This document shows, one piece after another, positions 1-64,000 of a DNA stretch of 64,000 nt. Every line of letters starts with the position of its first letter. The first letter of the stretch is position 1. The notes under the pieces were generated by a model. The model was given only the letters and a program-made list of their open reading frames with translations, was not told the origin of the DNA and ran no database searches. The position numbers were made by a program, and so were the translations under genes. This stretch comes from Clavaria fumosa (taxonomy: Eukaryota; Basidiomycota; Agaricomycetes; Agaricales; Clavariaceae), in NCBI GenBank assembly GCA_951802425.1, contig OX637799.1, positions 1,240,001 through 1,304,000 of the forward strand, read 5' to 3'.

Positions 1-2105
1 TCGCGTCGCTAACTCGTTCAAGAACGCGAATCCATCCTTCGTAATCGTCTTCCCCGCGCTTTGATCCGTCACCGACACAAATTCCGCCACCATCCTCCCC
101 AATTGTCGGTGATGACGCGCCTGAACCACCTCCCGTCTCAGTCTCGCCACCACCCCCGCTTTCACAAGGCGCTGTCGCTCCACCGACCCCGCACCCGCAC
201 CCGTACCTGCACCTGCCACCACCGCCGGTATCTGCTCCTTGTCCGACGACCCACGTACACGTAACGTCCGTACAGGCACGCCGTCCCCTTTCGGGTTTGG
301 GCTCGGGCTCGGGTCCGACGCGAGCCGCTTGCCCAGCGCGTCTAAGAACGCACACCCCTCCCGCGTCAGCATCCGCGAGCTGTTCGTCCCCTCCAACACG
401 CCCGCAAACCGCGACACCAGCTCCGACAGCGCCACACTTCCCCGCACCTTCGACACAGACCTCGTCAACCGCCGCAGGCGCTCCGCTTTGGGGGCGTCCC
501 TCCCCCGTCGCACGACCGCCTCTGCGGCCTGAGGCGGCGGCGGCTGCTCTTCCTTTTCTTTCTTCTCCACTGGCGATGACCTGCCGCTGCTAATGAGAAC
601 GAACACCTCCGTCTTCTTGACAGGCTTGTTCTTTGCCTTCTCCGCATCTCCCTTCTTCTCTATGTTATTGGCAGGGCGCGCGACGTCATTTTGGTTCTGT
701 CGTTCACCGAACACCTTCCGTTTTTTCTCGTCCGGTTCAACAAGACCCAGTTGCATGAGGAGCTGTGCAAGGACGTCAGGGTCAGCCTCAGCCCGCACAG
801 GAGCCTTCTTTGCTCGCAGCTGCACTTGCCGCGGCATCACCTGCGAAGAGAGCGTGTCAATCCCCAAAGACAAAGAAAATGTCTCAAACACTCACCAAGG
901 GCTCAACCGGGGGCCAGATGAACGCCTCGCTCGTAGGCAAGCCTTCCTCAACCATCAGGTCCATGAGTCTCCCCACCCACTGCCCATAGCTCGGGCGCTC
1001 CGCGAACTTGAGCCGTCTGCAGTACCTCAAGAACTCCTCGAACACCTCCGGCAGCCCATAGCACAGGTCCTCCGGCCTCGCGCCCTGCTTCTCGCGTTTC
1101 AGGCGCGCGTGCGCTTGGTCCGTCTTCGGCACGCCGTTTCGCGTCCACGGAAGTCCCCGCGGCGTAAGTAGATGGATCAGCATAAGCGCAACCGCCTCGA
1201 GGTCATCTCGACGCGAGGGAACTGGTTCCGGGCACGAACGCGTCACCCTATGCATCGCTGTCGTGATAGCCCGCGCGTGGCGCACCTTTACCCCGGCAGT
1301 GCACAGCAACGGACGAGAACCAGTAGTTCCCAACAAATTCGCGCCCGTTGCTCCGATCCGATATGTGTTTCCGGGTATATGGGTCGAGGTAGAGTTTAGA
1401 AAATCCAAAATCAATCATGTAGATGACGTTTTCATTTCTGTTCGCAACATCTTCAACCATCCTCTCTGAAATGCGGCGGGAAATACGCACACAGTGCCCG
1501 GCGGTCCAATAACACAATTTCCCAACTGGATATCCCGATGCAAGACGCCCCTCGAATGCATGAATTCCAATCTCAAGATCTTCCACCCAAAAGAAAGGCT
1601 TCAGCGCTACGACTCAGAAAAAGAAAGAAAGAAAAACGCGTGTGCTCACAACTTGCATGCCGATGCAGCACACGCTGCGCAGGTCCAAGCAGTCCATGCC
1701 AGACTGCTTCAGCAGGCGATCGAGGCTCGGCCCGAGCAGGTCAAGCGCGAGGTAGTCCCACTGGCCCTGTACGCCCGCGGCCCACAGCGTCGGCATGCCG
1801 AGCCCGCCCTGCAGGTACGGGTAGATGTGCCGCTCGTACCGGTTCGTCGGGCACTCGTGGTCCACGTCCTGCACTTTCAGCGCCACCGCGTGCCCCGTGA
1901 AGATGTGCGACGCGTGGAAAATCGTGCCTAGCGTCAGGGATAAAGAAGACAAAAGGACGTCAGCGCCGATGGCGGACGCGCCAGCTCGTACTACACTGCG
2001 CGGTCCCCCCAGGCCCGGCCTGAAAAGGGTCGCACACTGACCTGAGAATCCCGAACCTAGTTTCTCGTACAAGTAGTAGTTTCCAATGATTTTTGGAAAC
2101 GGCAT
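1..2105 (-). CDS. Casein kinase 1-like protein kinase, divergent, C-terminus off the window edge
   Basis: Multi-exon gene whose kinase domain matches the CK1 family. The first exon (ATG at 2105) gives an N-terminus ending in the glycine-loop sequence KLGSGFSG. The intron at about 1928-2041 joins it to a segment with TGHAVALK (ATP-binding lysine). Later exons give HSRGVLHRDIQLGN, MIDFGFSKLY (DFG) and SRRDDLEAV, the CK1-specific block before helix F. The catalytic Asp of HRD is present but the usual Lys two residues later is Gln, and the CK1 activation-loop block is only loosely kept. After an intron at about 845-890 the frame stays open to base 1 and encodes a charged, low-complexity tail with two similar segments (see findings). 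CK1 kinases phosphorylate Ser/Thr in many pathways; whether this one is active is uncertain. The ATG at 2105 is preferred because the upstream in-frame codon is TTG. Confidence 0.85.
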
Positions 2106-2463
2106 GGTCAATAGTTGTGTCTCGACGTCAGAAGCCAAAGTTCAGCCAGATGCGTAATGTCGTCCCGAGCAGAGCGATCGAACCAAAAAAACCAGCGCTG
2201 AGCAATCTGATGAGTATTGGATTGAAGGCGGTATAGAAAAGCAGTCAGCAGGGTAACATCAACAGCGATGAACTGGATGAGATCAACGCTAACAAGTTCA
2301 TGAGCACGCGTTTGTGTCACGTGAGCGAGTTGATCTGTATTACGTAAATTTTGGCCCTCCAGCTTCAACGCAGCACTGTAGCACATCACTGTAGCAATAG
2401 TGCAACCCGAATTCATGCGATACTATACACTCGACTGCGAGTACTGCACCGGTATGTACTGCA
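2106..2463. other. Intergenic: CK1-like promoter and pyruvate decarboxylase 3' flank
   Basis: About 360 bp between two minus-strand genes. It should hold the 3' end of the decarboxylase transcript and the promoter of the kinase. I see no clear TATA box or repeat. Confidence 0.5.
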
Positions 2464-4952
2464 CTAGACGACTCTCACTCCCTCCATGTCCCCTGCGCTG
2501 GCGACATACATATTCGTCTTGCCGCTCAATTCTGCCTGGACTTTGAGCGCACGGGGCGCATCCATGCGCTCCATCGTGACCTCCACCAACTGCATCACCT
2601 CTGCCCTCGCGAACTGTGGACTCGCCAGCAATTTATTGAGCTCTGCCTTGGTGGACACTTTGTATGATTTCGACTCGGTCTCGTGTAGGTCACCGAGAAC
2701 ATTTAATAAGGACGTCCATTTCCTAATTTACGTAGGAGTCAGTGAATATCGAGGGAGGTTGGAGATGCCAAACCAATCGCAGATGTCATTGTATTTCCTG
2801 TCCTTGCCATGCAAGTACCTCTCAATTGTATATCCCGAGTTATTAATAAGGAAGATGATAGGCCGCAACTTGCAGCGCAACATGGTGCTCAATTCTTGGA
2901 CTGTCAGTTGTCTGTAACAAGCAATGAGTCACAGTCGCATGCTTTGTAAAGTAGCACCCACAAGCTCCCATCTCCAATAAAGAGAATTGTTCTGCCCAAT
3001 CCGATGTCCCTTGCAGCCAATGCGGCTCCGAGCGTACTTCCTGCCACAAGCTCAGTTGCACTGTATGCTATGAAACGAAGTCAACTTACCGACAGTCCAT
3101 CCGATACTTCCCCAAAGAATCTGACTAACGAACCTGGCACCCTCGGGAAGCGGGATGTCTAGGATTCCAAAGCTTGATGTTCCTGTCTCGGCAACAACGA
3201 CGTCCTTCTCTCTGAAGAATTCCCCTACGCGAGGCCAGAACCAGGTATGAGTAATGATCTTAGAATCTTCCTCTGGAACTACAGCTCGATACACCGGCAC
3301 ATGTAATTTCTCCGCACTGTCACGGAATTCACGAAGACGGGCGGTCAATTTTGGCAGCAAATGCTTCATTCCAATTCCTTCAAAGCGTGCATATCGAACA
3401 CGGATATGATCGGAGTGCAACTGGGATATAATGAGTACGGCTCCAAATATGACTTGGAGAGCTAACCTCAACAGTAGAGGTGGTAGGAATGCTATAAGTG
3501 AAATTGCCAGTATTGAAATCGCTCTTGAGTGCGCCAATAGACAAGATGAGTTTTGCGGACTCGACCTTATTTTTGATATCTGGATGGCTAATAGACCCAA
3601 CGTAAATCTGAACGAAAAAAGGTCACTAATCAAGCAACCAACATGGCACAATACGTGAGAACTTACGCCTCCGTATCTTTCGTACCGTTCGCTGACCGCC
3701 GTTTTGCCCATGGGCGAAGAGTACACAGGATATCTCGTATTTATTAACAAATCACCGAGCTCTTTTATCACATCGTGTCGGATTGCGCACGCATCCACAA
3801 GGATGACAATGTCGTGCCCAGCTGCCTTGACTAGCTTGATAATTTCGTCTAGGACAAATGCTTCTACTTCAAGGTCGTTTGCAGGTGCCGCGCGGGAAAG
3901 TGGCAGAGAAAGGCGCGTAGGGGGAATTTTGGCGTGAGCCATGTCAGTCGGGAGGGTGAGATAAACGGGGCGAGCCTCGAAAGTGACGTATCGTGAGGGA
4001 TAAGAAACTGCGGAAGCAAACATGCCGTACTGAAGTAACACACGCAGTCAAGACACGGTCAATCTCTGCAGCAGCAGTTTCTTCGTTCATAATCGTCGCT
4101 TGGGCAATCGTGAACTGTTCCGCGGCCTTTTTGTATGCTTCGTACCTGCAAAGCCTTTCAACGAGAGTTGTGACTTGAGGTTGTAGATATTACCTGCCGT
4201 CTCCAAGGGTGTGGTGAAGCATAGGCTTGACTTTCTGCTGTGTAGTAGAAGGAACTCCGACGATATGTAAGACCGGGACCATCTCCGAGAAGGCTGATGA
4301 TGTCATGATCAGACCTGAACGACATATCGTACTGTATTGACGTACCGCCAGCAATGCCGTTCATGGCACTCAACTCGCCAACCCCGAAACTACCAGTGCA
4401 ATGTCAACACGTCACTGTCACTGGCACGCTGCATAGAGCTCACGTTGTAACTACAACACCGATACAGTGTGCCTTGATGCGCGCATAGCCATCAGCAGCA
4501 TATGCAGCATTCAATTCGTTGCTGTGTGGTTAAGTTAAACACACGAACGATTCTTGATGAGCAGAATGGCGTACCAACAGCCAATCCACTCAATGGTCGG
4601 GTGATCTTCGACCAGGTCCTGACATTGCGGCTTAGCTCTAGTTGCAGGTTGTACGCGCGAGACACACAAGAAAGCCTATGTAGACAATTGGCCGTGGATG
4701 AGACAGACTTCGAGATGATCTTCCAGCACTTACCGAGATTGAAATCACCGGGGACACCAAACATGGCCTGCGTATCTGAATTATCTTCCCGGACGCATCA
4801 CAGCGGAAATGGGTGCTCACTTTGACACCGATCTGTTGCAGCCTAGTCAAGAGGTACTGCCCTATGGTAATTTTATTGGCGGTTTCGCCGTGTTTAAGAG
4901 TTTGCATTTCAGCACGAAGGCGGGATACTTCATCTTGCAATGCTGCTGTCAT
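2464..4952 (-). CDS. Pyruvate decarboxylase (thiamine diphosphate enzyme)
   Basis: Converts pyruvate to acetaldehyde and CO2 in fermentation; cytosolic. Read on the minus strand through about eight introns, the exons give in order: [24 protein letters not shown]; a block with [14 protein letters not shown] (cofactor Glu region); [22 protein letters not shown] (the His-His pair of the family); the central domain with SSPMGK; then [12 protein letters not shown] and, after an intron, LTVQEL...[10 protein letters not shown], which together form the GDG-N thiamine diphosphate motif. The C-terminus is at 2464. The start at 4952 (ATG before [15 protein letters not shown]) is the first good ATG; a longer in-frame extension upstream starts only with TTG. 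The N-terminal ~20 residues before the conserved fold look like a short helical extension. No stop or missing catalytic block is apparent, so the gene looks functional. It is divergent from eS19, with 185 bp between the start codons. Confidence 0.9.
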
Positions 4953-5137
4953 GTTGAAGGGAAGGACGACGAACTCGCCTACAGCGCCGTAATCGCCCCA
5001 TGCAATGACGTCGTCTGACCTTATCTCAGTCACGTGGAACAAATGCTCACGTAATAACTATACAGCCCTTTTCAGCCACAGTTAGTTTGACATTGTTACA
5101 ACGAACTCAACGCCGAAAGCAATTCAAACGCACCAAG
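4953..5137. promoter_or_regulatory. Short shared promoter region between pyruvate decarboxylase and eS19
   Basis: Only 185 bp separate the divergent start codons, so both promoters must lie in or overlap this segment. I see no clear TATA box. Confidence 0.5.
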
Positions 5138-5778
5138 ATGCCTGGCGTTCGAGATATCAGGTCCGTGTTTGCTAATGCATGCTGCATCGCAAGCTCATGC
5201 TTCTCGCAGCGCGGACGCTTTCATCGCCGCCTACTCTTCCCATCTGAAACGCTCGGGGAAGCTTGAAGTGCCTGCTTGGGTTGACATTGTCAAGACTGGG
5301 TCGTTCAAGGAACTCGCCCCATATGACCCGGATTGGTATTATGTCCGTGCGGGTGTGTCGTATTCTTGCTCCCAGCTTTTGGCAGCAGCAAACTCATGCA
5401 TGATTCCTTGCTGGTCGTTTACTCTCCCTGATCTCTCCCTGATCAGCCGCCGTCGCACGCCACATATATCTGCGGAAAGACGTGGGCATTGGCGCACTCG
5501 CTAAGCTGCACGGTGGCCGCAAGCGCCGCGGCAACCGACCATCGCATCACGCGAACGCATCATATGGCGTACAACGACGAGTATGCCAGGCTTTAGAGAA
5601 AATCGGCGTTCTCGAAAAGTCTGCAAACGGCGGCCGGCGAATCACGCAAGATGGTCAGCGTGACCTCGATCGCATCGCGACAGCTGTCGTGGAAGCGGAT
5701 AGGAATGCGATAGATGAAGAGGACGAGGAGGAGGCAGAAGCACCAGAAGCACCAGAAGCAGCAGAAGAAAACGAGTAG
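5138..5778 (+). CDS. RPS19: 40S ribosomal protein eS19 with an acidic C-terminal tail
   Basis: Three exons fit well: 5138-5160, 5210-5352 and 5447-5778, giving about 165 residues. The protein contains the eS19 signatures [61 protein letters not shown] and QRDLDRIA. It is a structural protein of the small ribosomal subunit needed for pre-rRNA maturation. Introns are 49 and 94 bp; the first lies 23 nt after the ATG, a common place in fungal ribosomal protein genes. The unusual part is the tail after the last conserved helix: about 20 residues rich in Glu, Asp, Ala and Pro ([16 protein letters not shown]), encoded by a small GAA-GCA-CCA repeat. Most eS19 proteins end within a few residues of the QRDLDRIA helix. 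Confidence 0.93.
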
Positions 5779-6068
5779 TCGTCTGTTTACTGTCTGCACT
5801 TATCTTATCCTCCTTTCTCCATGCCATTCATGAGCGCATCGCAGTCATCCCGTCGCCCCAACCCACAGAGAGAAGCGCGTGTGGCGCTATGCAGAATTTC
5901 CGAAGCAACTGCGAGTCAAACACAGCATCGGATGCATGGCATTACCGTGTACATCGAACGAAATGCTAAAATACCTGTTAAAATCATTCCAGCTTGAGAC
6001 AACTCCAACATGAAGTGGCACCATATGCAGGTTAATCTCTCACAAAGCTAGGCCAACTGAGCGGCATT

Positions 6069-7755
6069 TCATCTACCTGAACCGACCTCGACCTCGACTG
6101 TCCCAAAATGCTTTAAGAACCTGCCCCATATTGGGCGTCCCTGCGTTTCCCCAACGGCGACAGGCCACAAGACCCTCGCCACTCCATCCGGGAACCCGAG
6201 CGGGCAGGTCTGCGTCGCCTTCTGGAATTCAGGTGCGGCACTCATATAACCTGGATCGACGCTATTCATTGCGACGCGTCGCGTGTTCCACGCCCGCGAG
6301 GCTTCCGTCTCCGTCAGCATGTTCAGCGCGGCCTTTGAGATGTTGGTGTGGACGTGGTGGCCGCCCTTCGCGCGGCTACCGGGGCGCGACTCGAAGATGC
6401 CCTCTCGCGAAGAGACATTCACAATGTAGCCAAGGGGTTTGCCTGATGAGGTGCCTGGGTTACCGGATCCGCAGTCAGAAGCGAAGGCACCGTCCGTTGC
6501 TCGATCTCCTCTGCCGTCGTCCGACGACTGCGCGGGGTGCAACTCCGCGCCACAAAGAATGAATGGCACAAAAGCATTGACAGAGTGAGCTGTGATCATA
6601 TCCTCGTACGGGATATCAGAGAGGCCTTGAACCCAGGACGATTTCTGATGAGCGCCAACCACTTGAATCGACTGGTTCTCGGGCCCTTCTTTGGGACGGT
6701 GAGAATTGCTGCGGGTGTTCTCCTCTAGCATCGGACGAGTTATACCGCCTCTTACCCTCGGCATACTGCTCGCGCAGTTTCGCCTCTCTAACTAAGGCAG
6801 TCTCTTCGGTACGTAAGGAGTCCGTCAGGGTCTGGGCTGCATTGTTGACAAGTAAATATAGGTGGCCCTCTCCTTCGCCCTGTTCACCTAGCAGGTTTTT
6901 CACCGCGGCGACGAGTCCGAACGCGTCTCTCGCCGTGCGAAAATCCGCGCCGACAATCCGAAGCCTTTCCGACCACTCGTCAAAGTCAACTTCCGCGCGG
7001 TAGCGCCTTTCCGCATCTAAAGGGTATCGCGTTGACACGATGATCCTTGCCCCGCAGCGCAGAAGCCGTAAGGCGCAATGGAAACCGAGGTTCACGCGGC
7101 CCCCGGTGACGACCGCTATTTTACCGTGCAAATTGAGATTTCTCGGAAGTGAAATGCTAGATTCGGCCAGATTGAAGAGACCACAAGGCTCGCATAGCGA
7201 GTAGTACAGCGAGTGTGAACGTTTAATGGCGAAGCGGCAGATGTAACACTTGGAAAACTGCCGGCGCGTCTCATTTTCATGTGGGGGTGCTTGAGGAGGA
7301 GCCTGTGAAGACAGCCTCTTTTTAATGACCGAAATGACCAGCTCTAGCGGACTCGCCGCTGTTACAGTTTCGACATCGCCTGGGACGTAGAGAATTTTCT
7401 CGAGAACTCTAAGAGCAGCCTCGAGGTCGCAGGCAGGAAGGGACGGATCCGAAGTGGTGGCCGTATCGACATCATATCGCGCCGTTGTGCCTGATTGGGC
7501 GAAATGATCCCTGAGTCCTTGGACGATGCTCGTATACCAGAGGCGCCGGACGGATTTGGAGATGAATGCACCTGGTGCTGTATCTACATCAGCGAGGTGC
7601 TGGGGTATGGCGTCTGCCAGCGGCGATGGCCCAAGTGGAAGGTAAAGCGCAAGCGGACTTGCCCGGAGGCCTAGCTTGCACAGTTTTTGATCACGCCGGA
7701 GGCAGGCGGCGAGGTACTGAGGACTCTGACCATCGATGTGCATTTCGTCGCTCAT
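6069..7755 (-). CDS. Short-chain dehydrogenase/reductase with a Cys-rich N-terminal extension
   Basis: Two exons with an intron at about 6730-6762 give a protein of roughly 550 residues, about twice a classical SDR. The first ~190 residues have no family I recognise but end in a four-Cys segment, CYICRFAIKRSH followed by CEPCG, that could bind zinc. The Rossmann half follows: KIAVVTGGRVNLGFH (TGxxxGxG-like), VNNAAQ, and NVSSREG with the catalytic Ser. The YxxxK motif is changed: the expected Tyr is Thr in HTNISKAALNM, with the Lys kept. I recall this TN-SKAALNM form from other members of a eukaryotic SDR subgroup, so the change may be old and tolerated; substrate unknown. The start is the ATG at 7755; the upstream in-frame codon is GTG. 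Confidence 0.8.
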
Positions 7756-7991
7756 ACAGTAGTAGCGTTGCTGCGACTCCACGGGTTGGTCAGGGCAGCT
7801 GGCACTGCACTCTCGCGCGTCCCAGTTCAGATCAAATTCACGGATACACTACTGTTGGTTCGTAAATCCTGCTCCTCAGCTACCCTGAGACTGTTTGTGC
7901 CGAGGACTTGTGTACTAGAACCACGCATACATATTACCAAAGCTCCGAGCACTAGCATAAGGAAAGCGGGGACGTAGAGGCCAACCTGGCT

Positions 7992-8610
7992 CTATCTTCC
8001 ACCAAGAGCACCAGTGCCGGAAATCGAGGTCTGAGGACTCAACAAGTTGACGACGGTCGCGGCGCTCTCCTGACTCCGCCGCAACCGCTCGTAGAGCGCG
8101 GAGGTATCGCGTAGAATCGCGTCTGGGTTCAGCTTGTCACCCACGAGGGCTTCCACCAATGTATTACTGGAAGTCATTGGCAACAGTGGCAATGATCCTA
8201 TCCCTGTCTGACGAAGTAGGTCGACCAGAGCGTGCAGATCCTGCTTGAGCGTGATCATATAGGCTGAGTGAGAACGGACCCAATCAGGCATAGGACTATA
8301 TTTTAAAGGTGTTACGTACTTTCAGTCTGAGCAGGGCTGGCGCCTATTTGATAGGCATGGCATCTGCGCATTATATTAAATTCCTGTTTTACTTCTCTTA
8401 CAAAACGGCTTACAAACGGCGAACGGCTCACATCTTGGAAAGAACATCTCTTGCCAGTCCCTGCACTCTCAAAACTTGTGAATGAGCGAGGTGAAGATTT
8501 TGCTTGAACAAATCAGGCGAGTTTGGTTCCGTGATGGTATGCGTTGGAGATTGTTCTGGTATTGACAAAGGCAGGAAGGAATATTGGCCTTGCAGCTGTT
8601 GAGGAATCAT
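7992..8610 (-). CDS. Small protein of unknown function
   Basis: Two exons. The ATG at 8610 sits in a strong context (GCCACCATG). An intron from about 8432 down to 8294 (GTGAGC...ATATAG) joins an N-terminal part rich in Gln, Pro and Ser to a longer helical part containing LKQDLHALVDLLRQTGIG and DTSALYERLRRSQESAATVV. The total is about 160 residues. The second half is predicted from its heptad-like Leu spacing to be helical, perhaps a coiled coil, as in small subunits of transcription or trafficking complexes. I cannot assign a family. It lies upstream of and on the same strand as the SDR gene, with about 235 bp between the coding parts. Confidence 0.6.
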
Positions 8611-8701
8611 GGTGGCAGGTCTTCCACTCACGTGATGACTGCTGACAACGTCACGTCACTGCTTGCTGAAGACAGGCATACCTGATCTTTGCAGGCAACT
8701 A

Positions 8702-8850
8702 AGAGTGCATCCGGCAGCAATTCTGCATGCAGCAATTTCTGTGCGAAATCTCAATCTGGCACTTGCTTGATTGAGACAGAGTTTCACAATTTGAGATTTG
8801 AGTAGTAGCATGTGAATGCAAATGTTGTTGTAGTTGTCACAGCATTCATG
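8702..8850 (+). mobile_element. MITE-like end, first copy
   Basis: About 150 bp that recur as a direct repeat with scattered changes at 11032-11180. Both start AGAGTGC preceded by TA and share blocks such as CAATTTCTGTGCGAAATCTC. The end also appears inverted at 11860-11887. After 8850 this copy loses similarity, so it is probably an element cut off by later insertions. Confidence 0.6.
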
Positions 8851-9020
8851 ACCAGCTTAATACAGTGTAAAAAATTATAATAAATGGTGCTATTTTTTTT
8901 TAAATTTGTAGGCCTCAAAAATGGTTTCACATATTGTAAAAAATTTTGAATTTATTTATAAAAGATTATTTCACATATCCAAGGCAAGAAAAGTTGGTTG
9001 GAAAATACAAAATTTATAGG

Positions 9021-9187
9021 GTTGAATTTGTCTCAGCAATAAATGCAGAAGAAAATTTTGAATAATTTTGAATAATTCTCCTTTGAAAATACTTTGAGCC
9101 AGCACCAGTCAAAGTATTTTCAAAGGAGAATTATTCAAAATTATTCAAAATTTTCTTCTGCATTTGTTGCTGAGACAAATTCAAATC
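9021..9187. repeat. Hairpin with ~77-bp arms (MITE-like)
   Basis: The left arm (9021-9097) and right arm (9109-9187) are reverse complements with about one mismatch; the loop is 11 nt (9098-9108). The stem is AT-rich and includes CTCCTTTGAAAATACTTTGA. Surrounding AT-rich DNA (8870-9245) may be part of the same element, but I could not fix its ends. Confidence 0.75.
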
Positions 9188-9244
9188 ATCATATTTAAAA
9201 TTTTATTATATAATAATACTACCCAAAAAATTGGATGAAGAAAT

Positions 9245-10923
9245 TAAAATGTGGGTGCTGATTGATCATGTGATCGGAGGCTGCTGCGACCTGGCGCTCT
9301 AACGGGTACCCAATTAGGGTTGGTGCTGATGGTGGCACTGCCCATCAGCGCCCACATTGCCATATTTGGCTGTACTCCTCCAAAGTGATAGTCACGGGCT
9401 TCGCAACCTTTGTGAGTGGTCCTGTGCTCTCCCTTCGTCACCCCATGACTTGGGAAGTGGACTAAGCCTTATTAAGGACAGACTGAGGCCAGATGGAGTA
9501 TAAGAGGTCTATTATTAGTATCTAGTGTTGCCACAGTTCGGTTAATTTCGGTTAACCGAACTCAAACCGATCTCAAATAAAATCTGTAAAATCGCAGAAA
9601 AATTAGAGTAGGTTTAAAATATGTGTAGAAATCTCCAGAAATATTTCCATAATTTTACAGAATTTATTGAAGTTTTAAAAGCATCGGTTTGAGTTCGGTT
9701 AACCGAAATTAACCAAACCGTGGCAACACTATTAGTATCAATTCATTATCCTGAGATAGGATAAGTGGGATTGAGAGCAGTACAAACAGACTAAGGTCGC
9801 GATCGAGCGCCGGAAAGTCGCGAAAACGATCGTGGGCAATTGTGGGGCATTCCCCCACATTCTCCAGGTGTTGGATCACCAACATTGAGTCATTATGACT
9901 CATTATGAATATTTTTAGATTATGTCAAACCTTCGAAGTGAAATAACTTGTTAAGAAAACAAGTTAAAATTATGAATCCTTCTGAGGATATAACGTCCCA
10001 TTTATCCTCAATTATGAATATAAAGACTACCTTTTATATTCAGTAGTTATTGAGCTATTCATTATTTACTGTAAATAGAAAGTAGTCGAATTTCAGTATA
10101 AATATGCGGTGGAATCTTGCGTTCCACATTGCATTTTATAACCCACAAGTCGAGTGACGCTCTCCAAATGAGACCTAAGCCATAGCTGGGCTAGCTCAGA
10201 AGCTATAACCTATTTAGTATAGTTAAGGATAAAAATCTGATTATACTAAATAAAGTAATTGCTGGTTGAGGACTTAGTCTGACTAAGCGATTATGGTATC
10301 ATTAGACAGCCGGACTTCGCGTCTATCGGAAGGCAAAAGCTCCCCTTGACCAGTCGGTTATTCATCGAGTTATGAATATTCTGATTAAGTGTACAATGTC
10401 CTGTACTGTACATAAGATCAGTCTATTCATACAAAGGTATGTTTAGTGAATAACTAGAGAACCAGTGAGAATCAAGGGATGGTTTATAGAGCTGGAGTGC
10501 TCTAAATAACCAGGGAAATTTCATGGTTCCTTCACCCTAATTCTCTGGCCTTTGGTTAACTAGTTATTCAATGTTTATTCTTAAACCTCACATATTGAAT
10601 TGGCCTGAGTAGTTAATACTTATAGACTGGTCAGCTATTGAGGCATGGTGCTGACCTGTGGGTCACCACTAGGTCAAGGCAAACCCATGAGGGTCAATAG
10701 CTAAAGCTATAGGTTATGGCTACCAGGTTACTAACTAATAATATCTTGCCCAAAGCAATGCCCTGCTGAATGTCTTGGTTTCAGTACATTTGGCAGGAAG
10801 GTGTGGAATTGACTAGCCTACTAGTCCTGTAGGCTAGACTGTAAAGGGAATTGTGGAACTGTCTGAGTCATCCTGACTCTCAGTGACTCATTTCCATTTG
10901 CATCCAGTACCAGATCCATAACA
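9245..10923 (+). mobile_element. Truncated copy of a long non-coding LTR-like element
   Basis: Homologous along its length to the right part of 18749-20739: shared blocks include a paired stop-like hairpin around GAGTCATTATGACTCA, a segment near GGACTTAGTCTG, TGTACTGTACAT, and the right end CCAGTACCAGATCCATAACA at 10923. The left end lacks the TGTTAGGATG start seen in the other copy, so the 5' ~450 bp are missing or replaced. No coding capacity is visible. A 209-bp hAT-type element sits inside. Confidence 0.65.
9523..9731. mobile_element. hAT-type non-autonomous element (209 bp)
   Basis: Terminal inverted repeats of about 45 bp start TAGTGTTGCCAC and contain TTCGGTTAACCGAA. The element is flanked by an 8-bp duplication, TTAGTATC, at 9515-9522 and 9732-9739. 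An 8-bp duplication and TAGTGTTG-type ends are known hAT hallmarks. No coding capacity. It lies within the truncated long LTR-like copy. Confidence 0.85.
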
Positions 10924-11031
10924 GCAGCGCCACTGACGAAACTTAGTGGCTGCATGTCGTCAATTGCACCACATCAAAGGAGATGTGGGACTCCTGGAAA
11001 TGAGTACACCAGGAAAATCAGCAGAAAATTA

Positions 11032-11887
11032 AGAGTGCGTCCGTAGCAATTCTCCGCACAGCAATTTCTGTGCGAAATCTCAATCTGGCACTTGTGCAAT
11101 TGAGACAGAGTTTCACAAGTCAAGATTTGAGTGGTAGCACACGAACGCAAATGTTGTCGTAGTTGTAACTCATTCATTCATCTTCACTGTCTCATCACCA
11201 TGGCCCCCATCAATGCAGTCCTTTGTCGCTCACCACTCAAGTGCCAGTCTCATCATTGCAGCCAGCTCAATTCAAGTGCAAATGCTCAGACAACATGCCC
11301 CCTTCATCTCTACCATGTTGAACAGCCATATCTGACGGTTGCCGACACGAGGATTGTCTTCTACCACCCTCCCTCCGCCACTGCTCCTCCTCCCACTTAT
11401 CCCACGCCTCGCGCGCGTCGACCCACCTCTCCTGCACGTCGCGCACGTCGCCAGCTGCGCCTGGCCGGCCGAGCGGCCCAAAGGCGCTCGAGAACAGCTG
11501 GTAGGCGTTGGGCGCGCTCGGGCTCACTGCTGCTGCCGCGGCGGTGGTGGTGGTGGTGGTGGAGGGGTGTGTGGAGGGCGGCGGGAGGAAGACGTACCCG
11601 GTTGCGCGGTCGATGACACGGGAGAGGTGGAGCATGGATTATTTGTCCTGCAGGGAGAGAGAAGGGGGGTTGGCAGTGTCACACAATCACGAAGTTTTCA
11701 ATTTTTCAAGTTTTCGTCGAGGTCAGACCTCGACGAACTTTTGGTAGTAATATCTCAATCAAATATCTCAATCTGACTTTGCGACAGAGGGTGTCGGACA
11801 GACCCTCTGCCGCACTTGGCAACTTGAGATTGAGATATTTTTTTTGGCTGAGGATTCCGCATGCGGAATTGCTGCTGGACACACTCT
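11032..11887. mobile_element. MITE-like element with captured GC-rich sequence
   Basis: The left end AGAGTGCGTCC and the right end, inverted as AGAGTGTGTCCAGCAGC, define an ~856-bp unit with imperfect inverted ends of about 60 bp or more. Subterminal inverted pieces around ATCTCAATCT recur near both ends. The inside (about 11340-11670) is much richer in GC than the ends and looks like host coding sequence. Confidence 0.6.
11267..11650 (-). pseudogene. Possible captured host gene fragment inside the MITE-like element
   Basis: On the minus strand a typical splice acceptor (pyrimidine tract ending CTCCCTGCAG, at about 11650) is followed by an open frame with SMLHLSRVIDRATGYVFLPP, a Thr/Ala-rich stretch and a helical segment (ERWVDAREAWDKWEEE). 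One in-frame TAA just after the acceptor may be a decayed Trp codon. The gene of origin is not recognised. Codon-like GC bias differs from the AT-rich ends. It could be coincidental coding-like sequence. Confidence 0.4.
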
Positions 11888-11938
11888 AACATACACTATT
11901 ACTTCGAAGAACTATACACATGAAAGTACACAGATGGC

Positions 11939-12666
11939 ATGCCGATGGCCAACCACATTGTGGTGATCCTTGACATACAACACTGCATTGCCCAGGCTGG
12001 CAAGCAGATTAGCGATCTTCACGTCATGCAGGCGATGATCCTCTCCCTGCTGAAGACCCCGTCATGGGAAATTATCAAGATACAGCTGTTCGATGTTGAG
12101 ACACCCACCCCTGAGATTGTCAGCACCAAACTCCAGGCTGAGGTGAACAGATGAGTTCGAGAGAAGTCCGGAGGCCAGATGGCACTCCAGGCGACTGCGA
12201 AGACCAAGAAGGGCGGCAAGGGCAAGGGCAAGGGCCCGCAACCCGGCGACAAGTGCCGATACTGTCACGAAAAGGGGCATTGGGCTAGCAATTGCCCAAA
12301 GCTTGAAGGGAAGGAAAAGAAGTTGAGTGGTGCACTGTCAGGGTCCTCAACTAACACCGGTATGGCCAACATGGCCATCGACAGTCTCCAGGACCTGGGT
12401 GCGAAGGCCATGGGGCGGGCTTACCTTGCCACCAGCCCACGTGCTACTACCGGGATCATCCTTGATTGCAGGGTGACAGCCCACATGTTTTGCAACTGCA
12501 AATTGTTTTGCTCCTACACACCCTCATCAGGACAATCTATATCTGTAGGGGATGCCTGCGACATACTGGTTGAAAGACACAGCAGCGTATGCCTCAAGGC
12601 ATGACTGCCAGGGGGATACCCAGAGGTAACACTCCACAGCATCATGCATGTGCCAAACCTGGCTAT
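11939..12666 (+). pseudogene. Copia-A: truncated Ty1/copia gag to protease
   Basis: A degraded gag on the plus strand: the helical N-terminal region (LLKTPSWEIIKIQLFD), a Lys/Gly-rich linker, the zinc knuckle CRYCHEKGHWASNC (CX2CX4HX4C), then a decayed protease with ILDCRVTAHMF where DSGAT is expected. In-frame stops at about 12153 and 12602 break it. The sequence continues as LPGGYPEVTLHSIMHVPNLA and stops abruptly at 12666 where Gypsy-1 begins; no continuation was found to the right of Gypsy-1. Confidence 0.8.
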
Positions 12667-14143
12667 TGTTAGGGCCTGTCCCATCTTGTAAGTAATGCTG
12701 ACGATTGACTTGTTGGTGACCAATCTTGGAAACTCGCTAGTACCAATCAACTGTTGAGCACAGTCAAGAATGCTCAGTCCCAGAGGGTTGCGAAGATGTC
12801 TGAGAAGATGTAAGAGTGAGGAAAGACAAGTATAGAGGAGGAAGACGTCGCTGGGAGGTCGTGAAATTGGTAGACAAAGTGTAGAAAGAGAAAAAGACGA
12901 ATTGAGAGAGAGGAGATGTCGTCGAGAAGGTTGCGGGGTCAACCGACTAAACGTAAGAAAGGAGTTTGACAATGTAGAAGAAACAGATAACACTGAGAAG
13001 GTCACGAAGTTGACCAACAAAGTGTAAGAAGGAAAAAGATGAGGTGAAGGAAAGAGACAGTGTTGGAAGGGTCGCAAGTGGTTGCGATGGTGTTGAGAGG
13101 TGTGTCAGTGAAGGCGATGACTTTGCCAACTGATGGGTGAACCTGTGGGGTTCGAAGAGATCAGTACCAAGATGAAGGGAAGAGAATACTTAGGCGCATG
13201 AGTTTGTACAAGCACGGAGGACAAGATTAGAAAGAAGCAGAGTGATCTTGGTGTTGTCAAGGTCACCAAGTGAGACAAGACCTATCAATCGCGATGGTTC
13301 CAAACTCAAAGGGCGTCGTGCCTCAAGCTTAAACCAAAATGCATCAATATCAAGTCTAGAGTGCCATAAGTACATGCAAGACTTTATATATGTATGTACA
13401 GAGAGTATAATAGAAAAGAAAAAGTACAAAGGTTGCCAGGTGATGAGACTATAGTAGTGTGGGGTAGGTTTAGTTATAAGGTGACTAGGCATGTGTTCTA
13501 CTAAGGTCACAAGGGGTTAGGAATGCATAAGTAAGGTCGCGAAGATGACCTGTCATGAGTTGCGACCTAGTTAAATAAGTATATATTTGCTGTAACTATG
13601 GGGGGATTCTCAGATCATAAGTAATGTAGTTATAGGCGACTGAGGAGAAGAAGGGACACATATTTGAAGTAATAATACAGCTGACCATTGGTGGCACATT
13701 TGAGTGTTAAGGTCGTGAGGTCATAAGAGCAGTCACATGGGTGACGCAGGTGACTTTGGGCAGGAAGTCATGTGGGTAATGCATGTAATGTGGGTAATGG
13801 CCATAACACTGTTATTGTATTGGTGCTGGTAGTGGTAGCGCCAGGGGTGCCATGTGGCAAGTCATGTTCTGGTGGGAGTAGACATGTAACAGTGTGTCAT
13901 GCGTAGGATTGGTGGGTCCGGGCGGAGTATGTGCATGCAGTGAGATAGTAGGAGGTGTCATGAGTACAGCTTGGTGGTCACAAGTGTCATGTGGGCGTGG
14001 GGGAGGTTGCAGGGGCTTCTGGAAGGGGAGAGCGGGCTTCGGAAGCATGTAGAGGGGGTTGCAAGGTAGTAGAGGGTCGTCGGGAGGGTCGTAGGTGTTG
14101 GTAAGGTCGGTTTGGGTATGGGAAAAATGAATGGGTCCTGACA
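12667..14143 (-). repeat. Gypsy-1 3' LTR (1477 bp)
   Basis: Starts TGTTAGGGCC and ends GGGTCCTGACA on the plus strand, giving TG...CA ends in both readings. The polypurine tract lies directly next to it at 14144-14156. It contains many loosely repeated GGTCGCGAAG-like motifs and a TATA box in the minus direction. Confidence 0.8.
13346..13390 (-). promoter_or_regulatory. Gypsy-1 LTR TATA box and inferred transcript start
   Basis: On the minus strand TATATAAA lies at 13390-13383. About 33 nt downstream is AGACTTGATATT (13357-13346), exactly complementary to the 12 nt next to the 5' LTR (see primer-binding site). The spacing suits a start site at or next to 13357. The start is inferred, not measured. 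Confidence 0.65.
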
Positions 14144-14259
14144 TTACCCCCCCTTCAAGCCTCGAGCCCTGCGAGAGTGGAGGTCATGTGATGATTAGTC
14201 AGCACGATGTTTGTTGATCAAGTCATGACACCCAAAATTTTTCTCTAAGTCCAACCACC

Positions 14260-16215
14260 ATGGTCTCTACTTTTGTCAAACAACACGAGCTCGAAACCGA
14301 AACTGAGGTCATGCACGAAATGCGCATTTCGAGGAAACAGAACCTGACCTCAATTGGGGGATTCTGGAAGATGCATTGGCCCGTCAGGCGAAGGAACGGG
14401 CGTGATGTGTGTGTGTACGAGGTGAAGCCGCAGGTCCCAGTGGTACGGGAGATGACGTCACGGGCTCCAGCATGACAGTGGGTAAAATTGCGGGCTCCAG
14501 TGAGGTGGGGGTCAACACTGTGGGTGTAGCAGACCCGTCGCCTGTGGGATTCTTAAAAGCCTGGAAGAAAATCGGGTCAGCAGGGGAAATTAGGGAGTGG
14601 AATGAGATGGAGTGGGGAGGTGCATAATAAAGTTCCTCACTCCAATTCATTTTCTCTGATCATTGGGGTTACAGGATTGCGGAAACTGCGCCGCAAAGGG
14701 CCGGCAGTGCAGGTGCGGCACTGCTGGTAAGTGTCGTCCTTGCGCAGAGGAGGCTGAGGAGCACGGAAAGTGCTCCTGGGTTCAAGACTTTCGTTGATGG
14801 CACGTCAAGAACGAATTCGAGTGGAATGATGCGCAAGTTGACGAGGCGTTGAAGCACGCTGATGGACCGGAAATGGTGGGCACAGCGACACCCAAGGTTG
14901 CGAGCTGAGTGGGGGGAAAACTCCCCATCCTACTGATTCCGGAGACCCCAATGCGAGTAGGGCATGAAAAACGAGTGAGGGCAAGGTCATGGTCGCCGAC
15001 GCCTGGTCCATCGAGAAGGAGGTGAGTCGTGAAGCTGTCATCATCGAGGAAGGTGGTGGAGGAGGAAAAGATCATGGGGATGAAAGTCCCAAGAGGCGAC
15101 CTGGAGAGGGAGCTCGTGATGCTCCGACAGCAAGTTGCAGAGCCCACACAGAAGATAGTGTGGGTAGAGAAGTCGAACAGGGAGGTGGAGCTGGAGGCAG
15201 AGTTGACAACGGTAAGGGATGAGTTGGAGGAATTTGAGAAGAACTTTGAAATCCTCCAGAGGCAATTTTTTAGTAAGTAATTGCTTTTTATGTTATCGCA
15301 TTGCTGATTAAATTTTTTGCACTACTCAGGTCAAGAGGCGAAATTGAAGGAGGCGCGCTGAGACTTGGAAGTAGTGAGGGGCAGACAGACGCGAAAGGGT
15401 GGAAAAGGTAAGTTTTAGTATTTTCCTAGTATTCCATGATGTTACTAAAGTTGTGAGTCTGTAGGAAAAGGCAGAGAGGTTGAGGAAGTGCGGGTGGACT
15501 CACCAAAGGCATCCGCATCCTGGGGGATGGACACGAAGGTCACAGAGTTGACAGTGCAAAAGGAGGAGGTGGAGGGAGATTTCAAGGCTCTGCATGGGGA
15601 GTGGCAGGGTGAGCAATTGTCTCATTATCTCTCTAGTTGGTGAATTGATGTTTCTGTCTTGTCTAGACTAAGAGGTGAAGTTGAGGGAGGTACAACAAGA
15701 CTTGAAAAAGTTGCGGGAAGGGGAAAAAGGTAAGTTTTGTAGTCGCGAGTACAAAATGACTAATTTGTATTCGCAGAGTTGTTGGCAGTGGTAGAGGAGA
15801 CGTGTAAGGAGTTCAAGGAGTTGAGGGGTGTAATAGCAGCGATGAGGAGAGAGGAACAAGGTAAGTGGTTTGATAACTCTTCGATGTATCGTTACTGATG
15901 ATTCTTGTAGGTCTTTGCAGCATGCTGGATGCTGCCTGTGCTCATGGGCGGTGTGTTCTCAAAACGGTATACTTTGGCTTCGACGACCTGTGGAGGAAAA
16001 TCGAAAAATCACAGGAAAAATCGAAGTTGTACAGTTGGGTGACGGTGGAGCAATACCATTTGCGAAACAAGATCGCGAGGTTCCCGCGAGTGGATGGGGA
16101 AGGATGATTGATTGAGGAGGAGGAGGGAAGGCAGGCAGAGGAGAGGAGTCCCAGTGTGGAGGAGGTAGTCAAGGTGGAAGGGTCACGAAAGGGGAAGGAA
16201 AAAGCTCGCAACTAG
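14260..16215 (+). pseudogene. Antisense, intron-rich gene inside Gypsy-1 (Cys cluster plus coiled coil)
   Basis: Lies on the strand opposite to Gypsy-1, between its integrase end and 3' LTR. A plausible start is the ATG at 14260 (context ACCACCATGG). Exon 14675-15272 begins with a Cys-rich motif, DCGNCAAKGRQCRCG, then CRPC and CSW, and continues into a Glu/Lys/Arg-rich helix. Short exons follow at about 15330-15407, 15465-15608, 15667-15729, 15777-15860 and from 15911, each bounded by good signals (GTAAGT donors; CTCAG, TGTAG, TCTAG, CGCAG acceptors). The last exon encodes a helical region with YFGFDDLWRKIEKSQ. The C-X2-C and CSW pattern resembles a Cys cluster I know from Agaricomycete proteins of unknown role. 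One frameshift near 14400 and several TGA/TAG codons show decay. Confidence 0.55.
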
Positions 16216-16690
16216 TAAATAGAATTTTTTGTTGTGTTTTTATCATGTGTATAAATTGCTGTGAAGTCCCAAGTGAGAAAGAGAAGAAAAATGAAAAGGA
16301 TGCAAGGAAAATTATTGAGTTGTGCGAGTTGCGTGAGGTTTTTCCAGGTGGGTTGTGTGGAAGTCTTCAAGGAGTTCCTTCGAGCTAGGCTTGGTCACGA
16401 GTGCACTCGCGGATCACCTGGATCCGTGTGTGCGGGTAACTCATGGTGCATGGGGCCTTACTTGGATCCGTGGGAAACTCATCCCCATGAGTACTCATGA
16501 CAAGTACTCACAAGTACTCACAAGTAATTGATGATTCACCAGCCAAAATCTTGTCAAGACCATTGACTCAGATCCTCAAAGATCCTCAAAAAGCCCACAG
16601 TAGGCAAACTCAGACTCACGAGTTTCCTGACTCATGGGTTTTCCCACGAGTTTACCTGTGGAGATCTGTGAGTGACCGGGACTCATGACC
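16216..16690. other. Gap between the antisense gene and the Gypsy-1 pol end
   Basis: No gene seen. It contains short repeats of the kind AGTACTCACA (16490-16530) and several ACTCATG/CTCATGA copies between 16430 and 16690. Confidence 0.4.
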
Positions 16691-18747
16691 AAGCCTACTT
16701 CGAGCTGGAAAGTGATTCTATAGGTTCCTAGGTGTTGTCCTCAGGTCCGTAACCTTCCCAATGTACGAGGTAAAGCACTTTCCTACCCCTCCTTTGAGAA
16801 TCTAGTATATCAGCAACTTCATAGTGTTGTTTGCTGTTGATCTTGATAGGGGGCAGGGGTTGCTGTTGTCGCTGGGGGAAGGCGTCATCATAGACCTTCT
16901 TGAGTAATGAGACATGGAAAATGTCGTGAATTCCCTGCATAGTTTTTGGTAACTGGAGATGATATGCATGAGTCAAAACTTTTGCAAGTATGGGGAAAGG
17001 TCTGGCTCATTTCAAGTCCAGTTTCTTCATCAGTCTCTTTGTCTTCACATTCCGCAAGTCTAACCACACCTTCATTCCTTCTTTCCAGTCCAGTGTAATC
17101 TCTCTCTTCTTGTCCATGAAGTGCAAGGAGGCCTCATTTGCGACCTTGAGTTGATCTTGTAAGTGCTGGTGGAGTGTCTTGAGATTGGTTGTGACCATGT
17201 GGGCTTCGTGCACAGGTATCCCTTCGAGGGAAATTGTGAGTCTTGGGTGGTATCCCTTGTTTGCAAAGAATGGGGAGACACCAGTCGTGCTGTGGGGAGT
17301 ATTGTTGTATACGAACTTGGTGAGCGGGAGTTGGTAGGTCCAGTCGTCCTGCTGGTAGTTTGTATAGATTTGAATGTATTGCTCTAAAATCTGATTAACT
17401 CACTCCATTTGTCCGTCGGTCTCAGGATGGTAGGCTGTGGAAAGTTTGGAAGTAATATCCAAAGCCTGACATAACGAAGACCAAAACTTAGAAATGAATA
17501 ATCTTCCTCTATCTGACACTATGTCCGCAGGTAACCCATGCTTCAAGAAGACGTGGGTGATGAAATGCTGGGCTAGTTCTTTTGTGGTATTGGTAGTGTT
17601 GGTGGAAATGAAGATCACTTGCTTCGTAAGTCAGCAGACAACAACGAGGATCGAGTCAAAGGTCGCAGAGAGAGGGAGGGCTTCGATATGGTCCATTGAG
17701 ATTGAAGACCAAGGTCGCTCGCCTATGGGCAAGGGTTTGAGGAGTCCATAAGGTTTGTGTCGGATGGGCTTTGCCCTTGTGCAGGTGTGACAACCACAGA
17801 CATAGACGGTTACATCCTTTTGGAGTCCTGGCCAGAAAAACAACCTGTTTATTAGCTGGGTTGTCTTTCTTATACCTGGATGTCCTCATAGTTTGTGGTT
17901 GTGGTTGGAGCATAGGATATTGAATTGGAGGGAGTCATGGTCAGGGACATATATTTTTCCATTACGAAGTAGTAGTGAGCTGTCGGGCAAGAGCGAGAAT
18001 GCCTTGTTGCAACCTTGTGAAGCACCCTGTGATTTCTTTGTGAAGTATGAGTCATGAGGGGCATGTCGAATTCGCGAAATCAGGGCTTCTTCGTTGAGGA
18101 TGATGGCTGCTTGAAGGAGTTCTGGCGGTATCGCGACTTTATTGTTTTGGGCATTAGTCATGGGTTGGTCAGACTTCTTTGGGTAGACATTGGGTCATCG
18201 TGTGAGGGCATCTGGCTTTGTGCCTAGCTTTCCTGCTTGATAATGAATAATATAATCAAAACTGGAAAGGTACTCTGCCCAGCAGGCTTGTCGGCGGCTG
18301 AGTTGCTTTGTGGTGGTAAAATATCGTAGGTTATTGTGGTCCAAAAAGACCTGAATTTGGTATTGCGTGCCTTCAAGGTATGCTCTCCATTGCTTGAATG
18401 CATCATGTATTGTGAGGAGCTCTTTGTCATAAATGTTGTAGTTGAGCTCTGTGGCGATCATTGTATGTGCATGGAAAGCGATGGGACGTAGCTTGTTAGT
18501 CACAGGATTGGTTTGAGAGAGAATGGCCACTATCACATAGTCAGAAGCATCGCATTCAAGGGTAATGGGGTGGTCAGGATCGTAGTGCTGGAGGACGGGA
18601 GCTTCGGTAAAGGCCTGCTTGAGTATATCGAAGATTTCTTGGCATCGCGGGCTCCATTTCCATGGTGTGTCCTTGCAGAGGAGTCGCATAAGTGGAATAA
18701 CAATGCCAGAATAGTTGTCTATGAATCTTCAATAAAAATTAGCAAAG
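16690..18747 (-). pseudogene. Gypsy-1 pol, RNase H to integrase and chromodomain
   Basis: Minus-strand fragments give the RT/RNase H joint (ANFY then stop, RFIDNYSG), RNase H (LECDASDYVIVAILSQ, DKELLTIHDAFKQWR), the integrase zinc region (CGCHTCTRAKPIRHKPYG), the integrase core with ISMDHIEALP and VSDRGRLFISKFW and AYHPETDGQME (D, D, E all visible), and a chromodomain EVADILDSQRRGRKVLYLVH. The Trp after GYGPEDNT is a TAG stop, and the Arg expected after ANFY is TGA. Both fit G:C to A:T changes. Frames are broken in several places, so no protein is made. Confidence 0.85.
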
Positions 18748-18748
18748 C

Positions 18749-20739
18749 TGTTAGGATGTTGTATGCTTACCTTCTCATGTCTAGGCTTCCTCCTTGTCCG
18801 GGGCCCTCCAGTTATGCGTCTCATTAGCCTAATATGCCTACTGCCCTATTCACACATGCCTATGTACCAATAGTTATGGAAACCACTTTTGATTTGGTGT
18901 TTAAAGTAAAAAGGACTGGGAATCTACACTCAGAGGAAGATGAGGCTCTACAGCGAGAACTAAGAATCGCACAGAGATGCGGTTGGTATCGTTCAATTTC
19001 CATTCACTGATAACCCTTATTCCAAGAGTTGCAAAAGGAAGCAACCATTTTTCATTCCTTAAACTAAGAAACATCACTCTGGGCCTCATCTGAGTAGACA
19101 TCAAAATAACACCAAGGAAGATAGGAAATATGAAATTCTGAACAGACAGAAATGTCGGCAGGGTGTGTAAGGTCATATGTGCGAGTTTACGAGAGGTGCA
19201 GAGCTTTTGCGGCTAGGCTACAAGGTCGCGAACTCACTGGTGCGAGTTTGGCACCATTCTGGTGTTGTGGGGCCAAGTGATTGTGATCGGGGCCTCGATT
19301 GGGTGATCGGAACCAAGAGAGGTGATGTCATTCCCACGGTGACCAAGTTGGGGCGTGGGAAGCGGCTGGCACTGATGCCATCAGCGCCCACCTTGCCTAA
19401 TTAGGAGTACTCCTCCCAGGTGAAGGATGCACACTTCGCGACCTTTCCATTGGATGTGCAGTCCTCCCCTTGTCCTATCTTGGCCTGGAAACTTGGCTAA
19501 GCTCAACTAGGACTAGAATGGGGTCTAGTAAAGCATGAGTCATGTTCTATTAATAATTCTGTGCTATTGCAGAATGAGACAGATAAGACTAAATGAGGTA
19601 AAAATGAGATAAGGTCGCGATTGGGGTCTAGAAGTGTCCAGGGAGCCGCGGAAATGATCGGGAGAGACTGCGGGGTGTTTCCCCGCATTCTCCTGGCGTT
19701 AGATCGCCGATATTGAGTCAGTATGACTCAATATGATTATTTTTAGATCAGCTGGAATGTTCGAGATGTAATATCTCAATGAGGAGATAAGATAAAATTA
19801 TGATCTTACCTGATATGTAAGGCCACTGAATTCTCCTTAATTTAGAGTCCTTAAACGGTATGTTAGGACTACTATTTAAGGAGCTATGCTGTATTCTTCC
19901 AAATGTAGTAGGTATACAAATTTGAGTATAAATAGCTGGCGGAACTTTGCGTTCCAGGCATCATTACGTACCCACTCATCGATTGAACCATCCTGCAAAA
20001 GGACTAAGCCTGAGTCTGGCTCCCCACGGAGCTAAGGACATATTTAGTAAAACTAAGGACAGGGTCTAGTTAAACTAAATGTAGTATCTGCTGGCTAAGG
20101 ACTTAGTCTGGTCAAGTGATCTGGGTACCAAAAGGTACCCAGACTTCGGATGAGCCGCCCTGTGCCGGCTCCCCTCGGCGCGGTAAGTAATGAGAGAGCT
20201 ATGAATATTTTAGTATGATGTACAAGGTACTGTACTGTACATAGTACTACTGTGTTCATCAGAGTAAGTAGTGAATAGCTAGCCAATTAGGCAGTGGTTT
20301 ATAGAGGTAGAATGGTCTACAAGACCAGGTGAATCTCATGAACTCTCCAGCTTGTTTCTCCTGTGTCTGGTTAGCTACTTATTCACTGATCTATTTTGAC
20401 CTATCTACATTGATTTGGCTTAAGTGTGCAATACCTATGGAGTGGTCAGTCATTGAGCCATAGTATCAACCTGTGGAGTAATACCAGGTTGAGGCAGACT
20501 ATGGAGGTCAATGGCTAAGCCCATGGGATGTTGTGACTTAGGTTACTAACTAATAATAATATCTGCCCAAAGCAATGCCTTGCTAGCAGTGTTGGTTTCA
20601 ATACTGTTAGCCAGAAGGTATGGAACTGGAGGATCTACTAGTCCTGTAGACCAACTGCATAAGGAATTGAGGACCTGTCTGAGTCATCCTGACTCTCAGT
20701 GACTCATTTCTGACTGCACCCAGTACCAGATCCATAACA
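18749..20739. mobile_element. 1991-bp LTR-like insertion in Gypsy-1 pol
   Basis: Starts TGTTAGGATG and ends CCATAACA, flanked by the 5-bp duplication AAAGC (18744-18748 and 20740-20744). It breaks the RT gene exactly between LGF and ANFY, and removing it restores gypsy pol. No coding capacity, zinc knuckle or pol motif is visible, so it is a solo LTR of a long-LTR element or a non-autonomous element. Its right ~1.5 kb matches 9245-10923. Confidence 0.85.
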
Positions 20740-22163
20740 AAAGCCTAAAAAGCTCTGAAGGTCGCAGATCTTCGTGGGTACGGGCCAACTTAGGATGGCC
20801 TGTATCTTCGAAGGGTCCATGGCAATTCCATCAGGGGACACTATAACTCTGAGGTATTCAACTGTCATTGTGTGAAAATCACACTTCTCGGGTCGCGCAT
20901 GTAGGTCTGCCTTTTGTAGACATCGTAGGACCTCTCGGACGTGGTTGTGATGCTGTTCAAGGTTGTCCAAGTAGATTAGGATGTCGTCGAGGTAGACTAC
21001 TACATTGACGTTGACCAGATTGTGAAAGATATCATTCATAAGGTGCTGAAAGGTCATGGGTGTGTTCATGAGTCCAAACAGCATGACAAGATATTCAAAC
21101 GTGCCATAGCGAGTGCGGAACAGAGTTTTCCACTCATCTCCTTCAGCTATCCTCATGTTATTATATCCAACACGAAGGTCGATCTTCGAGTAGATTTTGG
21201 CCAAGCACAATTGGTCGATGAGGGTCTCGATTTGGGGAATAGGGTAATGATTTTTTCGGGTAATCTTGTTGAGACCTCGGTAGTCGACACAGAGGCGAAG
21301 GCCTCCATCTTTCTTCTTCGCGAAGAGTACCGGTGCACCTGTGGGGGATTTTGACGGCCGAATGAAGCCTTTATCCAACATGTCATCCAAATAATCTTTC
21401 AACGTCTTTAACTCCACTTCTGACATGTTGTATAGCTTCCTGTGAGGAGGTGTTTCACCTTCCTCAAGTTCAATTCGGTGGTCGTAGTCACAGTGCAGAG
21501 GTAGTTCCTGGGCTAGATCTTTGGAAAAGACATCCAGGAAGTTGTGGTACTTGTGTGGGACTGTTTCTTCGGGTTTCAGAGGGGGTTGAGTGGTCGCGGA
21601 ACTTGCAAGTATGGATTCGTCATTGTAGGGGTTGCTCGCGGGTTGGAAGTATAGGAGACCTATAAATTCTCCTTGTTGTTCCAAGCGGCAAAGCGTGGTA
21701 GCCTTGACCAATTGAACTCGCAGGGGTTTAGAGGGTTTTGGTGCCAAGTTCGCAAGGTCAGGAGGAGGTTTACTCAGGGGTTTCATGTCCAGAAGGGTGA
21801 GAGGGATAGTCGCGGAGTGGGCTGTCTGTCTGAAACTAAGAGTGAGGTTGGTCCAATTGATCTGGGGTTCCAAGTTTGCAACCAATCGAGTCCTAGAACC
21901 ACAGGGGTGAGAGGATGGGTTTTAGTGATGAGGAACTTAATGGATTGGATAGTATTGTTGGGAAACTTTGCATTAGCGAGGACATAGTGGGTAATGTTGG
22001 AGCTGGAGGAACTTCTGTTGAAATATTGAAGCGGTAAAGGTTGCAGGAGTGGTATTAAGAGGTTCGGACAGGAGTTCATGAGTGTAGAGTCGATAAAATT
22101 TATGGATGTGCCAGAATCCACAGGAGTATTTAGAGGAATCAAGCTGAAATCTGGTATTTGCAT
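20740..22163 (-). pseudogene. Gypsy-1 protease and reverse transcriptase
   Basis: The protease has PVDSGTSINFID (active-site DSG). The RT follows with KKKDGGLRLCVDYRGLNKIT, YSKIDLRVGYNNMRI, FEYLVMLFGLMNTPMTFQ, and VVVYLDDILIYL; the YLDD catalytic box is intact. The frame runs to LQSFLGF at the insertion point. Protease and RT lie in different, overlapping frames, which here looks like decay. Residue changes such as DLRVGYNNM for DLRGAYNLI and MNTPMTFQ for TNAPATFQ also suggest drift. Confidence 0.88.
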
Positions 22164-22435
22164 TTTTATGAGGAAGGATTGGGAGGACTGGGAAGCAATA
22201 GGAGTATTAGAAAAGTTGCGAGGAGACTGAGAGGAGGAGGAATTAGTTGTGGCCTGTGCGAGTATGGGGGTTGGATCATTGCGACTCAGAGTTCCCCTGG
22301 AAGCTCCTGAGTCACTTCCTTGTTTAACTCTTCATGTGGGTCATCCACATCCTCTTCTATTTCTTCCTCAACTTTGTACTCTTCCTGTAGCTCTTCCTCT
22401 CCTTCCTCTAGCGTGAAGACGGCTTGTCCGGCTAA

Positions 22436-24252
22436 TCATTGATTGGGGCATGCTGTGCTGTAATGTCCAGACTTCCCACATCTCATGCAAAGATTTCCCT
22501 GATGATGACGTTCTTGTTCCTCATCACTGAGGGGGACATAGGGCGGATTCAGATTTGGATTCGGCTGGCAAGGTGGATTAGCAGGTTGCGGGGTTCCCTG
22601 TGGCTGGTCGTGGCATTGTAGGGTTGTTGCCAGCAGCGGGATAAGGTCGCGACGTCGCTTGGTAGTTGCGATTTCTGCCTTGTTGAACAAGAGGGTGATT
22701 TCTGCCTTGTTGAGCAGGGGGACAGGGAGCAGGAGGGTTAGTGCAGAATTGAGATTGGTGGGTCTCACTCTCATATTCCCAGTGCCTCTGGTCAATTTGC
22801 ATTGCCAAATCTCGAAGTTCCTGATATGTAGTGGGTTGCGGAATGACTTTCATGGCCTCTTTGATGTGCATGGACATCGAATGGTAGAGCTCTGACTGAA
22901 TTCCAGTTGGATTTGAAACAGATGATGTGGTTGGAGAATCGTTCATTCTTGCCCATCTGTAACATACGAAGGTTCTGGTCCGCCTCAATCTGGGTGTTCA
23001 CTACTCCGAACATTCCTCCAAACTCGCGAATAAACCCTTCCCAGGAGTGTAGGGCTGGGTGGTTGGGATTGAATTGAAGGAGGGAGGTGTAGTGACTCTG
23101 TGCGGTGTCCATGAGGTAAGAGGCCACAAAGATAACCTTCTTGTGGTCACCCTGGAAGGTTACGGGCTTCACGAAGAACATCATCAAGCATTCCGTGTTG
23201 AAAGGTTTCCACTTGCGTTGATTGCAACCATTGAATGGCTTGGGGCACCTGGTATTGAGCTTGGATTCTTGAGCGAAGGCATCTCGGGTTGATGGTCCTT
23301 CGAAGGGAGGGGCCTGGTAATAGTAGTGGTGGTGGTGAGTACCAGGGGCCTCGTCTCGAAGTGCGGCGGCGACATGCAGAGGCATAGGGGGGACTGGAGG
23401 GACTTGTGGGGCTTCAGCCTGAGACAGGGGATGAGATACTGGTCACGTCTCTGTCAGAGGTACTGGTCGTGCTTCTGGTTGTGGAATGCAGAAGGGCTTG
23501 ACCGGAATCTTGAGGCAGGGGGCAGGTTGAAGCATTACTTTGGTCCCTATAGGGTCACGAGGGAGCGCCCTGCTTGGAGTAGTGGCTGGCTGCATCCATG
23601 TAGGCCAGCTACTGCAAGGGGCGGTGTACCTAGGAATCCTAGAGACAATGGCAGGTCACTCATCGGGCGCGGCGGGATTTGCGAAGTTCTGTAGAGATTG
23701 TGCCGTGACCTGAAAAAGCAGGCTCATATCTCGAGGTCCTCTAGTGGGTTGAACCTGTCTCGGAGGTCGCGAGGGAGTATCCAGGTCAGGGGGAGTCGGA
23801 ACTCCACAATCAGTGGTTCCTGGGTACTGACACTGACTTTTGTACAACCGATTCTGAGGGTTCGCATGGAATCCATCTGTCAATCATACCAATGCCTCGT
23901 AGAGATTTGTTGTCTCAATGAGGTACACTAGTTCTTCATCGAGAGTTCTGGTTTTGTATTGGTGGCGAGTATTGTTGAGAATTTGGTAAGTATGGTGGCG
24001 AGGGTGGTCGAAGCGCGGGTAACCGAGCTGCTCCACGAGGGACTCAGCTTCTTCATGCAGGGATGAGGCATGGCTAGGTGCGATTTGGGTGGGTTCTTCA
24101 GGCTGTGATTGAACGACAGACGCAGGTCACTCTTGAACAGTGGTAGGCAGCTCGCGAGTAGTCTCCAAGATCATTGGAGTGATCGCGCAGCTACCTGTGC
24201 ATGTCTGGAAGTGATGAGTGGTTGGTTGGGGAGGAGTGTGACTGGAAGACAT
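22436..24252 (-). pseudogene. Gypsy-1 gag
   Basis: The ATG at 24252 lies about 54 nt after the LTR edge, as expected for gag. The frame runs through a Pro/Gln-rich region and a conserved capsid part (VTFQGDHKKVIFVASYLMD, HSWEGFIREFGGMFG) to a zinc knuckle CMRCGKSGHYSTACPN near 22440. TGA codons at about 24130, 23885, 23660 and 23445 and a frameshift near 22800-22950 inactivate it. Confidence 0.8.
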
Positions 24253-24293
24253 AATAGGGTGTTATCCGGGTGTTGAGTGGTGGGGCAAGGGGG

Positions 24294-24305
24294 AGACTTG
24301 ATATT
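24294..24305 (-). other. Gypsy-1 primer-binding site, self-complementary type
   Basis: One nucleotide inside the 5' LTR edge, the minus strand reads AATATCAAGTCT, a perfect 12-nt complement of AGACTTGATATT in the element's own LTR (13357-13346). It does not start with the TGG expected for a tRNA primer. This matches Tf1-type self-priming. Confidence 0.7.
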
Positions 24306-24306
24306 A

Positions 24307-24358
24307 TGTTAGGGCCTGTCCCATCTCGTAAGTAATGCCGATGATCAACTTGTTGGTG
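24307..24358 (-). repeat. Gypsy-1 5' LTR remnant
   Basis: The first ~52 bp match the start of the 3' LTR (TGTTAGGGCCTGTCCCATCT and on to TTGTTGGTGAC), then similarity stops, so this LTR is truncated or interrupted by later DNA. Confidence 0.8.
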
Positions 24359-24498
24359 ACTGTCATGAAAGCATCGCCTGTACTATCAGGCCAGCAAATT
24401 TCAATCCTTTAACTTAAGAAACACCATGCAAATCAGGCGAACAAGGGGCTAAACCCCGGCTATATATTTTATTGCAAGATAAGTACAATACTTATCTA

Positions 24499-25405
24499 CA
24501 TGAAAGAAAGCCAAGACCCCTCTTCATCAAGGGAGGAGCCTGAGGTGCCGTACTCAGATCCCCAAGACTCCTCTTCCCATGACTCGTCTGAAGAGTCTGA
24601 GAAGTCAGACTCACCCACGAACCCAAGGGCAACCCTCAAGGGATGGGAGGCAAACTGACCATCCCAGATTCCCGCCTCTAGGGCAGCCTCTCGCAAATCT
24701 TGCACAGCACTGAGAGGACCTTTGTCATCCACAGTAGGAGACGGGAGGGAGGAATAGGCGGGGGGGAGGTCAATGGTAGGAAGGGAGGGCGACGGAGGAG
24801 GCGCCACCAATGGGGTATCCAGAGGTTGGAGATCCGGACCTGGGGACGGTAAGCCAGATGTACAGGACCAGAACCGATCTCAGCCCAATCCTGCCCACCT
24901 TGATCACCCCAAGGGGTGGTGGCCCAGACAGTTGGCAAGGGAGGATGGGGAGGAGCCCAGTCCCAATCTATAAAGAATCAGACTTACTGGAGACAGAGAG
25001 AAGCAACTCGGCTAGCTCACCATGAGGATCCTCAAGAAGGTCACAAATACATCGGTAAGGACCTTGAGTCAAAGAGCAATCCTTGACAAGGTGGGAGGGA
25101 TCCCCACAGGCAAAGCATCAGTCGAGGACCCAGTAAAGGTCCACATCGGCAGGGACGAGTTGAACCCACCAATGGAAGGTATCGCAGGAGAGTTTAATCC
25201 CAGTGCAGGGAGCGAAGAGGGAGGAGCTGTGGAAAAACTCGATGAGGTGGTGGCCTTGGAAACACATAGCAGGCAGACTCTGAAGAGACGGCGAAAGGAG
25301 GAAGACCATCCTTTTATCCAGTAACTGCCACAGGCTGATCTTGACCTTGATTGGGCAAACCCCTATCCACCAGACACGATCACCCCTAAGAAGATCTTTG
25401 ATCAA
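24499..25405 (-). pseudogene. Degenerate gag-like fragment with CCHC zinc knuckle
   Basis: On the minus strand: a Trp-rich part (GDRVWWIGVCPIKVKISLWQ), the knuckle CFACGDPSHLVKDC, a Pro/Ser linker and a very acidic end (SDFSDSSDESWEEESWGSEY). Stops separate the parts. It could come from an LTR element gag or a LINE ORF1; no pol is attached. Confidence 0.45.
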
Positions 25406-25449
25406 AGATCAGTTTCACTCGATCACTGCATCACACTGATCGATCAAGT

Positions 25450-25521
25450 GATCATGACTCAGAACAGCTTGATCACAGATCATCTGATCATGACTCAGAA
25501 CAGCTCGATCACAGATCATCT
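25450..25521. repeat. Tandem duplication, 36 bp x 2
   Basis: Two head-to-tail copies, 25450-25485 and 25486-25521, differing at one base. The unit begins GATCATGACTCAGAACAGCT and holds several GATC/TGATCA palindromes. Confidence 0.85.
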
Positions 25522-25844
25522 GATCCTCCAATCTTATCCCCAACAAGATCAGACGCAGCCGACCATGATGTAATGCATCGAAGCGGGGACCCTATCCGAT
25601 CGCTGATGACATCATCATCACAAGGATCCCAACAAAGATCGACACTGCTCATACTCAGCATTCCAGTGCAAGCGCGCAGCTTTCCTGATCATCTATCAGA
25701 TTCTGATATTTAATCAATGACTCATACATCACATACAGCCCATAGCTAGAGTATATAAGACCTGGGACCAGCCCACATGTACCCTAGCTTCAATCTTTTC
25801 ATCTATACACTTACTTGAGAGACCTCAACTAAGTCTGATAGCAA

Positions 25845-26165
25845 ATGTTGCTGCTGAGAACTTCGCACTGGAAGGATTTGTCTTCCCGCCCTTAAGGTCG
25901 CAAGTCATTCCTCCTGAGAGTTTCACCAGCCACCCATCGATTGAGCAGAACCTCTATCGGTTCGAGTATTACCAGAGGTATACAAGGACTTGGATAAAGG
26001 ACCGACTACTCAGAGCCAATCCACAGACCTACTACCAGACACTTCGACTATTGCAGGAGTATTCTCTGCATATCGAGAGACAAGTCCGCCAGGACTATCG
26101 ACTAGCATTAGAAACTGAACAGACCCTTCGCTCTACCCTTGCACACCAAAGGGGTTTTGCTGTCA
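25845..26165 (+). pseudogene. Partial plus-strand reading frame of a truncated element
   Basis: An open frame of about 105 residues contains AENFALEGFVFPPLRSQ, NLYRFEYYQRYTRTWIKDR and EYSLHIERQVRQDYRLALET, mostly helical. A TATA-like GTATATAAGA lies at 25752-25761, so it may be the first frame of an LTR element whose LTR covers part of 24359-25840. It is cut by Copia-B at about 26166. Family not recognised. Confidence 0.4.
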
Positions 26166-26204
26166 CAAGCCCGACAAACACTCCCCCTCAAGTGGGCAGC
26201 ACTC

Positions 26205-29200
26205 CAATCGATGCCCTTGCTGCTTCGAATTTCGCGCACGGTAGAGCCTTCGTGAGCAGGTCGGCCAGGTTGTCATCCGTAGGTACATATGAGATTTCAA
26301 CCTTGCCTGCACGCACTAGCTCTCTGATGAAATGATACCACACATCTATGTGCTTAGTTCACACATGGAACTTGGGGTCCTTCGCTATCGCGATAGCCGA
26401 CTGGTTATCCGTGCATAGACTTGTCGGACCAGTGGTTGGTCTCCCCAGCTCATCTAGGAATGCACGCAGCCACAGGACTTCTTTCGCAGCATGCGTCGCC
26501 GCGATGTACTCAGCCTCCACACTCGATAATGCGACTATGGGTTGCTTCTTCGACAACCAGGATACAACGCCTGCGCCAAGCTTGACAACATAGGCCGAAA
26601 TCAACTGGCGGTGAGTTTGCGAGGCCCAGTCAGCGTCTGCGTATACCTCGGGTTCATTGCAATGTCCGCCGAAGGTTAACCAGAGGTCGCGGGTTGTGAA
26701 TAAGTATTTTATAACCCACTTAATTGCATTCCAATGGGCTTGTGCCGGATTCTGCGTGAATTGCGCAAAAATTCCGACCGCAAATTAGACATCGGGACGA
26801 GAGATTACAGCTGGCCAAAGAACGCTGCCACATGCCTCTTGATAGGGCATGCCGATTGCCTCAGTGGGGCATTGTTCCTTGGAAAAGACCGCGCCAGGTT
26901 CCATGGGCGTATATGTTGGCATCACATTTTCAACTCTGAATTTTTGGGCGATGGCCGTTAAGTACACCTTTTGATTGATAGAGATAGTTCGGGTTTTATG
27001 ATCGCGTTTGACTTCAAAACCAAGGAGCCAAGAGACTTCGCCTTGGTCTGTAATCTCAAAATGTTTAGAAAAGGCATTTTTGAATTGGATTATAGCTGTG
27101 CGAGAGCTCGTGGCGATGACCATGTCGTTGGTCGAAACCGTGACATGGGTTGTTTGGCCAGCACAGCTTTTCGTAAACACCGAGTGGTCGAGGTGTGACA
27201 GCGTGAAACCCAAGTCTAAGAAAGCGCCAGTCATTTTCTCGTGCCACATCCTCCCAGATTGCCTTAGCCCGTAGAGTCCCTTCAGCAGTTTGCAGACTTT
27301 GTCTTTATTGTTTGGGCCCAGTATGCTGGGAGGGGGCTCCATGAAGACATCTTCGCTGATCTCGACATTGAGGTAAGCTCCTACGACGTCTATTTGATGG
27401 ATCTCCCAGTCTAGCCTGGCTGCGTTGGCGAGGACGACGCGGATCAAAGCAATCTTTGCCACAGCGGTGAAGGTCTCATTGTAGTTGAGTCCCTTTACCT
27501 GCTTGTGACCACCTGCGACGAGCCTAACTTTGTACTTCAGAATCTTGCCGTTTGAGCCCAGTTTAATTTTGAATACGTGGCTGTAGGGGATAACTGGCTT
27601 ATTGGTTGGCCTCGGGACAAGCTTCCAGGTGCGTAAACGTTGCAGCTGCTTTAGTTCGACGTCCCAGGCTTCTTTCCACCGGTTGGCATCGTCGCTCCCG
27701 AGTGCTTCGGCAAGAGTACGCGGTTCAGTCCCTATTGCGCCCGTGGACAATGCGAAGAGGGGAAAAGAGCTGTCCGAGCTGTCTGGTGAGTCATCGAGTG
27801 CGTATGCTGAAGTGTGAGCATGGTGGCCAGCTAATTTTTTGTAGAATCCGGGTTCTGGACATTTGCGGTGGGGTCTACTGGACTCGTCGTGTTCTGCATG
27901 CTGGGGGTAGTCAGGCGTGGGTGACGGAGATCTGCGGTTAGCGGGGTGACTGTGAGTACTATCTGAGTCGCTTTCGTCACTGTTTGACGGCTGCAGAATA
28001 CTTGTTGTCTCATCTGGGTCACTTGCGCTTTCGTCGGTGCCGGGCACTGTTCGGGGATAACGACTGTCTGATTGTGACCGGTGTGGTCAAAAATTACTTC
28101 GCGTTCTATTTTGACTTGACATTTGTCAGGAACGTAAATTCGATAGCCTGTGCTTGTCGCATCGAAGCCGACGAAGTGGCCGAGCATCGCATGAGGTTCC
28201 AGCTTGCCGGCGTCTGGGATTTTAACCCAGGCACGTGTGCCAAACGGTACTACTCGCGACATGTCGGGTTTCTTGCCATATCGAGCCTGGTACGGGGTGC
28301 CGTTATTGAGCGTGCATGTGGGTGAGCGATTTTTTATCCAAGCGGCATGGTTCATCGCTTCAGCCCAGAGATATCTTGGTAGTTTCGAGTCGATAAGCAT
28401 TGCATGGGCAAGTTCAGCCTTTGTGCGGTTCCAACGTTCAGCAATGCTGACTTGCTCATGTGTGTCGTGGATGGTGAGTTCACGTACAGTTCCTTTGTCT
28501 GCCAAATGCTGGCTAAATTTATCGTTGAGGAACTCGCGTCCATGGTCAGACCGAAGGATTTTTATCCTCACGCTGTCTTGGGTCTCAAGACGTTTCTCAT
28601 AGTCAAGATAGGCTCTGAAGGCCTCGTTTTTACGGCGAATGAAGGCGATGTGAGTCCAGCGCGTTGCACAGTCGATGAAATCGACTGTGTAACGGCTCCG
28701 AAAGATTGATTCGACTGACGCTGGCCCCCATAGGTCCGTATGGATTTTGGTCATTTTTGATCCGTCAGTTACTTCCAAAGGCATGTTGCCGCATCCGACG
28801 CCGTTGAATTCCCCTCCGTCGGCTGCGGTAACTGGCCTGGGAGATGTGTTCCAGAAATTGACCAGTTTCTCTCTTAAAGGGGTAAAGTGGGCGGTTGCGC
28901 CACTATCAAGGAACGCAGCGATGTGGGAGCATTGGTGAGTTGCCTTGGCAGCAACATCTGTGGGGGTAGAAGTACAGGTGAACGCAACCCACTCGTCTGT
29001 ATCTTCTTTCTTCCCCTTCATCGTCGCAGCGTTTGCATCCGTCTGTTTGTTCTTTGCCCAGGGAGGGTGTTGTCCCTCCTTGGGTCCTCCCTTGGCAAAG
29101 CAATCCTCAACATTATGATTGGTGTGTTTACAGTTCTCACAATGCTTCGTTTCGCCTGAAGATTTGTTTCCTTTGCCTCTGTGACAGTTTTTGTTCGCCT

Positions 29201-29370
29201 GGAAAGCCGCCTGACCAGATTTCGATAATCTGTGAGTTATCTGCCGTTGGTGGTTCTCTTCAAGGATGATCCTGATCAAGTAGTTCGGGTCAACAGCCTT
29301 TTTGTTCATGTCAGCAGCGTGGAGGAGGGATTGGAGGAGCGGCCGATAACTAAGTGGTAAGCTGACATGA
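26205..29370 (-). pseudogene. Copia-B gag C-terminus, protease, integrase, RT and RNase H
   Basis: Minus-strand: gag end with knuckle CENCKHTNHNVEDC; protease AAFLDSGATAHFT; integrase core IHTDLWGP, KILRSDHGREF, AERWNRTKAELA; RT with WKLVPRPTNKPVI, KARLVA-like YKVRLVAGG, HQIDVVGAYLN, LLKGLYGLRQSGRMWH; RNase H with VALSSVEAEYIAATHAAKE. The RT catalytic pair is VSTNDM instead of a DD, and the segment that normally lies between protease and integrase (the HHCC pre-integrase region) is missing: MPLEVTDG runs straight into SKMTKIHTDLWGP. A frameshift near 28020 separates integrase from RT, and a stop lies near 26785. The copy is inactive. Confidence 0.88.
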
Positions 29371-29375
29371 ATCAT

Positions 29376-29600
29376 TGTAATGCTTTCTATCCCTCAAAAG
29401 AACCAGACTCAATGGTATATTGAGTATGGTAGTTCTATGTAGAGGGATCTACCCTCTCTGTACAGTCGCACCGCGATATATATAGGCGAGCAGCCCTCTA
29501 GGGGCCGCTGATGTAAGCATAGCCTAAGCGGCTATGCTAGTAGACTATTATGGTAGGTATATTATGTAATAAAAGAATAGAAAAGGCCTATAGCCTTACA
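29376..29600 (-). repeat. Gypsy-2 3' LTR
   Basis: 225 bp; differs from the other LTR at about 7 sites by eye, all transitions. It contains a TATATATA promoter-like core and a GCATAGCC/GGCTATGC hairpin. Confidence 0.95.
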
Positions 29601-29899
29601 CCCTCCCCCTCCGGAGAGGCCCCAACCAGAGGCAACGCGTGGGCAGCACGGGACGACGAGCAGAATTGTAGAATAATGGTACAAGGGGCGCATCCCCTTG
29701 GGCAGGGTTACTGCCATGTCACCGGGCATGATCCCCTCTTGGGGCCTTCGCCTGGTGCTGATGGGTCCTACCCGGTGGTCTGCGCAACTTGCCCCCAGTT
29801 GGACAGCGTGTCACAAGCGGCACGCCCCGGTGGGGGGTGCCCCAAGTGCCGCTGTCTCGTCCTGTGGGGTAGGCATATTTTTTCAAAGAGCTCGGACAC

Positions 29900-32000
29900 T
29901 TAGTCCAAGCCCTGCTCATAGTCGCATGGCAGCTCGCCCTCGTCGTCGCTCCAGTTGGGTGATGACACAACAGGCCTCTTCACGGCCTTAGCGGCTGATG
30001 ACTTAGCCACTTTCTTTTGTTTTTGAGAGGGCCCCGCACCCTCTGTCTGGGATATTGTTAAACCCCCAATAGGTAGCCCTAGGGGGTTTCTAATGGTGGA
30101 CGTGCTTCCACCATCTTCCAGGGGCGCATCGCCCCTCCATTCGTCTCCTGCCTTCTCACTTAACTGAAGATGGCACGGACGCGCCCCGCACCCTATGCAC
30201 TCTAGCAGTGCATATGTCCGGGGTGGTATGGGAGGCTTCTCCCATTCACCCAGCGCTAGCTGGATATCATCATCCAAGGGGGCATTCCCCTTTCACATGT
30301 ACTCGTGTGCCCACGCGAGTACAAATTCGTCCCAGAGCTCTGTTTCCCCAATGGAGACTCCAGCGTCTACAAACGCCTCAATCGTCTGCGCGACGGTTGG
30401 CGTTATCTTTGTGTTCCAGTGCCTGGAATGTCATGCAGGGAGGACTCTCCCTTTAATGGCCTGCACGTATGCCCCCTTTGACACAAAGAGGGCTACAGCC
30501 ATAGCTAGGAATGGGCGCTGCATTCGGGCCTGGGATGGTGCGCATGCTATTATGGTATGCCAGATGGCCACCTTGCGTGCAAAGGACAGGGGTGAGTCCC
30601 CGTCCTTATCAATACCAAGGACGGCCGCTCTGCCCATCCTTATGTCGGTGGCCCAGCAGCGCAGGTCTGACACTGCGCCTCTGTCGCCTTTCGGGTTCAT
30701 AGGGGGAATTTCCTCCTTCTCCCCTACAAAGGAGAGCCACAGCTCTTGGGGGAGCAACGGCTCCTCGGTCTCTACAAACTCCCTAATGGGAGGCGCAACC
30801 ACTCTTGCTGCTGTCAGCGGCAATGTCTGGTATGATGGATAGGAGGGTGCTCCCCCTCCTGCGACTTCCAAGGGTCCTGCCCTCAGGGATGGGTCGCCCA
30901 TTCCTCCGCTCTCTTGCAACATCTGCCCCTGCAGATGGCGTGCCACCCGGTCCGCCGATTTTTCGATGCCGGCAGGAACTCTCCAGTTCCTCAACTGGCG
31001 TAGGCAGCTTTTCCGCTGCCGCATTCTTCTGGGCCTCCTTAATGGCCCATCGCATCTTCATTACGGCAGTCATATCATAACTGCCGTCAGGCGCTCCATG
31101 ATGCGCCTGCTGGTTGAGGGCTATCACCTCCTCAACTGTCTTCAACTCAACCACCCATGCGCTGGGTTTGACGGACATCCCCGAAGGCCAAGGATAGCCA
31201 TCTGGGGCCCTGTCTGGGCGGGGAGCGTTAAAGGGATACCCCCTTGTCGGAGGCGCAAGCACCGTCTCCGCAAATGTTTGTTTATGCCTCAGTGAGGCAT
31301 CCGGGTTCTGCTGGTTAATACCAGCAGCTGGAAGAGGGGGATACCCCTCCTCAACATTCATGGGGAGGTCCACGTCCCCCATAGGCGGCGCTATGTCTGC
31401 GTACGAGACAGCAGTGCGGGCCCTTTTTGGGTCCTGCTCCAAGGGATCCCTTTCAGGTCCCTTCCCTTTCGCCGCTGTTCACACCGCGGCGAGCTCCTCA
31501 TTGGCACTTGCCAACTTTTCTGTCAAGGAGAGAACCTTTTCCTTTGCCTTTCTAAGGTCGGCCTTGACCTTATCCAGGCTATCGTAAGCTTTTTCAAGCT
31601 TTTGCCAGTGCCCAGCGCAAAGGGCATTGCCCTTCTCATACTCTTCATGCAAGTCATCCAACTTGCACTGCATCATCCCGAGCTCCGGCTCGAGCTCACA
31701 CTTAGCGCTTTCCTGTGCTTCCTTAAGCGTTTGTTGAAACGCTTCATCTGAGTGCAGCAGCGACTCGAAGATGTGGTGACGGAATCCGATACACTGAGTG
31801 CACCAGGATCTGTGGGTGATTGCATGGATCATGCGATCCTGGACCCAGGGGAGAGTTTCCTCCCCTTGTGACAACGATGGCTGGGACAACCCAGCCGTTC
31901 CGACGATGCTCATTGGCAGTGAGTTCCCTGGCGCGAGGCCAGGGACAGTGGCGGTGCAGGTAGTGCGAGGAGATGGGGTTTCCCCCATCGGATCATCCAT
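29900..32000 (-). pseudogene. Gypsy-2 third reading frame, broken into four parts
   Basis: Downstream of pol and in the same direction lie overlapping open stretches at 31479-32000, 30783-31442, 30431-31024 and 29900-30277, probably one ancestral frame of about 650-700 residues. The first part has a short Cys-His segment (RSWCTQCIGFRHHIFE) and a long charged coiled coil up to EKLASANEELAAV. The second is Pro-rich, then KMRWAIKEAQKNAAAEKLP. The third has FVGEKEEIPPMN and a conserved-looking block (DLRCWATDIRMGRAAVLGID, RPFLAMAVALFVSKGAYVQ). The last ends in an acidic tail. I recognise no known domain and no clear signal peptide or membrane span, so it is not an obvious env. Breaks are a stop near 31478 and a frameshift near 30990. 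Confidence 0.6.
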
Positions 32001-32133
32001 TGTAACAAATGGCTGATGAGGAAAAAGAGAAAAAGAGGGTGGGCCCTCTTAAGGTTTTGTACCTTACAGTGGAGCCACCACGTGACTTACTCACTGTGGC
32101 TAATGACCCCGCAGTCTGGCTCGATCACATTTA

Positions 32134-35100
32134 CTACTCCACGCAGGCACTCTGTCCGCACTCTGCTCGAGGGCGCCTAGGCAGCACCCTCCATGACTCC
32201 ACCCCTTGCAACTCAAGGTAGTGGTCTAGAGCAGCCAGCTCTTTGACCCCCATGTATGGCTCCCAGGTCGTATTCCCGAGGTTCCATCGAACCTCGCATT
32301 CCAGGTGGCGGCCTTCCCACCTATGGCCAATAATGGCATCTACTAGCCATTCCTCCTTTGGATCCACACCAAAGTCATAAAAGACTTTCACTTCACGACA
32401 CAGAAACAACGCGTCGTCATTCGGTTCATGTCGCCGCAACCGGCTGACATGGAACGTCGGATGGATTCTCCTTGACTTTAGCGAGTCAGGGAGCTCCAGC
32501 TCGTACGTAGATGATTCCGGTCTACACGACCATATTGGGTATGGCCCAATAAACTTCGGCATGAGCTTTCTAGCTCGTTTTTTAGGGAGATTCAAGTTCT
32601 CCATTGAGAGGTAGACTAATTCTCCCTCTCTAAATGGGTGCTCTGCCCATCTACGCTGGTTAGCGTAAAATGTCTGGTAGATGCGACTTTCTATAATCAC
32701 GTCATGTGCCATTGCAAGGTTGAGCGCGGCTTTCTCCACGAACATCCATACCCCTCTGGGCACTGCCCGGAGGTTGTCTGGCAACTCTGCCATCATCTGG
32801 GGCATGTACCCATAGGTGAGCTCAAATGGGGCAAACCCCGTCAACGCACTTATTGACACGTTAATGGCAAATTCAACCATTGGGATTTGCTCTGCCCAGT
32901 CTGTCTGGTCCAGTTGGACCACAGATCGGAGGATCTGAGACACGGATTGGATCAACCGTTCCATCACTCCATCCATCTGCGGATGGAAAGCTGTGGACAT
33001 CTGCAGCTTGACACCGAGTAGTTGGTGTGTTTCCTGCCAAAAGGCAGACGTAAATCTTGGATCACAATCGGACACAATCGATCCTGGCAACCCATGTAGT
33101 CTCACTACATGGGTTAGGAAGAGCCAGGCTAGCTCTGCTGCCGTTACCGAAACGGTAACTGGTACTAGGTGTACCAGTGAAGTGAGGTGGCAGATCACCA
33201 CCCAGAGGTAGTCCGCCTCTTTCAACATAGGAAATGGACCTACGAAGTCCATTCCTATTGATTCCCAGGGCCACCTGGGGATCGGAAGGGTGTGTAGAAG
33301 CCCTTGCAGCTTCTGAGGGAAAGTCTTGCTCGTCTGGCACATGCCGCACGACAAGCAAAACTTATCAATGTCTTTGGACACCGATGGCCACCAGTAGTAA
33401 CGGCGGACGTAATCCGTTGTTATCTGCGACCCCATGTGTCCTAGGACCGCATGGGCTTCCTGGATTATTCTCCCAGGAATGCTTTTCCCTTCATGAAGGG
33501 TACGAGGCATGTAGGGCACCTCATCCCCCTTTTTATTCTCATCCCTGATCTCAAAACCGGTGTAGTTTCCCAGTTTTTCCAAAATTATTTTGAACAGGCG
33601 ATCCTGTTCATAGCTGTCACAGATGCTTTGCAGCATCCTGCTATCCCCCCCTTCCACGTGGGGCCTTAAGGGCACGAGCGTCTCGTCCCTCACATCCCTG
33701 TCCACTTGGGGAACAGGCGGCGGTTGCTCCTGCTCGGTCTCCTGGTCTGCAGCAGGTGCGCATACTCGTAGTGTGCACACCTCCTCCAGGCATCCACGGG
33801 GCAACTTGTCCCCTTCAGGGTCAAGGTGAACATCCGCCTTCATGTACTCGTGATCCGGATGAATCTCATCTGTCGCGTCACTCATATGGTAACGCGAAAG
33901 GCCATCCGCAACTTTGTTGCTCTCACCTTTAATGTAAGTGATGGAGTAGTCAAACCTCTCCATATATTCCATCCACCTGGCCTGCTGGCCAGACAAGCGT
34001 GTTTGGTTCTTAAAGAACCCCAGCGCTTCGTGGTCTGTGACCACATTGATTCATCTACCAAGGAGTTTATCCTCCCATTTCGGTAGCGATTCGACAATCA
34101 CTAAGGCCTCCCGGTCCCAAGTTTTATAACTAAACTGGGCCAGGCTGAACCTTTTAGACATAAACCCTGCCAGACGGCAGGTTTCCCATGTCTTTCCCTG
34201 GCCATACATGGCCCCTACGCCCAACACTGACGTGTCGCACATGAGCCAGATTGGCTCCTGTACTGCCGCGTCTACCAGGCATAATATTGGTGTTTTACAC
34301 GCCAATGCCTTAATCATCTCCATGCATTTGTCATGGAGTGGTCTCCAGTGAAACATTCGCATTTCACTACACAGACTAGCCAAAGGGCCAGTGTAAGTGG
34401 ACAGATCGGGCATGAACTGTCCAATGTACTGTACTAACCTGAGGAACCTCTGCACCTCATTAACGCTTGTCGGCATTTTCCAGTTACAGATTTTATCCAT
34501 TTTATCCACTGTGACGTGGATTCCTCAGGCATCTATAATATGCCCTAAGCAATCTATGCTCTTCGCGTATAACGAGCACTTCTTCTTGCTCAAGAAAAGG
34601 CTTGCGCCTTTGAGGGTCTCAAAGACTGTTTTTAAGTGATGCTCATGGTCCTCCAAGGTCTTGGAGAAGACGAATACATTGTCTAAGTACACATGCATGT
34701 ACTTTCCCAATTGATGATGAAATATGTGCATCATCAGGCGCTGGAAGGTAGCAGGGGCATTACAATCCCCTATCTGCATCACCTGTGAGAACATGGTGCC
34801 CAAGACGGTTGCGAATGCCATCTTCCACACATCCTCAGGCTCTATGCATACTTGCTTGTACGTGTCCGATAGGTCAATCTTTGACCTATATGCAGCTCTA
34901 GCCATGTCCTGCCTGATCTGATCCTGATCAGGCAACAGGGTAATATCCTGTACTGTGTTCGCATTCCATTTCTGACAGTCTACAACTGTCCGTAGCAGCG
35001 GGTTCCAGCTGCTTTTTGGTATGCATAACATAGGAGCTGCTTGCGATGCCGCTCCTGCTTCCCACCAACCGTTAGTAATATAACGGTTCACTTTCTCAAG

Positions 35101-35346
35101 GAATTGTTCCTTAAATGCCTCAGCACACCAAGGCAGGTAATAATTATAGACTTGCTTTTCGTCTATTAAGGGTATGCGGTGGTTCACCACCTGAAACGGC
35201 AGCGGTCTGGGGGGAACTCCCCCAAAGAGCTCAGCATACTGGTTAAACAAGTACTCACGCCTGCCTTCAAGGTAGGCGTCGTCTATCATTACAGAGGCGT
35301 TAGCCTCTCCCCCCTTCCAGGGCTCACCTGCATCCTGGGGGCCCAA
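32134..35346 (-). pseudogene. Gypsy-2 RT, RNase H and integrase
   Basis: RT (34525-35346) has SKIDLSDTYKQVCIEP, MQIGDCNAPATFQRLM and MHVYLDNVFVFSKT; the YLDD box reads YLDN (AAT for GAT). Then the connection and RNase H (34051-34509; LVDAAVQEPIWLMCDTS, RFSLAQFSYKTWDREAL) and, after a frame break near 34045, MVTDHEALGFF. Integrase has the zinc region HAVLGHMGS...CGMCQTSKT, the core (IGMDFVGPFP, IVSDCDPRFTSAFW, FHPQMDGVMERL, with D, D and E kept) and a chromodomain-like end (VDAIIGHRWEGRHLECEVRW, TTWEP). A stop near 34515 separates RT from RNase H. Confidence 0.9.
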
Positions 35347-35687
35347 GTGTAGTCAGCTCTTTCGAGCTTCCTTCCTTGGCGCATTCTTAGCCAACATACG
35401 GATGCATAATGCTTCTGTCTCCTCACTGGGCGACATCGCCTGAAGGGTTTTCCCCTTCCCTTCGCCAATCCGGATTGCACGTCGGTGCACATCCAGTATC
35501 ACATGGCAGTCATACATGAATGCTGTTCTGACTATGATATCCTAGTGGTCGATGTTCGCTATATCAAAATACTGGTCCTCCACCAGTATTCCTCCCAAAT
35601 CTACCACTATGCAGCATCTGCATGTGATTGTCGATCGGCTGCTGATACAGCTGAGTTGGATAGGCACTGGATTATCCAGTTGGAAGG

Positions 35688-38003
35688 TCAGTACCTTGTC
35701 ACCCAGGCAAAGTCCGGGCTCATCAGGTCCAGGGTACTTCCAGAATCAAAAAGTGTATACACTTTTACACCATTCACGGTGATGTAGGCTGCGAGGCATT
35801 GCCTTGCCTCCTTTGTCACCGCTGGGCGCGATCCCATCTGCTCTTTCCGGACGTGCGCCCGAAACGGCCTGTCGTCGACATGGCCGACATGTACTTCTGT
35901 CATATAGAGGACTTCGTCCTCTCCCAATTCCCGGATTCCAGCGACCTGATCACTTTCCGCCTCCTCCTTGAGCTCATCCGAATCGTACTGGTCCCCACAA
36001 CCAGCGTAGTCGTCTTCCGCGACTTCCTCCGGCTCCTCGCTTTCAACTGCAGGTGTTTCCTGCGGTTCCTCGGGCTCCATCTCGCCCGAATCCTCCTGTA
36101 AGGCGTAGTTCCTTACATTTCCTTTAAAAGCCTCTGGCTTTCGCTGCGACTGCGGGCATACATTCGTGTAGTGCCCTGCCTTTCTGCATGTGTAACATGT
36201 TAGAGGAGCTTTCCACTCCTCTCCAATCCGTACCCCAGCCTTAGGCACTACCCTGGGCGGTTCTAGCCAAGGTTTGCTCCCTCCGGCTGGCACGTGCTCA
36301 TCCCGCACTCAGTCAATCTGCAGGGGAGCCGCATCCCCTGGTCTGCGGTCTGTGTGTGGCCGATACGGCCGCAATCTCACAAACCTCTGCCCCACAGGTA
36401 CTCTACCCATGGGCGGGTTTACTCTGGGACCTGCTTGGGTCCCTGCCAAAGGCACTGCCCTCCTCTGCTGGAGGTAGTGGAGGGTCGCTTCCACTTGGTG
36501 ACTAGCGTTGATAATATCCTCGACAGAGGATAACTCGACGCTAATCATGTGAGTTTTGAAGATGGCCTCCACCATCTCATTAGGCAGTCCGTTAAGGAAC
36601 CGCCTTTTCATTGTACCAGTGTCAGGCAGGGTGAGCATTCTTTCCGCTGCCTGGACCAGTTCATTCCAGAATCCCAAGGCGCCCTTTGCCTTTGTAAACT
36701 TCACCTGGTAAAAGGCATCCACTGCCTTCTGGGCCATTACCTCGGTCAAGAACCGCTTAAACATAGCGGTTATCAATTCCTTGAAGGTCCACCTTTGAGG
36801 AGCACAGGATAAACCCATTACTTCTTGGGTATACCAAGTAGCGGCTATCCCACTTAAGTGTGACCCCGCTAGCATAATGCATTGGTGCTCCAACTGTGGG
36901 CCAACTACTCTATAGAAGTAGAAGTAATTAAGGAGGCCATCGAGCCACCTTTCCCAGATGACGAGGTTGTCTCATCCATCATAAAGCTCAGGGGGGTCAA
37001 TCTTAATCCCCTTAATCTCAGCTATTTCCTCAGGCAATAGCGAGGTTTTGTCTCATATCATCACGAGGTAGCGATGTAATACATCGCTCTGGTAGTTAGT
37101 AGAACTCGGGGATACCTCCCGAGTTATCTCCCACTCCTTCGGGGGTGGTTCCATCCATCTGAACAGGCCCATCCGACCCGTTGGCTCTTGCTGACCCAGC
37201 TGTGGGTAGTGTGGCTCCGGCCCCACTGTTTCTCGAGGGCCTCTGCCCTCCATTTCCGGTTTGCCTGGAGTTCGAGAACCATCCACGCAGTTCTCCCTTC
37301 GCCACCCTTCCTCGTGGTCGGCTGGTGCTGCCCATCTGGCCTCCGGGGCTACCCCTATGGGTGCCTGACTCAGTGGGGCAAGCCCCACTTCAGGTTCCAA
37401 CGATTCACGGCGTTCCCGCTGTAAGGGAGCTGCTAGCGCGGTTCCCTGTTCGTCTAGTGAGTCCAACACCTGCCTAACATGGGTTGCCTCCTCGCTCAGC
37501 TGTTGCCGAATAGTGGCTTGGCGATTTTTCATCGCCCTTACAAGAGCCTCAAACTCTTCGTCCTGGCAGGAAAGTTCCACCTGGATGTCTGAGAGTCTCT
37601 CAGCTACAGCGTTAGCTCGTGCTATCACTGTGGGCTCGTCCCTACTATTGGAGAGAGCCCGCGAGCTTGACCGCTCTCGCAGCCACCTCTCACGGGTTTC
37701 TAAGGGCTCTCTGCCCTTTCCTTTTGAAGGTCCAGCCTTCTTGAACGATGGTGCTTTGCCAGTGACTTGGCGCGTTGTGGCGCCCTCCTCGTGGCGATTG
37801 CCATGTGTCGATGGCATTTCGGACCTAACACCGTCATCAGGGGCCAGCGATGCCACGTCAGCCCTTAGCGGGGGTTCACTGCTGGGCTCGACAGAGGGCC
37901 CTATTCCCTCTGGCTGCGTGACACCTGTGTCACACAGAGGTCCTCCCTTCCTGTTGTGCTTTTTCTGCATGGCTATATGGGTGTAACCCATTTCTAGGCA
38001 CAC
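35688..38003 (-). pseudogene. Gypsy-2 gag and protease
   Basis: Gag starts near 38003 (CLEMGYTHIAMQKKHNRKGG) with a long charged, partly coiled-coil N-terminal region, then capsid (SHLSGIAATWYTQEVMGL, TAMFKRFLTEVMAQKAVDAF) and knuckle CYTCRKAGHYTNVC. The protease follows with YTLFDSGSTLDLMSPDF. Stops near 37052 and 36308 break it. Confidence 0.85.
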
Positions 38004-38029
38004 TCATTGTGTTGAAGGTTCAAAAAAGT

Positions 38030-38254
38030 TGTAATGCTTTCTATCCCTCAAAAGAACCAGACTCAACAGTATATTGAGTATGGTAGTTCTATGTAGAGGG
38101 ATCTACCCTCTCTGTACAGTTGCGCTGCAATATATATAGGCGAGCGGCCCTCTAGGGGCCGCTGATGTAAGCATAGCCTAAGCGGCTATGCTAGTAGACT
38201 ATTATGGTAGGTATATTATGTAATAAAAGAATAGAAAAGGCCTATAGCCTTACA
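38030..38254 (-). repeat. Gypsy-2 5' LTR
   Basis: 225 bp, same ends as the left LTR. The following minus-strand sequence (ACTTTTTTGAACC) is the place of the primer-binding site but matches neither a TGG-type tRNA site nor, as far as I can see, its own LTR. Confidence 0.95.
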
Positions 38255-38259
38255 ATCAT

Positions 38260-38800
38260 CGTCGCAAAGTCTTCGTTGTTGATGGGCACGCTGATCCCCT
38301 CTAGCTCGTTACGCAGATCCGTCATGGCATTGAGGTGCGCATGTACGTCCCCTCCTTTGGGACAGCGAAGTTCCTGAAGACGTCAGCGCATGTCGACTTG
38401 ATGTACATGGCTTTTCTTCGTAGCGTCTGCAATGATTTGGAGCCACATCTGTGTGGCCGAAGTGTTTGCTCGGAGCATCGTGGAGAGGCATGGCGATACG
38501 GAGGTAAGCATGATATGTCATGCCGCGTACTCTTTTTGTTCATATTCGTCCATAGCGCGTTCGAGCTCTTGAATCTCGAGTCGCATGGCAGGTTTTCCAG
38601 GTTCCGAGACTGGTTGGCCGTTTTCAATGTCAAAAGGTAAGGGTTGCCTTGCCGTTCCTTCTACATGTCTGATCAGCCGTTTGGCCCCCATAGCGGTCTT
38701 GGCTTGCATCTCGTAGTCAGGCCAATTGGATCTGTCATCGCAAAGCTTTACTATCGTGAAGGGGGAGCTTGGGGGGGCAACAGAATCTTTGTGTTGAGGT
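38260..38800 (-). pseudogene. Copia-B gag, N-terminal part
   Basis: Minus-strand: FTIVKLCDDRSNWPDYEMQA near 38740, ...PAMRLEIQELERAMDEYEQKE, then stops near 38515 and 38395, then HLNAMTDLRNELEGISVPIN up to 38260, which continues at 29370 as HVSLPLSYRPLLQSLL once Gypsy-2 is removed. This is the UBN2-type copia capsid. Confidence 0.85.
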
Positions 38801-38869
38801 GCGGGTCTGTCAGGATCGCTTACATAAGCAGGTTGGAAAGGCCAAGAAAGGATCGCAAAAGAGTTGCGG

Positions 38870-39085
38870 GAAGTTTGCGGACGAGTCACGTGACCCGAGC
38901 CTGGACGCATCACGTGACGCACAGGGTCCAAGCATGGGAACGCCGGCAACTCCCGAACTGTTTGCTATATATACCACATCATTTCCTTATTTGTACCCTT
39001 TTCCCCTTATGTTAGTATCATCATCATCGACCTTACGTTAAGTTGTGTGAACCATGAGACTAAGTCTGACAGGGTCTCATAATCT
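38870..39085 (+). repeat. LTR fragment of the Gypsy-X family
   Basis: Matches the end of the LTR near 45530-45593 plus 47252-47353: shared GAGCATGGGAA, CTTTTCCCCTTATGTTAGTA, and the CTAAGTCTGA-like end. A TATATATA box lies at 38965-38972. Confidence 0.6.
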
Positions 39086-39099
39086 ATAGAAATTATGCC

Positions 39100-39260
39100 C
39101 TGACACTACGGTTAGTTGCTCAGTCAGTAGTCCATACTGTAGTATATTCACCTGACACTACGGTTAGTCTACAAGTGTCAGTATAAGAATTGTAAAGACA
39201 TAAGAGTTAATTAGACTTACTGCTCAGTCGGTAGTCCGTACTGAGCAGTATCGCGCCATG
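39100..39260. repeat. Short direct repeats
   Basis: CCTGACACTACGGTTAGT occurs twice (39103-39120 and 39151-39168) and TGCTCAGTC(A/G)GTAGTCC twice (39117-39133 and about 39220-39236). The role is unknown. Confidence 0.7.
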
Positions 39261-39309
39261 CGCGTGGCTGTGAAAAAAGTTAAATAAAGTTTGTGCTCCG
39301 CTTGAACAT

Positions 39310-40298
39310 CCAACAAGTATCCCTGTGACTATACTGCTACAACAAGCATCCTCGACCCTCATTAGCTTTGGATCCAACAATTCGATCTGGAGACTACGCC
39401 CTGTTAAAATTTAATACAATTCGATCACCCTGCGATACTGCGATTATGTCTACCACTTTCGAACAGGATCACGAAGCATACCTCCAATCGAAGCGATGCT
39501 TGCAGGCCAACCTTCAGACTGTCCGCACCCTGTACAATTGGATCTGCGGAGTCTTCGCTTCGATGTCAACGTTGCTATTCAATGCCCTTGATCGCGCCAT
39601 TACAGATATTGACAATCTAGAACATTGAATTTCTGTGCTCGAGCGCCCTGCTGCGCCGACACAAGCCGCACCACTGCCTGCACCACGCATTCACACCAGA
39701 TGCCAGCGCTGTCATGCATTTGGTCATGACATGAACAATTGTTGCACCAAGGATCCTACCTCCACGAAGAAATGAGTCGCCAAGAATGCTAAGGCCAAGT
39801 GAGTCCCAGTTGCTTACCCATCACTCTCGCCTATGTACCCGGCACCGCCATTCGCCCAAGGCTCACACCAATTCCCGTACCAGCCCGACACCTATCTGGC
39901 CGCACTTGCCGATGCCGCCGAGCTATGACGTAGAAATGCTCAATCATCACGTGATAAGCGGAGAAGCCAACGCGCTCTGCCACATACCTCTGACTAGTGT
40001 TGGACCACTTAGCTTCAGGGGGAGTGTTGGGAATCGGCCCGGATCACTTATCCAAGCTGATGTGATGATCAGTGTATATATGATTCCATCATTGCACAGG
40101 TTTGATCGCACATGACTTAGCACTGCCGGGCACTGCCTCATTCATGTATATATATTAAGTACAATAGCGGTGGGCTAGTCCCCCATCAAATTTACTCAGT
40201 ATCCCTGTGACTATACTGCTATGACAAGCGTCCTTGACCCTCGTTAGCTTGGGATCCAACAATTCGATCCGGAGACTACGCCCTGTTAAAATTTAATA
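39310..40298 (+). mobile_element. Short LTR-element remnant with zinc knuckle
   Basis: A direct repeat of about 100 bp (39310-39413 and 40195-40298) is the end of an LTR, ending GGATCCAACA plus ~37 bp of leader. Between them are an ATG at 39447 (STTFEQDHEAYLQSKRCLQA), a knuckle CQRCHAFGHDMNNC near 39700, and a purine tract CAGGGGGAG followed by TGTTGGGAATCGG at 40027. No pol is present. The second LTR is followed by leader again, as if a tandem copy had been cut. Confidence 0.65.
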
Positions 40299-40942
40299 AT
40301 GGCTACTGCGGTGATGCTGGCATGCGTGCTGGACGTGATGGAATTGGGGCGGCTGTTGTCGACAATGACATTGTTGTCATCCCCAGCAATATCATTACTT
40401 GGCCCACACGGGGGACTACTTTGATGTTTGCACATAACCTCTGGCCTGCATTCCAGGATGGAGGACAGGAGTGTCCTTAGCAATAGTGAGTTCATGAATG
40501 ATAGACACACTGTCGCATGACGCACCTGGTAAAACATGAAGAAGAGAGAAACAGAACCGCAGACGCGCTTCACGCCTGCTTTATGCCCAACGCTTCGGGA
40601 GTTACCGAGGGCCGCGCGGCTGATGAGCCATTTCACACGGTTTGTTGTGGCTCAGCTAGGCTCAATAGCCGATGAGTTCATTGAGCCGCATGTGCGGCTC
40701 GGCTCAGCTCACAACCGGCTCGGCTCATTGGCTAAGCGGCTAAATCGCCAAGCCATGGCAACACTAGTGAAAGTGAAAACAGTCAAATACAGCCTGCTGT
40801 ACTTTCATTTGGCCCTATTTACATGATAGGTTACACAGCTGGGCTCATGCAACCTACCCCGGTGAGGCATGCAAGCTTTGCGCGTCTTTGATGACAGCCC
40901 TGGGTCGACATGTGGCTGTGAGGACCTTTCTCCCTCTAGGCC
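40299..40942. other. Non-coding gap with element remnants
   Basis: No gene seen. At 40640-40770 the strand is full of GGCTCGGCTCA-like repeats and ends GGCAACACTA, the same terminal 10 bp as the hAT-type element at 9523-9731, but no matching left end is visible. The last ~150 bp are the presumed promoter of the TPR gene. Confidence 0.45.
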
Positions 40943-43790
40943 ATGGCGCCAGGACCCACTGATATCCTCGTCGGCGCGAGTGCGGACGACCACGAGGACA
41001 TTTCTGAAAACGTCGGCATGAGACTGGAGGCGATTGGAGCCACAGCTACCTCCAGATCACAGATATCCGAGGAACAGCATACTGTGACTGGAGACGCTGA
41101 TACTACGCTAAACTCCAGCGGGGATGTTGGGGAAGGTGGTGCACCGGAGAAATTAGATGAAATTTCGACGCAGATGAAAGCCGTCGACCTGTATGTGTCG
41201 AAGAAGAGCGAGGGGGCGTTGATGTTACAGCTGATTGGTCCTCAAAGTTATTCCGCTCATGTATCCGCACACGTCTACTGGGATGGTAGGCGATCTGACG
41301 ATACTTGGTTGTATTTGGATGGTTGGAAGGGAGGGTTTGTGGAGAGCTCGCATGCTTCACATGGTCAGCTTTCCAAATTCGCTCCGCCCTCAGATGTAGA
41401 CACTGACAGGTTTCAGATCTCTACCGCCGGAAGAGGTTTTTCAAGAGATCTCGACATGAGGACATACAAAACATGGATGAAGATTATATCCTTCTCGACG
41501 TGGAAAGCGATCCTAAATATGAGAACGTGAATCCCGGAACCGTAACTGTCGAAGGCTTTGGAATGGAATGCTGGGATTATGAGCTGGAATTCGGCAAGAA
41601 GCGAAGCGAAACTATTTTGGTCTCATATGGAGATCTGCCGAACGTACCGGCGAGAAAGCTTCTTCGTAGAATTGATGAGCTTAGGCATGGTGGTACTATG
41701 CTGGGGTGGGATCGTGAGGGAGAGAAAGCTGATTTGAAGGAGTTTTTCGGTATTATGCTGTAAGTGCGATCCTGCAATGCGATATTGATGTATGGCAGAT
41801 AATTCTCTGACGCCACACCTCCAGCACTGAAGCTTATCGCACGGACGGCTCGCGCTGGGACGTGTCCTGGCTCCTTGGAGACTTCTACCGCTTGCTCAAT
41901 CGACAGGACATTTTCGCGGATTTCAGATCGCAGTCAAGCATCGCCATGGCGTGGGGTGGATCCAAGGAAGAGAGCATTGGGATTTGGAATTTCCTCTGGC
42001 AAATCATCCTGGCAAAAGAATTGGCCCTACGACTCGAACGTTTTCAGGATGCATCTCATTCCGGATTTACGCACAGGGTTCTGGCGTCGCTGATCATTCA
42101 GGACCTTTGGTTCAATAACGTTGAGGTTGTCCTGACGGACGCCATAATCTTGTTGGACGGCGCCAAAAAGCCGGAGACCCCCGAGGAGCGCGCCACGGCT
42201 GAAACGTTCAAATCCAAGGGCAACCAGGCAATGAAGAACCAGAAGTGGCGGGATGCAATTGACTTTTATACTGAAGCCATAAAAGTCGACCCCACCAATG
42301 CGATTTATTATGCCAACAGATCCGCAGCATTCCTATCAATTGAAAAACATGATGAAGCTTGCAACGATGCATATGTTGCAACTCAGCTGGATCCTAAATA
42401 TGCCAAAGCATGGGCTCGATTAGGCCTCGCCGAGAGGAAGATTGGCCGTGGAAAGAGGGCGCGAGATGCATACCAGCATGCAATCCAGCTTGCCGGCAAC
42501 GACGCCACAAGTTTGATGAAACAAGGCCTAGCCGACGCAGAAGCCAAAATTAAGGCTGATATAGATGCAATTGGCAAAGAAACTGACACGGCGGCAAAGG
42601 AGATGCTCCGCAGGAATTACCTCGATGAAGATTGGGACATCAATCACAAAGTGACCGAGCTCCACTCCCACGTTCACGAGCGACAGGTTGAAGGGCTGCT
42701 ACTCTTTGCTGAGCGCATGAAATGGCCGTATATCAATGAGGTCCGTGGCTTTGCTGAAGATGTTTACGGCAACCTGCGCGGTGGTCAAAACATCTCTAAC
42801 CACCTGCATGACTGGTTGTTTGGGATGATGCTCCCAGGGAAATGGATGTCGTTCAAGATCATGGCAGCCCTCGTACTCTGCACACCTTCCATCTCAGCCC
42901 ACTTGGGATTTGCTCATTATTACGATTGCGGGCTTTCGCTACCGAAGCAATCATATTGGAGAATTCGAACTGTGTTGGGCCGTGTCCTTGGTTGCCTCCC
43001 TGGTCTTGTCTCACAATGTGGATGGATCGGACCATGTCCTCCCGTAGCATTTATCCCTCCGCTCCTAGAAGAAACCAAAAAGGAGCCACGCTACATTCAT
43101 CTTAAAGCACGTCACGTCGCTCCGATGGAATATACCCCCAGCTCTGATGACGGTGTGATCTACCTCGGTGGTCGCCACAGCCGATACGAAGCCATACATA
43201 TACGCCCTGATGAAGACCTGCAATCCTACATTACTGAGATAAGAGATGCCAACAACTGGGTGATCCCAGAGCCTCCAGTGCGTGAGCTCAGCACCTGCAC
43301 AATCCAGTCCATCCGGCTCAAGAAGCTCCCACTCGATGCCAAAATCGCAGCCCAGAGGGCCAAGAAGGAGATCAGTGACAAGGATGTTGACCAACAAACG
43401 GACTACCGTGCCAGCATCATCTTCACCATGGACAACAATGAGGATCCCATCACATACACACTGTACACGAACCCGGTCTTCATTACACTGCCGCCATGCC
43501 ACCCAGGCCCAAAGGTCCTCCACGAGGTGCATCTCAGAGAGCTACCCAAATACCAGAAGAATATCTACACGGTGGATAGGCTGAAGGACCTTACGCCAGA
43601 GGACTTGGATGACGATGTCATGGTCATTAACGCCACTGGAAAAGGTGCGGAGGCACTGGCGAGAGCATGGTGCTCGGAGCGTGGCAAGAATGCAGTCGCC
43701 CGCCGCGCTGGTGGGCCGTGCTTTGTTTGTGCACTCAGAGCAGCAAGCAAAGCTGGTTTGGCTGTTGGAATTCTGATCTGGGTGTCTTGA
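40943..43790 (+). CDS. TPR-repeat protein of unknown family (about 905 residues)
   Basis: Three exons fit: 40943-41395, 41461-41759 and 41825-43790, with introns of 65 bp each. The ATG at 40943 is in a good context (GGCCATGG). The first ~410 residues are not a family I know (YWDGRRSDDTWLYLDGWKGG; YILLDVESDPKYENVNPGTV; DVSWLLGDFYRLLNRQDIF). Next are three tetratricopeptide repeats of the SGT/STI1 kind (FKSKGNQAMKNQKWRDAIDF, NRSAAFLSIEKHDEACNDAY, WARLGLAERKIGRGKRARDA), usually a site for binding chaperone tails such as EEVD. About 400 residues of unknown fold follow (LHDWLFGMMLPGKWMSFKIM; YTLYTNPVFITLP), ending in a hydrophobic stretch. The frame is intact although transposons flank it on both sides; a foldback starts 9 bp after the stop. 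The tail after about 43700 may have been altered by that insertion. Confidence 0.75.
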
Positions 43791-43799
43791 CTTGACTGA

Positions 43800-44490
43800 T
43801 TTATTGCTGTTTTCAGCACACTTGGCGGACTGCGCACAACGCACAAATTTACGCTAATTTAAAAGATGAATCTGAGGTAAGGCTTATATGGACAATCTTA
43901 TAGTATATCATTAGGGCTACACAGCCACATTTTTGCATTGCAAAATATGTTATATTGGGGGAGATATAGGTGAATCTTCATTTTTGGTTACACAAACATA
44001 TGTGATAAGTAACTCAGGAACAAGGCATCTGATAGACATGGTTATGAGAGCAAAAATGGTGTAAATTAGGAGGGCTAGGCAGCCCCATATGTATAAAAAA
44101 GTATTAGTGACAAATAAGTACAAATATATGCATAACAAAATGGTGCAGATTTTGTTATGCCTATATTTGTACTTATTTGTCACTAATCCTTTCTTATACA
44201 TATGGGGCTGCCTAGCCCTCCTAATTTACACCATTTTTGCTCTCATAACCATGTCTATCAGATGCATTGTTCCTGAGTTACTTATCACATATGTTTGTGT
44301 AACCAAAAATGAAGATTCACCTATATCTCCCCCAATATAACATATTTTGCAATGCAAAAATGTGGCTGTGTAGCCCTAATGATATACTATAAGATTGTCC
44401 ATATAAGCCTTACCTCAGATTCATCTTTTAAATTAGCGTAAATTTGTGCGTTATGTGCAGTCCGCCAAGTGCGCTGAAAACAGCAATAAA
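43800..44490. repeat. Foldback element, 691 bp, arms of about 340 bp
   Basis: Near-perfect inverted repeat centred at about 44145 with a loop of about 7 nt. Outer ends read TTTATTGCTGTTTTCAGC and its complement. Differences between arms are few. There is no coding content: the two mirror-image open frames are by-products of the symmetry. No target duplication is visible at the edges. Confidence 0.9.
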
Positions 44491-45021
44491 CGCACCTGCA
44501 TCCAGATACATTCCCACGATATGACCCTTTTCTTTTCCCATGTGATTTACCAATTTCTCCATTTCATCATTTCCCGTAGTATTTCAATATGATCTATCCC
44601 ATTCATGTACTGTCCAATGCTGAGCTGTATATATAATACTTGTCTACATTCTCACTCTCTTCATCAATGGAGGCTCATCCCAGAAATGAAAATCTCTGCA
44701 ATGGAATCTCCTAACCTGTGGTACTGTGCCTGATTGGCTAATGAGTCACTGATCACTTTGGTCCATGTCCTGGCACAGACAAAGCACCTAAGGACATGAA
44801 AAGTGCCTGGGATTGTAGACAAATGACATGAGTACATGACCATCTATAATTTGTAATATTAAAGACTATGGTAAGAGTGCCCTGAATATTTTCCTGGTGA
44901 GTGTCAAAAAGTAGCCAAAACCATACAAACAAGTCAGGTGCATACAGCATGACATATCACAGTTTAAGTCATGTTGGCACTACTCTACACCTCATTGACC
45001 TCTGCACAACTATGGGATCAA
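44491..45021. other. Non-coding stretch between foldback and Gypsy-X
   Basis: AT-rich. A TATATATAA box-like site lies at 44630-44638, but no convincing frame follows. It may hold the former 3' flank of the TPR gene. Confidence 0.4.
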
Positions 45022-45593
45022 TGTTGGGAAAGGTCTGTTGTGTCTGTACATGATGATGAGCCATTCAGATCTGACAGATACAGTTCCAGAAAAGGAAGTG
45101 CTGTGAAGTAACCTGTCATTTGTGCTGTCTTGCTAGGTTCACACATAATGTAATGGCAAAAAGGAGTAGACTGGAAGCCCTAGAGTGCATTTGAACTTGC
45201 TTTATTAAAATACTGGAGCACACACTAGGTAACCCAGTTGAAATGCCCAAGGAGTCTCAAGGAAACAGCCAAATACCAACAAACCCTGCCAAGCCACTGA
45301 CTTCAGGCAGTCCAGGAGCATGCAATTCCAGGCCAATCTTTCCCAAAATTGCAGTAAAGCATCTTGTGATATCTTATTGCTTGTATCTCAAAGTAGCAGT
45401 GATGAGAATGAGTTGAGGCACAAGGGGAAGCTTGGTGACTCATTAGTACACCTGACTCGTTGTACACACAGCCACAGTATGCCCTATAGGATTGCTTACC
45501 TAAGCCATCCCAAGAGATCAAATGACTGAGGCTTTAGTGTGTCATGTGATGCAAGAGGCCTGAGCATGGGAACTCTGGGAAGCACTTGGTATA

Positions 45594-47251
45594 CAGTGAC
45601 CCAAAAAACTGTTGCAATGTTTTGGCACTTTGAGCTAAATAAGGTGTAGCACATGCAATAAATTTGCTAAAATCATAGAAATATTAGACATGGTAGCCCT
45701 CCCTCCTGGCTATCTAATGGTATTTTTGTTATATCTTTACCTTCCTTAATCAGTAAGATATCACATGATCTTTCCTGGAGACTCATTGCAACAGTTTTTT
45801 GGCTGACTGTTATAGTGAAGAAGTCAAGACATTCTAGTACTTTGTGTACCCCCCTTTGGCCTTCAACACTGCTTCAACCCTCCTAGGCATGCTTTCTACC
45901 AATTCCTGGCACACTGAAGATTCTATCTTCTCCCACTCCACCTGGGCCCTCTCCCACAATTCCAATATCCCTTTTGGTGCTGTTTCATACCCCTGGAGCC
46001 TCCTTTTCAGGTGTGCCCATAGGTGTTCAATAGGGTTGAGGTCAGGAGACTGTGCTGGCCATGTCAGGACCTCCATCCCATTCTCCTGGAACCAGGCCTT
46101 GGCCTTCTTGCACTTATGCTTGGGGTCATTATCCTGCTGGAAAATAATATCAACTGGCTTCTTCTTAAAATACCTGATGCTGGACTGCAGCTCATCCTCC
46201 AAAATCTTGACATAAAGGTCCCCATCCATCCTTCCATCAATCTTGCATGCATATCCAACTCCACTCCACATCATACATCCCCATACCATCAGAGATCCCC
46301 CCCCAAACTTCACAGTCCCACTCACAGTCCTCTGACAAGGACCTTCTCCAGCCTTCTTCCAGACCCAACTCCTGCCATCTGAGCCCAAGCGATTAATCTT
46401 GGTCTCATCTGACCATACCACTCTCTTCCAGTCCTCCACAGTCCAGTCCTTGTGAGCAATTGCAAAGTCCAACCTCTCTCTACAATGACGCTTTGAGAGG
46501 AGGGGCTTTTGCTGCTTCACTGCAGACTTCAGTCCAGCCTTTTTGAGGTGTAGGCGGACTGTCTCAGCACAGAGGGACTGGTTGGAAATGTCAGAGAGGG
46601 CTCTGGTTACCTGGACAATAGTGAGGGCCTGATTGGAAATGGGAGAGAGTACTTTGCCTACCTGGACAGCAGTGTCTGCCTTCCCAGAGGTTAGAAGCCG
46701 AATAGCATGGCAAACATAGGTGGGAGTAAGCTTGGCAGGTCGACCTCCAATGGCTTTGGCAAGGTGAGAGCGATGCTTAGAGCGAAGCCTAGAGATAGTG
46801 CTGGTGTGGACACCAGTGACAGTAGAGATATGATGAGCAGAGTGGCCTGCATCCAGGAGAGAGAGGATGTGTTTAGAGGTAGCAGGGGACAAGGAGCGCA
46901 TCTTGGATGTTGGGGGTATTTCATGCCCAGAGAGGCCTGGTATATATGCAGGAGGGTGGGTGATCATGTGATTTTGTTGATTGGTTCCAATTAATGCAGC
47001 ATAGCCACATAATCATGTGATTTATACCCTCATAACAGTCAGCCAAAAAACTGTTGCAATGAGTCTCCAGGAAGGATCATGTGATATCTTACTAATTAAG
47101 GAAGGTAAAGATATGACAAAGATACCATTAGATAGCCAAGAGGGAGGGCTACCATGTCTAATATTTCTATGATTTTAACAAATTTATTGCATGTGCTACA
47201 CCATATTTAGCTCAAAGTGCCAAAACATTGCAACAGTTTTTTGGGTCACTG
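45594..47251 (-). mobile_element. Complete Tc1-type DNA transposon (1658 bp)
   Basis: Flanked by TA duplications (45592-45593 and 47252-47253). Inverted arms are about 220 bp each, starting CAGTGACCCAAAAAACTGTT. Each arm also ends with a similar motif in opposite orientation (TTTTTTGGCTGACTG). The transposase gene fills the middle. It lies in the LTR of Gypsy-X, and the LTR reads through when it is removed. Confidence 0.95.
45834..46967 (-). CDS. Tc1-type transposase, DD34E, apparently intact
   Basis: A single uninterrupted frame of 377 residues from the ATG at 46967. The N-terminal half contains paired helix-turn-helix DNA-binding domains (AGHSAHHISTVTGVHTSTIS; then the second domain with SAVKQQKPLLSKRH) and a GRPAKL hook between them. 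The catalytic part has VVWSDETKINRLGSDGRSWV (first D), FQQDNDPKH (second D) and PDLNPIEHLWAHLKRRL (E), with 34 residues between the second D and E. The GGGSLMVWGC glycine box is present. It performs cut-and-paste at TA sites. No stop or frameshift is seen, and the flanking arms differ at only a handful of sites, which suggests recent activity. Confidence 0.95.
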   Translation of the reverse strand: MITHPPAYIPGLSGHEIPPTSKMRSLSPATSKHILSLLDAGHSAHHISTVTGVHTSTISRLRSKHRSHLAKAIGGRPAKLTPTYVCHAIRLLTSGKADTAVQVGKVLSPISNQALTIVQVTRALSDISNQSLCAETVRLHLKKAGLKSAVKQQKPLLSKRHCRERLDFAIAHKDWTVEDWKRVVWSDETKINRLGSDGRSWVWKKAGEGPCQRTVSGTVKFGGGSLMVWGCMMWSGVGYACKIDGRMDGDLYVKILEDELQSSIRYFKKKPVDIIFQQDNDPKHKCKKAKAWFQENGMEVLTWPAQSPDLNPIEHLWAHLKRRLQGYETAPKGILELWERAQVEWEKIESSVCQELVESMPRRVEAVLKAKGGYTKY

Positions 47252-47460
47252 TATATGCTGTGCCTTTTCCTTTCTTGTACTCTTTTCCCCTTATGTTAGT
47301 ATCATTGACCTCCCACTTAGTTGTGTGAGACTGAGTCTGATACAATACTAACATCCCTCTGTCCACCCTAACCCTGTATCTCATACCTGGTTAGCCTGGA
47401 CCCCTGACTCAAACTGTGACATCCTACCACAGCTCAGCCCTATCATCCTCTTTTCTTTAT

Positions 47461-47575
47461 CCTGCCTGTGGTGATTAACAGAAATTTCAGATAATCCCTT
47501 CCTGCCTGTGGTGATTAACAGAACCTTCAGATAATCCCATCTTGCCTGTGGTGCTTAACAGAACCACAAGAGAAT
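47461..47575. repeat. Tandem repeat, 40 bp x ~2.9, in Gypsy-X leader
   Basis: Copies at 47461-47500, 47501-47540 and 47541-47575; the core is GCCTGTGGTGATTAACAGAA. They lie between the LTR and gag. Confidence 0.85.
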
Positions 47576-47779
47576 CTTACTGTGTGTAGATACACATGAC
47601 CAGACCTGGAGGATGACTACTGTGACCCTCCCCAAGCAATACTGAGTGCCCAAGGCCCAGAACTTTATTTACAGCACCTCCTGAGACCAAGACCAGGTTG
47701 AGGCCAGCTTCCCCCTGATTCACCAGCTACTGATGTCCCCAAAACCCCATCACTGCCACCTGCAGTCCATGCCATGAGG

Positions 47780-48690
47780 CTGGACTGAACTGTTGCCCCC
47801 TTTGATGGGCAGAAGAGGAATTTCCATACATTCCTCTGGTCATTCTGCCTGCTGTTTATGGCAAACCCAACCAACTATGCCACAGACCTGGCAAAGGTCC
47901 TCTTTGCTCTGAGCAAAATCTCTGGAGAAGGATTTGCTGCAGAATGGGCAAACATGAAGGCAGAAGAGATCCTGGGCAATGGCAAGGCTGGAACCTGGGT
48001 GGAGTTTGTGGAGGAGCTGAAGCAGGCATTTGATGACCCAAATGACCAAGCTACTGCCCTTGCAGACATTGAAGCAGGGTGCCATGATAGCACCAGAGTA
48101 TTTTGCAAAGTTTGAGACATTTTTCCAATGAGCAGAGATGACTGAAGCAGCCAACTCAGACATACTGGTCCACTGGCTGGAGCTGAACCTCAGCAGGAGA
48201 CTGGTTGGGAGAATCTATGGTGTCTCACCAATGCCAGAGACCTATGGAGAATGGAAGGCACTTGCAGAAAGGCTGGATGCCCAGCAGCACTGCTTTGATG
48301 GAGTCATTGCACAGCAGAACTCTGCATGCCCTGCCCCCTCCCACTCCCAACAGACCTCTCCCCCAGCAGAGTCTGAGCAGACCCATCTTGCTTTTACTCC
48401 CTCCCCCTATGCTCCATGCCTTTCCCCATGCCCCTTCTTGGCCCAGCCACAAGCCTGCACCCCTGCCCCTCCCATCATGCCACATCCTGCCAGTGCTGGT
48501 GATACCATGGTGGTTGATCATGCCCATGCCCCTGGAGTGGTGCACACCTGTTTCCAATGTGGCCAGGCTGGCCACATGGTGAGAGAATGCCCCCACAGAT
48601 CTCAAGGCCACAGGTCTGCACTGTGGAAAGCCAGGTACAGGATGCTGAGGACTATGAAAATGAGATTGCATTGCTCCATGACCTGATAGA
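47780..48690 (+). pseudogene. Gypsy-X gag
   Basis: Ty3-type capsid: TVAPFDGQKRNFHTFLWSF, NYATDLAKVLFALSKISGEG, TWVEFVEELKQAFDDPNDQA; then, after a frameshift near 48080, MTEAANSDILVHWLELNLSR, a Pro/Ser/His linker and the knuckle CFQCGQAGHMVRECP. A TGA near 47790 and the frameshift inactivate it. Confidence 0.8.
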
Positions 48691-49015
48691 GCTGTATGAG
48701 AGAGAGAGGAAGGCTCCTGTTGAGAAGCAGGATTTTGGAGACAATCAGCCATGTGCAGCATGTCACACAATGTCACATATGTAAATCTAAGTTTCAGCAG
48801 CATGCCATGTGACAGGGCTGAATGGACAGGTGAATGGACATGACACTTCACCACACATATGGACAGTTGTTTGCATGTCATGTCAACAACGTTGTGACCA
48901 GGCCAGGACACATGGATGTGGAAGTCACAATGGATCACAATGGATCACAACATAAATGAGTGTACATACATGCCAGACTTTCTAAGAGTTGGTCTCGACG
49001 GTAAAGAGGTTCTCA

Positions 49016-51380
49016 CTAACATATCAGAATGCTAGCTAGGACGCCAAATCCAGGTCTAGTCTTCTGAGGTGTATCAATGTAGAGACAGGAAAAAGCCTAA
49101 GAGCAGTGAAAATTTGACGCAGTCCGGCGATGAAGAAGAAAAACCAGCAGAAAAACGCCTTCACCGCATACTCACGGGGACCGCCAAGAAGCACCCTAAG
49201 ACGACCCAACTGATCAACAGCGCACACGCTGCCGAACGCACGACGATTTCCCACTGCGCACGCGAGATGACTGGGCTCAGCACCCGCGTCAGCGGACTGA
49301 ACGCAGGCACTGCCCGTATCAGTCGGTACCGCACCCGCACCCGTTTCTTCTGTTCGTCGTCATCGTCGTCGATAGTGCACGGCGCAGGTGGCAGCGGTTT
49401 CTTCTCTCCCTCGTCGCCGGCGTCACCCTTCTCGGTGTCACGATCTTGAAGCGGGCGGTCGAGAGAGGTCGTAGAGAAGTATTTAGCGCCGCACTCGTAT
49501 TGCGCTCGAAGGAGAAGCGCTTTGGGTGTGAAGCGGGAGCCGAGAGTGGGGTTCCGGGGTGCTCCCTGTTCCCGCGGAGGTGGGATATATGCGCGGAGTC
49601 GAGACCGGCCGCCTCGACGGGGGGCGGGAGGGAGCGCATCGAAGTCGAACGCGGTGACGGGCTGCCGGCTCTGCGGGCTAGCACGGCGGCTGCGACCCCG
49701 CCCGTACTCCGCGTGCGGGCTGCAGGACTCCTCGTCATCCGTGCACGAGTCGTACGGATGGATAAACGATGCTGTGTTCGCCAACAACTCAGCCGCGTCG
49801 GGCTCGCCATGCTGCCCTGTGGACGAGGACAGCGGCAGTGGCGGCGTCGTCCTACTGGGGAATGCGTACGTCGGAGAGTGCGGGGTCGTCGCGGGGCCCT
49901 CGGGCGCGGGACGCTCGTCAAAGAACGCGGGTGAGATGTGGATGAGGTTCCCCACTCCGTTCGGGCCGTCCGCGGAGGTGAGAGAGCCCGCACAGGTTGT
50001 GGTGGAGTCGGAGCCGTCGTGGGAAACCGACGTCGTCGCCTGTGATAAAGTACGGACGCGCGCGGGAGGTGGTGGTTTCGGTGCTTGTGAGGCGGGGATT
50101 ATGGGAGGTCGGGTCAGAGGGGGACGAAGCATAGGCAAAGGGGGCGAATTGGTTGGTGGTCGACGCGGCCAATGGAGCCGCTGAGGTCTGGAAATCGGAG
50201 GCCGAGAGAGCTCAAACTTTCGTAGTTGTCGCAGATCACCGAAGATAAAGATCATCTACAAATAAGATCAGGCTTGGTTGGAACACACTCGCGGTGTCTC
50301 GTGCTCACCATACAGACCTGAATGGATGTTAGATCATGTTCTGCTTCAAGTGAAGACGACGAGTACTCACACCATTGAGACTTGCGATCAGTACGGTGAG
50401 TCCTAACCACATGCCTGGTAATGCAATTAAACGTAACCATCGGGATTGCCCATGCAAGGAGTTGTAGATCATGGGCGCAGCAGCTCCGAGGAGCGCTATT
50501 GAGATTCCACCCGCGATACCGCATATAGCACGGTTCGTGCCTACGTTTGTGTATGCGGCAAGCACGAAGCGCTCGAGGCTAGCCTTCAGCATCTTGTGGA
50601 TCTCGGTGGCAACTTCAGCGAAGATGACAGGGTCTGGATGGGCTTGAGGACCGTAGTTGGACGTGTGGAAGGGGGAGAGGATATCGGAGGGGACGTCGAG
50701 CTCATAATCTGAGTTGGGAGTGAAGAAGGTCTGCTTGGCACGGGCGTAAAACATGCCCAGAGAAGGGCAGGAGTGTGCAGGCCAGGGGAGGCGATACTCG
50801 CCAACCGCGTTGCGAGGCCGTTCGGTGCTTGCGATCCATCGATTATACCTTGCACTATATTCTCTGAGCCATAGGATGAAATAGCTGCAAGCGGCGGATG
50901 TAATTAGTTCCGTCGTCGTAGTTGAGAAGGTGGCTACTACTGACAGATTCTCTGGGCATTGCTCAACATAAAGCAACCACTCTTCGAAGTCTTTGAGGCC
51001 TTGAAGGGGAATATGAGAATCTATTTGTGCATGGGTGATAGACACAGCATGCGTACCAAGGGGTGGCAGATGCTTCCTATCCAAGATGTCCTCCAACTGA
51101 ACATCATAGATTGGCGTGACTAAATGCGTTGAGTGTCAGGCCCGGTGGTCACTGGAGGCCTTGATATACGCACCAGAGAAGGACCTGACTTTGCCTACGG
51201 TCGGCGTAGGTGGACTGCATAAGCGCCTCTGAAAGTGATGCAAGATAACAATTTAACGCGGGTTTGGTGACGTTCTCAGCTAATGGCACCAACGGGTAAT
51301 GAGCAAAGAGCCAACAGAGAGAGCTTGAACGTCCTAGGCTGATATTGCTGCGAGGACTCTGGCTGAAGACGAGTGGACAT
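49016..51380 (-). CDS. RGS-domain membrane protein, Rax1-like
   Basis: Several exons on the minus strand. Conserved N-terminal block TPIYDVQLEDILDRKHLPPLG, then (intron) LKDFEEWLLYVEQCPENL, (intron) YFILWLREYSARYNRW, and later VIFAEVATEIHKMLKASLERF, together an RGS-like helical domain. Two or more membrane spans follow (AICGIAGGISIALLGAAAPM; LRLIALPGMWLGLTVLIASL), then a long Pro/Ser-rich cytosolic-type region, and near the end another span (SAACALLISWVVLGCFLAVP) and a short tail ending at 49016. Rax1 in yeasts marks bud sites; RGS proteins act on G-alpha. The role here is inferred. The first exon (ATG 51380, MSTRLQPESSQQYQ) is the least certain part. Divergent from Mps1. Confidence 0.8.
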
Positions 51381-52440
51381 GCTCAGAAGGATGTTGGGAG
51401 ACGACTACATGCGGGTCAAAGAATAGCCCCCTGCAGAGTGCTGTTCCGGTAGGCTTATAAAAAGGTAAGGGAACCCACCCACATGAGCCAAACCAACGTA
51501 GCACCCAATTGGGAGATCCCTGACAACGGAGATCAAGCCGGACAAAAAGCTCGCATCTCTCCCTCGGCTTAGTGACGAGCAGATCTATAATGGCGGCGGC
51601 GTCAATGTACATTTTCCCAGCCTGAAACCATTCAATCCACATCTTGTACCAGTGCAGATTTCAATGCACCCGACATGATTGTTCGACGGTTGAGAAAGGT
51701 AGAGCAGGGCTGCACGGGGTCCTATTGTCGCTGTCAATTAACCCGTGGCGTATTCCCAACCTTGAACCGAACAAGCCTGGATCTGGGCAGGGTCAGTGTT
51801 GGTGTGGTGGCGATTGCGGAGATTGGTCGCAGGTGATAGGTGTAGAGAGAGAGCTCGAACTGGTATTTTTTTCACTACCAACTTCACAATAGCGCTGCAC
51901 CTGAACAACAGCTATAGCACCTGAACAACAGCTATAGCACCTGAACAACAGCTATAGCACCTCGCTCACACAATAGTGCTCCGTTACCGAGTACTTATCT
52001 ATAAGATATCTTTAATAAGGTTTGGCTCTGGACAGATTAGCTAAGGAATCTTGTTTTTTTCTCTCAGGCTTCAAAGAAGGACCACGCTAATGATTCCCAC
52101 GTGATCGCGTAAGCGGATCGGACCTCCGAGTCCGGAGTTGGCGCCGAGCGTACTGCCTAATTTAGTGATAGATCCACCGTTTGGTGTCCGGCCGTCCGAC
52201 GCCTCCGTTCGCGTTCGTTCAATGAACCCAGCACGTGAGGTCGTCGACACCGTCGATAGCGCTCGTCTCGGTTTCCTGCTCGCCGTGTCCCTTTGTGCTG
52301 ATCCTCATCTTCTGTTTCTGCTAGAGCGCGTCGCTTTCGGTAACTCTTGACCGATATTTGCGTTTGACATCTAGCCTCACGCTCCTCTTCTTCACCGTAA
52401 ACGCTGTGTAGGTCGCAACCCCTGGATTTGACAGCTCCCG
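51381..52440. promoter_or_regulatory. Divergent intergenic region between the RGS gene and Mps1
   Basis: About 1060 bp. It should hold both promoters. It includes three exact 20-bp tandem copies (51901-51960). No gene seen. Confidence 0.5.
51901..51960. repeat. Tandem repeat, 20 bp x 3
   Basis: Three perfect copies of CTGAACAACAGCTATAGCAC in the divergent promoter region. Confidence 0.95.
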
Positions 52441-54223
52441 ATGGAACGAGTGACGACGGCCAGTTTGTCAACCCCACCCCTGGGGAAACCCTCCAAGCTA
52501 GCTTCCATAAAACGCGTCTCTTCGCCAATAACACCGCCCACCTTAAGCCTCCCAGGTTCAGAACGCAGTCGCACCCCTTCCACCGATTCCTCTCCCATCG
52601 ACGAGCTTTCCTTTGATTTCACGTTTGACGCCAATGGGCAGTACATCCGGTTTGCAAAGTCAGTTAATTCCTCCCCACCTACACCGCAAGAGGAGCATAA
52701 GGAACTAGAGTCCGATGGGTACAAAGACATGTTGCAACAGCCCGTCCATAAACCACCTTCGCCCAACTTCGCAACAGGACGCGTCAGTTTCGCGCGTTCT
52801 GAGAAACAGCACGCAGAACGCCCATCGCTCTCATCAAATCTTCCCCCTACCTCTTCCCGGTTGATGCGTGTCGCCTCCGTACCTCCAGCGTCGACCACCG
52901 CTCCCTCTAACGATGCACCACCTCTTCGCCAAACCTCCTCCATGACTGCCGGACCATCCAGGCGTCTCGACCGTCCACAACGCGTCACATTGGAAGAGTT
53001 CCGAGAGCAAGAAGAACGCAACCGGAGGCAAATCGAGGAGCTGAACGCTCGGATACAGGACGAAGTTTGGCGAAGCAAGCCGGAAGAATCTGATATACTG
53101 CTTGCGGAGCATGAGGCAGGGGTAGCAATGGATCATCAACGCCATCAATCCAGATTTGAGACACCTCAACTCGGCGCGTCGCGACCGCTTGCTAGCGGAC
53201 TCACGGCCGCTGCTTCGACGTCGAAGTCCGCGCGTTCCGCACGCGGTGTCCCCGGCGCTGGCGGTGCGGCATCTGCCAGGGGCAGGCCTCCATCTTATGA
53301 TGGCATATCTGCACCCGATCCGCCTCGCGAACGCACTAACGCGAGGCAGCCTCAAATCATGTCTGGATCCCATCGCGCTGTTCGGGCCCTGAGAGCATCT
53401 TCTTCCACCAAGTATGGATCAGGGACGTCGGCCGCTGCCGCTATCTGGGTTGACGCTCCGGAAGCTGAAGGAGCGGAGCTCGACTACGGGACGTACGGTC
53501 ATAAAGGCTTCGAGGCGCAGGTGGCTGAAACGGACTGGCTTGGAGATGAGGCAGACCCAGGTTCGTCCAATGGCGCATAGTGTTTCCCGAGAACCCTGAT
53601 GTTTATGATCGGTTGGACAGGCGGCAACGATCCGTACCAACAACCCGCAGCAGCGCACGAACTTCACACAGCGAGGCAAAGGTCACGCACAGGATCCACA
53701 CTTACCCAATCTAAGTCTGGCGGTACGCGTCCTCGACGTTCAGCAAGCTTTAGTGCAGCCCAAGGTGCGCAACGGTCCTTGCGCTGTATTTCATCTTATG
53801 CCTCACCGATTTCCTTGCATGTTTGAATCCGTCCATTAAAGATTTCCCCCTCGAAAATGCTTATTCCTCGATTCACAATACACAGCCCTCCCATACACGA
53901 CCTGTCACGAGCCTCGGTTTGCAAGCCAATCGCCCCGTGACGAATGAGAAGGGTCCGAGCCCTCCGCGTCGGTTAAGGGAGACGAAACCGCAGTCGTCAC
54001 AGAGTGATCGATATCAACATGAATACGAAGCAGCCGATCGTATGTATTCAATCTCCAAGTTGTGCTTCTGTTACCCTGTCCCTCGCCCCTCGCTATGTTT
54101 ATCCTTCCCCGATATAGTACACTAATTGACCATTGTCTCCAAGGGAGAGCTCAGGCTGTCTCACAAGAACAAGAGCATTCGACCCCTTCTCCGACGCACA
54201 CCACCAGACAGCAACTCTACCAA

Positions 54224-54257
<34 letters not shown>

Positions 54258-56238
54258 GATCGGCGCACGTTCACCAGCAACGATACGGTTCCGACGCACT
54301 ACGCACTTCTAAATCACAGTCCCAGATCGCATCATCGTCCTCGACATCGCCTCCGCCATCAAACCCCACGGGTGCAGCGGCAGGCGAAGCGCTTCCTGCA
54401 CGGCTCTCACCATCTGCAAGGGGCATCTCGAGCGGCGGTGTGCTGACAAACGGAGCGCCTTTACTCAACGGGCTGCGGCAAAGCCACCGACGGAGTCCGA
54501 CCGCCCCTCCCGCTGTTGAGGCTCCTGCCACTAGTGTTGGTGGCAACGGGACGGGGAAGGGCAAGGCCTGGGTGTCTGGAGACTGGGCCGGCGTCGGTAC
54601 CTCCGCGGAGGAAAGGGACGGTTTTGCGATGGGTGTAGATGAGTATGGCGTGAACCTTGGTGGGGGGCTGGTCCCCGGGTCGTCCAAGAGTCTGCCGGTA
54701 CGCACCTCACGGCAGCCCCAGAGCAAGTCGTCTGCGCCTGTCGCGAACGCATTCCTGCAAGCCCATCAGAACACCCGAAATCACATGATGGTGAGGATGA
54801 CCGGTTGATGATTGGCTGTAAGCCAGTCCTCACCTTTTGCTTTCCAACAGGTAAACAAGAAGGCTTACATTCGCTTGGAAGTCATCGGCAAAGGTGGTTC
54901 CTCTCGCGTCTTCAGAGTCATGAATGCCGCGAATGAGATCTATGCCATCAAACGGGTGTCGTTGGACAAAACTGACGCAGAGACAATGAGCGGGTACATG
55001 AACGAGATCGCCCTGTTGAAGCGACTGGACGGGAACCACCGTATAATCAGATTGTTCGACAGCGAGCTAAAAGCCGGACCTGGAGGGACCAAAGGACATC
55101 TGTTGTTGGTTATGGAGTACGGGGAGATAGGTGAGATCACGTCTACGAGCTGAGACTGAGGCTGAGACAGAGACAGATCTGGCGAAGCTTTTACTAGAGC
55201 AGCAGAAAGAGCCTTTTAATATGGTTTGGATTTCATACTATTGGCAACAGGTATGTGCTAAAGAAGAATCCTTTGACTTACCTCTTACGAGGCGTGTTCA
55301 CTGTCCCTTTCTCGCTTCATAGATGTTACAAGCCGTGCACGTCATACATGAGGAAAAAATCGTCCATTCCGATCTCAAGCCCGCGAATTTCGTTCTCGTG
55401 CGTGGCCAGCTGAAGCTGATCGATTTTGGGATTGCCAATGCAATCGCAAACGATACCACCAACATTCAACGAGACCACCAGGTGAGATATAGATGTTTGA
55501 CCGGGATGATGCGGTCTCTTATTCCGATGTAGATCGGCACGGTCAACTACATGAGCCCCGAAGCCATCGAGCTACCTGACGGCATGCGTCGTCTGAAAGT
55601 TGGTCGCCCGAGCGATGTCTGGTCCCTCGGCTGTATCCTCTACCAGATGGTGTATGGCCAACCCCCATTCCAGCATCTTTCTGTTCTCCAAAAGATGAAG
55701 GCGATCCCAGACTCGTCGCACGTCATCGATTTTCCAGAGTATTCCACACCATCAATCCCAGTATCGCCCCAAGGACCGGCGACAGCACCTCAGAAACTCG
55801 AGCACCTCGCGAGACCTGTGAGGCGGGACGTGATACAGGGTATCAAAAGCTGTTTTTGCCGTAATCCCAAGGAACGATGCACAATACCTGAGTTGATGGA
55901 GCAGAAATGGTTGGCATATGAAGAACGTGTGTCCCTTTCCTCTGGTCTGAAGTCCAATCACTAATTGGGGTTTTACCGAATGCAAAGCGGAGCCTCCGAA
56001 ACCTCCAAACATCAAGAGCTTGCTTCGGCCTGATGAAACCGTGATTAATTACCATTACATGGCTCAATTACTCTCCTATGGCATGAAAATGGGCTCAAGT
56101 CGAAAGGCTGCCATGTCCAATGAGGAATTGCTCAGCACCGCAGAGGTTCGTTGGCCCATGATCCGTCTGCTCCTCTGAATTCACGAACCGTTCTTCGTAC
56201 AGCGGCTAGTGGAGGAGCTACAGAGCCTCAACGCATGA
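52441..56238 (+). CDS. MPS1: Spindle-checkpoint protein kinase Mps1/TTK
   Basis: Dual-specificity kinase needed at kinetochores for the spindle checkpoint and at spindle poles. Exon 1 (52441 to about 53561) encodes a Ser/Pro-rich N-terminus with a coiled coil ([20 protein letters not shown]). Next exons at about 53621-53763, 53838-54048 and 54144-54789 are low complexity, the last with 12 consecutive Gln. The kinase domain spans the remaining exons: [13 protein letters not shown] (glycine loop), IYAIKRV (Lys), [14 protein letters not shown] (HSD, as usual in this family), LIDFGIAN, and the TTK hallmark [12 protein letters not shown]. The C-terminal extension includes [15 protein letters not shown] and, after a last intron, [12 protein letters not shown] before the TGA at 56236-56238. 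About nine short introns. All catalytic residues are kept. Confidence 0.93.
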
Positions 56239-56992
56239 GTACGTCGCAGTTTTCTCGCCAGATTCCACACACTGCTTTTTCGATGAACCGCGATTCTCTT
56301 CTCATCGTGTCACGGTCTTGTTTTCATCTTTGCATGGCATGCTTCGTCTCCCGTTGGGCTCCCATTCTTGGCTGTCCAAGGTCACCTGTAATCCTATCAC
56401 ATGAGTTTGCATTATACATACATCTTTTACATTGGCATTGTATGCAGCAACAGGAGGGAAACATGTAGTGGAGTAGTTACCAGTATTTGGGAAGATGCAC
56501 AACGAGAAATCAATCATTTGTGTCCCGTTCGACTTGAACCACCACATTTTTGGCTCTAATCTGAAGAATCCCTTTGGTACATACAAACAAACATTGCTAC
56601 CATATATTCTGTACTGTATTACTGCTGAATAGCATTGTTGAAGACAAGAGGAGGAATAACATGGTCAAGGTTTCTGGGGAGATGAATCTTGCCTCTTCAC
56701 TCTGATGAAGTGTGTAGCCCTAACTGCCAGTGATAGGCCAAAGCAAAAGTCAAGGTGCCTTTCACCTGTGCTGGCAACACAGTCACGAGATAATTTGATG
56801 ATGCCTTATGAAAGTAGCTGGACTGACATCAACCTAAGATTCTCAGTTGGGATCCCGAGCAAACCATTCCATATATTTTCTTCAGCTGAGATCGTTGCAC
56901 AGACAGACAACTTTTGTCGTTGCTGCCATTTATAGTAGTATTCCTGCAAGTCATCGGAGTTTCTTAGAATTCCCCTCTCGCAACGGCAACCC
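56239..56992. other. Intergenic between Mps1 and Sld5
   Basis: About 750 bp, moderately AT-rich. No gene, repeat or tRNA recognised; it should hold the Mps1 terminator and the Sld5 promoter. Confidence 0.5.
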
Positions 56993-58061
56993 ATGTCGAT
57001 GGATGTGGGTGCCCAACCCGCACTGGAGGAAACGCCGTTCCAACAGCTTATCCGCCATTGGATGAACGAGCGACACGCCCCGGACATTTTGACGACGCAA
57101 GACGGCATCCTGTCCACGTTGCTAGACCACATCCGGAAGCAGGTGGGTGAGTGGATAACTCGTCCTCGCGAGATCGGGCGTGCATCAACGTGAAATATCC
57201 GGGTCCTGAATTGATAGTCGGACACGATACAACTGCTTCGGGCCGATCCTGCATCGTCGGAGGAAGAGCACATGAGGATCATGCTCGCGCAGACGGAGGT
57301 TGAACGCGTCAAGTTCGTCGTCCGGTCTTATTTGCGAACGAGACTTTGCAAGGTACGATCGTCATTATCTTGCTATCGTCACGGACTCACAGTGATACGC
57401 ATCTTTCGTCTTGTTGTATAGATTGAGAAATATGCTCGCTACATCACCACGAACATCGAAGTACAAATGCGGCTATCACAGGCAGAGCTCGACCACGCTA
57501 GAAGGTTAGAAAGATCTGGAAACTCGCCTGGAGACACGCTAAAGTCCCCACACAGAGTTGCTCAAGCAGTTGAACGTCACTACTACAATGCAGTCCTGCA
57601 GAGCCTTCCCCGGTCGCAGATGTCTCTTGACGACAGCCCTTCCTTCGCCCCCTCCACAAGTAAGTTAATCGATTGCTGCGCTTGACTTCCACGCCACTGA
57701 CACAGGAATTTTGTGTGGTCTATGTCTAGTAACTGATCCCAATAAGAGACAGCCTGTGTTCGTGCATGCAAGGCAGGATTGCGGCCCAGTCACTCTTCCT
57801 GAGTACGTCGTATTTTTTTGTATCATCACTGCCGTTTGCTGCTCCCATCATTCTCGACATCGCACACTTGCTCTCTCTCTTACATACCTAAATACATTCA
57901 TGATCTCCTCTCTCTCCCTTTATTGGTTTGATGAATGCTAGGCTGACACCTACGATTTATATAGCGGCACTCCTTTGGAGTTGGAAGCAGGACATATCTC
58001 GCTCCTACCCTATGTCATAGTTGAGCATTTGCTAGCACGAGACCAGGTCGAGCTAGTTTGA
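56993..58061 (+). CDS. SLD5: GINS complex subunit Sld5
   Basis: Part of the four-subunit GINS complex that joins Cdc45 and Mcm2-7 in the replicative helicase. Exons give ETPFQQLIRHWMNERHAPDI and LLDHIRKQ; then EVERVKFVVRSYLRTRLCK; IEKYARYITTNIE; AQAVERHYYNAVLQSLP; RQPVFVHARQDCGPVTLPEY; and, after a longer intron (about 57806-57942), the C-terminal beta domain ending ARDQVELV. The helical A domain and the R-SYLRTRL-KIEK core are the clearest Sld5 marks. A 54-bp in-frame stretch near 57506-57559 could be an intron or coding. Total about 220 residues, the usual size. Confidence 0.9.
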
Positions 58062-58462
58062 GGGTGTAATGAATCTCCAGTGCCAGTGCACAAGATTGTA
58101 CTGTACAGCAGGTGACCAGTGCTCCGCTGATATGGCGTCTGAATTATCAATAATTTCGGGCAAAATCAAGAGCCCAAAAATACACGATTCACTGACAAAA
58201 TGACTTCTCTTTTACTACAGTACCAGTACAGCTAAACGTGCTGACATCTGTGGTTGCGGCAATGCGATCGTTGCAGTCAAGTTGCTCTGGCTGTGTAGAA
58301 GCGCACGCGCAAGAACTGTAAGGTCAAACAGGGGCGTGGGGTTCTTGTCGTCACCCGAGATTTATCCGCAGAGGACTCCAAATGGCAGAATTTTGTGTAG
58401 CCAAGATAACTGCACCACAAATAATATATATGATATCAAAAAAGCATGCACTACGTAAGGGT
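58062..58462. other. Convergent 3' flanks of Sld5 and the small membrane protein
   Basis: About 400 bp between two stop codons. No gene or repeat recognised. Confidence 0.5.
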
Positions 58463-59246
58463 TCAGGATTGGCATTCTTTCTCCACAGCGACTTCTGTGA
58501 CGCCGATCGCCATTGGTTGTGTGCTCTCGGCCTGTTGTCCATCATGAGATGAATGACTATTTCCTCGAGGAGCAATGGAAGGCATGGCGACAAGTACGGC
58601 GAGCTGCAACGTCTTACCCATAAGTGCAGATGGGGCGTTTGCATCGCGCGCCGTGAATGGGCTGCTCAACCGGGCGAGACGTAGCTGAGGTCGGGGTATC
58701 AAGTAGGAACTAAAGAACGTATTCGGCGGTTGTGATTGTGGTTGTGAATCTGGTGAAGACGAGCGATTGGCGAGCAAAACGCGGGCGCAAAGTGGCTAAA
58801 AAGATGAGATAGAGCAGCAAGAGGAAAAGGAGGCCGAGACCACTCACCCGAAGGTCAGGCCAGCCTGCAACCCCATAGAATGACCAAACTTCATGCAAGC
58901 GCGGAACGCGGAGGTAGTGTACGCGTGTTTCGAGCGTTCCGAGGCGAGTCAATAATATGATTTCTTCACCGTTCCGATAACGTCTGCGTACAACGTAGGT
59001 TCGAAGGACTAACGCGCTTGAAATTGTAAGGATAACAAAAAGTGTTGCAAGGAACGTGAACCTGTAATACAGTAGGGCGGGCCTCAATGGAACGGGTCAA
59101 ATGCGGGGATGAGATAAGGGGCGCGCGCACAAGTAGAGAGTAGTAGAAGACTCTTCCGATAATGGGGGGACTTGTGAGTCAGACTCCTGATTAACAGTTG
59201 GCTGTAAATAGAGCGAGGAAGCTAGTGATAATGATGGTGAAGACAT
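58463..59246 (-). CDS. Small single-span membrane protein, unknown function
   Basis: Three exons fit: the ATG at 59246 opens a Ser-rich start (MSSPSLSLASSLYLQPTVNQ). After an intron of about 70 bp (GTGCGC...TTACAG), exon 2 encodes a hydrophobic span, FLATLFVILTISSALVLRTY, followed by VVRRRYRN, which by the positive-inside rule puts the C-terminus in the cytosol. After a second intron (about 58800-58846) the last exon encodes a Ser/Pro-rich region with PSALMGKTLQLAVLVAMPS, ending at 58463. About 230 residues in all. I recognise no family. The promoter region is shared with the divergent seven-span protein gene. Confidence 0.65.
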
Positions 59247-59569
59247 GTTGTACCGGCCATTCGACGGACGCTTTGGCCTGTGTCAGCCCCACAACGAATG
59301 AACGGGAAAGTGTCCCAAAATTGTATCAAATTGAAATTTTTGATCGAGCCTTTATCATGTGACCTAAATGAAAGCTAACCTAAATTTGGTAATAACTAAA
59401 TGATCCATGGAAGAAATTAAATTTAAAAAAAGGTTGTGACCGTGTGTGACAAAACACATGACATTTCCTCTCCTGGTTTAGCTGTGTGACATCGGCTCAA
59501 TCTGCTGCTAGTCTTGGGAGAGTGAGTAATGATGGGCATCAACAACGCTCCTTGCATCCTACCACCACC
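59247..59569. promoter_or_regulatory. Divergent promoter region of two membrane-protein genes
   Basis: About 320 bp between divergent start codons. AT-rich middle (59330-59440); no repeats or clear TATA box. Confidence 0.45.
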
Positions 59570-60973
59570 ATGGCGTCTCAAGCACTCCCGCCATCTCTCG
59601 ACCTTCCCCCTCATCTTTCTGCCCACAAGTACTTTTTCGTGTGCACTCTTACCGTGGCCGCATGGGACACGCTCGTACTTTCACCCAGGACTTGGCATTT
59701 GTTTAAAATGCCCGGTTGGCCTCCCCTCAAGACGATTTTCCACTTTCTGAGGTTCTTCATGCCCATTGAATTCACGATTGTCGGTCAGTTTGTCGCCTTG
59801 TCTTTAACTGATAGCTCTTAATCATCCTACTCCTAGGGGTTGCCTTCTTTGACACGAACTGGTCTCAAGCGGTAGGCCCATGAGTTCGTTATCTCCTTTC
59901 CTCTCACATCGACATGTATGCTGCTCTGTAGAGATGCGGCAAATTTTTCCTTTTTGAGCCTATCGCGACTGCTATTCTCCTCGCCGCCACCTCTGGTAAG
60001 GGGTCATAACAGAATCAGACCCGCTTTGATCTCACCGTTCCTATAGCGATTCATGTCATCCGTGTTAGCGCCATTTACGAAAGGACCACTAAAATTATGG
60101 CATTGCTGGGCTCTCTCTTCGCTGCTCAGATTCTTGTCACCGGGGTTGCGTCTGGCTTCTTCCGCTGTAAGTCCCGTCGTTCAAACCCACGTGACCATGA
60201 ACTAACGATTTTTGGTTAGCCGTGCCTCTTGATGTTGGACAAGGTTGCATTGCAGGCCCCAAGGCAATTTGGGTCGGAATATACTGGATTATGCCGACCA
60301 TTTTGTACTTGACTACCGTAAGTGCTGACGCCATATTCATTCGCCCTAACTATAACGTCGCCCATGCAGTTCGCCCTCGCTGTGAGGGCCTCTCTCCTCA
60401 CGCTCCAAGTTAAACACCAGAGTTTGTGGAAGCTTATGCTTCGAGATGGACTGAACCTCTACGCGGTATGCACCTGTCCTATCAAAAAGATGCAGAGGTC
60501 TTACGTTCCTGTTCGGACAGACCATCGCTCTCGTGAACCTCATCAACGTTCTATTCTGGTTCATCATCCAGCCAACCGGGCAAGAAGACACCATCAGAAC
60601 CATCGTGACCTCGATGGCCGCCGTTCTGACTACCACGATGAGCCTCCGCATCATCCTAACCCTTCGCGGGGACCTGGCAAAGGGCGGGTCTTTACCCGGC
60701 TCTTCCCCGTCTCAATCTTCCACCCTTGGTGGGACGCAAGTCTTGTCCAACCCTCACGGGCGGTCCGTGGGCGGTAACACAGCGCCGACTTACATGCTTG
60801 GTCAGATGAACGGCCCTGAGTCAAAGGGCAATGAGTGGTATCCGCAGAGCGAGCTGGATACCAAGACCCCTGGCATTGATGAAGACACCGAGAACAGGAC
60901 CGACAACGACAACGGCGCCGTGCGAATTAGAGTGCACACAGCGGTGCATCAGGATGTGTCGGCTAAGAACTGA
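59570..60973 (+). CDS. Seven-span membrane protein of a type common in Agaricomycetes (DUF6533-like)
   Basis: The ATG at 59570 (CACCACCATGG) opens MASQALPPSLDL. Successive short exons encode hydrophobic segments: YFFVCTLTVAAWDTLVL with TWHLFKMPGWPPLKTIFHF; IEFTIV and GVAFFDTNW; FLFEPIATAILLAATS; IMALLGSLFAAQILVTGVAS; AIWVGIYWIMPTILYLTT; FALAVRASLLTLQVKHQ then LMLRDGLNLYA; and NLINVLFWFIIQP with SMAAVLTTTMSLRIILTLRG. A soluble Ser/Gly/Asp-rich tail ends at 60973. Seven spans and the LRDG...SLRIILTLRG end resemble the large DUF6533-like family of mushrooms; function unknown. About seven introns of 40-65 bp. Confidence 0.8.
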
Positions 60974-62059
60974 GCAGGATTGGCGCGAGCAGGTGGCAGC
61001 GTAGGCAATGGGGTGCCAGGGCGCACTGAATTACTTTTTTTTTTTTTCGTTCCTCTCCCATCTATCGAGCTTAATTTTTTGGTTTATGTCTAAGTTGTAT
61101 CTCATCTCAAAATACTGTTCGTTTGCGTATTATCTATCTGCTTCGCCGACTGCGCTTGAAATTTTGATATTCTCGTCTTTCCCGAATCACCTATTTCCCA
61201 TGGTAAGATCTGGCAATTGGCCATACGATATCATCCATCCAATTGATGCACATGGGTAGATCGTCGCGTTTCCATCAAACACCCCCGCTGCGCGAATCAT
61301 GGATCAATCAAACATGGGGCGGACATCGGTGGAGTTGGCTTCCCAATTCGGGTCGATGAGAATCGTTGTAACTGATGATCGATGGAGGCCACTAGGCGAC
61401 CCCTAGGCCACCAAGCTACCACACTAACTCCTGCACTAGGTTACCCATCATATTATTACAGCCCTGCGCTTGAACAGTTAAGGCACCGCCGACTCCGCGG
61501 GAGCTGAGGACGTTCCTGTGATAACGAGCCCACATGGCGACAGCCCTGTGAGAATCCCACGATCCGCGTAACGCATCACGCTCGTTTTTCCATTTTTCGA
61601 ATTCTGTCTAGGACGTCCCTGAACAGGGTTTTTTTCTAGCTTCCCATGTGCCCAGGTTGGAGGCGACAAAGCGATCATCCTTCAATTCAAATCAAGAAGA
61701 AAAGAAAAAGACATGCTGCACTCTGACATCATACATGCTCACAAACATGAAACGAGAAAACAGAGCGGCATAGACAAAGTATAATCCTCTTGAGGTGCAC
61801 AGGATACAGATGAACGGGATATAGAGATGAGCAAGGATAGATGGCAAGGCCGCTGGATCTCGTGAATAGGTTGGGCCAGGATGCTGTGGTGCGAGAGCAG
61901 CGGGACTCGTCACGCGCTCGAGTACATGCCGCGTGAGAAATACAAATCGACGCCAAAACCTCGCTATGTCGCAAATGAAGTAGAGCCTCGGTGCGTAGAG
62001 AGGTAGGGTTCAATGCTAGTTACTTGACGCAAGGCAGAGCAAAAGGTCGGGGCAGACGC
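60974..62059. other. Convergent intergenic region before Cdh1
   Basis: About 1.1 kb with a run of 14-15 T at 61026-61040. No gene, tRNA or repeat recognised; it should hold both 3' ends. Confidence 0.5.
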
Positions 62060-63903
62060 TCATCGAATCAGTTTGGCCGGATCCAGTTTGCTGTCTTTGA
62101 ACACGTCAGTTTCAGTCAGCTGGAACGCGTGCCAAAATCGCAACGTCTCGTCGCCGGCACCGGTGACAATCGTCTCCCCGTTCGGGCTCATCGCGAGATA
62201 AAGCACACGATGGCTATGGCCGGTGAGGGATGCTATCATGTTGAGGGTCGGGTATTTCCAAATGCAGATTTGGTTTTGCGCCGTGGTCGACGAGAAGCCA
62301 TGCGTCGATACAAGCTCGTATGAGGTGCGAGACCAGATGAGATTGCACACCTTAGACAAGCTCTGTGAGTCAGGGATCTCGAAAAAGGCGACGACACACT
62401 CACCTGACTACCCGTATCTAGGGCGCTTAGCATGGTACCGTTGCCTACATTCCAGAACCGGATGTGCTTGTCTTGCGTACCTCCGCCAGTGGCCAGCCTC
62501 CTAGCTACATGGGGATCCCAAGCCAGAGCTTTTACGGCCGCCGTGTGCTCATTGAACTTCCAGAGCGGCGAATCGCCTTCTTCGCTTGCACTTCCGCCTC
62601 CCGCTGGGTTCGAAATGCTGGCTCGACCGTTGCGGGCTCTGGTGGACCCTCTCAGATCCCAAATGCACACTTTGTTGTCATTACCACCGCTTGCTAGTGT
62701 CGCCGTCTGCGGGCCATCGTCGTAACTCCACTTCAATCCGCAAACCTCTTGTCCATGTCCGGCACACCGCTTAAACGGCCGCTGTGTCGCTTCGCGCACG
62801 TCCCGGTGTTGGACAGTGCGGTCGCGCGAGCCTGAGCTGAGGACATGTGCATTCCAGGCCAAAGCACCAATGCGCTGGCTGTGCGCTGGCTGATAGGTCC
62901 GCAGTAGTTGCAATGTGCTTCCATCATAGATGTATAACAGTCCAGCCAGAGTGCCAACAGCCAGAGTTGTACCCTTCAGGAGGGGTCAGCGGAACGTGGC
63001 GGGAACGGATGAGGAGAACAAAGTACCTTCTGCACCCATGAGACTGAGCTGACGGTGTCTCCAGAGCTCGTCAAGTCACACAACTTGGACACCGCCGCGT
63101 TGTATGCCGTCCAGAGATAGACACATGAACCTAAACCGACCCCCAACACGTTTGTGCTTGACCAGTCGACTAAGTTGAGATAGAAATCGTCCGCGAGGTC
63201 GGGAGCATCCAAGACTCGGAATGGGGTTTTAGGAACCGAGCGGATGGTGCGTCGAGGGCTTTCAAGAATATAACGGCTCTCTGCGCGTATGGGACTGAGT
63301 GAGTACGCTTCGTCCGTGGTTGTGTCGAGCCGCCGACTAGGTGTAGCCGGATTGGAGGCAGCGGGAGAATTGAACGAGAATAGACGATGTCGTGTGGGAG
63401 TGGAAGGCAGGCCGGAAGCGTTTTGGCGAGTTGGGGACGAGGGTCGTTGGGGAGACGAGGGAGTGACTTCAGTGTGAAGGATCGACGTAAAAATAGCATT
63501 AGCTTGCTCTGTATGCAGTCGTCAGAAAAGTCGTATGTAGGACGCGTTGTGGGCGGGTACCTTTGAACGCGTCTGACTCTGACGGTATGATCCTGTTCCT
63601 TGTAGGAGTCGACGGTCTTTCATCCGCAAGATGGTAGGATGTTCGCAAGTCGCCTGATTCTCTTGAAGGCACGAATCTGTCCCCATAGTCTCGATTGAAC
63701 CTGGGTTGGTCAACCGGGGGCTCAGAAGAGCCAGTTTCGAGTGTGGCTGAGGATGGTCTTGATGATTCAAGCGAAGATGGAGGAGGATTGATGGAGAATA
63801 TCGAATTGAAGCGCGGTCGATTCCTCCTTGGTGCGTCCTCATCCGTGTCCTGGTGAGAGGCTCGAAGGCGCTTGCCAAATTGCGAGTTCTTGAGAGCGGA
63901 CAT
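62060..63903 (-). CDS. CDH1: APC/C activator Cdh1 (fizzy-related), WD40 protein
   Basis: Binds substrates and activates the anaphase-promoting complex from late mitosis through G1. The ATG at 63903 opens MSALKNSQFGKRL. The N-terminal arm has the C-box DRFVPSR near residue 75 and many SP/TP sites (SPSSPQRPSSPTRQ, STPTRHRL), as expected for Cdk control. Next are KTPFRVLDAPDLADDFYLNL and VDWSSTNVLGVGLGSCVYLW, the start of the seven-blade WD40 propeller (blades with GALAWNAHVLSSGSRDRTV, LASGGNDNKVCIWDLR, RLATGGGTQDKHIRFWNV, IVTGAGDETLRFWHAF). The protein ends in the Ile-Arg tail (KLIR) that docks on the APC/C. Introns at about 63509-63560, 62974-63025 and 62358-62401. The fit is to Cdh1 rather than Cdc20, based on the DAPDLADDFYLNLVDWSS block. 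Confidence 0.93.
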
Positions 63904-64000
63904 GGCGGTTAGGCGATGTTGACAGAGGTTAGAAATGGAAGCAGGTGTGTTGTTCGATGATTGAAGGGGGAATAGGAGAAAAGGGAATCAGAAAATACGT
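63904..64000 (-). promoter_or_regulatory. Start of the Cdh1 5' flank
   Basis: 97 bp upstream of the Cdh1 ATG up to the window edge; purine-rich, no motif recognised. Confidence 0.3.

What the first reader, a model, noticed from the sequence alone, without database searches (positions are those of the whole stretch)
14260..16215. Antisense intron-rich gene between pol and the 3' LTR of Gypsy-1
About 2 kb on the opposite strand look like a spliced gene: five or more short introns with good signals, a Cys cluster (CGNC...CRC...CRPC...CSW) and small exons encoding repeated coiled-coil units. Retroelement genomic RNA in the sense direction would not splice these antisense introns, so the gene could persist through retrotransposition. 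It may be a captured host gene or an accessory gene of the family. I know of no described antisense gene of this type in Tf1-like elements.
Basis: partly seen in the sequence, partly recalled or inferred. Interest (0 to 1): 0.75.

Follow-up and report, generated by a model that had tools for sequence, protein, structure and literature searches.

The report
Spliced antisense gene in a retrotransposon
A family of retrotransposons carries, on its opposite strand, a multi-exon gene under strong selection for a cysteine-cluster and coiled-coil protein, which may help the element regulate itself from inside the nucleus.

Summary
Window 14260-16215 (+) is a seven-exon antisense gene between the 3' LTR and pol of a degenerate Ty3/gypsy element; all six introns are GT..AG with consistent phases. 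This copy is a pseudogene, but the gene is a regular part of the family: 80 of 92 listed integrase C-termini (60% identity or more) have an exon of it, on the opposite strand in every listed pair, and 83 of 100 listed LTR/PPT junctions have its Cys-cluster exon at a near-fixed distance. dN/dS in the antisense frame is 0.11-0.28; the Cys exon (0.11) matches integrase (0.13). The LTR-to-ATG leader is the best conserved stretch of the 1.4-kb alignment. One LTR-less copy is fully open. Seven outside proteins are consistent with the same intron 1 or 2 edges. The protein has six Cys with Zn2Cys6 spacing, a basic stretch and a heptad coiled coil, but no Pfam Zn_clus match. Antisense accessory genes are known in plant Retand/Grande, fungal Boty (brtn) and HTLV-1 (HBZ); this multi-intron Cys-cluster version is a new variant. 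Transcription and function are untested.

The parts
12667..14143 (-). 3' LTR of the element (element runs on the - strand); on the + strand starts TGTTAGGGCC and ends CCTGACA
   Evidence: LTR ends confirmed on a young copy
14144..14259 (+). leader between LTR and ATG, holding the PPT (CCCCCCC on the + strand) and the probable antisense promoter/5' UTR (inferred)
   Evidence: 0.88-0.98 mean pairwise identity in five 25-nt bins over 28 junction-bearing sequences; 0.67-0.84 in the 100 nt before, 0.69, 0.42, 0.68 in the three bins after
14260..14619 (+). exon 1 (this copy carries frame changes and a stop)
14675..15272 (+). exon 2: six-Cys cluster (C-x2-C-x6-C-x7-C-x2-C-x6-C in most copies; last loop 3 residues longer here), basic stretch, start of charged helical region; three TGA in this copy
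15330..15407 (+). exon 3, 78 nt, phase 1-1; one TGA here
15465..15608 (+). exon 4, 144 nt, phase 1-1
15667..15729 (+). exon 5, 63 nt (21 aa, three heptads), phase 1-1; one TAA here
15777..15860 (+). exon 6, 84 nt (28 aa, four heptads), phase 1-1
15911..16215 (+). exon 7, C-terminal domain and TAG stop; one premature stop
16699..18748 (-). end of pol (integrase C-terminus, RNase H), antisense to the gene
   Evidence: Pfam RT_RNaseH on 18195-18728; family-wide DNA match; integrase label from position and reader, no Pfam hit
20741..24306 (-). rest of pol and gag (by eye) of the same element, beyond an inserted solo LTR
24307..24360 (-). remnant of the 5' LTR (91% to the 3' LTR over 54 nt)

Best explanation
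The segment is an antisense accessory gene of a Ty3/gypsy LTR-retrotransposon family. SHOWN by sequence: fixed position between pol and the 3' LTR, opposite strand in every listed pair; six to eight exons; frame, splice sites and leader conserved; purifying selection like that on pol. INFERRED: a promoter in the conserved leader (perhaps with the 3' LTR) drives a separate antisense mRNA, which the spliceosome processes. The sense genomic RNA carries only the complement of the introns, which would not be spliced, so introns are copied unharmed at each round. The product, about 575-606 aa, enters the nucleus through its basic stretch, pairs through its coiled coil and uses its six-Cys cluster, probably zinc-bound, to bind nucleic acid, regulating transcription or silencing of its own element (an HBZ-like arrangement). 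My confidence in the gene itself is about 0.93; in a nuclear DNA-binding regulator about 0.5. The figure below covers the whole statement.
For: Linkage: 68 of 68 exon-2 copies with a listed integrase, and 79 of 79 last-exon/integrase pairs, are in opposite orientation; 80 of 92 listed integrase rows at 60% identity or more (one copy is split in two rows) have a gene exon; 83 of 100 listed LTR/PPT junctions have the Cys exon on the same strand at 427-810 nt. Selection: dN/dS 0.109 (Cys exon, 400 of 435 pairs), 0.124 (exon 1 end, 310 of 435), 0.182 (end of exon 2, 401 of 465), 0.278 (last exon, 136 of 231); four of the five control frames 0.80-2.05, the fifth (r1, sharing the wobble position) 0.19-0.42, weaker than the true frame each time; benchmarks 0.129 (integrase) and 0.126 (RNase H). 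Splicing: five GT..AG introns at the same places in six young copies; intron 1 kept with length changes not divisible by three. Leader conservation. Fully open eight-exon copy L037. Outside proteins P0001-P0007 read into or through what look like introns 1 and 2 at the same places. Basic stretch KRTR[AV]RSRSPTPGPS[TS]SKRRV in L037, P0001 and P0002. Heptads over exons 3-7, 0 of 2000 shuffles.
Against: No RNA data: transcription and splicing are inferred. No Pfam match to Zn_clus (to E 10; to E 1), and hhalign against four yeast Zn2Cys6 domains gives probability 3% (E 0.015) although all six Cys align. The AlphaFold model of P0001 is poor (pLDDT 52). None of the six young in-element copies modelled is wholly open. 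The gene tracks pol only loosely (Mantel r 0.30 against 0.98 for integrase-RNase H), so modules seem to be exchanged. 12 of 92 integrase rows and 17 of 100 junctions lack a listed exon; one exon-2 hit lies on the opposite strand to a nearby junction.
Confidence: 0.6

Rival explanations
1. The product is a structural or enzymatic helper of retrotransposition (nucleocapsid-like chaperone, assembly or nuclear-import factor) rather than a regulator of transcription or silencing.
For: As constrained as pol; Cys cluster, coiled coil and basic stretch would also suit an RNA-binding assembly factor. L024 lacks the stretch from RT to integrase but keeps the gene next to the gag-side match.
Against: A promoter-like leader of its own and introns are an odd way to make a particle component; the C-x2-C-x6-C-x7-C-x2-C-x6-C spacing is that of DNA-binding clusters (recalled), not CCHC; by eye the element's Gag has its own CCHC knuckle (reading).
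Confidence: 0.25
2. A captured host gene carried as a passenger, with no role for the element.
For: Multi-exon host-like structure; origin unknown; gene distances are only loosely coupled to pol. 28 of 124 exon-2 rows have neither a listed integrase nor a listed junction; most were not examined, so a host copy among them is not excluded.
Against: Present beside most listed integrase places and diverged to near saturation (median dS 1.18), yet dN/dS near 0.11. A passenger would decay.
Confidence: 0.08
3. The selected product is antisense RNA (lncRNA or dsRNA), not protein.
For: Spliced TE-antisense lncRNAs without coding potential are known in Blumeria (PMC10648671, passages read).
Against: Codon-specific constraint: 57% of differences in the Cys exon fall on third positions, dN/dS 0.11; symmetrical phase-1 exons that keep frame when exon number varies.
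Confidence: 0.04
4. The LTR-less copies (L037 and three hits of equal score) are a domesticated host gene derived from the element.
For: L037 is fully open over eight exons and lacks LTR and the rest of pol; hits of equal score lie on C1, C2 and C4. L037 is about 66 kb, the C2 hit about 153 kb and the C4 hit about 10 kb from a contig end; the length of C1 was not seen.
Confidence: 0.2

Closest known systems
Antisense aORFs of plant Retand, Grande, RIRE2, PvRetro13
   Same: between pol and 3' LTR, antisense, present in most copies of a family; Grande product nuclear, Retand TRP28 predicted DNA-binding (PMC11963269 and PMC7264820, passages read)
   Different: Retand proteins carry TRP28 (PF04195), which was not hit here; 'intron' has 0 occurrences in the main text of both papers; plant hosts
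brtn of Boty in Botrytis cinerea
   Different: known to me only through citing passages (PMC7264820, PMC8365987); its sequence and exon structure were not seen, so homology is untested
HTLV-1 HBZ
   Same: antisense gene with spliced mRNA encoding a nuclear regulator (start of the PMC6237760 abstract in a listing; passages of PMC11963269; details of dimerisation recalled)
   Different: bZIP rather than Cys cluster; retrovirus; no homology claimed
Fungal Zn2Cys6 (Gal4-type) transcription factors
   Same: six-Cys spacing with coiled coil further on (family features recalled)
   Different: no Pfam Zn_clus match, weak hhalign
VANC anti-silencing proteins of VANDAL transposons (recalled, no call)
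   Same: element-encoded factor reading short motifs scattered over its own element
   Different: DNA transposon, unrelated protein; the analogy rests only on the TCGCGA observation

Membership tests
Antisense accessory gene (aORF-3R) of LTR retrotransposons | lies between pol and the 3' LTR | tested here: met
Antisense accessory gene (aORF-3R) of LTR retrotransposons | antisense to gag-pol in most copies of the family | tested here: met
   80 of 92 listed integrase rows have an exon; 79 of 79 last-exon pairs opposite
Antisense accessory gene (aORF-3R) of LTR retrotransposons | conserved coding sequence | tested here: met
Antisense accessory gene (aORF-3R) of LTR retrotransposons | transcribed from its own promoter | not testable with these tools
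   only leader conservation
Zn2Cys6 transcription factors | C-x2-C-x6-C-x5-12-C-x2-C-x6-8-C (recalled) | tested here: met
   C-x2-C-x6-C-x7-C-x2-C-x6-C in most rows and all nine rows; the window copy has a last loop of 9, and a few decayed rows have lost a Cys
Zn2Cys6 transcription factors | match to Pfam Zn_clus (PF00172) | tested here: not met
   no hit up to E 10 for P0001 and L037 exon 2; none at E 1
Zn2Cys6 transcription factors | profile similarity to canonical domains | tested here: inconclusive
Retand TRP28 antisense proteins | TRP28 domain PF04195 | tested here: not met
   no hit
Boty brtn | sequence homology to BRTN | not tested
   no BRTN sequence held
Ty3/gypsy element | RT-type RNase H of the RT_RNaseH families in pol | tested here: met
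   no RT tree built

The most novel reading that the evidence does not exclude
The antisense gene encodes a sequence-specific nuclear factor that reads a short palindromic code, TCGCGA (two TCG/CGA half-sites), scattered through the element's LTR repeats, introns and coding parts, and thereby activates the element or shields it from silencing. This would be a retrotransposon counterpart of HBZ- or VANC-type self-regulation, with its gene kept intron-rich because it lies on the strand that is never spliced as genome.
Probability: 0.15. Interest if true: 0.82.

Novelty: new variant of a known kind. Interest (0 to 1): 0.62.

Why it matters
Plant and retroviral cases show that antisense genes next to the 3' LTR recur, but what most of them do is unknown. 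Here is a family with roughly a hundred listed copies in one genome, strong codon-level selection, a conserved leader and introns that serve as a built-in tag for antisense transcription: any read spliced there must come from the antisense strand. That makes the question of what antisense accessory genes do directly testable. It also suggests a way for spliceosomal introns to survive reverse transcription over long times.

Tried and rejected
Sense-strand coding: minus-strand ORFs overlap the gene in the window (14223-14552, 14782-15321), but the frame sharing the wobble position (r1) has higher dN/dS than the antisense frame in all four segments; rejected as a shadow.

'Copies with shared lesions still transposed': L029, L031 and L034 share an exon-1 frameshift and a TGA, which at first suggested dispensability. 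L029 and L031 have the same outer LTR flank and the three lie 69-70 kb apart on C7 (the flank of L034 was not checked), so duplication is the simpler reading; the argument was dropped.

Gene as LTR partner: the Cys exon does not track the proximal LTR better than it tracks integrase (r 0.28 and 0.30; 0.23 and 0.35 on the common 17); no support for co-adaptation.

TCGCGA as the specific target of this protein: enriched in the element, but it is also in other LTR-like stretches of the window, and AAGGTCGCGA occurs 1143 times in the genome against 270 for the reversed control, by eye often in places without a listed gene copy; kept only as a lead.

Structure: a single-sequence AlphaFold model of P0001 was too poor for fold search, so none was run. 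PDB sequence searches gave nothing meaningful. Rfam on 12600-16300: no match. Automatic gene finding on L030 and L033 gave spurious exons, so for those the projected model stands; one search failed to find the start codon and was replaced.

Biases to bear in mind: one search takes rows found by tblastn, which favours copies with a kept frame, and includes the C7 duplicates; pairs with saturated or very low dS or too few shared codons were dropped, and dS is near saturation. Genome searches score only the best candidates and lists were cut. For one search, 124 listed exon-2 rows were used (about two dozen listed rows matching mostly a later part of exon 2, and the unlisted rest of 192, were left out), as were 122 of 151 integrase matches (the rest listed were below 48% identity). 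The protein searches scored only about 8000 candidates each.

Full report
WHAT IS THERE. Window 14260-16215 (+) lies between the 3' LTR (12667-14143 on the + strand) and the end of pol of a Ty3/gypsy element that runs on the minus strand. The junction TGACA|TTACCCCCCC is the LTR end plus the PPT. The gene has seven exons (14260-14619, 14675-15272, 15330-15407, 15465-15608, 15667-15729, 15777-15860, 15911-16215) and six introns of 47-58 nt, all GT..AG; intron 1 is phase 0, the rest phase 1. This copy is dead: seven in-frame stops and two frame changes in exon 1. The element is also broken by an insert that looks like a solo LTR (about 18749-20740) and a small insert (16386-16697); in relatives the flanking parts of both join directly in the match lists.

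FAMILY. DNA search found 86 matching places, protein search with exon 2 found 192, with the last exon 109, with the integrase C-terminus 151. Using 124 exon-2 rows, 109 last-exon rows and 122 integrase rows: 68 exon-2 copies have an integrase 1.0-3.5 kb downstream, all 68 in opposite orientation. Of 92 integrase rows with 60% identity or more (one copy is in two pieces), 68 have the Cys exon, 79 the last exon, 80 either, 12 neither; last-exon/integrase pairs were 79 opposite and 0 same. The LTR/PPT junction with up to 2 mismatches occurs 142 times (reversed control 0); of the 100 listed, 83 have the Cys exon on the same strand 427-810 nt on, 17 do not, and one has an exon-2 hit on the other strand within 2.5 kb. 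56 of the 124 exon-2 rows have no listed integrase; 28 of these still have a listed junction upstream, 28 have neither. L024 lacks everything matching from the pol end to the gag side (window 16310-22227) but keeps the gene.

YOUNG COPIES. L030-L034 are 88-98% identical to L029. In all six, five introns of 49-56 nt with GT..AG sit at the same places. L030, L032 and L033 keep one frame from ATG to stop, broken by one, two and two in-frame stops at different places; those in exon 2 are TGA, consistent with CGA-to-TGA decay after insertion. L029, L031 and L034 share a frameshift; L029 and L031 also share the outer flank, so they are duplicates, and L034 probably is too. For L029 the LTRs bound the element (483-1969 in L029; 487-1970 in L039), 94.6% identical; the outer five bases TCGTG and TCGCG differ by one.

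OPEN COPY. L037, about 66 kb from the end of C11, contains the gene from just past the LTR end (28 nt of the leader side missing) to just beyond the pol end, without LTR or the rest of pol. Its gene is fully open: exons 1339-1737, 1791-2364, 2430-2573, 2627-2689, 2737-2820, 2875-2937, 2988-3050, 3105-3442. The script left one 54-nt in-frame intron (2821-2874, GTAAGT..CAG) unspliced and reported 593 aa; spliced it is 575 aa. Three other places, on C1, C2 and C4, give hits of identical score; their sequences could not be fetched.

SELECTION. Frames f1, f2, r0 and r2 gave 0.80-2.05. Frame r1, whose third positions coincide, gave 0.221, 0.191, 0.347 and 0.422, always weaker. Benchmarks from the same loci: integrase 0.129 (169 of 210 pairs), RNase H 0.126 (93 of 120). 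Median dS for the Cys exon is 1.18, near saturation and about twice that of integrase (0.60), so the gene pool seems older than the pol pool; distances correlate only loosely (Mantel r 0.30 on 18 loci, 26 of 2000 permutations as high; integrase-RNase H 0.98 on 14 loci), pointing to exchange of the 3' module, perhaps by template switching.

SPLICE SITES AND LEADER. For intron 1, 28 of 34 rows start GT and 32 of 34 end AG at the exactly extrapolated base. The six non-GT rows are two extra rows of one L025 locus, three register shifts by eye (L024, L031, window) and one real change (L020); the two non-AG rows are truncated rows of the same L025 locus. Lengths vary by single bases, and a CTRAY-like branch site is visible by eye. 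From the LTR's last five bases to the ATG, mean pairwise identity in 28 sequences is 0.98, 0.90, 0.88, 0.89 and 0.90 in five 25-nt bins, against 0.67-0.84 in the 100 nt before and 0.69, 0.42 and 0.68 after. The PPT explains only the first bin; the rest is a good candidate for an antisense promoter and 5' UTR. This is inference.

PROTEIN. Exon 2 opens with C-x2-C-x6-C-x7-C-x2-C-x6-C in most copies, followed by SWV..FRRWRVK. Then comes a basic stretch, KRTR[AV]RSRSPTPGPS[TS]SKRRV in L037, P0001 and P0002, and charged helical segments. Exons 3-7 of L037 show heptads (0 of 2000 shuffles), with several exons of exactly 3 or 4 heptads and phase-1 borders, so exon number can change without loss of frame: two such short exons in L029 and four in L037. 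The last exon carries a conserved domain in at least two diverged types (down to 33% identity). Pfam gives no match above its cut-off; hhalign to four yeast Zn2Cys6 domains aligns the six Cys at E 0.015, probability 3%. So it has the spacing of Zn2Cys6 proteins but is not shown to belong to them.

OUTSIDE THIS GENOME. Seven proteins, P0001-P0007, were found (about 8000 candidates scored per search). P0001 covers exons 1-2 and appears to read through an in-frame intron 1 and into intron 2; P0004-P0007 look like exon 1 running into intron 1; P0002 and P0003 cover parts of exon 2 and run on past its end. No DNA was seen for them. They are uncurated predictions from unnamed contigs; the host range stays unknown.

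HOW IT PROBABLY WORKS. Promoter next to the 3' LTR, antisense transcript, splicing, nuclear coiled-coil protein with a metal-binding Cys cluster acting on nucleic acid, most likely regulating its own element. The first parts rest on sequence evidence, the last step on resemblance. A lead for the target: TCGCGA ranks first of 64 palindromic hexamers in six of seven element stretches and second in the seventh (18 against 2.4 expected in L029; 12 against 0.4 in one LTR), and ranks 25th, 46th and 10th in three non-element stretches. L037 has six in its 376 intron bases, L029 only one in 262. An array of 71-nt repeats (2.7 copies) in one LTR has GGTCGCGA in its unit. But the motif is also in other LTR-like sequences.

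WHAT IS KNOWN. [quoted passage not shown] PMC11963269, abstract and passages), for Grande, RIRE2, PvRetro13 and fungal Boty (PMC7264820, passages and section 5), and brtn is cited in PMC8365987 (passages). Spliced non-coding antisense RNAs from fungal TEs are described in PMC10648671 (passages). Ten library searches listed no paper whose title or shown abstract start describes a multi-intron or Cys-cluster antisense gene in such an element; only the best-ranked papers were shown, the library lacks most subscription papers, and the original Boty paper was not read. Verdict: a real gene, new variant of a known kind.

Noticed in passing
window 16386-16697: A 312-bp insert with inverted ends (TAGGCTTGGTCA / TGACCAAGCCTA) and an 8-bp duplication CTTCGAGC, hAT-MITE-like, just beyond the antisense gene; relatives match on both sides without it.
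   Followed up: partly
window 18749-20740: Insert in pol that looks like a solo LTR of another family; a part is related (74%) to 9816-9975.
   Followed up: no
L029, L030, L032, L033, L035, L037, L039: TCGCGA strongly enriched throughout the element, including an LTR repeat array; AAGGTCGCGA occurs 1143 times in the genome against 270 for the reversed pattern. No explanation settled.
   Followed up: partly
L037:4217-4927 (-): Neighbouring ORF with another six-Cys pattern (CSRCAARNEVCVARRDNRACDRCKANRQSC) and a charged tail; no Pfam hit above cut-off.
   Followed up: no
L024: Element copy lacking the part from the pol end to the gag side but keeping the antisense gene between LTR pieces, possibly non-autonomous.
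   Followed up: no
L034, L029, L031 (C7 2.14, 2.21, 2.28 Mb): Element copies 69-70 kb apart; L029 and L031 share the same outer flank, suggesting tandem segmental duplication.
   Followed up: partly
window 9002-9204 and 9523-9731: Two inverted-repeat structures (96-nt arms at 90%; 49-nt arms at 96%), MITE-like.
   Followed up: no
window 12155-12604: Fragment with a zinc knuckle and sub-threshold Pol_BBD similarity, perhaps copia-type gag-pol, next to the 3' LTR.
   Followed up: no
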